Positions 1 through 32,592 of a stretch of 32,592 bases of DNA are shown here, piece after piece (the stretch's first letter is position 1; each line of letters starts with the position of its first letter). The stretch comes from a virus. Made by a program: the position numbers and the translations under genes. The DNA is taken from IMG/VR virus record IMGVR_UViG_3300035643_000005, positions 1 to 32,592 of that record, one strand, 5' to 3'. The notes below the pieces were generated by a model that was not told where the DNA came from, searched no databases, and was given only the letters and a program-made list of their open reading frames with translations.

Positions 1-2853
1 GGGCTGCAAAAACAACAGGCTAGAGCCGGTGCCCTGGCCAGCTACTAGATAGATATCCGAAACGGTAAAGACCAAAGCGCCAATACTGGTGGGCACAATG
101 CGCTTCACTAATGAAGGACACACGGCGCTATTCAGTGGCGGGAAGCCCTCTACCCCGTTACCCGCCGGGGTGCTTGGCCCAACGCTCCAGTAAACTGTGT
201 TTCCGGCGCTGCCGAAGATACGATTCAGATGATAAGTTAGATTGATGAGTCCCGATGGCGGCGGGGTGTTTTGACTGGCCAGCGGTGCCTGAATCAGGAT
301 ATTCAGCCCGGAATCCAGGGTAGTGTCAACGAAGCCATTGGCCTGATATTGCGCCAGTGGAATCGTATATATCGAGTTCTGGACGCCGGGGATGAGATAC
401 CAGCCTGCCCCGCCGTCCTGGGTGCGGAAGATGGCGACATAATCGGCCTGGGGGTCAACGCTCGCAGGCAGCCCGCCGTTGATGGTTACGCCCGTGGCCC
501 CGATGAAATTCCCTGTCGCCGCACTTACCGGACTGGCGTTAGACACGGTGTTGGTCAAAGTGTTGACCAGGGCCAGGGTGTATGACCAGCCCCCGTTAAA
601 TGTGCTAAGTGTGCCTACGGCTGGCGCAGAAGACGGCCCCTGATTGATCCAAGTCAGATTCGGATTGTCTTTGGTAAGCTGGTTAATCCCACTTGCGAAT
701 AGCGGCTGAGTTGTGCCCGTCGCCCCTGCTTCATAGGCATCCTCGATGTTGTTATTAGCATCGACGATAGTCGGCGTCAGCACATAGCGGGTCTGCGCCC
801 TCCAGGAGTAATCACTGACTGGACCAACATTCCTCCAGGGTAGCTGGTTCTGCGCCTCATAGACGGTGGGATAGGCGGGGGCAAAGGTGGTCGTCCAGGC
901 TGGCCAGCTTGGTTGCGTAGTATCACTTTCGATGGGCGGCGTGACCGGTGTGTAACCGTTCACGTAGAGACAAAGCTGCTGTTTGGTTTGCCACTGACAG
1001 TAATCGATCTCGATGGGGTAGGTGTCGGCAGAGGGGAAGTTAACAACGTAAGTGTCGTTATAATTTCCAGATGAATTGTTGGCCCCGACCGTGCTCAAGC
1101 CGCTAAAGGCGTAACCATATTGCGCGGTTTTGGAGGGATAGGGCGCTCCTGAGCTGGTGGGGCCGGAAATCAACTGGGGCGTAGCATGGTTCACGACGCC
1201 CGTTCCCGCCGCCCAGTACATGCCGTCGTCATGGTTGATGGTGAAGGTATAAGTTCCGGCGGTCGGGATGACCAAGCTAGCCAGCACAATCGCCGTATAG
1301 TTCTGGTTTGCGCCAGTCCAGGGTACGGTATAGCCAGTAATCTCACCCGCTCCGTTGAGTGTGGCCCACTCCATGGGCTCAACATTGGGATCGGCGGTGC
1401 CGTTGTACTGGGGAGGATTGAAAAGGATGCTTGACCCCAAGGCTGACTGCTGCAAAGTGTAGGCACCATAACCGGGATTGTTCGAGTTATCGGCCGGATT
1501 TCGCAGTTCGCACTGACCGGCAAAGACGGAATTATGAGGATAGAAGTTCGCCGTGACGCTTCCGTAAAACTGGACAATGGCGGTTGGGGTTTGAAGCTGA
1601 AACAGGCAGTTGGTGCCGGAGATATTGGCAACCAGGAACTGGGGAATACTGTAAGCAGTATGCGCCGCCCAGGTAAGTGACGCGGCCGTCTGCAGTTTTG
1701 TCCAAACCACCGTACCATCGTTAGTTGTGGTTCCGACACCGGAATTTGCCGCCTGCCAGCTTGGCGCAGTCGCTCCGGAAGTCCCGGCGGTAGTGAGTTG
1801 CTGCAATCCGCCGTTTGAATCAACAATTACGTTCGCATTGCTGTAGAAGGTATTCGCCCGCCATCCGGTCGCGGAAGCGCCAACGCTGACGGTTGGGGCA
1901 ACGCTTGGTCCGGCAATACCCCAGTTCTGAACCGGGCTGCCGCGATTCGCCCAAACCGCCGTATTATCGATCGTGGTATTGCTGGGCGCAGCGCTGGATG
2001 TATTCCAAGTCGGCGCGCCGGTGCCGCTAGTCGGCGTTCCGCCTTGAAGCTGGGCAATAACTCCGGTATCCGCCGCCGAGCTGTAATTGGTATGACTAGT
2101 GCTGGCCTGGACGGTGGTGCCGGAAGCGCTGGTGACGGTGATGACTATACCGTTTAAGAAGGTCGCCGTAGTTAATCCCCACAGCGGATATTGCTGGCCA
2201 ACTGTGATGTTCACAGTCGAACCTACGGTTAGGCTGAGCACTCCCGAAGCGATGGTGACGTTGCTGATCGAGGTAATAGCAGCGGCGATGATCTGCTCAA
2301 TGTTGCCATTGCTGTCGATAATGAAGGTCTGTAGGTTGTTAATCGAATACGAAGTGCTCGCCGCCCAACTGGTAAGCGTCTGCAGCCATTTCTTCTGGTC
2401 AATCCCGTCGCCAAAGTACAGCGTATTGGCCACGCCCTGCATATAAGTCTGACCCGCGCCACTGCTCTTAGAAAATATAGCGACCTGATTCGAAGGACCG
2501 GTTCCGTCATAAAGTGTGGAAGGCGTATCCACCATCACCTTAATGGTCTCGGTGCTCCCGCTGAACAAGCGGAATTCGTAGAAATAATCGACCGCGCTGA
2601 AAGTTGAGCTGTTGTAGACAGAATTGCCGGGGCGTCGAATGGGCGTAAGGCGATTGCTGATTTCAACGTTTGAACCCGCAATCATGGCATCGCCACGAAC
2701 CCCATAAAATTTTTCTTCGATGCGCGTAGATCCGGCATCGCGCATGGGATTACGCTGCGTCCACAAACCCTGGAAAAACCGATTGGTGAAAATCGGCGCG
2801 AAGCGCACCGGCTTAGCTGATTGCGCGCCCGCGAGCTGGATCTGGTTAGCCAT
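1..2853 (-). CDS. Large tail nozzle/hub-like protein with PA14-like domain, C-terminus off the window
   Basis: One frame stays open for 951 codons from an ATG at 2853 to the window edge; I read the whole stretch and found no stop. GAGGCGG precedes the start. The N-terminal part contains NTLYFGDGIDQKKW (about 150-165) and the distal part LNRIFGSAGNTVYWS. Both resemble repeating beta-propeller strands of podovirus tail nozzle proteins (T7 gp12 or P22 gp10 type), which is an inference. Residues about 480-632 look like a PA14 domain, with TYTFTINHDDGMYWAAG, YPIEIDYCQW and a closing LYVNG. Modules ending in DGTVVW- or DNTAVW-like motifs recur near residues 270-311, 329-393 and 679-739. The gene follows the two adaptor-like genes, fitting a distal tail component, possibly one that binds sugar on the host. 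The total length is unknown. Confidence 0.8.
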   Translation of the reverse strand, partial: MANQIQLAGAQSAKPVRFAPIFTNRFFQGLWTQRNPMRDAGSTRIEEKFYGVRGDAMIAGSNVEISNRLTPIRRPGNSVYNSSTFSAVDYFYEFRLFSGSTETIKVMVDTPSTLYDGTGPSNQVAIFSKSSGAGQTYMQGVANTLYFGDGIDQKKWLQTLTSWAASTSYSINNLQTFIIDSNGNIEQIIAAAITSISNVTIASGVLSLTVGSTVNITVGQQYPLWGLTTATFLNGIVITVTSASGTTVQASTSHTNYSSAADTGVIAQLQGGTPTSGTGAPTWNTSSAAPSNTTIDNTAVWANRGSPVQNWGIAGPSVAPTVSVGASATGWRANTFYSNANVIVDSNGGLQQLTTAGTSGATAPSWQAANSGVGTTTNDGTVVWTKLQTAASLTWAAHTAYSIPQFLVANISGTNCLFQLQTPTAIVQFYGSVTANFYPHNSVFAGQCELRNPADNSNNPGYGAYTLQQSALGSSILFNPPQYNGTADPNVEPMEWATLNGAGEITGYTVPWTGANQNYTAIVLASLVIPTAGTYTFTINHDDGMYWAAGTGVVNHATPQLISGPTSSGAPYPSKTAQYGYAFSGLSTVGANNSSGNYNDTYVVNFPSADTYPIEIDYCQWQTKQQLCLYVNGYTPVTPPIESDTTQPSWPAWTTTFAPAYPTVYEAQNQLPWRNVGPVSDYSWRAQTRYVLTPTIVDANNNIEDAYEAGATGTTQPLFASGINQLTKDNPNLTWINQGPSSAPAVGTLSTFNGGWSYTLALVNTLTNTVSNASPVSAATGNFIGATGVTINGGLPASVDPQADYVAIFRTQDGGAGWYLIPGVQNSIYTIPLAQYQANGFVDTTLDSGLNILIQAPLASQNTPPPSGLINLTYHLNRIFGSAGNTVYWSVGPSTPAGNGVEGFPPLNSAVCPSLVKRIVPTSIGALVFTVSDIYLVAGQGTGSSLLFLQP

Positions 2854-2889
2854 TATGCTTGGTGCCGCCTCAAATATTCTGCTAAGCCG

Positions 2890-3945
2890 CTATTGGCCCC
2901 AGTAGTCAAATGGCCACGCGGGACCAATGGGCATCCCGTACTTATACGGCCCACCACCCATGAGACTTTCACTGGGGTAGAACTGCGCATCCTCGCGTTC
3001 GCGGTCAGCGCCGCGCAGTGCGATCATCAGCGCCTCTTCCCATTTAGCATAGGATTCGCCAGCGGATTTTGAACCGGCGTGTTCGTAGAGAAGCGCCAGC
3101 AAGCCCTGGCGGAATAGATAAGCAAATTCGTCTGGTATGGGCGCGATGGTCTGCTGCAGGCTAGTAAGGGTGGGCGGCTTTCTTTGGTAGACGGGGAATA
3201 CAAGCCAAGCCAGCCCTGAAAAGGCGGGCAGGGGGGCCAGCCGCATGGCATAACCATTTGGATTTGCCACTGTCCAGGTGACCGTACCATCCAGCACGGT
3301 CGTGCCCGCCGCTGCGTTAATCGGGGCCGAAGGCTGTACGCTCCCTGTGACACCGTATGGATTTCCCGGCGGTAGCGTAATCGGCCCCGTGCTGAAGCCT
3401 GGGCTATTGATGTTGAGTTTCAGAACGGTGCTGTTGATGTAAAGAATGTTCCCGTTGCCGTCCATAAATTGCTGGATGGGGCTCATCGGCGTCATAGCTA
3501 CGCCGTAGCTGCATGGAATCGCGGTATTGGCCTGCCACTGGCCCAAAAAAGCGAGCGAGTTCGGAATAAAGGAAATATTGAATGGGTTCGCCTGATACGA
3601 GGTCTGGCCGAGATCGCGCACTGCCTCCATCGTAAAAATCGGCTTCGGCGCAAGGTTCCCGGTGTTGACGCAGTTGTTGATATCGCAGCGCCAGGCTCCC
3701 TCCATCCACCCCATGTCGGTAATTTGGGTGACATAGTCCTGCTGTAGCGCGACCGTCAGAATCGGCGGGACGTAACCGCGATTCCATTTCCAGTCAAAAG
3801 ACTGCGCCAGGATGCGCTGTATCACGTCATTGGCGACATTCAAGAACGGCCGCTGCGTCCATCCGCCCGCCCCAAACAGCGGATTTAGTTCCGGATACGA
3901 TTTGATATCGTCAGCGAATTGCTGCAGGGTGATGGTGCTGGCCAT
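2890..3945 (-). CDS. Head-tail adaptor-like protein, second paralogue (351 aa)
   Basis: This protein is paralogous to the gene just upstream (3945-4682). Both have a FDWKWNR/FAWRWNR motif near residue 50-58, then a QQDY/TQDY motif, a GWMEGA/GWLEKA motif and, later, APIPDEFAYLF/APIPDYLSFLY followed by a helix. That layout (W-x-N near the start, beta section, then P-x-x-(F/Y) and helices) recalls podovirus portal-adaptor proteins of the T7 gp11 / P22 gp4 type. The functional name is inference. This copy carries an extra central insert of roughly 90 residues that includes a TVLDGTVTWTV motif like those in the next gene. Its start overlaps the upstream stop as TAATG, so the two are probably translated together. 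Confidence 0.75.
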   Translation of the reverse strand: MASTITLQQFADDIKSYPELNPLFGAGGWTQRPFLNVANDVIQRILAQSFDWKWNRGYVPPILTVALQQDYVTQITDMGWMEGAWRCDINNCVNTGNLAPKPIFTMEAVRDLGQTSYQANPFNISFIPNSLAFLGQWQANTAIPCSYGVAMTPMSPIQQFMDGNGNILYINSTVLKLNINSPGFSTGPITLPPGNPYGVTGSVQPSAPINAAAGTTVLDGTVTWTVANPNGYAMRLAPLPAFSGLAWLVFPVYQRKPPTLTSLQQTIAPIPDEFAYLFRQGLLALLYEHAGSKSAGESYAKWEEALMIALRGADREREDAQFYPSESLMGGGPYKYGMPIGPAWPFDYWGQ

Positions 3946-4682
3946 TACAGCAAACTCCTGTTTTGTCTGCCGATTTGGGTAGCTTGAACGCCGGACTGTA
4001 TGGTGTTAGCTGCCACCACGTGGTCGGCAAGGAAGATAGCTACCTGACTTTCGCTGAGGCCGCCATTGGTAGCCACTACCTGACGGAGAAAAGTGCTAAG
4101 CAAGGGGCCGAATCGCCCATCAGCCAGATATTCATAAGTCTTAGCGGCAAAGCCGGTATTGTAAAGAAATGACAGATAGTCCGGAATCGGTGCCCAGGTG
4201 TCGGTCAAGTTCTTGAACAGCCCGGCCGACTGTTGATAAGTCAGCGTAACCGTATAGATCTTGTCTGGCGGCGGAATAAGCCGGAAGGTGATGTTGCCAT
4301 TGCCGTCATCCAGACGCGCGGCAATTCGCGTCGGCAGATTCGGCTGCGTCTCTTCGCCCAGGTTCAGCACAACCTCAAGTTCGTGAACTATTGCGGGGCT
4401 GACGGTATTATCCGTGACTGTGGCTTTTTCCAGCCATCCAAATTGCGGAAGCAACTGCTGGTAATCCTGGGTTGGCTGCTGAGCCGTGGTGAGAAAGGTT
4501 GCGGTTTGCCGATTCCATCGCCAGGCGAAGGGCGGTCCCAGTATGAATTGGCGCACCCAGTCCCCAATGGTGAATGCCGGGTCATTGATCCCAGCAAACA
4601 CCAAAGGAGCATTTCGCACGAACTGCTGAGTGACAGTAATGGTGCGCTGCAGCGTGTTCGTAGAGTTGGGAGGATTGGCCAT
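3945..4682 (-). CDS. Head-tail adaptor-like protein, first paralogue (245 aa)
   Basis: Shares FAWRWNR (52-58), TQDY (71-74), GWLEKA (82-87) and APIPDYLSFLY (164-174) with the following gene, so the two are a tandem duplication. By position (after the head genes, before a large tail protein) and by layout it is a likely portal-adaptor or gatekeeper of a short-tailed phage; this is inferred, not shown. The Shine-Dalgarno AGGA sits right behind the U-tract of the intrinsic terminator at 4688-4717. Expression therefore depends on read-through of that terminator or on initiation close to it. The 3' end overlaps the next start by TAATG. Confidence 0.75.
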   Translation of the reverse strand: MANPPNSTNTLQRTITVTQQFVRNAPLVFAGINDPAFTIGDWVRQFILGPPFAWRWNRQTATFLTTAQQPTQDYQQLLPQFGWLEKATVTDNTVSPAIVHELEVVLNLGEETQPNLPTRIAARLDDGNGNITFRLIPPPDKIYTVTLTYQQSAGLFKNLTDTWAPIPDYLSFLYNTGFAAKTYEYLADGRFGPLLSTFLRQVVATNGGLSESQVAIFLADHVVAANTIQSGVQATQIGRQNRSLL

Positions 4683-4687
4683 AGTCC

Positions 4688-4717
4688 TAAAAAAAAGAGG
4701 CAGGATGAATTCCTACC
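4688..4717 (-). terminator. Intrinsic terminator within the structural operon
   Basis: Read on the minus strand, GGTAGGA pairs with TCCTGCC (7 bp, one G-U) around an ATTCA loop, followed by TC and eight T. It lies between the zinc-protein gene ending at 4744 and the adaptor gene starting at 4682. It would reduce, not abolish, transcription of the adaptor and tail genes unless there is antitermination or an unseen promoter. Confidence 0.8.
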
Positions 4718-4743
4718 CCGCCCTTAACGGTTCTTTCTGATTG

Positions 4744-5250
4744 TTATCGCGCGGCCTGCGCCTTGACGGGGTTAAGAAAGACGCGCTGTCCGGCTCGGGA
4801 GATGCGGTTGGCCTGCTTGCGGCGGAAATATTCGTGGTCTTCTGGATTGTTACTCCAGATCTGCTTTTGACAGTTGGTGCAGATGCCCACGATAACCCCG
4901 GTATCAAGCTGGTGCAGAACGAATGAGCCAAGCTGTCCCTGAAACTCGCTCAGGGCATTTGATCCCTGCAGGTGGGGACAAGTTTTATAACTGGCCTCGA
5001 TCTCAGCCCTGATGCGCTCATAGGCTTCGCGGCTCTGTTCCCGCTGCCTGCGTTCATTTTCTTCTCGCCCCGGATCGACGTATGGTTTACGCGCTTCCAA
5101 AATAGCGTTAGCCATGATCTTGCTGGATTGCTCCAGGGCGTTGCTAACGGACGCGGAAATGATGGTCTGCAGTTCGTCAACGCTGAGCGCCATCTTGCCC
5201 TTACGGGCCTCGTTCTGCTCGGTTTTTTCTTCTGCTTTCACTTCTGACAT
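4744..5250 (-). CDS. Zinc-binding coiled-coil virion-region protein (168 aa)
   Basis: The ATG at 5250 is chosen because AGGAG stands eight bases before it; an in-frame ATG at 5280 lacks such a site. The protein begins with a charged Lys/Glu-rich tail, has a long helix rich in E/R (about 60-100) that is probably a coiled coil, and then a Cys/His set: CPH near the middle and CTNCQKQIW towards the end, a plausible zinc ribbon. Function is not recognised. It lies in the late operon between another zinc protein and the adaptor genes and is followed by an intrinsic terminator, so it may be a minor head or assembly protein. Confidence 0.7.
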   Translation of the reverse strand: MSEVKAEEKTEQNEARKGKMALSVDELQTIISASVSNALEQSSKIMANAILEARKPYVDPGREENERRQREQSREAYERIRAEIEASYKTCPHLQGSNALSEFQGQLGSFVLHQLDTGVIVGICTNCQKQIWSNNPEDHEYFRRKQANRISRAGQRVFLNPVKAQAAR

Positions 5251-5283
5251 GCTTCCTTCTCCTGTGGAAATCCGCCACATCGG

Positions 5284-5973
5284 TTAATCTGCCTTCACTT
5301 GATTGCGGTACTCATACAGTTGGCGACGCCACCTAGCCCTTCTCGGCCCGCCGGAGGGTTCGCCAAACGATTCATCACACTGTTTTTCGCTAATGAGGCC
5401 GGACTTTATAAGGCGTAGCAGCACAGTGCGCCAGCCCCGCAGCTTTTCGCGTACGGGCACGTCGCGCGCGGATTCGAATTCGTAGAGCGAATATTCCGGC
5501 AGGATACCGGTCGGGCAGTAGAAGAGGTAGCGAAAATTCCTGTCGCTCCAATCGGGACGTGGCGATGCCGCCGTCTGGAAGATGGCCAGATCGCCCGCAA
5601 TTCTTCCCTCGGTCACGTAGAGCGAGGGAATTAACTGCCTTAACCGTTTTATCAGGTCCGACGAAGACAGGAACCTACCCCATGCCGCCCGTTCATCCCT
5701 GATTTCATCCTGATGTTCCCAGCGCTGCGCCCTGACCGTATAGGAACTATTGTTGGATTCGCGCAGGCGGGCGGTGTGTTCCTCAATGCTGAGCCGGGGC
5801 GAGTGCGCGCACAAAGTGCATAAGTCCTTGCGGCCATCGCGGTAAGAACTGTCACGGTCAAAGAATTCGTAGCCCAAGATCCGAAGGCAGCCAATACACT
5901 CTTTGCCCAGCAGATCGCTGGATTCAACGACCTCTTGCGAAACAATGTTGGCCGGATCTTCGAGATCGTGCAT
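5284..5973 (-). CDS. Zinc-ribbon protein of unknown function (229 aa)
   Basis: Residues about 26-60 hold CIGC, then a Y-x-FFDRDSSYRDGRKD stretch, then CTLC. This is a C-x2-C...F...dG...C-x2-C arrangement seen in many phage proteins, sometimes beside HNH-type nucleases. I see no HNH catalytic motif here. The rest, about 150 residues, is rich in Trp, Arg and Tyr and is not recognised. It starts directly after the stop of the upstream gene (TAAATG), so translation is probably coupled. A DNA- or RNA-binding role is possible but only inferred from the zinc ribbon. Confidence 0.65.
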   Translation of the reverse strand: MHDLEDPANIVSQEVVESSDLLGKECIGCLRILGYEFFDRDSSYRDGRKDLCTLCAHSPRLSIEEHTARLRESNNSSYTVRAQRWEHQDEIRDERAAWGRFLSSSDLIKRLRQLIPSLYVTEGRIAGDLAIFQTAASPRPDWSDRNFRYLFYCPTGILPEYSLYEFESARDVPVREKLRGWRTVLLRLIKSGLISEKQCDESFGEPSGGPRRARWRRQLYEYRNQVKAD

Positions 5974-6645
5974 TTAGACTTGTTCCATCGAGAACTCGAC
6001 CAGGTTGGCGGTCGAAGACGCGCTCGATGTTCCAAACACTATCGAGCAGCAGAATTGCAGTCCGGTATAGGCGCTAACGCCGACCAGGTTGGCGAGACCG
6101 GCGCGCGTGGTGTAGGCATTGGTGGTGCCATTGGTGATGTTGCCCCAGAACTCGCCCGCCAGAACCTGCATCGCGGAATCCCACAAAACCGTAGCCTCAA
6201 CAATGAAATTGCAAGGGCCAGAGGCTAGGTTGGTGCCGCTGGATACCGAGGCAATTCTCTTGCTGGAGCTGGCGGCATTGCCTTGAGTGATGTAGAAAGT
6301 CACCGTCTGGGCATTGGTGGTTGCGGCCTGGTTGTTATATTTGCCCGTAGCCCGGATACGAAAGGCGCGACCATCAAACGAGCTGCTCTGGAAAAACGGC
6401 CGGGGTCGGCCCTGGTAAGCGCCCATAGCGATTGGGTTGCCTGACAGAGCCTGCGGAATATTCGGATCGAAGGGACCCATCGAGCCAACGATTGTGCCCT
6501 GAGTTAGAGCCTGAACAACCGCCGTGGTCGATCCGGTGACCAGAAACAACTGTTCGGCCGTGGTGCTCCCGGTCAAAGTTTGAAGCTGAAACGGGTGCCC
6601 GCTGGGATAGTCGCTTCGTAGCACAAGAAACGAATCGGAATTCAT
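5974..6645 (-). CDS. Beta-sandwich virion protein, paralogue of the 20874-21437 protein (223 aa)
   Basis: The ATG at 6645 is preferred because AAAGG precedes it; the frame extends to 6705 without a better site. The C-terminal two thirds align by eye with the protein at 20874-21437. Both share DGxxFRxRxxGxxNNxA, an IAS/IAT-x-S strand, a WDS motif, an aromatic GLQF motif and a terminal EF(S/T)(M/L)E(Q/R)V. Ser/Thr/Ala/Gly-rich beta strands suggest a surface-exposed structural protein such as a decoration, fibre or baseplate-like part. It follows the methyltransferase-glycosyltransferase gene. Precise role unknown. Confidence 0.7.
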   Translation of the reverse strand: MNSDSFLVLRSDYPSGHPFQLQTLTGSTTAEQLFLVTGSTTAVVQALTQGTIVGSMGPFDPNIPQALSGNPIAMGAYQGRPRPFFQSSSFDGRAFRIRATGKYNNQAATTNAQTVTFYITQGNAASSSKRIASVSSGTNLASGPCNFIVEATVLWDSAMQVLAGEFWGNITNGTTNAYTTRAGLANLVGVSAYTGLQFCCSIVFGTSSASSTANLVEFSMEQV

Positions 6646-6705
6646 TGATTTACCTTTGGGTTGAGAGTTTTTTGATTTTTCGAGGCCCCAAGCAGCGGGC
6701 GGCAC

Positions 6706-8070
6706 TTAATGAACTTGTATTTCGGATTTTTCGTTTATAGCTACATCTTTCTTCATGTCCTTGGCTCTTACCAAGGCGAATCCGAAGCCTTGATAAGGCG
6801 AGACTGAGCCGTGGCGCACGGGATATGAATCCTCGGGCAAAACGTAGGGGTTGCCCCGGTCGTCAAAATGCACGGGCAGCACTCCGCCATGCGCCATGCC
6901 TCTCATTCCAGCGTCGTATACTTTATTGGAAAAATACACGTCGTCAGTCATGTGGAACTGGTTAGAAAGCACGCTGGAATCTTCCTGCACTGGGAAACCG
7001 GCTTCTTTCGCCTCTTTGATGCTGCTGATGTCCTTGAACCACGGCTTCGGGATCTTTTCCAGGGCCGACGCTTTTATCAGCATGCAGCCGGTGCCGACAA
7101 CTTTGGCTTCAAAGATCTCTCCGGTTTTCCACTTCCAAAAGGGGCCATCGCCAATATCTTTTGAGACAATGGGCGTCGCCGGACAGGTTTTGGTGCAGTA
7201 GATGCCGCCGCAAAACGCGACATCGTCATCGGCATTCTCGATCCCGTAGAGCAATTCATGCACCGCATGCGAGGGCGGCGCTGTGTCATCATCCAAGAAA
7301 AGGATGTATTTGGCAGCCACGTTCAGGGCTCGCTCGCACAGGTAATTTCGCGCCGCATCCCGCTTCATGCCCTTAACCGTGAAATACGAATAGTTCGTAT
7401 TCATGGGCACCGACAAAGTAGCCAGCGACATCGCCCACTCCGGAGCAACAAAGCGCCCGGAAAATGGAATACAAATAGATAAGGTCGCCGTCCTTATCTT
7501 CGGCTCTTTAAGCGAGGCGTATGGGATATGCTTCATCGGATGGGGAGATGTTTCCCGATACCAGATAGTCGTAAACTGAACGACCGGCGTATCTTCGCCC
7601 AGCACTTCTTTGAAGGCGCGGGAGACATCCTCGTCGAAAGCATCATGGCCGCAGATCAAACCGCCAGGAGCCAGCCGGGGCAGCCAGCGTTTTATGTCGC
7701 GTACTACATTCTCGTAGTCGTGGTCGCCGTCAATAAAGACCATGTCCGGCGAACAGTCTACGGTCGCATTGGCGTGGTCCTGTTTGATTACCTGCAACCG
7801 GCCTTGCAGGCCGTCCATGTTTTCCATGAAGCGGTCAAACAATCGTTCGCGCTCTTCCGCCGGGATTTCTATGTCACGCGGACCTTTCCAATCATCAACC
7901 GCATAGACTATCCCGTTAGTATTGTCGGCCATGGCCCTTGTCGAGCGGCCCAAATACGAGCCGATTTCAACAATGACCTTGTGCTGAGCGGCCTGCTGGG
8001 CCAGCCACTCCAATTCGCCTTCCTGCATGTAGCCCTCGATCCCGAGGGCTCTCGATATGTCAACTGCCAT
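6706..8070 (-). CDS. Methyltransferase-glycosyltransferase fusion (454 aa)
   Basis: Residues 1-165 form a class I SAM-dependent methyltransferase of the Methyltransf_24 type: VEIGSYLGRST (34-44, SAM loop), VDDW (58-61) and FIDGDHDYENV (112-122). Residues about 195-420 form a GT-A glycosyltransferase: ICIPFSGR, LFLDDD (258-262, the metal- and nucleotide-sugar-binding DxD), GGIYCTKT, GTGCMLI and TDDVYF (375-380). The second half matches the separate protein at 21503-22177. The gene sits between a phosphatase gene and a virion gene. The likely role is sugar addition and methylation on virion protein, phage DNA or a host surface; the target cannot be told. The start abuts the preceding stop (TAAATG). 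Confidence 0.88.
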   Translation of the reverse strand: MAVDISRALGIEGYMQEGELEWLAQQAAQHKVIVEIGSYLGRSTRAMADNTNGIVYAVDDWKGPRDIEIPAEERERLFDRFMENMDGLQGRLQVIKQDHANATVDCSPDMVFIDGDHDYENVVRDIKRWLPRLAPGGLICGHDAFDEDVSRAFKEVLGEDTPVVQFTTIWYRETSPHPMKHIPYASLKEPKIRTATLSICIPFSGRFVAPEWAMSLATLSVPMNTNYSYFTVKGMKRDAARNYLCERALNVAAKYILFLDDDTAPPSHAVHELLYGIENADDDVAFCGGIYCTKTCPATPIVSKDIGDGPFWKWKTGEIFEAKVVGTGCMLIKASALEKIPKPWFKDISSIKEAKEAGFPVQEDSSVLSNQFHMTDDVYFSNKVYDAGMRGMAHGGVLPVHFDDRGNPYVLPEDSYPVRHGSVSPYQGFGFALVRAKDMKKDVAINEKSEIQVH

Positions 8071-8700
8071 TTATGTGATCTCTGTCTGCTTATCTAACCT
8101 GGGCTTAAAGATCGGCTCGACATCGAGCTTGCCGTTTTGTATGTAAATCGCCGCCACGCCGCCCGGTTCAACTAACGCACGCGTATGACAACCGGCGATC
8201 ATGGTGCCAGCCTCATGAATGATGCTGGAATGGATAATCAGCAACACCGGCATCCCAGATCTCGCGCCCAGATCGATAGCGTCGATCAAAAGCGGTCGAA
8301 CCCGCACCTTAAAATGATTTAGCGATTCGCCTTCCGGGATGGGTACATCTGGATTGGCGGTGTGATAATCAATGACCTTCAGGTTTTCGCCGTTCTTCGG
8401 TTTGCCGCCAAGGTAGCCCACATTCCAGGCTTGCAATCCCGGATTATCAAGCAGTTCTTGGTGCGGGTAACCTTTCCGGTCTGCAATCAGCTTGGCGGTA
8501 TCGCGGGTGCGCTTCCTGCCAGAATGGCCGATCAGAGAAACATCGATAGGTTCAAAATAATAGGCCAGAGTATTTGCGTCCCGCGTACCCGCTTTATCCA
8601 GCGGTGCGTCAACGGGACCGCGAAAGGCGTGATGCAGGTTGAGATCTGTCGTGCCATGACGCGCCAGGTAGACGAGAACGTGTTTTTCGGAATTAGCCAC
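8071..8700 (-). CDS. Histidine phosphatase superfamily protein (209 aa)
   Basis: The ARHGTTDLN motif is the phosphate-binding RHG signature of the phosphoglycerate mutase-like (histidine phosphatase) family. HSGRKRTRDTA supplies the second Arg, and LLIIHSSIIHEAG the second catalytic His. The usual acidic residue after the Arg block is replaced in NPGLQAWNVGYLGG, so the proton donor may differ. The GTG at 8700 is preferred, with CCGGAA upstream and an 8-bp overlap with the previous stop; a TTG at 8715 lacks a ribosome site. Placed before the methyltransferase-glycosyltransferase gene, it may act on sugar phosphates or nucleotides (inferred). Confidence 0.85.
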   Translation of the reverse strand: MANSEKHVLVYLARHGTTDLNLHHAFRGPVDAPLDKAGTRDANTLAYYFEPIDVSLIGHSGRKRTRDTAKLIADRKGYPHQELLDNPGLQAWNVGYLGGKPKNGENLKVIDYHTANPDVPIPEGESLNHFKVRVRPLLIDAIDLGARSGMPVLLIIHSSIIHEAGTMIAGCHTRALVEPGGVAAIYIQNGKLDVEPIFKPRLDKQTEIT

Positions 8701-9094
8701 TTTCGTTCCGGGCAAGAGCCGCCGTGGTTACAGATGCAGCGAAAGGACCAGCAGAAACTGGCGCGGGCGCGGCTTCTTCAGGGGGCGGCTCGGCGATGAT
8801 TGACTCTACAATGGATTCAACCTCACTTCTCGCGGCTTGTCGCGCGCACTCTTCCGCAAGCCGGATTTCCGCAACTAAGGCAGCCAGATCAGGATGACTG
8901 ACATAGGAAGCCTGCCTGTCGAGCAGGATCTCAACGGCAGCCCTGCGCCATTCATGCGGGGCGGACTCGTTGCGCGCCAGATCCCGCAAAACTTCTGCGG
9001 TTAATGGCCCCAGATGCGCCTCGCGCTGCTCGAACATCAACTGCTTATGCGCTTGGGGCGTCCACGCCGTAGTGTTTGGCTTGATTGATTTCAT
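8693..9094 (-). CDS. Small helical protein of unknown function (133 aa)
   Basis: The middle is helical and rich in Ala, Glu and Arg. The last 40 residues are Pro/Ala/Glu-rich and probably disordered (EPPPEEAAPAP). No family is recognised. The start overlaps the upstream stop by ATGA, and the end overlaps the phosphatase start, so it is embedded in a translationally coupled series. It lies soon after the capsid gene. Confidence 0.6.
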   Translation of the reverse strand: MKSIKPNTTAWTPQAHKQLMFEQREAHLGPLTAEVLRDLARNESAPHEWRRAAVEILLDRQASYVSHPDLAALVAEIRLAEECARQAARSEVESIVESIIAEPPPEEAAPAPVSAGPFAASVTTAALARNESG

Positions 9095-9471
9095 CCCAGC
9101 AGTATGTACTCGATCGGAGTGGACGAGGCAGATGCGGTGATGGATAATGCGCTAATTCCGCTGGTGGCGTTGGTCTCAGTGAAGGCGATCATCGAGCCCG
9201 GCTGTAGGGTGACGATGCTAGCGCTGCTCCCGCCCTGCGGCGTCCAAGTCGCGCTCACAGTCGCACTGGTGCTGAGATTCTTGATGTAACAGAGCTGCGT
9301 CGGACTTAGCGGCAAGTTTACCGTCGTGGCGGTGGTGCCGATGTACTGCGATTGGGAATACTCAAAGATGGTGCCGACATACTGAAAGTTGAGGGCTTTT
9401 GCGAGTTGGACGCTTCCCGACAGGTTGTCGGTCATGGTGATGTTGCCGGTAAGAGTGCCTGTAATAGCCAT
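9091..9471 (-). CDS. Small beta-rich structural protein, possible capsid decoration (126 aa)
   Basis: The ATG at 9471 is preferred because AAAAGGA lies just upstream; the frame continues to 9504 without a better site. The protein is almost entirely Ser/Thr/Ala/Gly beta strands with few charges. It includes an LPLSPTQLCYIKNLS segment and a WTPQGGSSASIVTLQPGS segment typical of small jelly-roll virion domains. It is the next gene transcribed after the major capsid gene, separated by about 310 bases and a GC hairpin. A head decoration or head-fibre role is plausible from position only. Confidence 0.65.
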   Translation of the reverse strand: MAITGTLTGNITMTDNLSGSVQLAKALNFQYVGTIFEYSQSQYIGTTATTVNLPLSPTQLCYIKNLSTSATVSATWTPQGGSSASIVTLQPGSMIAFTETNATSGISALSITASASSTPIEYILLG

Positions 9472-9782
9472 TGGATATCCTTTTGAAGTTATTGGGCGGT
9501 CCAAAACTGCGTGGTCTAGCGCGGTTCTGGGAGATTAGCCATGCGACCAGCGCCTTTAGTCCAACGAGACCTGCGTCGTTCTTTAGGCGGTTGGCTTGGT
9601 GGAAAATCACAAACACATTTCCCTGGGCGCATCCTTTGCGAGGGGATCAATGTGATCTAAGCTCGGGGGAGGCGTCGGGGTTTTTGCGGCCGCCGCCCGT
9701 TAACCTCATTCCAAGTACGGGGCAATACTCGGGAATCTCCGAAAGCGGGGCGCTGCAATCACGCCCCGCTAGGGTCCAGCAG
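9472..9782 (-). promoter_or_regulatory. 311-base gap after capsid gene: hairpin and operator-like palindrome
   Basis: No convincing gene lies here. It holds the GC hairpin at 9744-9770 next to the capsid stop and an inverted repeat GATCA-ATG-TGATC at 9645-9657 that could bind a dimeric regulator. I found no good sigma70-like promoter on the minus strand. The Shine-Dalgarno of the next gene is at its left end. Confidence 0.4.
9744..9770 (-). terminator. GC-rich hairpin downstream of the capsid gene
   Basis: Perfect 9-bp arms AGCGGGGCG and CGCCCCGCT flank a 9-base loop, 12 bases after the capsid stop codon. Only two T follow on the minus strand, so this is a weak terminator, an RNA-end stabiliser or an attenuator rather than a full intrinsic terminator. 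Confidence 0.5.
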
Positions 9783-10769
9783 TTAGCTGGAGCTGGTTTC
9801 GCTCTGAAGACGACGGATAACCATCGTGGAACCAGGACGAAGCGTGTTGGTGTATTTCACGTTATAGCTGACCCAGCCGCCGATTTGACGCGCGGGATCG
9901 CTAACGCTGCCTTGCGCCGGAGCTTCCTGCACCATCAAGCGGTAGTTCTTCTCGCCGCTCTCGGGATTCTTTCCCAGGAATACGGAGAAGATTGCATCAT
10001 CAGAGAAGACATACGTGTTGTAGTACGTATTCGAGCTGATGGTGACGCTGGGCGCAGTGGTGGTCTGCTTGAAGCGGCAGCCCGCGAATTCGATCACATC
10101 CTCATTGGCCAGCGGGGCCAGCAGCTTGTCAATACCGCTATCCCGCCGTTTTAGAATGTCGGACAGGCCGTTGAAGCTGGTATCATTCAGCACGTCGTGG
10201 ACCACAAGGGGATGAATGATTCCGCCCCAGTAGCCGTCCTTAGTCAGCGGACGGGCATTGACGCCCGCCAACTGCTGTATCGCCGTACGGATATTGTTGG
10301 CCGTAAGATAGCTGCCGTTCGCCAACTGAATATTAACGGTGCCATCTACGCCGGTAGAGGCGTCTGCGGTAAGCTGAACCAGCGAGTTGAGGGTGAGGGC
10401 CAGCCGATAATTCAGCTCGGTCGCCAGGTTCTGGAGCAATGACGGATCATCGATCGCCACGTCCATTGCCAGGTCGGATGAGTTAATAAAATCGGCATAC
10501 TGGCCGATGGTAGCGATGATCTTCGTCGAAGATTCGGTGATCGGCGAGCCTACAGTACCTTCCGCAGCCTGGTTAGTGTTGCCGCTCAGGAGCGAATAGG
10601 TGAAAAACTGAATTTGGTTCCCCGAGCGCAGAGGAAGCGGCTTCTGCTTCGTCATGCTCATAAACGGGGTCTGGGCCTTCAGGTTGGGAATTGCCTGCCG
10701 CTCATAGTAAATGGCTACAAGGTTGGGCAATGCACCCGAGGTCAGAATTGAGGCCGGTGAATAAGCCAA
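9783..10769 (-). CDS. Major capsid protein, N4-gp56/P22-like HK97 fold (328 aa)
   Basis: The sequence pattern fits the N4-gp56 family of coat proteins: YYERQAIPNLKAQTPF near residues 22-37, a GNQIQFFTYSLLSGNT segment, an EGTVGSP loop, IGQYADFINSSDLAM, and a C-terminal GGWVSYNVKYTNTLRP strand. The length of 328 suits the family. The start is TTG, with GAGG seven bases upstream; no nearer ATG or GTG is available. The scaffold-like gene precedes it, the classic order for a capsid gene, and a GC hairpin follows. It forms the icosahedral shell. Confidence 0.9.
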   Translation of the reverse strand: MAYSPASILTSGALPNLVAIYYERQAIPNLKAQTPFMSMTKQKPLPLRSGNQIQFFTYSLLSGNTNQAAEGTVGSPITESSTKIIATIGQYADFINSSDLAMDVAIDDPSLLQNLATELNYRLALTLNSLVQLTADASTGVDGTVNIQLANGSYLTANNIRTAIQQLAGVNARPLTKDGYWGGIIHPLVVHDVLNDTSFNGLSDILKRRDSGIDKLLAPLANEDVIEFAGCRFKQTTTAPSVTISSNTYYNTYVFSDDAIFSVFLGKNPESGEKNYRLMVQEAPAQGSVSDPARQIGGWVSYNVKYTNTLRPGSTMVIRRLQSETSSS

Positions 10770-10797
10770 AGTAGTACCTCGTTGTTGCTACATTCCT

Positions 10798-11937
10798 TTA
10801 GCGCCGACTTTGGCTTACATGGCGGCGGACAGCGGCGAAATGAGCCGTGATCTCCGCGTCGCTCATGCGGTCAAAATCTTCGTCTGAGGGCGGCTGTTCG
10901 CTATCCGGCTGGCGCGCGGTTGTGGTTTCGCGCTGGCGGATGCCAAGGCCCGCTCTCTGTCCCACCCGCACGTTCGCAATGCGCGGATTGGGGGCGGGAA
11001 CGGCAGGCTGCGCTGGGGGCGCAGTCTCTGGTTCTTCCTCTTCTTCCTCAAGATCCAGCTCAAGCAATCCATCCTGGGCAAGATCTTCGAAAGCCTCGTC
11101 GAGGCTCTCGGGGGTCCAGTGACCCCGGTCGTACAAGAGGTTCATGATTTCGTTTTGGTTGGTGTCGGTCAGCGTCCGATTGAGTCTGTAGCGCGCCAGC
11201 CATCCCACCATGGCCTTATAGTTCTCATCGCACATGACATATTCGGGATGACGCGCCTTGAAAACGCGAGCGACCGATTCAGCTTCTAATTCCTTCTTGG
11301 CCAAGCGGCCTTCGCTGGCCAGGCTTACCAGTTGTTCTATGGTCAGTCCCGAGCGCTTCTGGAAATAGGTGTCGAAGGCCAGGGCGGGATCGGTGTTGAG
11401 CTGATTTTTAATTTCGTAGATTTCGTCGGCGGTCAGGTTACGCAACTGGGGCACAACCTCGGTTGACTCGGCGGGCGCGGCTTCAGGACGGGCGGTGAGC
11501 TTGAGTTTGCGGTTCAGGTCGCGGATCTTGCGGGTGGCGTTAATCTTGCCAGCGGCGACGTTAGTCCACATCTCATCCTTGGTCTTGCCGTAAAAGATTT
11601 CGGCATTAGCCGCTCCGGAATCAAGGATGGCTCTCCAGCCCTTGTTGGTTTTCTCAACCGTGAGGGAGGAGCCATCATCGTAGGTAATGACTTCCGGCTG
11701 TGGTGCAGGCGGCGCGGCCGGTGCCGCCGCTGGCGGCAGAGCCGGGATGGCCGGTGCTTCGGGGGCTGCGGCCGGTTGCGCCGCAGACCCATCTGGTAAC
11801 TCTATCGGTTCCGGTCTTGTGTCTAGCGGAGCGAACAGTTCATCAGCAAACCCATCAGGTACTGCCGGGACCTGCGGATTCTGCGGTTGGTTTAGGCGTT
11901 CTAAATCGACGGGTACAAATTGTGAAGGTGTGGCCAC
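10798..11937 (-). CDS. Scaffold-like head assembly protein (379 aa)
   Basis: Located directly upstream of the capsid gene. The first 100 residues are Pro/Ala-rich and disordered. A short beta motif, EVITYDDGSSLTVEKTNKGW, is followed by helices, a very acidic stretch ending in EEEEEEPE (about 295-305), and a helical, basic C-terminus ending in RRHVSQSRR. This mix of disorder, helices and a basic tail is typical of tailed-phage scaffolding proteins, which chaperone coat assembly and leave the head. The start is GTG at 11937 with AGGAG six bases before it. The family assignment rests on composition and position only. Confidence 0.75.
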   Translation of the reverse strand: MATPSQFVPVDLERLNQPQNPQVPAVPDGFADELFAPLDTRPEPIELPDGSAAQPAAAPEAPAIPALPPAAAPAAPPAPQPEVITYDDGSSLTVEKTNKGWRAILDSGAANAEIFYGKTKDEMWTNVAAGKINATRKIRDLNRKLKLTARPEAAPAESTEVVPQLRNLTADEIYEIKNQLNTDPALAFDTYFQKRSGLTIEQLVSLASEGRLAKKELEAESVARVFKARHPEYVMCDENYKAMVGWLARYRLNRTLTDTNQNEIMNLLYDRGHWTPESLDEAFEDLAQDGLLELDLEEEEEEPETAPPAQPAVPAPNPRIANVRVGQRAGLGIRQRETTTARQPDSEQPPSDEDFDRMSDAEITAHFAAVRRHVSQSRR

Positions 11938-11978
11938 TGCATTCTCCTAAAGGCAATCCGGCCTTTGCGGGTACTTTG

Positions 11979-12353
11979 CTATAAACTCTCTGGGGGCACC
12001 GGACTGTGCCGCATGGCTTCTTTAACCGGCTCCGGTACGGTCGAGGTTTGGGTGATTAGGTTTTGTGCGTCCTCGACGAATAACGTGAAGATACGGCTGG
12101 CGGCAAAGGCGGTAGCGTGTGCCGCCAGGACGGCGTCCTTGTCGCCCGGATCGGTATTAACCAAACGTTCGGTCTCCTTGGCGGCATAACTGCGCAGCAT
12201 TTCCAGGACAACGTCCCAGCCAGGCGAATTGACTACATGAGCCAAGTCGCGGCCTTTCTGCCAGCGCTCGATCTCGTCCTGCTCCTCGCCGCTCAGACCT
12301 CGACCATTTATGGTCTGTATCTGCTTAAGGAATTCCTCAGTCGCTCTGGGCAT
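11979..12353 (-). CDS. Small helical head-region protein (124 aa)
   Basis: Unrecognised, all-helical protein with an EEFLKQIQTING start and a RSYAAKETERLVN helix. It lies between the portal-side genes and the scaffold. The start overlaps the end of the small Cys/Tyr protein gene by 17 bases. Spacing to the next gene (scaffold, GTG 11937) is about 40 bases. A minor head or assembly function is likely from location alone. Confidence 0.6.
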   Translation of the reverse strand: MPRATEEFLKQIQTINGRGLSGEEQDEIERWQKGRDLAHVVNSPGWDVVLEMLRSYAAKETERLVNTDPGDKDAVLAAHATAFAASRIFTLFVEDAQNLITQTSTVPEPVKEAMRHSPVPPESL

Positions 12354-12534
12354 TTACGTCGGAGTGATTGCACTGCATCTGTGGGTCGTTTGCACCTTGC
12401 AGGCCGCCCATGTTGACGGTTGCCGGGTTAGACGAAGCCCAATACCAGTACGGCTGATAGGGCTGATAATACGGATAGTTTCTGCGGCCGCAGTACGGGC
12501 AATAGCCGCAATGCGGACACACACCTTGATACAT
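12337..12534 (-). CDS. Short Cys/Tyr-rich protein, zinc-knuckle-like (65 aa)
   Basis: The N-terminus has CPHCGYCPYCGRR, a compact double C-x2-C arrangement likely to bind zinc. A Tyr/Pro-rich run (YPYYQPYQPYWYW) and a polar tail follow. AAAAGGAG precedes the ATG by six bases, a strong ribosome site. It lies just after the portal gene. No family or function is recognised; the Tyr/Pro run suggests a flexible adhesive or assembly segment. Confidence 0.65.
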   Translation of the reverse strand: MYQGVCPHCGYCPYCGRRNYPYYQPYQPYWYWASSNPATVNMGGLQGANDPQMQCNHSDVNAQSD

Positions 12535-12552
12535 AGCGCTCCTTTTAAGCCT

Positions 12553-14643
12553 TTAGGCAGTTGAGCCGAAGCCCAATGTTCCCGGACCACCGGTCAAGGT
12601 CTCGGGGGTTTCGGCAGCTTCCAGATCGTGACGAAGGACTTCGCGACCGGCGCGGTCCATATTTTCCAGGTCAACCAGTTCCATCGCGTGCTGATGCTTC
12701 TGATCCATCATTTGCCGTTGCGCCTGAATCTGGGTCTGGGTGCGGGCGTTGGCCTGCGCGGCGGGAAGCATACTTTGGTAACGCTGCTGTTCTTCCGCGT
12801 TCATCTTTACGACAACGTCATTGAAGTTTTTCCAGTCGGAAACCTCGAAGAACATGCGCATGATCTCGGGCACGTCGACCCGGTAACCGGCGACGGCAAG
12901 CTGTTCGGTAGTTTGCTCGTTGGTCAGGAACTGCACCAGGATAGGCAAGGCTTGCGCCATATTGCGGCGCGCCTGCATCTTCGCTGCGGCCAGGATAGAG
13001 AATTTCACGCGAGCGTTGAGCAGCTCCATGAGATCCCCTTTGGCCTTCATGAATTCGTGCTGCAGCTCCTCGCCCAGGATGTAGCGCATGCTAGCCATAG
13101 GCATGAGGGCGCGATTCAGCTCGTGCGCCGCGTAGAGAAACGGGATGATGACTTGATTAGCCAGTTTTTCCACAAAGTCGGCGGTGCGGTTTCCGGCTCC
13201 GGCGGTAAGCTCTCTGACGCCGGTCGCGGATCGGGCGGCATTGGAATGCCCACTCGCGCCCGCGATGCCCTGCATAGCCATCTCGTTTGCCCCGGAAACT
13301 TGCTCGGCACGCTGCGCCGACATGGTGATATGCTGCGCCGCTTCGGGAACGGCAGGCAGGCGTTCCAGGACCCTGAAGTCATCTTTGTTATCGACTTCGA
13401 CGATCTTACCCGGCGCGATACGAATGCTCTGCGTGGGGACGCTTTTGCCGCGCACCCGCACATACACGCCATTGAGATTCAGGGCGGCATTATCCAGCCA
13501 AAGGTTGGTTACTCCCTGCTGCAACCGCTGTTCCGAGCCAATCGTTTTGGCCAGGCCGAGGCTCCAAAAGGCTTCGGGAACATCCCACCAGCCGACCGAA
13601 AGGAAGGGAATGACGCCGTAAGGATTCGAATCGTTACAGATGACCAGCTTCTGCTGCAGGACAGTAATGCACTTTTCATTATCCCAGCGTTCTAGCACTT
13701 CAAGCGGCTGGTTGAAGGGATCGATCGTGGTTTCTTCAAATCTAGCTTCCGCCCGTGCGTCCCAGAGGGGATTCCGAATGGAGACTTCGGGAACTGCGGA
13801 CTTGACCGGTTCCTTGGGAGGGAAGAACAGCATCAACAGCTCTTCCCGCGTCGGAATATTGAAACCCGGCCGGTCGCGCAGCTTGTTCAGATCGTTCCAG
13901 GTTAGATAGAGACGGTGGATAACGTACTTCGCCTTGCGAATATCGGGCACGTTAAGGCCCGGATCGACTAGGACGTGACGAAGATTAACGATATGCTCAA
14001 AGACGGGACGGTCAACATATTCTTCGACAACTTCTTCTTCGACATCCTCTTCATCGTCAAAAATCTGCACATCCGACTGTTGCGGAAGGGCGCTAGGGAG
14101 CGACAGTGGTTCCAACTTGCGCCGGTAGACCTTGCGTTCCCGAATAAAGGTTTCCCAGCCCCACTTCCACATTCCCGTGCCAAACAGAACCGCGTTGGTG
14201 ACGCCCAGCCTTAGCTCTTCGCGAAAGTTGATATCTTCGAGCTGATAGGCCAGCAAAGCGCCTACGGCGCGGGCGGCCATGGCTCTGGTGCCTGGTCGCT
14301 GCTGGATCAGGAACGGCGGATTCTCATAGAACAAGCCGTTCAGGACCTGGGGGACAATGGAATTAACCGCAGTCGCCACTACGAATAGCGGAACGTTCGC
14401 CCGCTCAGTCTGCGTGCCTTCCCAATAGCGGGCCGCAAACGGCGACTGATACAAGGTAGAGGCGGTGGGCCATTGCATCACCCACTGCTTTTGCGCCTCA
14501 AAGTTCTCGGCGCGCACCGCATCTTGCACCACCATCTGTAGCGCAGACTGGTCGCCCCACTTGCCGGTGACAAGCGCTTCTTTCGCTGCCTCTGGGTTTA
14601 ACGGCCCGTAGAGATCAACGGGGGGCTTTTCGAGTAACGCCAA
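12553..14643 (-). CDS. Portal protein (696 aa)
   Basis: Length and order (between terminase and scaffold/capsid) fit a podovirus portal. The N-terminal half contains ATAVNSIVPQVLNGLFYENPPF and WKWGWETF segments typical of portal clip and wing regions. An acidic EDVEEEVVEEY loop lies near residue 200, and the C-terminal half is a long helical stem and crown ending in Gln-rich helices (RTQTQIQAQRQMMDQKHQ). It forms the dodecameric DNA gate at one head vertex, known for the family. The start is TTG at 14643 with GGAAGG seven bases before it. A nearby ATG was not found. Confidence 0.85.
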   Translation of the reverse strand: MALLEKPPVDLYGPLNPEAAKEALVTGKWGDQSALQMVVQDAVRAENFEAQKQWVMQWPTASTLYQSPFAARYWEGTQTERANVPLFVVATAVNSIVPQVLNGLFYENPPFLIQQRPGTRAMAARAVGALLAYQLEDINFREELRLGVTNAVLFGTGMWKWGWETFIRERKVYRRKLEPLSLPSALPQQSDVQIFDDEEDVEEEVVEEYVDRPVFEHIVNLRHVLVDPGLNVPDIRKAKYVIHRLYLTWNDLNKLRDRPGFNIPTREELLMLFFPPKEPVKSAVPEVSIRNPLWDARAEARFEETTIDPFNQPLEVLERWDNEKCITVLQQKLVICNDSNPYGVIPFLSVGWWDVPEAFWSLGLAKTIGSEQRLQQGVTNLWLDNAALNLNGVYVRVRGKSVPTQSIRIAPGKIVEVDNKDDFRVLERLPAVPEAAQHITMSAQRAEQVSGANEMAMQGIAGASGHSNAARSATGVRELTAGAGNRTADFVEKLANQVIIPFLYAAHELNRALMPMASMRYILGEELQHEFMKAKGDLMELLNARVKFSILAAAKMQARRNMAQALPILVQFLTNEQTTEQLAVAGYRVDVPEIMRMFFEVSDWKNFNDVVVKMNAEEQQRYQSMLPAAQANARTQTQIQAQRQMMDQKHQHAMELVDLENMDRAGREVLRHDLEAAETPETLTGGPGTLGFGSTA

Positions 14644-14660
14644 ACTTGGCCCTTCCTACC

Positions 14661-15224
14661 TTAGCGAGACGGGATGGAGAGTTTTTCCTCTGGCACTTCC
14701 TGCACTCTTGTCCGCTTCGTCTTGGCCTCGATGTAGCCAGTCATTAGGTTGACACTCTCTGCGATGGGGATTTCGCCGCCCTCTTGGTTGGCCTCACCAT
14801 CATTGGTGCGGATGGGGAAAGCGGCCGCGATTTTGGCGGAGCGTCCGCCGTCATGCCAGCCGGTAGGAGTTCCGGCCCCGCTCGATCCAGCGCCGCCATC
14901 CTCGACGAAGCGCGGGCCGCCCTGGGTTTCGCTGAGGGTTACGAGCAGGTTCTTGCCCTCGGCTGTACCCGTCGGACCACTTTGACCGTCAGCCGCATCC
15001 ACGTCCTTAACCGGCCAATCTGCCGGGTTGGCACGATAGGGATCGTGCTGCATGGGGTTGAGCGGGACAAGGTCATCGTTGCCGCCGCCGTCTGAATTCT
15101 GTCCGTGGCCAGCGGCCACCTTGCCGCCACGAGCGCCGTGTGGTCCTTGATTTATGTCTTCCACGGGCCGATACCCGCCTGGCTTACTCATGGTCCGGTC
15201 ATCGGGTTGGGGATTCTTTGCCAT
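14661..15224 (-). CDS. Gly/Pro/Asp-rich disordered protein (187 aa)
   Basis: Low-complexity, hydrophilic protein rich in Gly, Asp, Pro and Gln, with a basic C-terminus (TKRTRVQEVPEEKLSIPSR). AAAGGAAAGAAA precedes its ATG. It directly precedes the portal gene with a 17-base gap. No family recognised. Disorder next to the portal suggests an assembly factor or an internal or peripheral virion protein. Divergently oriented from the plus-strand moron that starts at 15312. Confidence 0.6.
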   Translation of the reverse strand: MAKNPQPDDRTMSKPGGYRPVEDINQGPHGARGGKVAAGHGQNSDGGGNDDLVPLNPMQHDPYRANPADWPVKDVDAADGQSGPTGTAEGKNLLVTLSETQGGPRFVEDGGAGSSGAGTPTGWHDGGRSAKIAAAFPIRTNDGEANQEGGEIPIAESVNLMTGYIEAKTKRTRVQEVPEEKLSIPSR

Positions 15225-15233
15225 TTTCTTTCC

Positions 15234-15262
15234 TTTACTGCACTAAATTGGTGTGTTCTAAT
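15234..15262 (+). promoter_or_regulatory. Sigma70-like promoter with extended -10 for the moron
   Basis: TTTACT (15234-15239), 17 bases, then TCTAAT (15257-15262), with TG one base before the -10 (an extended -10). It points rightward at the gene starting at 15312. A 6-bp hairpin GGCAGA/TCTGCC (15270-15290) follows in the leader. Confidence 0.55.
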
Positions 15263-15311
15263 TGCGTGGGGCAGACGTTTCAGCTCTGCCGAAGAGAAGG
15301 GAGTCGTTACA

Positions 15312-15590
15312 ATGGATAAGCTAACGAAAATTTTCTTCTTGTTAATCGCGCTAGGCCTTTGGGTGAATGTGTTACGTAGACCGACGCCCGTTCACGCGTC
15401 GATGGATTATTCCTCCCTAGTCTACAGCGAACTTACAGACATCAATGGTCATGTGTCATCCATTGACTCCAACACCGCCGACCTCAAAACAATACATTGC
15501 AAGGGAAAATTTACCGTGAACGCATGGGGCAGCGTTGAACCCAATATAGGCGGCTATGAAGTAGAGCTGAGGTGCGAACCGGGAAAATGA
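15312..15590 (+). CDS. Moron-like membrane-anchored or secreted small protein (92 aa)
   Basis: ATG at 15312 with AAGGGAG eight bases upstream. The N-terminus is K-T-K then FFLLIALGLWVNVL, a signal anchor or signal peptide, followed by RRPTPVHAS, where cleavage could occur after VHA. The remaining about 60 residues hold two Cys (IHCKG, LRCEPG) that could form a disulfide outside the cytoplasm. It is on the opposite strand to all neighbours, has its own promoter and sits between portal-side and terminase genes, a classic moron setting. It may alter the host envelope or exclude other phages; this is inference. Confidence 0.72.
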   Translation: MDKLTKIFFLLIALGLWVNVLRRPTPVHASMDYSSLVYSELTDINGHVSSIDSNTADLKTIHCKGKFTVNAWGSVEPNIGGYEVELRCEPGK

Positions 15591-15814
15591 AAATGAAACT
15601 CGACTCCGTGCCACCCTACCCAAGCCAAGTAATAGCCAACGGCATTACAACGAATTTTGTGCGCAATCTTACACCGCAGGGCCGCTTCCAGATCGCGCGT
15701 CACCTCGGCGAGAAGAATTTCGATGTACTATTTGAAGGCTCGCCCGCTGAGTGTGAGGACTTTCTAGCCAGACAGATTGAGAAGGAATTTCCAGGACTAA
15801 TGAGGCAGCCTTAG
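15587..15814 (+). CDS. Small moron-partner protein (75 aa)
   Basis: The ATG at 15587 overlaps the stop of the previous gene (ATGA), so the pair is co-translated. A second in-frame ATG at 15593 is also possible. It has no signal sequence. The middle LTPQGRFQIARHLGEKNFDVLFEG and the acidic C-terminus look like a small globular alpha/beta fold. No family recognised. Convergent with the terminase gene, whose stop is at 15833, with no terminator visible between them. Confidence 0.6.
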   Translation: MKMKLDSVPPYPSQVIANGITTNFVRNLTPQGRFQIARHLGEKNFDVLFEGSPAECEDFLARQIEKEFPGLMRQP

Positions 15815-15832
15815 TGGGTTAGCGAGAAAACG

Positions 15833-17839
15833 TCATCCGCAGATTCCCGACCCTAAGATCGGGTCTAGCCCAGGGGCGGGAACTTCTGCCGGAGGTCCAA
15901 TCTCCGGACCTGGGTTGACGATGGGATAGGGAACGGGCTGCGTCTGCCACGTCATCTCGCCGGTCTCCGGATTGTGTTCCAGCAGGAAGCCGGTACACGG
16001 CGAGGCGTAGCCTTCCTCGAAAAGCAGGTGCCAGGCCGCATCCGCCCGCGTGCCCGTCTGTATATCCATCTTCTCGATCAACTGTGTCATCGCCGGAGCG
16101 TATTTCGTCTGTCTCGAAATTACGTCCGGGATGTCGTCGTGATGGTGGCTAAACAGGCAGCGCTCAAACTCGCTGTAAAGCGCGTCGAGGTGCGGCAAGT
16201 AGGCCGCGAACTTCATCCGGCTATTCATCAACCAAGGATGGAGCGAGGCCATGCGCATGCGCTTCGCGTCTTTTTGGTTGTCCGGAGTGATCCAATCAAT
16301 CCTGCTGCAAACCGCAATAACTGAAGGATTGCCGGTGCGCTGCGCTTCGGCAATGATGGCGGATTCTAAGAGTCTCGAACCGGCCGCGTCTTCGATGCCG
16401 ATGACAAATGGCCGCCACTTCAACGCGAATTCCACCACTGCTTTCGCCAGATCGTTATGCAGGAAGCGACCGCGAATCAGGTCCGTGATAAAACAGACGC
16501 CCTTATCGTTCCAGATGGCGCTCGATGCCGTCGAGTAATCCCGGCCCTTCTTGGCGCTAAACGCGAAATCCCAGGTTTGAGAAATTGGCCCGCGAAAAGG
16601 CATTTCCTCGAAGGGTACAGTAGATTTCAGCAGCAGGACGCGCGGAAAGGGCGTGGTGCTGGCCGGTCGGGGGTTCTGGTTGTACTGTCCCTCGAAGGAA
16701 ATCTCGTCGCGCGCCTGCTCCTGGCGAAGAAACGAGTAACTCAGGACCTCGGGGAAAAGCAGATCGTAATGCTCCGCCGCCAGGTTCGACGCGCTGAGCT
16801 TGCCGCTCTCGATTTCCCGCCGGACTTCCGGCTTGACTTCCCAAGCCCGACCGATAAGGATTTTGAGGCCCGTAGCCAGGTTGTCAATCGTTTCCCAGCA
16901 CGGTCCCGATTCGCGCTTGAGTTCACCGACGTTTTTCTCCAGGACTTCGCCGTAATAATCCTCGTCGGCATAGCGGGTCCCGATGGCGTCAAAGTAACCA
17001 AACGGCCGCAGCATCTTGCGGACGCTGACATTGATCTGTTTAGTAACTTTGCGGCACTGGTCTTCGTTTTCGGAGTTTCGGTTTGAAACTACGTCGTCGC
17101 CCTTTATCACCTCGAAGTGAAACCCGGAAAGGGTTGAAGTGATCGAGGCCGACATCACCGTCGCTTCCCGGCGGCGGCTGCCCTGACGCTTCCACAGCGG
17201 GCAAGTGAACTGGAAAGAGGTTTCCTTGGCCAGATCTTTCTCGCTGAGGCAGTACTCAGGAAAATACAGATTCATCAGGCTGGGTTGAAACAGGCGTTCT
17301 ACGAAATGGCCCTTAGTCTCATCAACAAAGCCCACCGCCAGATCATCTGCGGCGGTCAGAAAAAGAATGCGGATTTCGGGGAAATTCAGTATCCACTGCA
17401 CGGCATCGTACACGTCGATAGTACTCTTGAACGATCCGCGCGGATAGAGGATAACCCGGCTTTTCGAAAAAGCGTCTTGCTGAGCGATGGTTCGCAGATC
17501 GCTTTTGCGCACGAACAAGTTGCACAAGCGCCGGTGGACGTGCTCGCAAACCTGATTGTCCTTGAAGCTCTTGTTAGCGCTTTCCGGGTTGGTCTCCCAG
17601 CCAAAATATCTAGCCAGGAAGTAGAGATCCGATTTAACCCGGCGGCGGGTCTCGCCCGCGAAGTCCTGCTGCAGAAGCCAGTTTAGATATTCGTCTGGGC
17701 CTAAGTCATCGCGCTTCTTAGCCAGAGCGGCGCGGCTCTCGTCTTCATCAATGGCGGCATAGAGCTTATCGTCTGGAATGTCCGCTGGCGATCCGTACTG
17801 GGTTTTCAGGATCAGCCAGGGCGTCACTGCCAAGCCCAT
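15833..17839 (-). CDS. terL: Terminase large subunit (668 aa)
   Basis: ATPase motifs: Walker A PRGSFKST (133-140) and a Walker B-like FEVIKGDDV (242-250), plus a coupling-motif-like GTRYADEDY (287-295). The C-terminal RNase H-like nuclease shows TWDFAFS (422-428), VIGIEDAAGSRLLE (479-492) and HHDDIPDVIS (566-575), giving the acidic residues D424, E483 and D568/D569. Length is somewhat above the common 450-600 because of a 100-residue N-terminal helical extension. It packages DNA by ATP-driven translocation through the portal and cuts it. The start follows the stop of a 54-codon gene by one base. No small subunit is recognised. Confidence 0.93.
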   Translation of the reverse strand: MGLAVTPWLILKTQYGSPADIPDDKLYAAIDEDESRAALAKKRDDLGPDEYLNWLLQQDFAGETRRRVKSDLYFLARYFGWETNPESANKSFKDNQVCEHVHRRLCNLFVRKSDLRTIAQQDAFSKSRVILYPRGSFKSTIDVYDAVQWILNFPEIRILFLTAADDLAVGFVDETKGHFVERLFQPSLMNLYFPEYCLSEKDLAKETSFQFTCPLWKRQGSRRREATVMSASITSTLSGFHFEVIKGDDVVSNRNSENEDQCRKVTKQINVSVRKMLRPFGYFDAIGTRYADEDYYGEVLEKNVGELKRESGPCWETIDNLATGLKILIGRAWEVKPEVRREIESGKLSASNLAAEHYDLLFPEVLSYSFLRQEQARDEISFEGQYNQNPRPASTTPFPRVLLLKSTVPFEEMPFRGPISQTWDFAFSAKKGRDYSTASSAIWNDKGVCFITDLIRGRFLHNDLAKAVVEFALKWRPFVIGIEDAAGSRLLESAIIAEAQRTGNPSVIAVCSRIDWITPDNQKDAKRMRMASLHPWLMNSRMKFAAYLPHLDALYSEFERCLFSHHHDDIPDVISRQTKYAPAMTQLIEKMDIQTGTRADAAWHLLFEEGYASPCTGFLLEHNPETGEMTWQTQPVPYPIVNPGPEIGPPAEVPAPGLDPILGSGICG

Positions 17840-17840
17840 G

Positions 17841-18005
17841 TTAATCGATCTGGCGAATGGTTACCCGGCCATTCTGGCGCATCACTTCGACCATCAGGGG
17901 ATAGCCGCCAGAGAGTGCGTATACGCAGCTATCCTCATCGAAGGTTTCGAGCAGTTTGACCAGGGCGGCTTCGTTTTCGAGCCGCGTGCGGTAACGTTCA
18001 CTCAT
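17841..18005 (-). CDS. Very short gene upstream of terL (54 aa)
   Basis: I read this frame directly: it starts MSERYRTRLENEAAL, continues KLLETFDEDS, then GGYPLMVEVMRQNGRVTI, and ends in RQID. The ATG overlaps the stop of the previous gene (ATGA). Its TAA is one base before the terL ATG, so terL, which lacks its own clear ribosome site, is probably translated by coupling to it. A helix plus a small beta hairpin are predicted by eye. Function unknown. Confidence 0.6.
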   Translation of the reverse strand: MSERYRTRLENEAALVKLLETFDEDSCVYALSGGYPLMVEVMRQNGRVTIRQID

Positions 18006-18193
18006 GCTTTGCCCTTGACCCTTTTTAGCCTTGGGTTAGCGCGTTTAGCCTTTGCGCTGGCTTTTCGAGTGGCCGAGGCTAGGATCGCACCTGCCCTTTC
18101 CTTGCCGTAGCGCTTGGCGATCTTTGCCTGCACGGCTTTGAAGCCGGGGTGCGCTTTGGAATGGCCCTTACCCAGTTCGTTGGCTGCTGCCAT
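18002..18193 (-). CDS. Small basic protein (63 aa)
   Basis: Highly basic: GKGHSKAHPGFKAVQAKIAKRYG followed by AGAILASATRKASAKAKRANPRLKRVKGKA. CAGGAG precedes the ATG. Similar small Lys/Ala-rich proteins with the HPGFKAVQ and NPRLKRV motifs occur in many phages and bacteria as hypothetical proteins (from memory). The charge suggests nucleic-acid binding. It sits in a group of four small, mostly basic proteins ahead of terL. Confidence 0.65.
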   Translation of the reverse strand: MAAANELGKGHSKAHPGFKAVQAKIAKRYGKERAGAILASATRKASAKAKRANPRLKRVKGKA

Positions 18194-18404
18194 TGTTTTC
18201 TCCTGCGATTTGCTGAGCTGCCTTCTGCACCGCTCGGGCAGTTCCCTTGATCTTTACTTTCACGGTCGCACCGCGCCTGCCGCGCTTTCTGCTCTTTACG
18301 CGACCGCCTTTTCTGCGCCGACCGAGTGCTGATGTGGCGCGATCACCGTAATAGGTTGCGTTCAGGTTGGGCATGCCGCCCGAACTTGTAACTGATGCGG
18401 TCAC
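18168..18404 (-). CDS. Very basic small protein (78 aa)
   Basis: I chose the GTG at 18404 because it overlaps the previous stop as GTGA and has AGGAAA upstream. An ATG at 18374 is the alternative. The core RRRKGGRVKSRKRGRRG is extremely basic, followed by a beta/helix segment ATVKVKIKGTARAVQKAAQQI. It probably binds DNA or RNA. No family recognised. The 3' end overlaps the next gene by 26 bases. Confidence 0.55.
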   Translation of the reverse strand: MTASVTSSGGMPNLNATYYGDRATSALGRRRKGGRVKSRKRGRRGATVKVKIKGTARAVQKAAQQIAGENNGSSQRTG

Positions 18405-18604
18405 TGGCTGGCTTTTTCCTTCGCGCACTTGAAGCAATCGGTGTAGGGAAAATCAACTAATCCTTGAATTTTGCCGCCGATGATGTCTTGGTGGACATCT
18501 AGCAGAACTCCTGCAGGGTCCTGGACCGAGGGAGTTGCGATTTTGCCAATGTGCCCGCAGCGAAACCTCACCGCGACCATCTTGAGCTTATAGTCCTGGT
18601 ACAT
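18401..18604 (-). CDS. Small CGH/C-x2-C zinc-ribbon-like protein (67 aa)
   Basis: The chain holds FRCGHIG (16-20) and DCFKCAKE near the C-terminus, a split zinc-ribbon arrangement, around a beta core (VQDPAGVLLDVHQDIIGG). The ATG overlaps the previous stop as TGATG, so translation is coupled. Function unknown. Confidence 0.6.
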   Translation of the reverse strand: MYQDYKLKMVAVRFRCGHIGKIATPSVQDPAGVLLDVHQDIIGGKIQGLVDFPYTDCFKCAKEKASQ

Positions 18605-19011
18605 CAGCTTTTCTTGCGCGCTTGGCTAAGCGCGATGGCGATGGCTTGCTTCTGGTTCTTCACTACCGGGCCTTTCTTGCTGCCACTGTGAAGCGTGCCT
18701 GCCTTCCATTCACGCATGGTTTTTTGAACTTTGGTTTTGGCGCGCTTACTCTTGGGGTAGGATCGTTTCTTGCCCGCACCTAAAGCGCTGGCAGCGGCGG
18801 GCACAACTCGCTCGCCTTTATGCACCTTCGCCCAGCCGGTGCGTTTTACCCGGCCGCCTTTCTGGAAGGCTGGCGGAAGCGCTGTCGTTGTGGGTCGCCC
18901 CAGCACCTGTGTCGGTGACACCGGTCGTTCCGGCGTTCCAATCGGAGCGCGTGGGCGTGGCTCACGCGGTTCTGGCCCGAGATTGCGAATTGCGGCGTTA
19001 GTGGGAAGCAT
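18604..19011 (-). CDS. DUF6496-like basic protein (135 aa)
   Basis: The C-terminus matches the pattern I associate with DUF6496: TMREWKAGTLHSGSKKGPVV followed by KNQKQAIAIALSQARKK. A middle GGRVKRTGWAKVHKGERVVP motif is also common in phage proteins. The N-terminal 50 residues are Pro/Arg-rich and disordered. The ATG at 19011 overlaps the previous stop (TGATG) and has GGAGG ten bases upstream; a TTG one codon earlier is less likely. Role unknown; the basic charge suggests contact with DNA. Confidence 0.7.
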   Translation of the reverse strand: MLPTNAAIRNLGPEPREPRPRAPIGTPERPVSPTQVLGRPTTTALPPAFQKGGRVKRTGWAKVHKGERVVPAAASALGAGKKRSYPKSKRAKTKVQKTMREWKAGTLHSGSKKGPVVKNQKQAIAIALSQARKKS

Positions 19012-19301
19012 CAAGCAAGCGCCTCCGCAGGTTGCATGCCGCCTGGACCCTGAGCTTGTGGCGGAGGCGTTTCCATATGCTCGCCGACGTGGTCTTGCAG
19101 GGCGGCGAGATCGGGCACGGCGTGCTCTTCCGGCTCTTGCGCTATTTCGCCCGGCCGGGGCCTGAATTCATGGCGGACAATGTAGCCGCCATTAGCGGCG
19201 TGCCGGATGCGCATCTCGTGCACATGCCGCCCGCCTTTTCTTTTGCTTTTAGCTTTCTTTTTCCTTGGTCCGCCCATAGCGGACCGAACGCGGTCGGCCA
19301 T
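19011..19301 (-). CDS. Small basic/acidic protein of unknown function (96 aa)
   Basis: Begins with a basic tail (PRKKKAKSKRKGG), then VHEMRIRHAANGGYIVRHEF, which looks like two beta strands, then an acidic His-containing helix (EEHAVPDLAALQDHVGEHM) and a Pro/Gln tail. AAGG lies eight bases before the ATG. It starts four bases after the preceding stop. Such proteins are frequent in environmental phages near structural genes, but I know no function. Confidence 0.6.
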   Translation of the reverse strand: MADRVRSAMGGPRKKKAKSKRKGGRHVHEMRIRHAANGGYIVRHEFRPRPGEIAQEPEEHAVPDLAALQDHVGEHMETPPPQAQGPGGMQPAEALA

Positions 19302-19304
19302 TTC

Positions 19305-20243
19305 TTACACCTTGTTGTTGTAGTAGATAAGCAAAATTCCAGATGTCAGGGTGGGGACTTTGAAGTCACGCCAAGAGACGTTCATCTCTTCGAAGTCGTA
19401 CTCGATATCCGCTGGATACGAACCATCTATGCTCTGGCCTTGAAGCAGCACGGTGCTATCCTTGGGGTCTTGAATAAGGAAGGAGTTAGTTCCGGTAGCG
19501 CGCCCGCTCCAAACTACCTTCTGGGGATGAATGCCTAGGGACGTTGTCGAAGCGTAGATAGTTTGGAGTGATCGCCAACCAGTGCTCTGGGGCTGATTCA
19601 CGAGCAGAGGCGTAGCGTTGTAGGCGTTAGCCGTGCCGGTGCGCAGCTCAACGCCCACGGCAGGCCAAGTCGTGCTGGTGCCGAGCGTGATGGTGTCGGT
19701 AACCGGATTGGACGGTAAGCCAGTAGCTGGCGTATTATCAGCCGCCGCGACGCCGGTTAGCGTTGCGCTAGCGGCTGCGTTCGCGCGAAGATTCCCCACG
19801 CTGGCCGAGGCCGAATTGGCGGCGCTGTTGAACCAGCCAAATCCGGCAACAATGAAGTTGCCGCTGTCCTGCGTACCCAAAGAAAGGGTTGGCCCAGTGC
19901 TGCTGCCCGTATTGGTGCCCGAGATTCCGAGCGCCTTAACGCCGGTGTAGGTAACGACCGCAACCGAAATTCTTTCCGCTGCCGCCGCAGTAGTCGCGGT
20001 TACCGAAGTCGAGGCCAGAGCTGACGAAGCGGCGGTAGCGAAAACCTGGACGGCAGGCGTGTTGCTGATTCCGGTTATTTTGGTGTAGACACTGCCCCCA
20101 GTGTCGGTGACCGTGAAGGTGGAGTTATTCGTGTCCGCGACGAACACCAGCACGGTGTCGTTTGCGTTGATCGTTACCGATGGATTACAGCTTTGCGCGG
20201 ACGCGACCTGGGCAGTTCCTTGGTGACTATATGCGAGTGCCAT
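19305..20243 (-). CDS. Two-part beta virion protein with duplicated C-terminal module (312 aa)
   Basis: Residues 1-210 are a Ser/Thr/Ala-rich beta-sandwich (VTINANDTVLVFVADTNN and later AVVTYTGVKALG). Residues 222-312 closely match residues 18-108 of the gene transcribed just before it, sharing GWxxxQTxY, GIxPxKxVWxGR, NSFxIQD, QGQ, DIEYDxExM and a PTLxSGxLLI ending. This is the tandem module fused to an extra domain. Low charge and abundant Thr/Ser suggest an exposed fibre, whisker or decoration protein. Start abuts the previous stop (TAAATG). Confidence 0.72.
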   Translation of the reverse strand: MALAYSHQGTAQVASAQSCNPSVTINANDTVLVFVADTNNSTFTVTDTGGSVYTKITGISNTPAVQVFATAASSALASTSVTATTAAAAERISVAVVTYTGVKALGISGTNTGSSTGPTLSLGTQDSGNFIVAGFGWFNSAANSASASVGNLRANAAASATLTGVAAADNTPATGLPSNPVTDTITLGTSTTWPAVGVELRTGTANAYNATPLLVNQPQSTGWRSLQTIYASTTSLGIHPQKVVWSGRATGTNSFLIQDPKDSTVLLQGQSIDGSYPADIEYDFEEMNVSWRDFKVPTLTSGILLIYYNNKV

Positions 20244-20570
20244 TTATACCCTGTACCAGATCAGAAGCGTACCTGAACTAAGTGTGGGCACCTGAAAGTC
20301 GTGCCAAGCAAAGCCCATGCCTTCCAGGTCATATTCGATATCCTGCGGGTTAGCCCCATCCACAATCTGACCCTGGAAATAGGTGTTGCTCGTCTTGGTG
20401 TCCTGAATAGAAAAACTGTTGGTAGTGGACGCGGTGCGGCCAGTCCAGACAATCTTCACCGGCCGGATGCCGACCGCAGCAGTAGCCGAGCCATAGAGGG
20501 TTTGGTTTGCCTTCCAGCCGGTAAAGGTGGTGGTGATTACGATGGGCTGGCTGTTGTAGTTGTTGGACAT
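20244..20570 (-). CDS. Stand-alone copy of the duplicated virion module (108 aa)
   Basis: The whole protein after residue 17 is one beta-rich module identical in layout to the C-terminus of the next gene: GWKANQTLY, GIRPVKIVWTGR, NSFSIQDTK, GANPQDIEYDLEGM, VPTLSSGTLLIWY. Its start directly follows the upstream stop (TAAATG). Possible roles include a virion-surface subunit that assembles with its fused paralogue. No known family was recognised with confidence. Confidence 0.72.
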   Translation of the reverse strand: MSNNYNSQPIVITTTFTGWKANQTLYGSATAAVGIRPVKIVWTGRTASTTNSFSIQDTKTSNTYFQGQIVDGANPQDIEYDLEGMGFAWHDFQVPTLSSGTLLIWYRV

Positions 20571-20858
20571 TTAGTCCTCGTCCTTGTCTTTACCGATGCG
20601 CTCAATAAAGCTGCAGCAATCCTCCGCAGCGACACTGATCCGTCCATCCTTCAGCCGGGGCTGCTTGGAGCGTTTCATCATGTCTTTCTGGGAGCACGCG
20701 CCATCTTCCGCATTGAAGTATTCGCAGTTCCCGCATTCAAACTCGCCCCGCTCACCAGCTTTTTCGAAGCCGGTGCCGGATTCGCCATGAATCGCCGAGA
20801 GGTTGATCCCGGCGAGTTTCTTTGACTTAGCCCCGAGTTCGTTCTTGGCTGCTTGCAT
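20571..20858 (-). CDS. Small Cys-rich protein, metal-binding (95 aa)
   Basis: The second half has CGNCEYFNAEDGACSQ, a stretch around MMKRSKQPRLKDG, and then EDCCSFIERIG: five Cys spaced C-x2-C-x9-C, then CC. This pattern recurs in hypothetical proteins of environmental phages. It probably binds zinc or an iron-sulfur cluster; which one cannot be told. The N-terminus is Lys/Gly-rich (KNELGAKSKKLAG). It lies between two beta virion genes in the late operon. Confidence 0.65.
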   Translation of the reverse strand: MQAAKNELGAKSKKLAGINLSAIHGESGTGFEKAGERGEFECGNCEYFNAEDGACSQKDMMKRSKQPRLKDGRISVAAEDCCSFIERIGKDKDED

Positions 20859-20873
20859 TAGATCTTGAGCAGG

Positions 20874-21437
20874 CTAGACGCGTTCGAGGGTAAATTCGCG
20901 AACCAGTACAGAGTCGCTGGCGTTCGCGGTAGCGAAGGTGAACGACGGGATGAACTGTAGCCCAGCCACGGTCGAGACCGTAGTTACCGTGCAGTGGCTC
21001 GTGCTGAGCGCTGTGAATATGCCGTCCAGCAATGCCTGCGAGGCGAGCCACAGTTTGGTGCTCGTCGAGTCCCAGATGCAAAGCAGTTCCGCGATGAACG
21101 GATAGTTGGCCGTGGTAGCCGCGACCTGGGAGAAGGTGGCAATCTGTGTGTTGCTGGCAATAGTGGAGCTGGTGCCTAGGTACAAGTTGAGAGTGAACGA
21201 GTTGCTTGCGCCGTTGTTTACGACACCGGAGATGCGGACGCGGAACGGATGGCCGTCCAGTTCGCTGCCGGTCACATCTGGCGGGGGCTGGACGAACAGG
21301 CCAGTCCCAGCCGCGAGGGCGGGAGAGGGAAGTCCGGGATAGGTGCTGGCCGAGGGAACGAGTAGAGTTGTCTCGCTAGTGCCTCCGATGGTCTGCGTGA
21401 TGTTATACCATCCCGAAAATGTGTTTACGTTTGCCAT
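20874..21437 (-). CDS. Beta-sandwich virion protein, paralogue of the 5974-6645 protein (187 aa)
   Basis: Shares DGHPFRVRISGVVNN, IATFSQ, ELLCIWDST, GLQF and VREFTLERV with the homologue 14 kb away. The strand pattern and Ser/Thr/Ala content indicate a beta-sandwich virion protein. AAGGAAAACCTA precedes the ATG. It follows the glycosyltransferase gene, just as its paralogue follows the other glycosyltransferase gene, so the enzyme and virion gene appear to have been duplicated as a pair. The virion protein could be a glycosylation target (inferred). Confidence 0.72.
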   Translation of the reverse strand: MANVNTFSGWYNITQTIGGTSETTLLVPSASTYPGLPSPALAAGTGLFVQPPPDVTGSELDGHPFRVRISGVVNNGASNSFTLNLYLGTSSTIASNTQIATFSQVAATTANYPFIAELLCIWDSTSTKLWLASQALLDGIFTALSTSHCTVTTVSTVAGLQFIPSFTFATANASDSVLVREFTLERV

Positions 21438-21502
21438 TAGGTTTTCCTTTGATTGATTTGTTCTGTTCGGGACATGCGCGCAAACGTAGCGTCTTCTCCC
21501 GC

Positions 21503-22177
21503 TTAATTCGTGCCTTTTTCACGAGGCAATTTCGGATAGCTGTCTGCCGGAATGTCATACCACTTACCATTGACATCCCAATGCAGACACCAGATGTTCG
21601 AATCAGCGACAATCTTGTAGTTTTTGTCGCGGACTTTCTTGCAGAAATACAGATCGTCGGTCACCGTAGTTGTGCCCGCCGTCGGGGTAGAGGGCTCATC
21701 CACGGTTTTGAAATAGGGCTTTTCGAGCTGCTCGAAGATTTCCACCCGGATGAGCATGCAGCCCGTCGCCAAGCCGTTGACTTCAAAAACATCGCCCATC
21801 TTCCATTCCCAATAGGGGCCGACGCCCTCATCCTTAAACACCAGCGGCACGGCCGGGTCGGTCTTGGTGCAGTAGATGCCGCCCACCACCGCCACATCCT
21901 TGTTCTGCGGCTGGTCCAGGTAGTAGGTGAGTTTGGTCAGGCAGTTCTTGGTGGGAGTAACGTCATCGTCCAAAAAGAATAGGTACTTCACTTTATGTTG
22001 CACGGCCAAGTCGGCAATAGCATTGCGCGCCTCATCAACATCCTTGCCATGTACCGGCGCGAAGGCGTAATTGAACGAAAGTGGCCGGTCCATCATGGCC
22101 AGGGTAAGCGCCCATTCTGGGCGGACCGGATTGCCCGAAAAGGGCAGGCCAATCATCAGGCCCCTTCTTGCACTCAT
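21503..22177 (-). CDS. GT-A glycosyltransferase (224 aa)
   Basis: Single-domain GT2-like enzyme. LFFLDDDVTP (66-75) carries the DxD motif for metal and nucleotide sugar. GGIYCTKTDPA, GPYWEWKMGDVFE, ATGCMLIR (137-144) and TDDLYFCKK (173-181) follow in the order expected. It matches the C-terminal half of the methyltransferase-glycosyltransferase protein at 6706-8070 nearly motif for motif. GAGGAG precedes the ATG. Substrate and target unknown; it lies at the start of the late operon, close to virion genes, so virion or surface modification is a reasonable guess. Confidence 0.87.
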   Translation of the reverse strand: MSARRGLMIGLPFSGNPVRPEWALTLAMMDRPLSFNYAFAPVHGKDVDEARNAIADLAVQHKVKYLFFLDDDVTPTKNCLTKLTYYLDQPQNKDVAVVGGIYCTKTDPAVPLVFKDEGVGPYWEWKMGDVFEVNGLATGCMLIRVEIFEQLEKPYFKTVDEPSTPTAGTTTVTDDLYFCKKVRDKNYKIVADSNIWCLHWDVNGKWYDIPADSYPKLPREKGTN

Positions 22178-22196
22178 GGTTTCTCCTCTGCGGCGC

Positions 22197-22520
22197 TTAG
22201 GGCATAACTAAAGCTGGTTTGGCTGGGCGGAAAATATAGCTGAGAGAGCTGCTGATGCGCTGCCACAGGTTGGGTGGCGGCGGCGGCGGCTGGATGATTT
22301 TCACCTTGACGCGAAAAGCCTCCGCACCCTGCTGGTTGAAGTACACGTCCACGAAAAAGCGCTCAACCGCCGGACCGGCGATGGTTTCTTCGCCATAATA
22401 GCGGACGATAATGAACGACCCGCTGGTAGCGGCCGAAGACAAGGTAAGCGCTTCGCCATTATGCTGGGTGGGCGGGCTGAATTGGGCGCTGGGTTTTACT
22501 TCGCTTAGTTCAAGAAGCAT
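22197..22520 (-). CDS. Small beta protein following the tRNA (107 aa)
   Basis: Beta-rich middle (GSFIIVRYYGEETIAGPAVERFFVDVYFNQQG), then a run of six Pro and a helix (NLWQRISSSLSYIF). No family recognised. The ATG lies three bases after the CCA of the tRNA-like gene (CCA-AAT-ATG), and I see no Shine-Dalgarno. If the tRNA is cut out of the transcript, the mRNA would be leaderless. A later start is possible but I see no better one. Confidence 0.5.
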   Translation of the reverse strand: MLLELSEVKPSAQFSPPTQHNGEALTLSSAATSGSFIIVRYYGEETIAGPAVERFFVDVYFNQQGAEAFRVKVKIIQPPPPPPNLWQRISSSLSYIFRPAKPALVMP

Positions 22521-22523
22521 ATT

Positions 22524-22602
22524 TGGTAGCGGGCACCGGAGTCGAACCGGCTATCCGTTGGCTTATGAGGCCCCGATGGTTTATCCGTTCCACTCGCCCG
22601 CA
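22524..22602 (-). tRNA. tRNA-like gene, anticodon CAT (Met or Ile2)
   Basis: Minus-strand 79-nt cloverleaf with encoded CCA. The T arm GCCGG-TTCGACT-CCGGT, D arm GTGG/CCAT and anticodon loop CTCATAA (anticodon CAT) are clear. Acceptor TGCGGGC/GCCCGCT has six pairs with a U1-U72 mismatch. The anticodon stem GGGGC/GCCAA has only three pairs plus two G-A mismatches, so it may be degenerate. With CAT it could be tRNA-Met or an Ile2 tRNA after lysidine modification. It stands first after the leftward promoter. Confidence 0.65.
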
Positions 22603-22620
22603 AATTTCACTTGACATGGA

Positions 22621-22649
22621 ATGCTAATGTGGATGATGTTCCTGGTCAA
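22621..22649 (-). promoter_or_regulatory. Leftward sigma70-like promoter of the late operon
   Basis: On the minus strand TTGACC (22644-22649), 17 bases, TAGCAT (22621-22626). It precedes the tRNA by about 20 bases and is the only good promoter seen ahead of the long minus operon. The -35 falls inside an inverted repeat at 22641-22654. Confidence 0.55.
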
Positions 22650-22654
22650 CCAGG
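22641..22654. promoter_or_regulatory. Inverted repeat over the -35, possible operator
   Basis: CCTGGT-CA-ACCAGG: 6-bp arms around two bases, overlapping the leftward -35. Position suggests an operator or, on RNA, a small hairpin. Confidence 0.4.
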
Positions 22655-22657
22655 GAT

Positions 22658-22725
22658 AGTCCCCCGTGCCCCGCTGGGAGCGTCCTGGCTTCCCTTGTCA
22701 CGGAGTCCCTCGGGCACGGGGACTC
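22658..22725 (+). promoter_or_regulatory. Leader with two mutually exclusive stems before the 22730 gene
   Basis: AGTCCCCCGTGCCC (22658-22671) can pair with GGGCACGGGGACT (22712-22724), leaving one bulged C. Alternatively GAGTCCC (22703-22709) pairs with GGGACTC (22719-22725) around a 9-base loop. Both use the same 3' arm, four bases before the ATG. This is the layout of an attenuator or switch. Confidence 0.5.
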
Positions 22726-22729
22726 AAAT

Positions 22730-23002
22730 ATGAAAATGAAATGCGACTTCTGCGACTCGCCCAGTCCGAAATTCCAATTTCGCAACCCAGCTATTCACTG
22801 TACCGTGTTCTGCGCAACATTTGAGCCAGGATACTTCGCCGCTTGCGCCGATTGCGCCATTTTGCTAGAGGACGACAGGCTGGCGGAGCTGGTGGAGCGT
22901 GTAGTAAAAATGCAGAATGCGGGGAAGCTGGGCAGGCTCTATCGTGAGGAGTTGCTGGCCGTGTACTCTCAGGTGTCTAGGCTGCGCGAGCCTTTACAGT
23001 AG
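22730..23002 (+). CDS. Small zinc-finger-like protein (90 aa)
   Basis: CDFCDSP near the start and ACADCAILLEDDRLAEL (about 38-54) form a split C-x2-C...C-x2-C zinc site, a pattern common in small phage proteins with a CDFC...C-x2-C...D-R-x-x-L signature. The rest is helical. No Shine-Dalgarno is visible; the ATG stands four bases behind a strong hairpin. First gene of the rightward region. Function unknown. Confidence 0.65.
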   Translation: MKMKCDFCDSPSPKFQFRNPAIHCTVFCATFEPGYFAACADCAILLEDDRLAELVERVVKMQNAGKLGRLYREELLAVYSQVSRLREPLQ

Positions 23003-23060
23003 AATTTCTCAAAGCGCCCGCTTGACAAGATGTGTTATTCTTCCTTGAAGGAGAACCAGA

Positions 23061-23516
23061 ATGAACCAAGCGGTGCGGCACTTTTTCCTGCGCGACGCGA
23101 AACAGTTCCCCATCGGCTGCATAGCCACAGAAAGGGTAGCGGACAGGAAAATTCTTTACGCGCTGACGGTTTGCAACCCTAAAGACTTCCCGTTTTTTGA
23201 CCGGGCGCGAGCGCGCGTAACTGCGCTCGAAAGACTGAAGACCTACGCTACCGGCGGCTATGACCGGCAAGATCCGCCGCCCATGCCCAACGAGTCCGAT
23301 TATACCAGCAAGCTGGCGAAGTGGAAGTTTCGCCGGGCCAAGTGCGGCAATGTGATCCTACAGCCGGGCCAAAACGTCAAATTGAGCCTGCTGCGCACCT
23401 TGCAGGCCGATTCTTTTCTGCCTAAAGCGTTTCGCGTTGCCGCCCAAAAACGCATCGAAATCCTGGTACAGAAAGCCAAGGCGCGATCAAATGCAGGAGA
23501 ACAGAATCTGCCTTAG
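23061..23516 (+). CDS. Unrecognised conserved-looking protein (151 aa)
   Basis: AAGGAG lies seven bases before the ATG. The N-terminus has VRHFFLRDAKQFPIGCIATE, then YALTVCNPKDFPFFDRARARVTALERL, an ordered globular region with Asn-Pro-Lys-Asp in a loop. The C-terminus is helical and basic. No catalytic motif is certain. It is the second gene of the rightward block; TTGACA occurs 34 bases upstream of the ribosome site but without a good -10. Confidence 0.62.
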   Translation: MNQAVRHFFLRDAKQFPIGCIATERVADRKILYALTVCNPKDFPFFDRARARVTALERLKTYATGGYDRQDPPPMPNESDYTSKLAKWKFRRAKCGNVILQPGQNVKLSLLRTLQADSFLPKAFRVAAQKRIEILVQKAKARSNAGEQNLP

Positions 23517-23673
23517 CGGGGACGATTTTCGCAGGCTGGTGGCGGGAGAAGTGGTCGAGCACACCAGCTACGGCAAAACCACCAAAATCATCCTGTCCGA
23601 TATCGGGTGGGAATGTATGCTGGCCGCGATCCATGACGCCATGAACGCCAGCCGGGAGTTAACGCCGTCCTAG
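23491..23673 (+). CDS. Short protein overlapping the previous gene (60 aa)
   Basis: The ATG at 23491, with AAGG upstream, is preferred over the in-frame ATG at 23437. The chain (GDDFRRLVAGEVVEH, then KTTKIILSDIGWECMLAAIHDAMNA) looks like a small alpha/beta fold. It overlaps the previous gene by 26 bases. Its TAG shares the palindrome CTAG (23670-23673) with the stop of the convergent fibre gene. Confidence 0.55.
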   Translation: MQENRICLSGDDFRRLVAGEVVEHTSYGKTTKIILSDIGWECMLAAIHDAMNASRELTPS

Positions 23674-25355
23674 AGCGCCTCAACAGTAGCGGCGATGGTG
23701 AAGTGCATGGTCCCGCTGGTGTTACTGGCATAGCCTGCCTGGGTCAAGGTGATGGCCGTGCTGGCCTTGGCATAAACCGTAACTTGATTGCCCACCCAGG
23801 TGTGAGTGCTGTTGCCGCTGTTGGTGGCGGTGGCGGCGAAGGTTTGAGCGACGCTTGAGGTGGGATCGGTCCAGCCAATAGTGTTTGAGGGCAGCGTGCT
23901 GGAAGTGCCGTCCGGAGTAGTAACAATGCTGTAAACCGTGATGCGGTAAAGCCCGCTGGCGGCGGGAGTAAATAAGGTGTAAGCGTTGCCCGAGTTATAA
24001 TTTGAGTTCTGCCCGGTTTGCAGCAGTTGCCCATATTCCGCTGCCAGACCTATGCCCGCAGTCGCCGTTCCGTTGTAGCTAGAGAGCGTGCCCGCGATGG
24101 AGACGGTATTGGTGGAAAAGTTGCCGCCAATAAGCGGGGTTGTGGTATTCGAGTTCGAAATGTACAGCTTGTTGGAGCCGGTCTCATTGTAGCCAGCGCT
24201 GGCCCCAATGAATACGTTGCCCGAGCCGGAAACGTTGCTATAGCCAGCGCTGGCCCCGATGGCGGTATTGGTGTTGCCGCTCTGGGTGTCGTATCCGGCG
24301 AAGGTTCCGATGTACGTGTTGGTGCTGCCGGTGGTGACGTTGTATCCGGCCCCGTTCCCGATCAGAGTGCAATAAGATGTAGTGCAGTTGTATCCGGCGC
24401 TGTCCCCAATGAAAGTGTTGTTTCCGCCGGTCGAGTTCAGCCGCCCGGCACTGTTGCCCACATAGGTGTTGGCGGACGCCGTTGAATTAGAGTAGCCCGC
24501 ATACGCGCCCACGAATGTGCCGTTGCCGGTGGTATTGGCCTGTCCGGCATTCACTCCCATAAAGCAGTTAAATGAGCTGGTGCTATTCCAGCCCGCATTC
24601 TCACCCACAAAAGTATTGGCGCTGCCAGAAACGTTGCTTTGTCCGGCATAAGCGCCGACGTAGGTGTTGCCTGCCGCAGTCGTGTTACTGGTTCCGGCGT
24701 TGTAGCCGATAGCGGTAAGGTTGCCGCCGGTAGAGAGTTTCGCGCCGCCCGAGGCGAAGACGGTGTTGCCAATGTTCGAGGAATAAAGCGCGTCTACCCC
24801 AATCCATAGCGCCCCATTCGAAATGGTCTGGTCGCCGGAAGGATTCAATAGCACTGCGCCCAGAGTATTGGTGAAGGTCCAGGTGCCGGAGCCGTTATCG
24901 CTAATAGTTATCCCCGAACCGCTTTGGGCATTGAGTTTCGACTGGCTTCCGGCGTTAGTCCCATTCACCTGCAATACCAGCGAACCGGCGGGAACTCCCG
25001 TACTAGGTGGCGGGTTCGACGGCACCCAAGAGCCGAGATTAAACGGCGAAGTGGTTGAAGTTATGGTTTGGTATTGCGGAGCCTGCCAGGCCAGCGTGCC
25101 ATCGCTGCGATAGGCGTTGACGATGTAGTAAGAATTGATGGGGCTAAGCTGATCGTTGGGCCAAACGTAGACCGTTCCGGCTACGTTGCCGTTGGTATCA
25201 AGCGGCACTTTCAGGGTGTAGCCAGAAACAACCTGGCCGGGATCGACTGACTCCTGCTCATCGTGCGATAATTGCAGGACGAGATAGCCGTTCGCGAGGG
25301 TGTTGCCTTGGGCGTCCTGAAAGGCACCGCCGATGATTTGGTTCTTGCCCGTCAT
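23670..25355 (-). CDS. Repeat-rich tail fibre or adhesin (561 aa)
   Basis: Residues 1-110 form a beta domain (IIGGAFQDAQGNTLANGY, LQLSHDEQES, VWPNDQL, SYYIVNAYRSDGTLAW), a likely virion-attachment region. Residues about 212-396 contain eleven repeats of 16-18 residues with consensus N-T-[YF]-[VI]-G-x-x-A-G-Y-x-N-x-T-G-S, the pattern of trimeric adhesin beta-rolls. Residues 396-420 (KLYISNSNTTTPLIGGNFST) are a typical repeat-to-stem junction, and 440-561 is a terminal beta domain. AAGGATG precedes the ATG. The gene is separate from the late operon and flanked by plus-strand genes, as expected of an exchangeable host-range module. Confidence 0.8.
   Translation of the reverse strand: MTGKNQIIGGAFQDAQGNTLANGYLVLQLSHDEQESVDPGQVVSGYTLKVPLDTNGNVAGTVYVWPNDQLSPINSYYIVNAYRSDGTLAWQAPQYQTITSTTSPFNLGSWVPSNPPPSTGVPAGSLVLQVNGTNAGSQSKLNAQSGSGITISDNGSGTWTFTNTLGAVLLNPSGDQTISNGALWIGVDALYSSNIGNTVFASGGAKLSTGGNLTAIGYNAGTSNTTAAGNTYVGAYAGQSNVSGSANTFVGENAGWNSTSSFNCFMGVNAGQANTTGNGTFVGAYAGYSNSTASANTYVGNSAGRLNSTGGNNTFIGDSAGYNCTTSYCTLIGNGAGYNVTTGSTNTYIGTFAGYDTQSGNTNTAIGASAGYSNVSGSGNVFIGASAGYNETGSNKLYISNSNTTTPLIGGNFSTNTVSIAGTLSSYNGTATAGIGLAAEYGQLLQTGQNSNYNSGNAYTLFTPAASGLYRITVYSIVTTPDGTSSTLPSNTIGWTDPTSSVAQTFAATATNSGNSTHTWVGNQVTVYAKASTAITLTQAGYASNTSGTMHFTIAATVEAL
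24140..24722 (-). repeat. DNA repeats encoding the fibre beta-roll
   Basis: Eleven units of about 48-54 bases coding for x-[YF]-[VI]-G-x-x-A-G-Y repeats of the fibre. Divergent at DNA level; plausible site of recombination, not a CRISPR. Confidence 0.6.
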
Positions 25356-25371
25356 TTATTGCGGCATCCTT

Positions 25372-25626
25372 ATGGAGGACTGGTTGATTAGATTTCAGAT
25401 TTGGTTTATTCTGCTTGCCCTGGTCGCGTTTATTCTGCTGGCCGCGTTTATTCTGGTTGCCACCCTAGAACCGATCGAGGAAGTTGGACTGTTCGCGCTG
25501 ATCCTTCTGGCAGTGCGGAGCTTGGATTTACTGATTAGAAACTTGCGCCAGCGGCATAATACAAGGAGGACGAAATGGCAATTACTTTCCAGGTCAAAAG
25601 GCATAAGCTCCGTGAAGTCCAAGTAG
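25372..25626 (+). CDS. Small two-TM membrane protein, possible holin or antiholin (84 aa)
   Basis: Two hydrophobic segments, IWFILLALVAFILLAAFILVA (8-28) and VGLFALILLAVRSLDLLI (35-52), then a basic tail RNLRQRHNTRRTKW. Size and layout fit class II holins, but many membrane proteins look alike. The start lacks a clear ribosome site, and the C-terminus overlaps the next gene by 52 bases. A GTA-type holin is encoded 600 bases away on the other strand, so this could be a partner, an antiholin or unrelated. Confidence 0.5.
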   Translation: MEDWLIRFQIWFILLALVAFILLAAFILVATLEPIEEVGLFALILLAVRSLDLLIRNLRQRHNTRRTKWQLLSRSKGISSVKSK

Positions 25627-25799
25627 TCGAGGTTTTCAACGGAGAGAAATTTGTGGCTACGCTCTGTGAGGATGAGCGCGACCCCAGCGCCTTACGCCTG
25701 ATTAGCGGCCATGTAAGCGCGCTGCACGCGCAGACTCTGCCTGCGGCCGGGCAGCGCGTGTTCGTCGATTACAGTTTCAGTTTCCGCTTAGAGCATTAG
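25575..25799 (+). CDS. Small beta protein (74 aa)
   Basis: Strong ribosome site AAGGAGG five bases before the ATG. Beta-rich sequence (ITFQVKRHKLREVQVVEVFNGEKFVATL, then QRVFVDYSFSFRLEH) suggests a small barrel or sandwich. No family recognised. It ends next to the convergent 49-codon gene on the other strand with one base between stops. Confidence 0.6.
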   Translation: MAITFQVKRHKLREVQVVEVFNGEKFVATLCEDERDPSALRLISGHVSALHAQTLPAAGQRVFVDYSFSFRLEH

Positions 25800-25800
25800 C

Positions 25801-25950
25801 TCAGGCAGGAATTGTTTCGGTTTCTGAGGCGGGTGCGATCGTACCAAATGGTAGCCGTTGCGTGGCTTCGCCCATCAGCAGCGGAACCTCGGCTAGGGTC
25901 ATGCCTGGCCATAGGTCCAGCCCTTCCCGAATCCAGTCGCTCCAGTTCAT
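25801..25950 (-). CDS. Short gene downstream of the holin (49 aa)
   Basis: Read directly on the minus strand: starts MNWSDWIREGLDLWPG, continues MTLAEVPLLMGEATQR and ends in ETETIPA. Its ATG overlaps the holin stop as TGATG, so it is probably translated from the same message. No transmembrane segment. The position after a holin is a place for a lysis accessory, but no motif supports a function. Confidence 0.5.
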   Translation of the reverse strand: MNWSDWIREGLDLWPGMTLAEVPLLMGEATQRLPFGTIAPASETETIPA

Positions 25951-26303
25951 CAGTTTTTGCCATTTTGTTTCTGCACTTCCTGGTAGGCGTGCATACCCGC
26001 CATGCCCAGCATACCCAGCACCAAGGGCATCAGCTCGGTCATGTCGAGATTAGGAAATTCCACCGGACGGCGGACCAGATTGGCCGCCCAAATGAAGAAG
26101 GGGCGCACCACGAAATCCACCGCCAGGGCGATGCCACAGATCCAGCCAATGAAGGGCCGCCAGCCCGCAACAAAGGTGCTGTGGCTGGCAGCTTCGGCCG
26201 TGTCCACGTTAAGCTGGGCGGTAATTTGGCTGAGTTCGCCGGAGACCAACATCTGGGTGAGCTGCGCCTTCGCCGCATCATTAGCCTGCTTGTCGGGAAG
26301 CAC
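25950..26303 (-). CDS. GTA-type three-TM holin (at least 117 aa)
   Basis: Matches the pattern of the 'holin of 3TMs, for gene-transfer release' family: PDKQANDAAKAQL, a helix ending in NVDTAEAASHS, then GWRPFIGWICGIALAVDFVVRPFF and a C-terminal LMPLVLGMLGMAGMHAYQEVQ. It would form pores in the inner membrane for lysis. The coordinates use GTG 26303, which lacks a Shine-Dalgarno. The frame stays open upstream with FTAFDPITGISNVVNTVLSR, usual N-terminal residues for this family. AAGGAG (26367-26372) stands six bases before an ACG at 26360, so the true start may be non-AUG. Confidence 0.8.
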   Translation of the reverse strand: MLPDKQANDAAKAQLTQMLVSGELSQITAQLNVDTAEAASHSTFVAGWRPFIGWICGIALAVDFVVRPFFIWAANLVRRPVEFPNLDMTELMPLVLGMLGMAGMHAYQEVQKQNGKN

Positions 26304-26390
26304 GCGGGAAAGAACCGTGTTGACTACATTGCTGATGCCGGTAATGGGATCGAAGGCCGTAAAAAACTCCTTGTTTTCATGCTGGCGGTG

Positions 26391-26396
26391 TATACT
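26391..26396 (+). promoter_or_regulatory. Possible -10 (TATACT) before the 26448 gene
   Basis: TATACT lies 52 bases before the ATG. No matching -35 at 16-18 bases was found, so this is a weak call. Confidence 0.25.
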
Positions 26397-26447
26397 CTCA
26401 TGGAGTGTGCCCTTGTCGGGCCATCTGATTCAGGAGGGAAATTCCAA

Positions 26448-26588
26448 ATGAAAGAATTGTATTTTGCCATAGGCGGCTTTGCGGGTGGGTTTGTGGTGTG
26501 TTGGCTGACCGTAGCCCGCGTCAAAAAGGAGCTTAGCGACTTACGCGCGGATGTGGCTAAGTTGTTCGATGCCGTCAAAAAAGCGTAA
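26448..26588 (+). CDS. Single-TM small protein (46 aa)
   Basis: AGGAGGG nine bases before the ATG. The chain starts MKELYFAIGG, has one membrane helix (YFAIGGFAGGFVVCWLTVA) and ends in a charged helix (KKELSDLRADVAKLFDAVKKA). It is followed by an intrinsic terminator at 26596-26641. It is divergent from the holin and could be a lysis regulator or spanin-like piece, but nothing in the sequence proves it. Confidence 0.62.
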   Translation: MKELYFAIGGFAGGFVVCWLTVARVKKELSDLRADVAKLFDAVKKA

Positions 26589-26595
26589 CTAGCGG

Positions 26596-26641
26596 GGGGT
26601 TTGCCGGGAAGCGTAGGCTTCTTGACAGACCCCAAATTTTT
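26596..26641 (+). terminator. Intrinsic terminator after the 26448 gene
   Basis: GGGGTTTG (26596-26603) pairs with CAGACCCC (26626-26633), eight pairs with one G-U. An inner GAAGC-GTAG-GCTTC hairpin forms the top, followed by AAA and five T. Lies just before the 26651 ATG. Confidence 0.78.
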
Positions 26642-26650
26642 AGACTAATC

Positions 26651-26932
26651 ATGTACGTCTACCAGCTTCCATCATCGCGTTGCCCATCATGCGGCAGGAC
26701 CAATGATTTGGCCAGCCCCGTAGACGGCACGCGGGGACCGGAGCCGGGAGACTGTGCCGTTTGTTTGGGCTGTCAGGTAATATCGATTTACGATGAGGGT
26801 TTGCGGCTCAGGCCGCCCACCCTGGCCGAGACAGAGGAGCTGCGGGAAAATGCCGGGCTTAAAGATCTTCTCGCTGACGCCCGCTTAGCCTGCGCTGCCT
26901 TTTGGCGAGGGAGGAACAATGAGCATATTTGA
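26651..26932 (+). CDS. Zinc-ribbon protein (93 aa)
   Basis: CPSCGRTND (11-19) and CAVCLGCQVISIYDEGLRLRPPT (38-60) make a zinc ribbon, followed by a helical, acidic TLAETEELRENAGL. The C-x2-C...pGD...C-x2-C...RPPT pattern is frequent in phage hypothetical proteins. No Shine-Dalgarno is visible before the ATG, which stands ten bases behind the terminator T-run; read-through or a leaderless message is possible. Confidence 0.62.
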   Translation: MYVYQLPSSRCPSCGRTNDLASPVDGTRGPEPGDCAVCLGCQVISIYDEGLRLRPPTLAETEELRENAGLKDLLADARLACAAFWRGRNNEHI

Positions 26933-27245
26933 CGACGCCGAACTTAAAGCCTGGCTGGAGGAGATGGAGGAGCGCAATTTCCCCGCTATACGGAAAGCGG
27001 CTTTCTCTGTCGCATTATTGGGCGAACCCAGTCCGTCCTTGTGCTTACAGTTTGGCGCGATGGTGCTGCTCGATAAGCCTATCATCGTGCTCAAGCGGCC
27101 GAACCAAGCGATTCCAACTAACGTGAAGCGGGTCGCCAGCGCCATCGTGGAGGGCGATCCGCTTGATCCGGGCACGCAGGAACGTTTGCGGCAGGCGATT
27201 CTCAATTTGATAAAAACTGACGCTCGCATGCCTAAATCGAGCTAG
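26919..27245 (+). CDS. Small Rossmann-like protein of unknown function (108 aa)
   Basis: GGGAGG lies four bases before the ATG. The core LCLQFGAMVLLDKPIIVL followed by PNQAIPTNVKRVASAIVEGD resembles the strand-helix pattern of nucleoside deoxyribosyltransferase/TIR-like small domains (a conserved 'gKPii' strand), without a visible catalytic Glu of the canonical family. It overlaps the previous gene by 14 bases. Function cannot be assigned. Confidence 0.6.
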   Translation: MSIFDDAELKAWLEEMEERNFPAIRKAAFSVALLGEPSPSLCLQFGAMVLLDKPIIVLKRPNQAIPTNVKRVASAIVEGDPLDPGTQERLRQAILNLIKTDARMPKSS

Positions 27246-27272
27246 ACAAATTTGCCCCTGCACTGCTATAGT
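27243..27272 (+). promoter_or_regulatory. Sigma70-like promoter with extended -10
   Basis: TAGACA (27243-27248), 18 bases, TATAGT (27267-27272), with TG one base before the -10 element. It reads rightward into the leader of the 27395 gene. Confidence 0.6.
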
Positions 27273-27297
27273 GTCGGTATTTGCCTGCTACAAGACT

Positions 27298-27364
27298 GGC
27301 GCGGGTGGAGAGTGGCTGCCACTCGCGCCGATTTTGTCAGAAAAATATACAGGTTTTTCTGACA
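27298..27364 (+). promoter_or_regulatory. Two hairpins in a leader, including an 11-bp perfect inverted repeat
   Basis: First: GGCGC/GCGCC enclosing GAGTGG-CTG-CCACTC (27298-27329, with a 7-base bulge). Second: TGTCAGAAAAA (27335-27345) and TTTTTCTGACA (27354-27364), perfect, around eight bases. They lie between the promoter at 27243-27272 and the start at 27395. No T-run follows, so neither is a clear terminator. Confidence 0.5.
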
Positions 27365-27394
27365 GGGGCGGGGCGAGCGGAAGGGGGTTTGGCC

Positions 27395-27559
27395 GTGGCA
27401 CAAAAGATACGATCATTCAGCATTATCGGCTCGCAGCTTGTTATATTCATCGACTGGTTCTGGGGGGTGAAGCCCCGCCCGCTGCTCTCCGGCCTTCCCT
27501 TGCTTATAATTCTCATAGAGCTAAGCTGCTTCTGCTGGCCAAGACAAATGAAACCTTGA
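27395..27559 (+). CDS. Short membrane protein (54 aa)
   Basis: GTG start with AAGGGGG seven bases upstream. Two hydrophobic stretches, SIIGSQLVIFIDWFW and LLSGLPLLIILIELSCFCW, surround a basic loop VKPRP. It follows its own promoter and structured leader. No homologue recognised. Confidence 0.5.
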   Translation: MAQKIRSFSIIGSQLVIFIDWFWGVKPRPLLSGLPLLIILIELSCFCWPRQMKP

Positions 27560-27579
27560 CAATGGGACTATACTGTTTC

Positions 27580-27658
27580 CGGCGGCGGCTCTGCGAATGG
27601 CAAGTTCAGCTTGTGAGGACCCGCTGCGCAACTTGCCAAACGATCGGAGCTGCCGCCG
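27580..27658 (+). ncRNA. Three-tier stem-loop 5' leader before the 27672 gene
   Basis: CGGCGGCGGCTC (27580-27591) pairs with GAGCTGCCGCCG (27647-27658), all 12 pairs with one G-U. Inside, TGGCAAGTT (27598-27606) pairs with AACTTGCCA (27630-27638). Inside that, CAGC and GCTG (27607-27610, 27623-27626) pair. A -10-like TATACT (27569-27574) is just upstream, and the Shine-Dalgarno starts right after the stem. Candidate regulatory leader or small RNA. Confidence 0.55.
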
Positions 27659-27671
27659 AAAGGAATTCTTT

Positions 27672-27836
27672 ATGAGCGAGCGCGTCGTGCTGCCACTGAA
27701 GGGCAAGCGCTCTCGCTGTTGTGGTCAATTCGAGCCAATTTCGGCGGCGCGGCCCAAGGAGACTAACGTATGGCGAGACCTAGAAAGAGAAATTATGGCT
27801 GGGGCAGAACGAAGGCGGAACGCAGCGCAGAAATGA
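27672..27836 (+). CDS. Short basic Cys-containing protein (54 aa)
   Basis: ATG at 27672 with AAAGGAA before it, directly behind the three-tier stem. Sequence MSERVVLPLKGKRSRCCGQF, then a charged helix (KETNVWRDLEREIMAGAERRR). It overlaps the next gene by 67 bases in another frame, so one of the two may be spurious, although both have good ribosome sites. Confidence 0.4.
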   Translation: MSERVVLPLKGKRSRCCGQFEPISAARPKETNVWRDLEREIMAGAERRRNAAQK

Positions 27837-28075
27837 AAAGGCGGAGGGCGATGGCTAAAACCAAGCGAGAATCCCAATTGCTTACTCGCGCTGGGCATCA
27901 TAATGGGCTGGCCCAGTTCATCGATAATTCCGAAGCTGGAATTGCTTATATCGACAGGGAGATTCAGCGGCGCACCGCCTTGCGGGAAAAAATGAAAACC
28001 GACTACGAACAGGTTGCGGCCAAGATTGAAGAAGGGTTGCAGCGGCTGGAGAAGCTGCACACGGTACTGGCGTAA
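27770..28075 (+). CDS. Basic coiled-coil protein (101 aa)
   Basis: AAGGAG eight bases before the ATG. The N-terminus is rich in Lys and Arg (MARPRKRNYGWGRTKAERSA); the C-terminal half is a long helix (IDREIQRRTALREKMKTDYEQ) ending in KLHTVLA, a coiled coil. A DNA-binding or structural role is possible. The stop overlaps the next start (TAATG). Confidence 0.65.
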   Translation: MARPRKRNYGWGRTKAERSAEMKRRRAMAKTKRESQLLTRAGHHNGLAQFIDNSEAGIAYIDREIQRRTALREKMKTDYEQVAAKIEEGLQRLEKLHTVLA

Positions 28076-28287
28076 TGAAGTACGACGAACTTAGGGTTGG
28101 GCTGCGGGTTAGGCTAGTGCGTGAGGTTGAGGGAGTGAAATGGGGAGAGGCTGGCACGATCTGGCTGGTTTTGCCCCTACCGGTGGTAGTGGATCTGGAT
28201 GGGGACGGCCTGGTCTACTGCGAACCTGCCGACTTGCAGCCGTTGCCGGGTGACGAGCGCCAAGTCGAGGCCCCCCAAGGGGGTTAG
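28075..28287 (+). CDS. SH3-like small beta protein (70 aa)
   Basis: Begins at the ATG that overlaps the previous TAA. LRVGLRVRLVREVEGVKWGEA, then GTIWLVLPLPVVVDLDGDGL, then a CEPADLQPL end, suggest a five-strand SH3-like barrel (a hydrophobic and Gly pattern with a valine-rich middle strand). No function recognised. The stop lies inside a pair of overlapping G/C hairpins (28271-28295). Confidence 0.6.
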   Translation: MKYDELRVGLRVRLVREVEGVKWGEAGTIWLVLPLPVVVDLDGDGLVYCEPADLQPLPGDERQVEAPQGG

Positions 28288-28686
28288 CGCCCCCCTAGCG
28301 CGCGCGCAAAACGTAAAGTAGTACTCTCGCCATTCGCCATTCATTCGCAGTGAAATACCCCACCAATCGGCGCGAGTTCAAGATGAACCCACGCCTCTAG
28401 CGCTTAACCCATTTGCTATCAGCCAATCTTGCTTTGTGGTGTGCTGTTTTGTGCAAGTTTTGGGCATGCCGCTAGCTGCGCCTGCGACCTGGCCTCACTA
28501 AACCACTTCCTCGAAGCGAAAAATGCGCCAAATTGATTACTTTCGTAATCGCCGCGTAACCCCCGCCCCTTCCGGGCGGATTACCACGGTAACTAGCACT
28601 TTCGGGCCATTGACATGATGCCGGAATCCTTGCACAATGTGCCAAGCGCACAAAAGCGCTTGACATCCCATCTTGAGGTAACGCTA
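28288..28686 (+). promoter_or_regulatory. 399-base intergenic region with hairpin cluster
   Basis: No gene seen. CCCCC-CAA-GGGGG or, alternatively, GGGGG-TTAGCG-CCCCC at 28271-28295 covers the end of the previous gene. Further hairpins: GATTAC-TTTC-GTAATC (28535-28550), CCGCCC-CTTCC-GGGCGG (28563-28579), TTACC-AC-GGTAA (28581-28592) and AAGCGC-ACAAAA-GCGCTT (28644-28661). A promoter-like TTGACA-N17-CACAAT occupies 28610-28638. Could be an origin or regulatory hub. Confidence 0.5.
28610..28638 (+). promoter_or_regulatory. Promoter-like element before the 28687 gene
   Basis: TTGACA (28610-28615), exactly 17 bases, CACAAT (28633-28638). An inverted repeat AAGCGC/GCGCTT (28644-28661) follows at the likely start of transcription, in operator position. 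Confidence 0.5.
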
Positions 28687-28890
28687 ATGACACTCACACT
28701 CTACCGCGATTCGGGCATGTGGTGCGTCCGCCATACCGGGCGCGGCTCTGAGAAAATCCGCGATCTATTCGGCACGGACGTACTACCAACCGCGTTTACC
28801 GCAAACGCCGATCCCGTAACCGTCTATACTGCCATAAGCAAGCTAAACCCGGACGACACGGTAATTCTCAAATCTGAGGTGATCCAATGA
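28687..28890 (+). CDS. Small conserved phage-type protein (67 aa)
   Basis: The ATG at 28687 is favoured by GAGG eight bases upstream and by matching the initiation box of two later genes (AACGCTAATGACAC). The sequence LYRDSGMWCVRHTGRGSEKI then LFGTDVLPTAFTANADPVTV then LNPDDTVIL is a pattern I have seen in small phage proteins of unknown function. It ends in ATGA overlap with the ATPase gene. Confidence 0.6.
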   Translation: MTLTLYRDSGMWCVRHTGRGSEKIRDLFGTDVLPTAFTANADPVTVYTAISKLNPDDTVILKSEVIQ

Positions 28891-29339
28891 TTAGCCCAAA
28901 ACCTAGCCTATTGGCGATTGCTTTAGACATCTGTCTCAAGGCCGGGCAGTCCGTTTGTCTTTGGGGTAAGCCCGGTATCGGCAAGTCGGCCATTGTCCAT
29001 CAAGTCGGCATAGGCAGTTACGGACAGGTTAAGGACGTGCGCGCCGTCTTGCTTGATCCTGTAGACCTGCGCGGACTGCCGCACGTTAACGGTGACAATC
29101 GCGCGCATTGGGCCATCCCTGAATTCCTGCCGCGCGATGGGACGGGCGTCCTATTCTTGGACGAACTAAACCGCGCGCCTATGCTGGTACAGAATGCCTG
29201 TTTCCAGCTCGTACTTGACCGCAAGCTAGGCGAGTATACCCTGCCGGACGGTTGGCGCATTGTAGCCGCGTGCAATCACGAGTCAGACGGTGGCGGAATA
29301 ACGCGGATGAATTCAGCGTGCTCTGGGTCACGGGCCTAA
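28887..29339 (+). CDS. Truncated MoxR-type AAA+ ATPase (150 aa)
   Basis: AAA+ core with Walker A LWGKPGIGKSAI (about 25-36), a substrate/insert region RGLPHVNGDNRAHWAIPEFLP, Walker B VLFLDELNRAP (88-98) and sensor 1 IVAACNHESDGG (about 128-139). The reading frame then leaves the family pattern at TRMNSA and ends seven codons later, so the arginine finger and the C-terminal lid, normally another 100-150 residues, are missing. MoxR ATPases usually remodel metalloproteins or VWA proteins. The product is probably inactive or only a nucleotide-binding fragment. Confidence 0.7.
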   Translation: MISPKPSLLAIALDICLKAGQSVCLWGKPGIGKSAIVHQVGIGSYGQVKDVRAVLLDPVDLRGLPHVNGDNRAHWAIPEFLPRDGTGVLFLDELNRAPMLVQNACFQLVLDRKLGEYTLPDGWRIVAACNHESDGGGITRMNSACSGSRA

Positions 29340-29395
29340 GTGTGACAAAAGAGGGTAACTTTGGCCGCACCGTGCGAGTATCGGAACACGGCTAG
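29270..29395 (+). other. Overlapping frame at the AAA+ truncation point (41 codons)
   Basis: A second frame, from a GTG at 29270 to a TAG at 29393, reads RRWRNNADEFSVLWVTGLSV followed by TKEGNFGRTVRVSEHG. After the AAA+ pattern ends near 29322 this frame looks more protein-like than the annotated one. It may be the 3' end of another gene joined to the ATPase by rearrangement. Confidence 0.3.
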
Positions 29396-29477
29396 AAAAG
29401 AGGGGAGCTGGAAATGATGCTGTGTGACCTTTGACGGTTGGGCAGCTATACGCTGTCCTTCCGTGAGGTGTCAGGCT

Positions 29478-29696
29478 ATGTTTGAGATGAATCATTACGT
29501 ACAACGCACCCCTGACGGCCTAGTCCATGTTACTAACATGGTAGGACCGTACGAAGGGCAGCATCATGTCCACACTGAGAAGCAGTTTACAGAGTGGGCA
29601 AAGCAGGTCAGCTCTCGCAATATTAAACTGCTTGAAGGTTGTGATCCCTGCGATTGTGGGCTTCGAGCAGGGGAAGTACGAAATAGATGCAGATGA
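29478..29696 (+). CDS. Small His/Cys-rich protein (72 aa)
   Basis: ATG at 29478 with GAGG nine bases upstream; an alternative GTG at 29424 would add an N-terminal CPSVRC zinc motif. The chain has HYVQRTPDGLVHVTNMVGPY, HHVHTEKQFTEW and CDPCDCG near the end. Probably metal-binding. Function unknown. Ends inside the start of the amber-interrupted gene. Confidence 0.5.
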   Translation: MFEMNHYVQRTPDGLVHVTNMVGPYEGQHHVHTEKQFTEWAKQVSSRNIKLLEGCDPCDCGLRAGEVRNRCR

Positions 29697-29920
29697 AACC
29701 GCGATCTGATACCGTCCGGGCCTGTGAGTGCCAGCGCTGCAGCTACAAGTGGGACAGCCGTACCCGCTTTGCACATTGGTAGCGTACAGAAGAGGGTGCT
29801 AGACCTATTTTGGCGCGGGGCGTAAGTTATGAACGTGCCAGGGAATTGTGCCAGCAGTATAACAGCACTCACAATCCTGGCAGGCTGAGCAAGAAAGCTG
29901 AATTTGAATGGGCGCGATGA
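29687..29920 (+). pseudogene. Small zinc protein gene interrupted by an in-frame TAG (76 aa if read through)
   Basis: From ATG 29687 the frame reads a Cys knuckle (CECQRCSYKWDSRTRFAHW), meets TAG at 29780-29782, and continues in the same frame with GVSYERARELCQQYN, then STHNPGRLSKKAEFEWAR and TGA at 29918. The second half has the look of a conserved phage protein end and lacks its own start codon with ribosome site. So one gene has been split by a nonsense codon, or the amber codon is suppressed. Other genes in the window use TAG as a normal stop, arguing against full reassignment. Confidence 0.6.
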
Positions 29921-29977
29921 CCGTCCCGTGTTATCCTTGGGATTACGTGACGGCTTAAATTAGAAAGGGGATCAAAT

Positions 29978-30274
29978 ATGGAGGTAGAATTCCGCAACGT
30001 CACAATCACATTACGCGCGGAATCCGCAAAGGATGCTTATACTCGCTTGTGCGATGCGTTGAGAAAACTTGACGGCTGTGACTGGGATACCGATACTTAT
30101 GTCGTGTATCCTCGATTGCCAAGCGACGCGGACGACGCGGAAGCCGAAGAACGAGACACCGTAGAGCTGTTTGAGGTTTATTGCAGGGGGTGCGGCGAAG
30201 CCGAATCAGCGCATAAACCGGATCGTATGTGTCCCGATAAGAGCGGGCACCACTTTGAACCGTCGAATATCTAG
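29978..30274 (+). CDS. Small acidic protein with zinc motif (98 aa)
   Basis: AAAGGGG seven bases before the ATG. An alpha/beta first half (EFRNVTITLRAESAKDAYTRL, then GCDWDTDTYVVY) is followed by an acidic stretch (DADDAEAEERD) and a Cys/His end: CRGCGEAESAH and CPDKSGHHF. Likely zinc-binding. Function unknown. Confidence 0.65.
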   Translation: MEVEFRNVTITLRAESAKDAYTRLCDALRKLDGCDWDTDTYVVYPRLPSDADDAEAEERDTVELFEVYCRGCGEAESAHKPDRMCPDKSGHHFEPSNI

Positions 30275-30318
30275 CGTGCTGGCCGTGCGTCCGACTGCGG
30301 TAACGTTTGGCGCGCGGC

Positions 30319-30333
30319 GAGTCTGCTAGACTC
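30319..30333 (+). promoter_or_regulatory. GAGTC-N5-GACTC inverted repeat, copy 1
   Basis: Perfect 5-bp arms with a TGCTA spacer, ending 13 bases before the start codon at 30347 and adjacent to its Shine-Dalgarno GAGGAAA. Confidence 0.6.
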
Positions 30334-30346
30334 CGAGGAAACGCTT

Positions 30347-30640
30347 ATGACACTCAAATCAGGCAAGACAATTAAAGCGCGAACGGCGCAAGGTACTACC
30401 AGACGCTTCCCCTCCGCGAAATACGATCTGGTTATCGCGGGCCGGGGATTCTACATGATCTCCGCCTGCAGCAAGCGCGGCGCGCGCTTCATGCAGAAAG
30501 TCGAAGGCGCTGACGGCAACATCGCGTACAGCGATCAAACCGATTTGACGCAAGACATCGCAGACGGTGCGCTTGCCGAAGGTCTCAAGGTGTCGGTCAA
30601 CGGCGCGCACTATCTTGGGAAGGGAAAGTGTGCCGTTTAG
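30347..30640 (+). CDS. Small basic protein (97 aa)
   Basis: GAGGAAA before the ATG and the AACGCTTATGACAC initiation box. The protein begins with a basic tail (MTLKSGKTIKARTAQGTTRR), continues with beta strands (KYDLVIAGRGFYMISACSK) and ends in Lys/Cys (GKGKCAV). No family recognised. First of three genes preceded by the GAGTC-N5-GACTC repeat. Confidence 0.62.
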   Translation: MTLKSGKTIKARTAQGTTRRFPSAKYDLVIAGRGFYMISACSKRGARFMQKVEGADGNIAYSDQTDLTQDIADGALAEGLKVSVNGAHYLGKGKCAV

Positions 30641-30692
30641 CGTTCTTTTTTAGTTGCCGCGCACCGTGTCCGGCTTCGTCTTAGCGCGGTGC

Positions 30693-30707
30693 GAGTCAAT
30701 TAGACTC
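30693..30707 (+). promoter_or_regulatory. GAGTC-N5-GACTC inverted repeat, copy 2
   Basis: Perfect arms with AATTA spacer, 19 bases before the ATG at 30727. A second hairpin CGCACCG/CGGTGCG stands directly upstream. Confidence 0.6.
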
Positions 30708-30726
30708 AGCGGAAATGGAGGACGAA

Positions 30727-31089
30727 ATGACAGACAAGACAGACAATTCACTTGATGTCCTGCTTTTAACTTTGCAGCAGCATTTCGGGGTGCGCCAGCA
30801 CGTATTCAACAGCAAGACAGAGCGCTGTCTCTACTGCGAAACGAACGCCAGCGATCAAGACGCAGCCGGGCCCTGTGAGAACGCGCCACAATCTGCACCT
30901 GTGCACCCAGTCGCGGTCTTCGACTGGCTCTTGGACACCTACGATCTTGATGCTTTGCTGGATCAAGTCGCGCAAGCCTGCCAGCGCAAGGCGAGCATGG
31001 CGTGTGCGAATGAAGATCAAGCTCTGGCTGATGCTTGGGCAAAAGACGGCGAGACAATAGAGTTATTCATCCCGCAACTAGAACGTTAG
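30727..31089 (+). CDS. Small Cys-containing protein (120 aa)
   Basis: The ATG at 30727 is chosen because GGAGG lies five bases before it; an ATG at 30715 is less likely. HFGVRQHVFNSKTERCLYCE and a later GPCENAP form a C-x2-C...C set, followed by two helices (FDWLLDTYDLDALLDQVAQA) and an acidic end. Function unknown. Confidence 0.62.
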   Translation: MTDKTDNSLDVLLLTLQQHFGVRQHVFNSKTERCLYCETNASDQDAAGPCENAPQSAPVHPVAVFDWLLDTYDLDALLDQVAQACQRKASMACANEDQALADAWAKDGETIELFIPQLER

Positions 31090-31129
31090 TTGCCGCATTA
31101 GCCCGGCATTTCTCCCATGCCGTGCTATT

Positions 31130-31144
31130 GAGTCAACCAGACTC
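31130..31144 (+). promoter_or_regulatory. GAGTC-N5-GACTC inverted repeat, copy 3
   Basis: Perfect arms with AACCA spacer, 14 bases before the start codon at 31159. A hairpin CGGCAT-TTCTCCC-ATGCCG lies upstream, as in copy 2. Confidence 0.6.
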
Positions 31145-31158
31145 GGAGGGAAACGCTA

Positions 31159-31614
31159 ATGACACCGAAAAAGAAAAACCAGAAACCCTGTACTTGCGAT
31201 GCTAATCTGGAATCCGTCGCAACGTGTGAACGCGACGGAAGCCCGCAGGCGCTAAGCGAGTATATTGCCGACCTATTCAATCACGGGTTGACAGATGAAG
31301 AGATCGCGGAACGGCTAGAGCCGCAACCCGTTTATACCCTGATTGGAGCCATGCGGTATGCGATGGGCAATACCGCAAAACTTGTCATCGTTTGCGACGG
31401 CGGCCTTATTCAAGACATCCTCAGTAGTGCCGATATCGAAGTCGCCGTTATTGATTACGATTGCGAAAGTTATGATGAGGATGCCCTGACCGATATTCCA
31501 CAGACAGGCTCGACAGGTTCAACCGTAGGCGTCGAGCAAGCGTATGCCTGTGTGCGCGGAGATGTAGAAGTAGACTCCAAGCGCGTTGAACAGTTATTCC
31601 AGGTCATCCGATGA
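31159..31614 (+). CDS. Unrecognised protein (151 aa)
   Basis: GGAGGG eight bases before the ATG, with the AACGCTAATGACAC box. The N-terminus is basic with a Cys pair (KPCTCDAN); the middle has a helix pair (ALSEYIADLFNHGLTDEEIA), and the C-terminus an alpha/beta segment (AKLVIVCDGGLIQDILSSAD) followed by an acidic IDYDCESYDEDAL. No family recognised. Overlaps the next start (ATGA). Confidence 0.6.
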   Translation: MTPKKKNQKPCTCDANLESVATCERDGSPQALSEYIADLFNHGLTDEEIAERLEPQPVYTLIGAMRYAMGNTAKLVIVCDGGLIQDILSSADIEVAVIDYDCESYDEDALTDIPQTGSTGSTVGVEQAYACVRGDVEVDSKRVEQLFQVIR

Positions 31615-32057
31615 CAATAAATCCGAGAATTGAACACTGGTGGACAATGCAGGACGAAGCCGACCGCAAGGCGGCGCTTGCGGGCATTCCCAACTGCCCT
31701 GCTTACAACCTAGTCAAAACCACTTCGCTGCTGCCCTTGGCCGGACAGAAAGCCATCGCGACGGCCTATCGCCGGTACTTTGGCTGCCAGCACCAAGAAA
31801 ATGAGGATTGCATGATCTGCGCCAACTGCGGTTACTGCCGCGAGAGCGTGGATGACAACGACATCTGTGCGAACTGCCGGGGCGAAACCCCCGAAGACGA
31901 CGCGCGCCATATCGTCCAAGCCATCCGGGAATTCGCCAGCTATGCCGGGTTGGTGCCGAACAACGCGCAATTCAGCGATTTTGGGCCGCATACCCGGCGT
32001 GCCATCTTGCATCGCGCCGGTGAGCTTGCACGCAAGAATTCTAGAGGGCCGAAATGA
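31611..32057 (+). CDS. Zinc-ribbon protein (148 aa)
   Basis: CMICANCGYCRES and ICANCRG (about 64-91) form a double C-x2-C zinc ribbon in the middle. An N-terminal helical part (EHWWTMQDEADRKAALAGIP) and a C-terminal helical part (ARHIVQAIREFASYAGLVPN) flank it. Start and stop overlap neighbours by ATGA. No enzyme motif. A nucleic-acid-binding regulator is plausible. Confidence 0.65.
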   Translation: MTINPRIEHWWTMQDEADRKAALAGIPNCPAYNLVKTTSLLPLAGQKAIATAYRRYFGCQHQENEDCMICANCGYCRESVDDNDICANCRGETPEDDARHIVQAIREFASYAGLVPNNAQFSDFGPHTRRAILHRAGELARKNSRGPK

Positions 32058-32341
32058 CAACTAAATCCATTGCTAAAGCCGAACAATTAGCGCGCACGCC
32101 CAGCAAGGTACTACACTACGATTGTTGCGATGATCCTAAGCGCCGTCCCGGCCATCCGGCGCGGCCTGGCGATGTGGCGGCAGATCGGCGCTCCTGCCGG
32201 GAAAAGGATTGCTGCTGCCACCTGATTGCGAAACATCGCCCGCACACCTGCTCAAATTGCGGCTGTCATTACTCGATTGTGCAAGCAGTTGGCCGGTCGC
32301 GACGGGCGAAACTTCGGAAACAGCGGCGAGTACAGAAGTAA
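32054..32341 (+). CDS. Cys/His-rich basic protein (95 aa)
   Basis: Multiple Cys and His: YDCCDD, SCREKDCCCH, and HTCSNCGCHYS, with a basic tail (RSRRAKLRKQRRVQK). At least one C-x2-C site plus clustered C/H suggest two zinc sites. Translation is coupled to the previous gene by ATGA. Function unknown. Confidence 0.62.
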   Translation: MTTKSIAKAEQLARTPSKVLHYDCCDDPKRRPGHPARPGDVAADRRSCREKDCCCHLIAKHRPHTCSNCGCHYSIVQAVGRSRRAKLRKQRRVQK

Positions 32342-32391
32342 CTTGCGTACCGCATCCGGCCCGGTTAGGCTTGCGGTACAGAGGTTACCTT

Positions 32392-32535
32392 GTGTGGGGC
32401 GACTTCGCTATCGCTTGCTTGCTGCTCTTGTTGGTCCACTACAGTTTCCGCCGAACCATCCTGCAACGCCCAGATGAGTGGCACCTGCCTCGTTCGGCGC
32501 GGCGGCGCGCCGATGATTTCCTCATCTGGAAATGA
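32392..32535 (+). CDS. Very short membrane protein (47 aa)
   Basis: GTG at 32392 with GAGG seven bases upstream. It reads VWGDFAIACLLLLLVHYSFR, one transmembrane segment, then a basic tail ending in DDFLIWK. The frame is open further upstream, but this start has the best ribosome site. Its TGA overlaps the following ATG. Confidence 0.45.
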   Translation: MWGDFAIACLLLLLVHYSFRRTILQRPDEWHLPRSARRRADDFLIWK

Positions 32536-32592
32536 GTGTTTGGGTTGTGCGCCCTTGCCGCACTGGTAAAAGCAATACTGACACCAGCCAGT
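32532..32592 (+). CDS. Start of a gene running off the right edge
   Basis: ATG overlaps the previous TGA (ATGA). The 20 visible codons read MSVWVVRPCRTGKSNTDTSQ. Too short to identify. Confidence 0.4.
   Translation, partial: MSVWVVRPCRTGKSNTDTSQ

Follow-up and report, generated by a model that had tools for sequence, protein, structure and literature searches.

Which molecule is modified, and how, by a phage gene that joins a methyltransferase to a glycosyltransferase and lies, directly behind a histidine phosphatase gene, among the genes for the virion? This question is raised by part of the genome of a tailed soil phage related to viruses of Acidobacteriota, a stretch of 32.6 kb (IMG/VR record IMGVR_UViG_3300035643_000005, positions 1 to 32,592) that is called the window here. 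The original prediction had read the locus as a small pathway of three steps, in which a phosphatase, a glycosyltransferase and a methyltransferase modify a virion protein rather than DNA.

Setting of the fusion gene

The minus strand of the window encodes its late genes, which run from the tail spike through a small open reading frame (ORF), a glycosyltransferase gene termed GTb, o20874, small ORFs, terminase, portal and a scaffold-like gene to the major capsid protein (9783..10769, (-), PHROG 1357). These are followed by two small genes, the histidine phosphatase gene HisP, the fusion gene MT-GT, and then o5974, o5284, o4744, o3945 and o2890. Tunturi_3, an acidobacterial podovirus and one of the Tunturiibacter phages Tunturi_1, _2 and _3 (PMC11924767), is the closest isolate; its major head protein is matched at 39% identity and its portal at 35%. 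A position between capsid and tail genes, as originally described, was confirmed by this comparison: the major head protein lies upstream of HisP and MT-GT, and homologues of Tunturi_3 gp10, gp13 (tail) and gp12 (structural) lie downstream. The gp10 homologue is o5284 (5284..5973, (-)), a conserved core gene that comes next after the o5974 slot.

The capsid gene of the window is uninterrupted, and group I introns (Rfam RF00028) are found in or near the major capsid gene of the relatives L026, L042, L047, L051, L058 and L069 (for example L058:8883-9059, and L047:8088-8255 and 8976-9164), two of them in some relatives and at differing positions; capsid genes are also interrupted in many further loci. 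The variable stretch between the capsid gene and HisP can carry two tRNA genes (L047:13077-13149 and 15371-15442). Annotated acetyltransferases occur inside the virion modules of the isolates, namely gp5 and gp22 of Tunturi_3 (PP885686) and gp34 of Tunturi_1 (PP887698); one of them adjoins the capsid gene and one lies near the site at which relatives carry the MT-GT insertion. An ORF at 18604-19014 of the window ends in about 40 residues (about aa 91-134) that recur at 51-67% identity in unrelated phages (L104-L111, L117, L119-L121, L123, L125, L128), mostly between glycosyltransferase (GT) and methyltransferase (MT) genes.

Domains of the fusion protein

MT-GT (6706..8070, (-)) is a single unbroken ORF of 454 codons. 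Pfam and PHROG matches, a predicted structure with its fold matches, and the full-length orthologues described below agree on an N-terminal SAM O-methyltransferase-like domain and a C-terminal GT-A glycosyltransferase, so that the fusion recognized in the original prediction holds. Residues 34-143 match Methyltransf_24 (PF13578; E 2.2e-19, 70.7 bits against a cut-off of 26.3), and this score together with the SAM-binding glycine motif VEIGSYLGRS (34-43) places the domain among the class I SAM methyltransferases of that family; an IDGDH motif follows at 113-117. Residues 191-389 match PHROG 1574 (E 2e-10). The predicted model, which is of middling confidence (pLDDT 69, built with nine sequences), places a Rossmann methyltransferase domain at about residues 15-169, followed by a GT-A domain at about 193-414. 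The assignment to GT-A is based on this fold and on a DxD motif (260-262), of which D260 and D262 are invariant in five fusions. Since the match to Glycos_transf_2 (PF00535) reaches only 18.8 bits and the gathering cut-off is 23.3, the domain would not be filed under that Pfam family.

The best fold match of the GT domain is A197 of the virus STIV (PDB 2C0N; Z 18.5 over 174 residues, 22% identity), followed by collagen-type lysyl glycosyltransferases; A197 was again the top match when a GT profile was compared with the PDB (E 0.0027), and the wall teichoic acid glycosyltransferases TarP and RmlT are also among the fold neighbours. The MT domain is nearest to MeT1 of Mycobacterium both by fold (Z 15.4, 24% identity) and by sequence (E 3.5e-4), with the macrolide-sugar O-methyltransferases MycF and SpnH next by fold (Z about 14), and it thereby resembles a carbohydrate O-methyltransferase of the MeT1/MycF/SpnH type. 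A match to PHROG 2675, labelled 'DNA methyltransferase', is probably annotation noise, as sequence and fold both lead to sugar O-methyltransferases. A fold comparison of each domain had been proposed along with the original prediction, and it points to sugar chemistry: as the GT domain resembles A197 and the MT domain resembles sugar O-methyltransferases, the predicted folds are most consistent with transfer of a sugar that is then O-methylated.

Coupling of methyltransferase and glycosyltransferase

Whether the two activities belong together was examined with a profile of the GT domain only, which was built from four sequences, was blind to the MT domain and found 80 loci in 58 clusters. Among the 50 GT-bearing records tested, 11 carry a Methyltransf_24 gene, and in 10 of these 11 it lies within 1.5 kb of the GT or is fused to it (chance P 5.5e-8 given the record lengths). 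The arrangement differs between phages, as it can be an MT-GT fusion (L088), a GT-MT fusion with swapped order (L134, L144, L157) or a pair of separate neighbouring genes (L110, L121, L128). Recurrence of a coupling in different forms commonly indicates joint function, and we conclude that the two belong together.

A profile scan with the fusion itself yielded full-length MT-GT orthologues in L245, L246, L247 and L248, the last being the contig of L088. They are 43-50% identical to the protein of the window, and 129 residues, those of DxD, IDGxH and GHD among them, are invariant. The four records represent a second acidobacterial-phage-like lineage related to Tunturi_1 and Tunturi_2, in which MT-GT is preceded by a gene with 38-41% identity to the virion structural protein gp31 of Tunturi_1, and the downstream genes match gp32/gp33 (tail fibre) in most cases; at the corresponding site of Tunturi_1 there is no MT-GT, and gp31 and gp32 are adjacent. 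As these copies are flanked by homologues of gp31 and gp32/gp33, the same accessory gene is located in the virion modules of two different groups, both with relatives among the phages of Acidobacteriota. Tunturi_1, _2 and _3 are the nearest isolates of both carrier lineages and, unlike the window, have no match to MT-GT or HisP.

A nucleotide-pattern scan of IMG/VR with the fusion alone had found nothing, its single-sequence patterns being too strict, whereas the later profile scan succeeded. When bacterial and archaeal genomes were scanned with a two-sequence profile, no relative was found, but as only two peptide patterns were used, bacterial homologues may well exist. A search for the major capsid protein in the records of the second lineage, carried out without a positive control in the same search, found none.

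A candidate acceptor

The gene directly downstream of MT-GT is o5974 (5974..6705, (-), likely start ATG 6645), whose beta-rich product is modelled as an all-beta protein (pLDDT 81) with weak fold matches to tail-spike and lectin-like domains, and which has no match in isolate phages. A second glycosyltransferase gene, GTb (21503..22177, (-)), had been overlooked in the original prediction; it is a paralogue of the GT domain (43%) that lacks an MT domain and lies directly upstream of o20874 (20874..21437, (-)), which a profile search identified as a paralogue of o5974. One phage thus carries a duplicated pair of a glycosyltransferase and a beta-protein. Members of the o5974 family are also found in two copies in several relatives (L001:5439-6116 and 10741-11418; L018, L022, L063), in one case with a copy between the portal and scaffold genes.

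An alignment and tree of 32 family members could relate o5974 to the GT. A GT directly precedes o5974 in the window, L051 and L008, and the three o5974 proteins that adjoin a GT in the slot behind HisP (window, L051, L008/L084) form one clade (support 97/89) and have in common an N-terminal YP(S/T)GHPF, YPSGHPF in the window, that is absent from the other family members. By their portal genes these three phages do not group together, a single clade being rejected (p-AU 7e-80); in the HisP and o5284 trees, a single clade of GT carriers is neither supported nor firmly rejected (p-AU 0.066 and 0.135), so that the decisive test is that on the longer portal alignment only. Because the o5974 copies form one clade while the portal genes split these phages, the GT and the YP(S/T)GHPF variant of o5974 appear to have moved together. 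Adjacency, this co-inheritance and the all-beta model make o5974, on the evidence of three phages, the most likely acceptor and the leading candidate.

This linkage has its bounds. It comes from three phages and could reflect hitch-hiking of the cassette through linkage; moreover, most relatives carry o5974 without having any GT. In three further loci (L221:5880-6989, L224:4443-5797, L230:3845-5143), HisP, a small ORF and a GT are followed by a different small virion-like protein of 128-139 residues (NLxYIGNGPT) which the o5974 profile does not recognize; the GT thus has partners other than o5974, and the acceptor may vary between phages. Raised Ser/Thr or sequon content as a sign of O- or N-glycosylation was looked for in the GT-linked o5974 proteins and was not seen (S+T 23-25% against a mean of 22.7%).

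Possible targets of the modification

We favour, with somewhat more confidence than doubt, the view that MT-GT is an accessory, horizontally moving and bifunctional coat-modifying enzyme that glycosylates and O-methylates a virion protein, most likely o5974. The GT-A domain would transfer a sugar from a host nucleotide sugar to this protein, which is made late in infection, and the N-terminal MT domain would then O-methylate the transferred sugar with SAM. The acceptor, the donor sugar and the placement of the methyl group on the sugar are what we infer for this scheme, as is any benefit, which may consist in a changed surface chemistry, in adsorption or in protection from decoys or proteases. 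More tentatively, and with a probability that we put a little below even, the locus would be a mobile cassette of acceptor plus modifier, in which a GT, sometimes fused to a sugar-capping methyltransferase, moves with the virion-protein variant that it modifies.

Phage glycosyltransferases often alter the surface sugars of the host, and an action of MT-GT on host envelope glycans, for example to change a receptor or to stop superinfection, would be in keeping with TarP and RmlT as fold neighbours. However, MT-GT has no membrane segment (the best 19-residue hydropathy is 1.3) and its GT is apparently co-inherited with a virion gene, and we therefore regard an envelope target as unlikely.

Glycosylation of DNA bases by phage glycosyltransferases is likewise common, and GTb has a marginal match to PHROG 842 (HMC glucosyltransferase, E 0.004), so that glycosylated and methylated bases which block restriction could be considered as the product. 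Against this stands the late virion-gene setting of the GT, which repeats in unrelated phages, where the families commonest beside it include major head, portal, head-tail adaptor and tail proteins. The fold neighbours of both domains act on sugars, proteins or glycolipids and not on DNA, and a gene of the thymidylate-synthase/hydroxymethylase type is present in none of 21 GT-bearing records including the window, a count that is suggestive only, because the records are fragments and base modification has other routes as well. We regard a DNA target as improbable, and the earlier preference for a virion protein over DNA is upheld as the likelier reading. That the MT domain methylates a side chain of the protein acceptor, the fusion then making two separate marks, also has little in its favour, as the class I fold does occur in protein methyltransferases (Foldseek matches include PRMT1 and CypM) but the best matches in structure and sequence are carbohydrate O-methyltransferases.

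The histidine phosphatase

HisP (8071..8715, (-)) starts at TTG 8715 or GTG 8700, the latter being the right-hand edge of the interval originally picked out. Its match to PF00300 (E 3.2e-22, 79.6 bits against a cut-off of 21.7) assigns it to branch 1 of the histidine phosphatase superfamily, in agreement with the RHG-type phosphatase noticed before. R19, H20 and G21 (the RHG motif), R69 and H162 are invariant in all 32 distinct homologues; an assignment as CobC, GpmB or PspA equivalog was not obtained, the best score being 56 against a curated NCBIfam score of 162.9 bits.

If the phosphatase, GT and MT acted in sequence on one virion modification, the three genes should be expected to stay together, and some of the gene order is compatible with this: HisP and MT-GT abut (8071/8070), and a GT lies behind HisP, directly or one small ORF away, in five further phages of the group. 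The distribution of HisP speaks against it. Of 80 fetched loci with a related capsid gene, 40 have HisP in the position that it occupies in the window, with o8693 before it and o5974/o5284 after it, and in most of these relatives it stands there, catalytically conserved, without a GT or MT; the 50 full records of capsid-related relatives contain no MT-GT at all, and in two of them (L008, L051) the slot between HisP and o5974 holds a GT by itself. A HisP profile retrieved 62 loci after dereplication; in five of them a GT follows HisP immediately or after one small gene, and none has the MT. Conversely, a histidine phosphatase was found in none of the 50 other GT-bearing records and none of the 4 other records with an MT-GT fusion, by a search that detected it in 13 of 14 control genomes.

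Since HisP is kept without MT or GT, while GT and MT-GT records elsewhere lack HisP, its distribution marks HisP as an independent core gene of the phage group, one that merely borders the insertion slot of the accessory MT-GT and is, on this evidence, unrelated to it. Of the three-step pathway, the coupling of GT and MT and their sugar chemistry are supported, the latter by the folds, and membership of the phosphatase is not; homologous phages keep MT and GT together but not the trio. A joint action of all three enzymes is accordingly given a low probability, and HisP would remain outside the mechanism proposed for MT-GT, although the GT behind HisP in six lineages of the group leaves room for some link between these two. 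That a histidine phosphatase with conserved catalytic residues belongs to the core genes of a phage virion operon is an observation in its own right.

Comparison with known systems

Few cases of phage coat glycosylation are known, and methylated sugars, if present on virions, would add a new chemical layer to it. The recurring pairing of MT and GT provides a genomic signature by which such systems can be found, and the link of the GT to one neighbouring gene names a specific candidate acceptor. Tunturi_1 and Tunturi_3, which are close to both carrier lineages yet have no MT-GT, offer laboratory backgrounds for a direct test. If the cassette reading is true, phages that share hosts in one bacterial phylum swap a coat protein together with its methylated-sugar decoration.

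MT-GT would belong to a known type, that of the virus-encoded coat glycosyltransferase, but it has a fused sugar-methyltransferase-like domain and may form a cassette with its acceptor. In the virion glycosylation of mycobacteriophages we know of no fused methyltransferase. By the description relayed in PMC12619734 (Freeman et al. 2023), these phages carry phage-directed sugars on capsid and tail proteins, and on that description they are like MT-GT in the proposed sugars on coat proteins. A197 of the archaeal virus STIV is an essential glycosyltransferase that is thought to glycosylate the capsid protein, its donor and acceptor being unproven (PMC10551542). It shares with MT-GT the GT-A fold, the viral origin and a proposed coat-protein target, but it is a minimal single-domain enzyme without an MT, whereas the GT of the window is fused to a domain like a sugar O-methyltransferase and its gene is accessory. 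MeT1 (PDB 6G7D/6G80) is the sugar 1-O-methyltransferase of the methylmannose polysaccharide and methylates a mannoside (PMC9883506); it works beside a mannosyltransferase of its own gene cluster, but as a separate enzyme with a cellular polysaccharide as substrate, while the phage domain is a fused, putative sugar methyltransferase. Related MT domains (31-33%) are finally found in Synechococcus phage S-SRM01 (QPX48312, annotated as a glycosyltransferase, the same region also encoding a sulfotransferase and a nucleotide-sugar epimerase) and in the carbohydrate O-methyltransferase of the Lokiarchaeota virus WyrdV1, both matches spanning the MT domain only and leaving the GT part unaligned.
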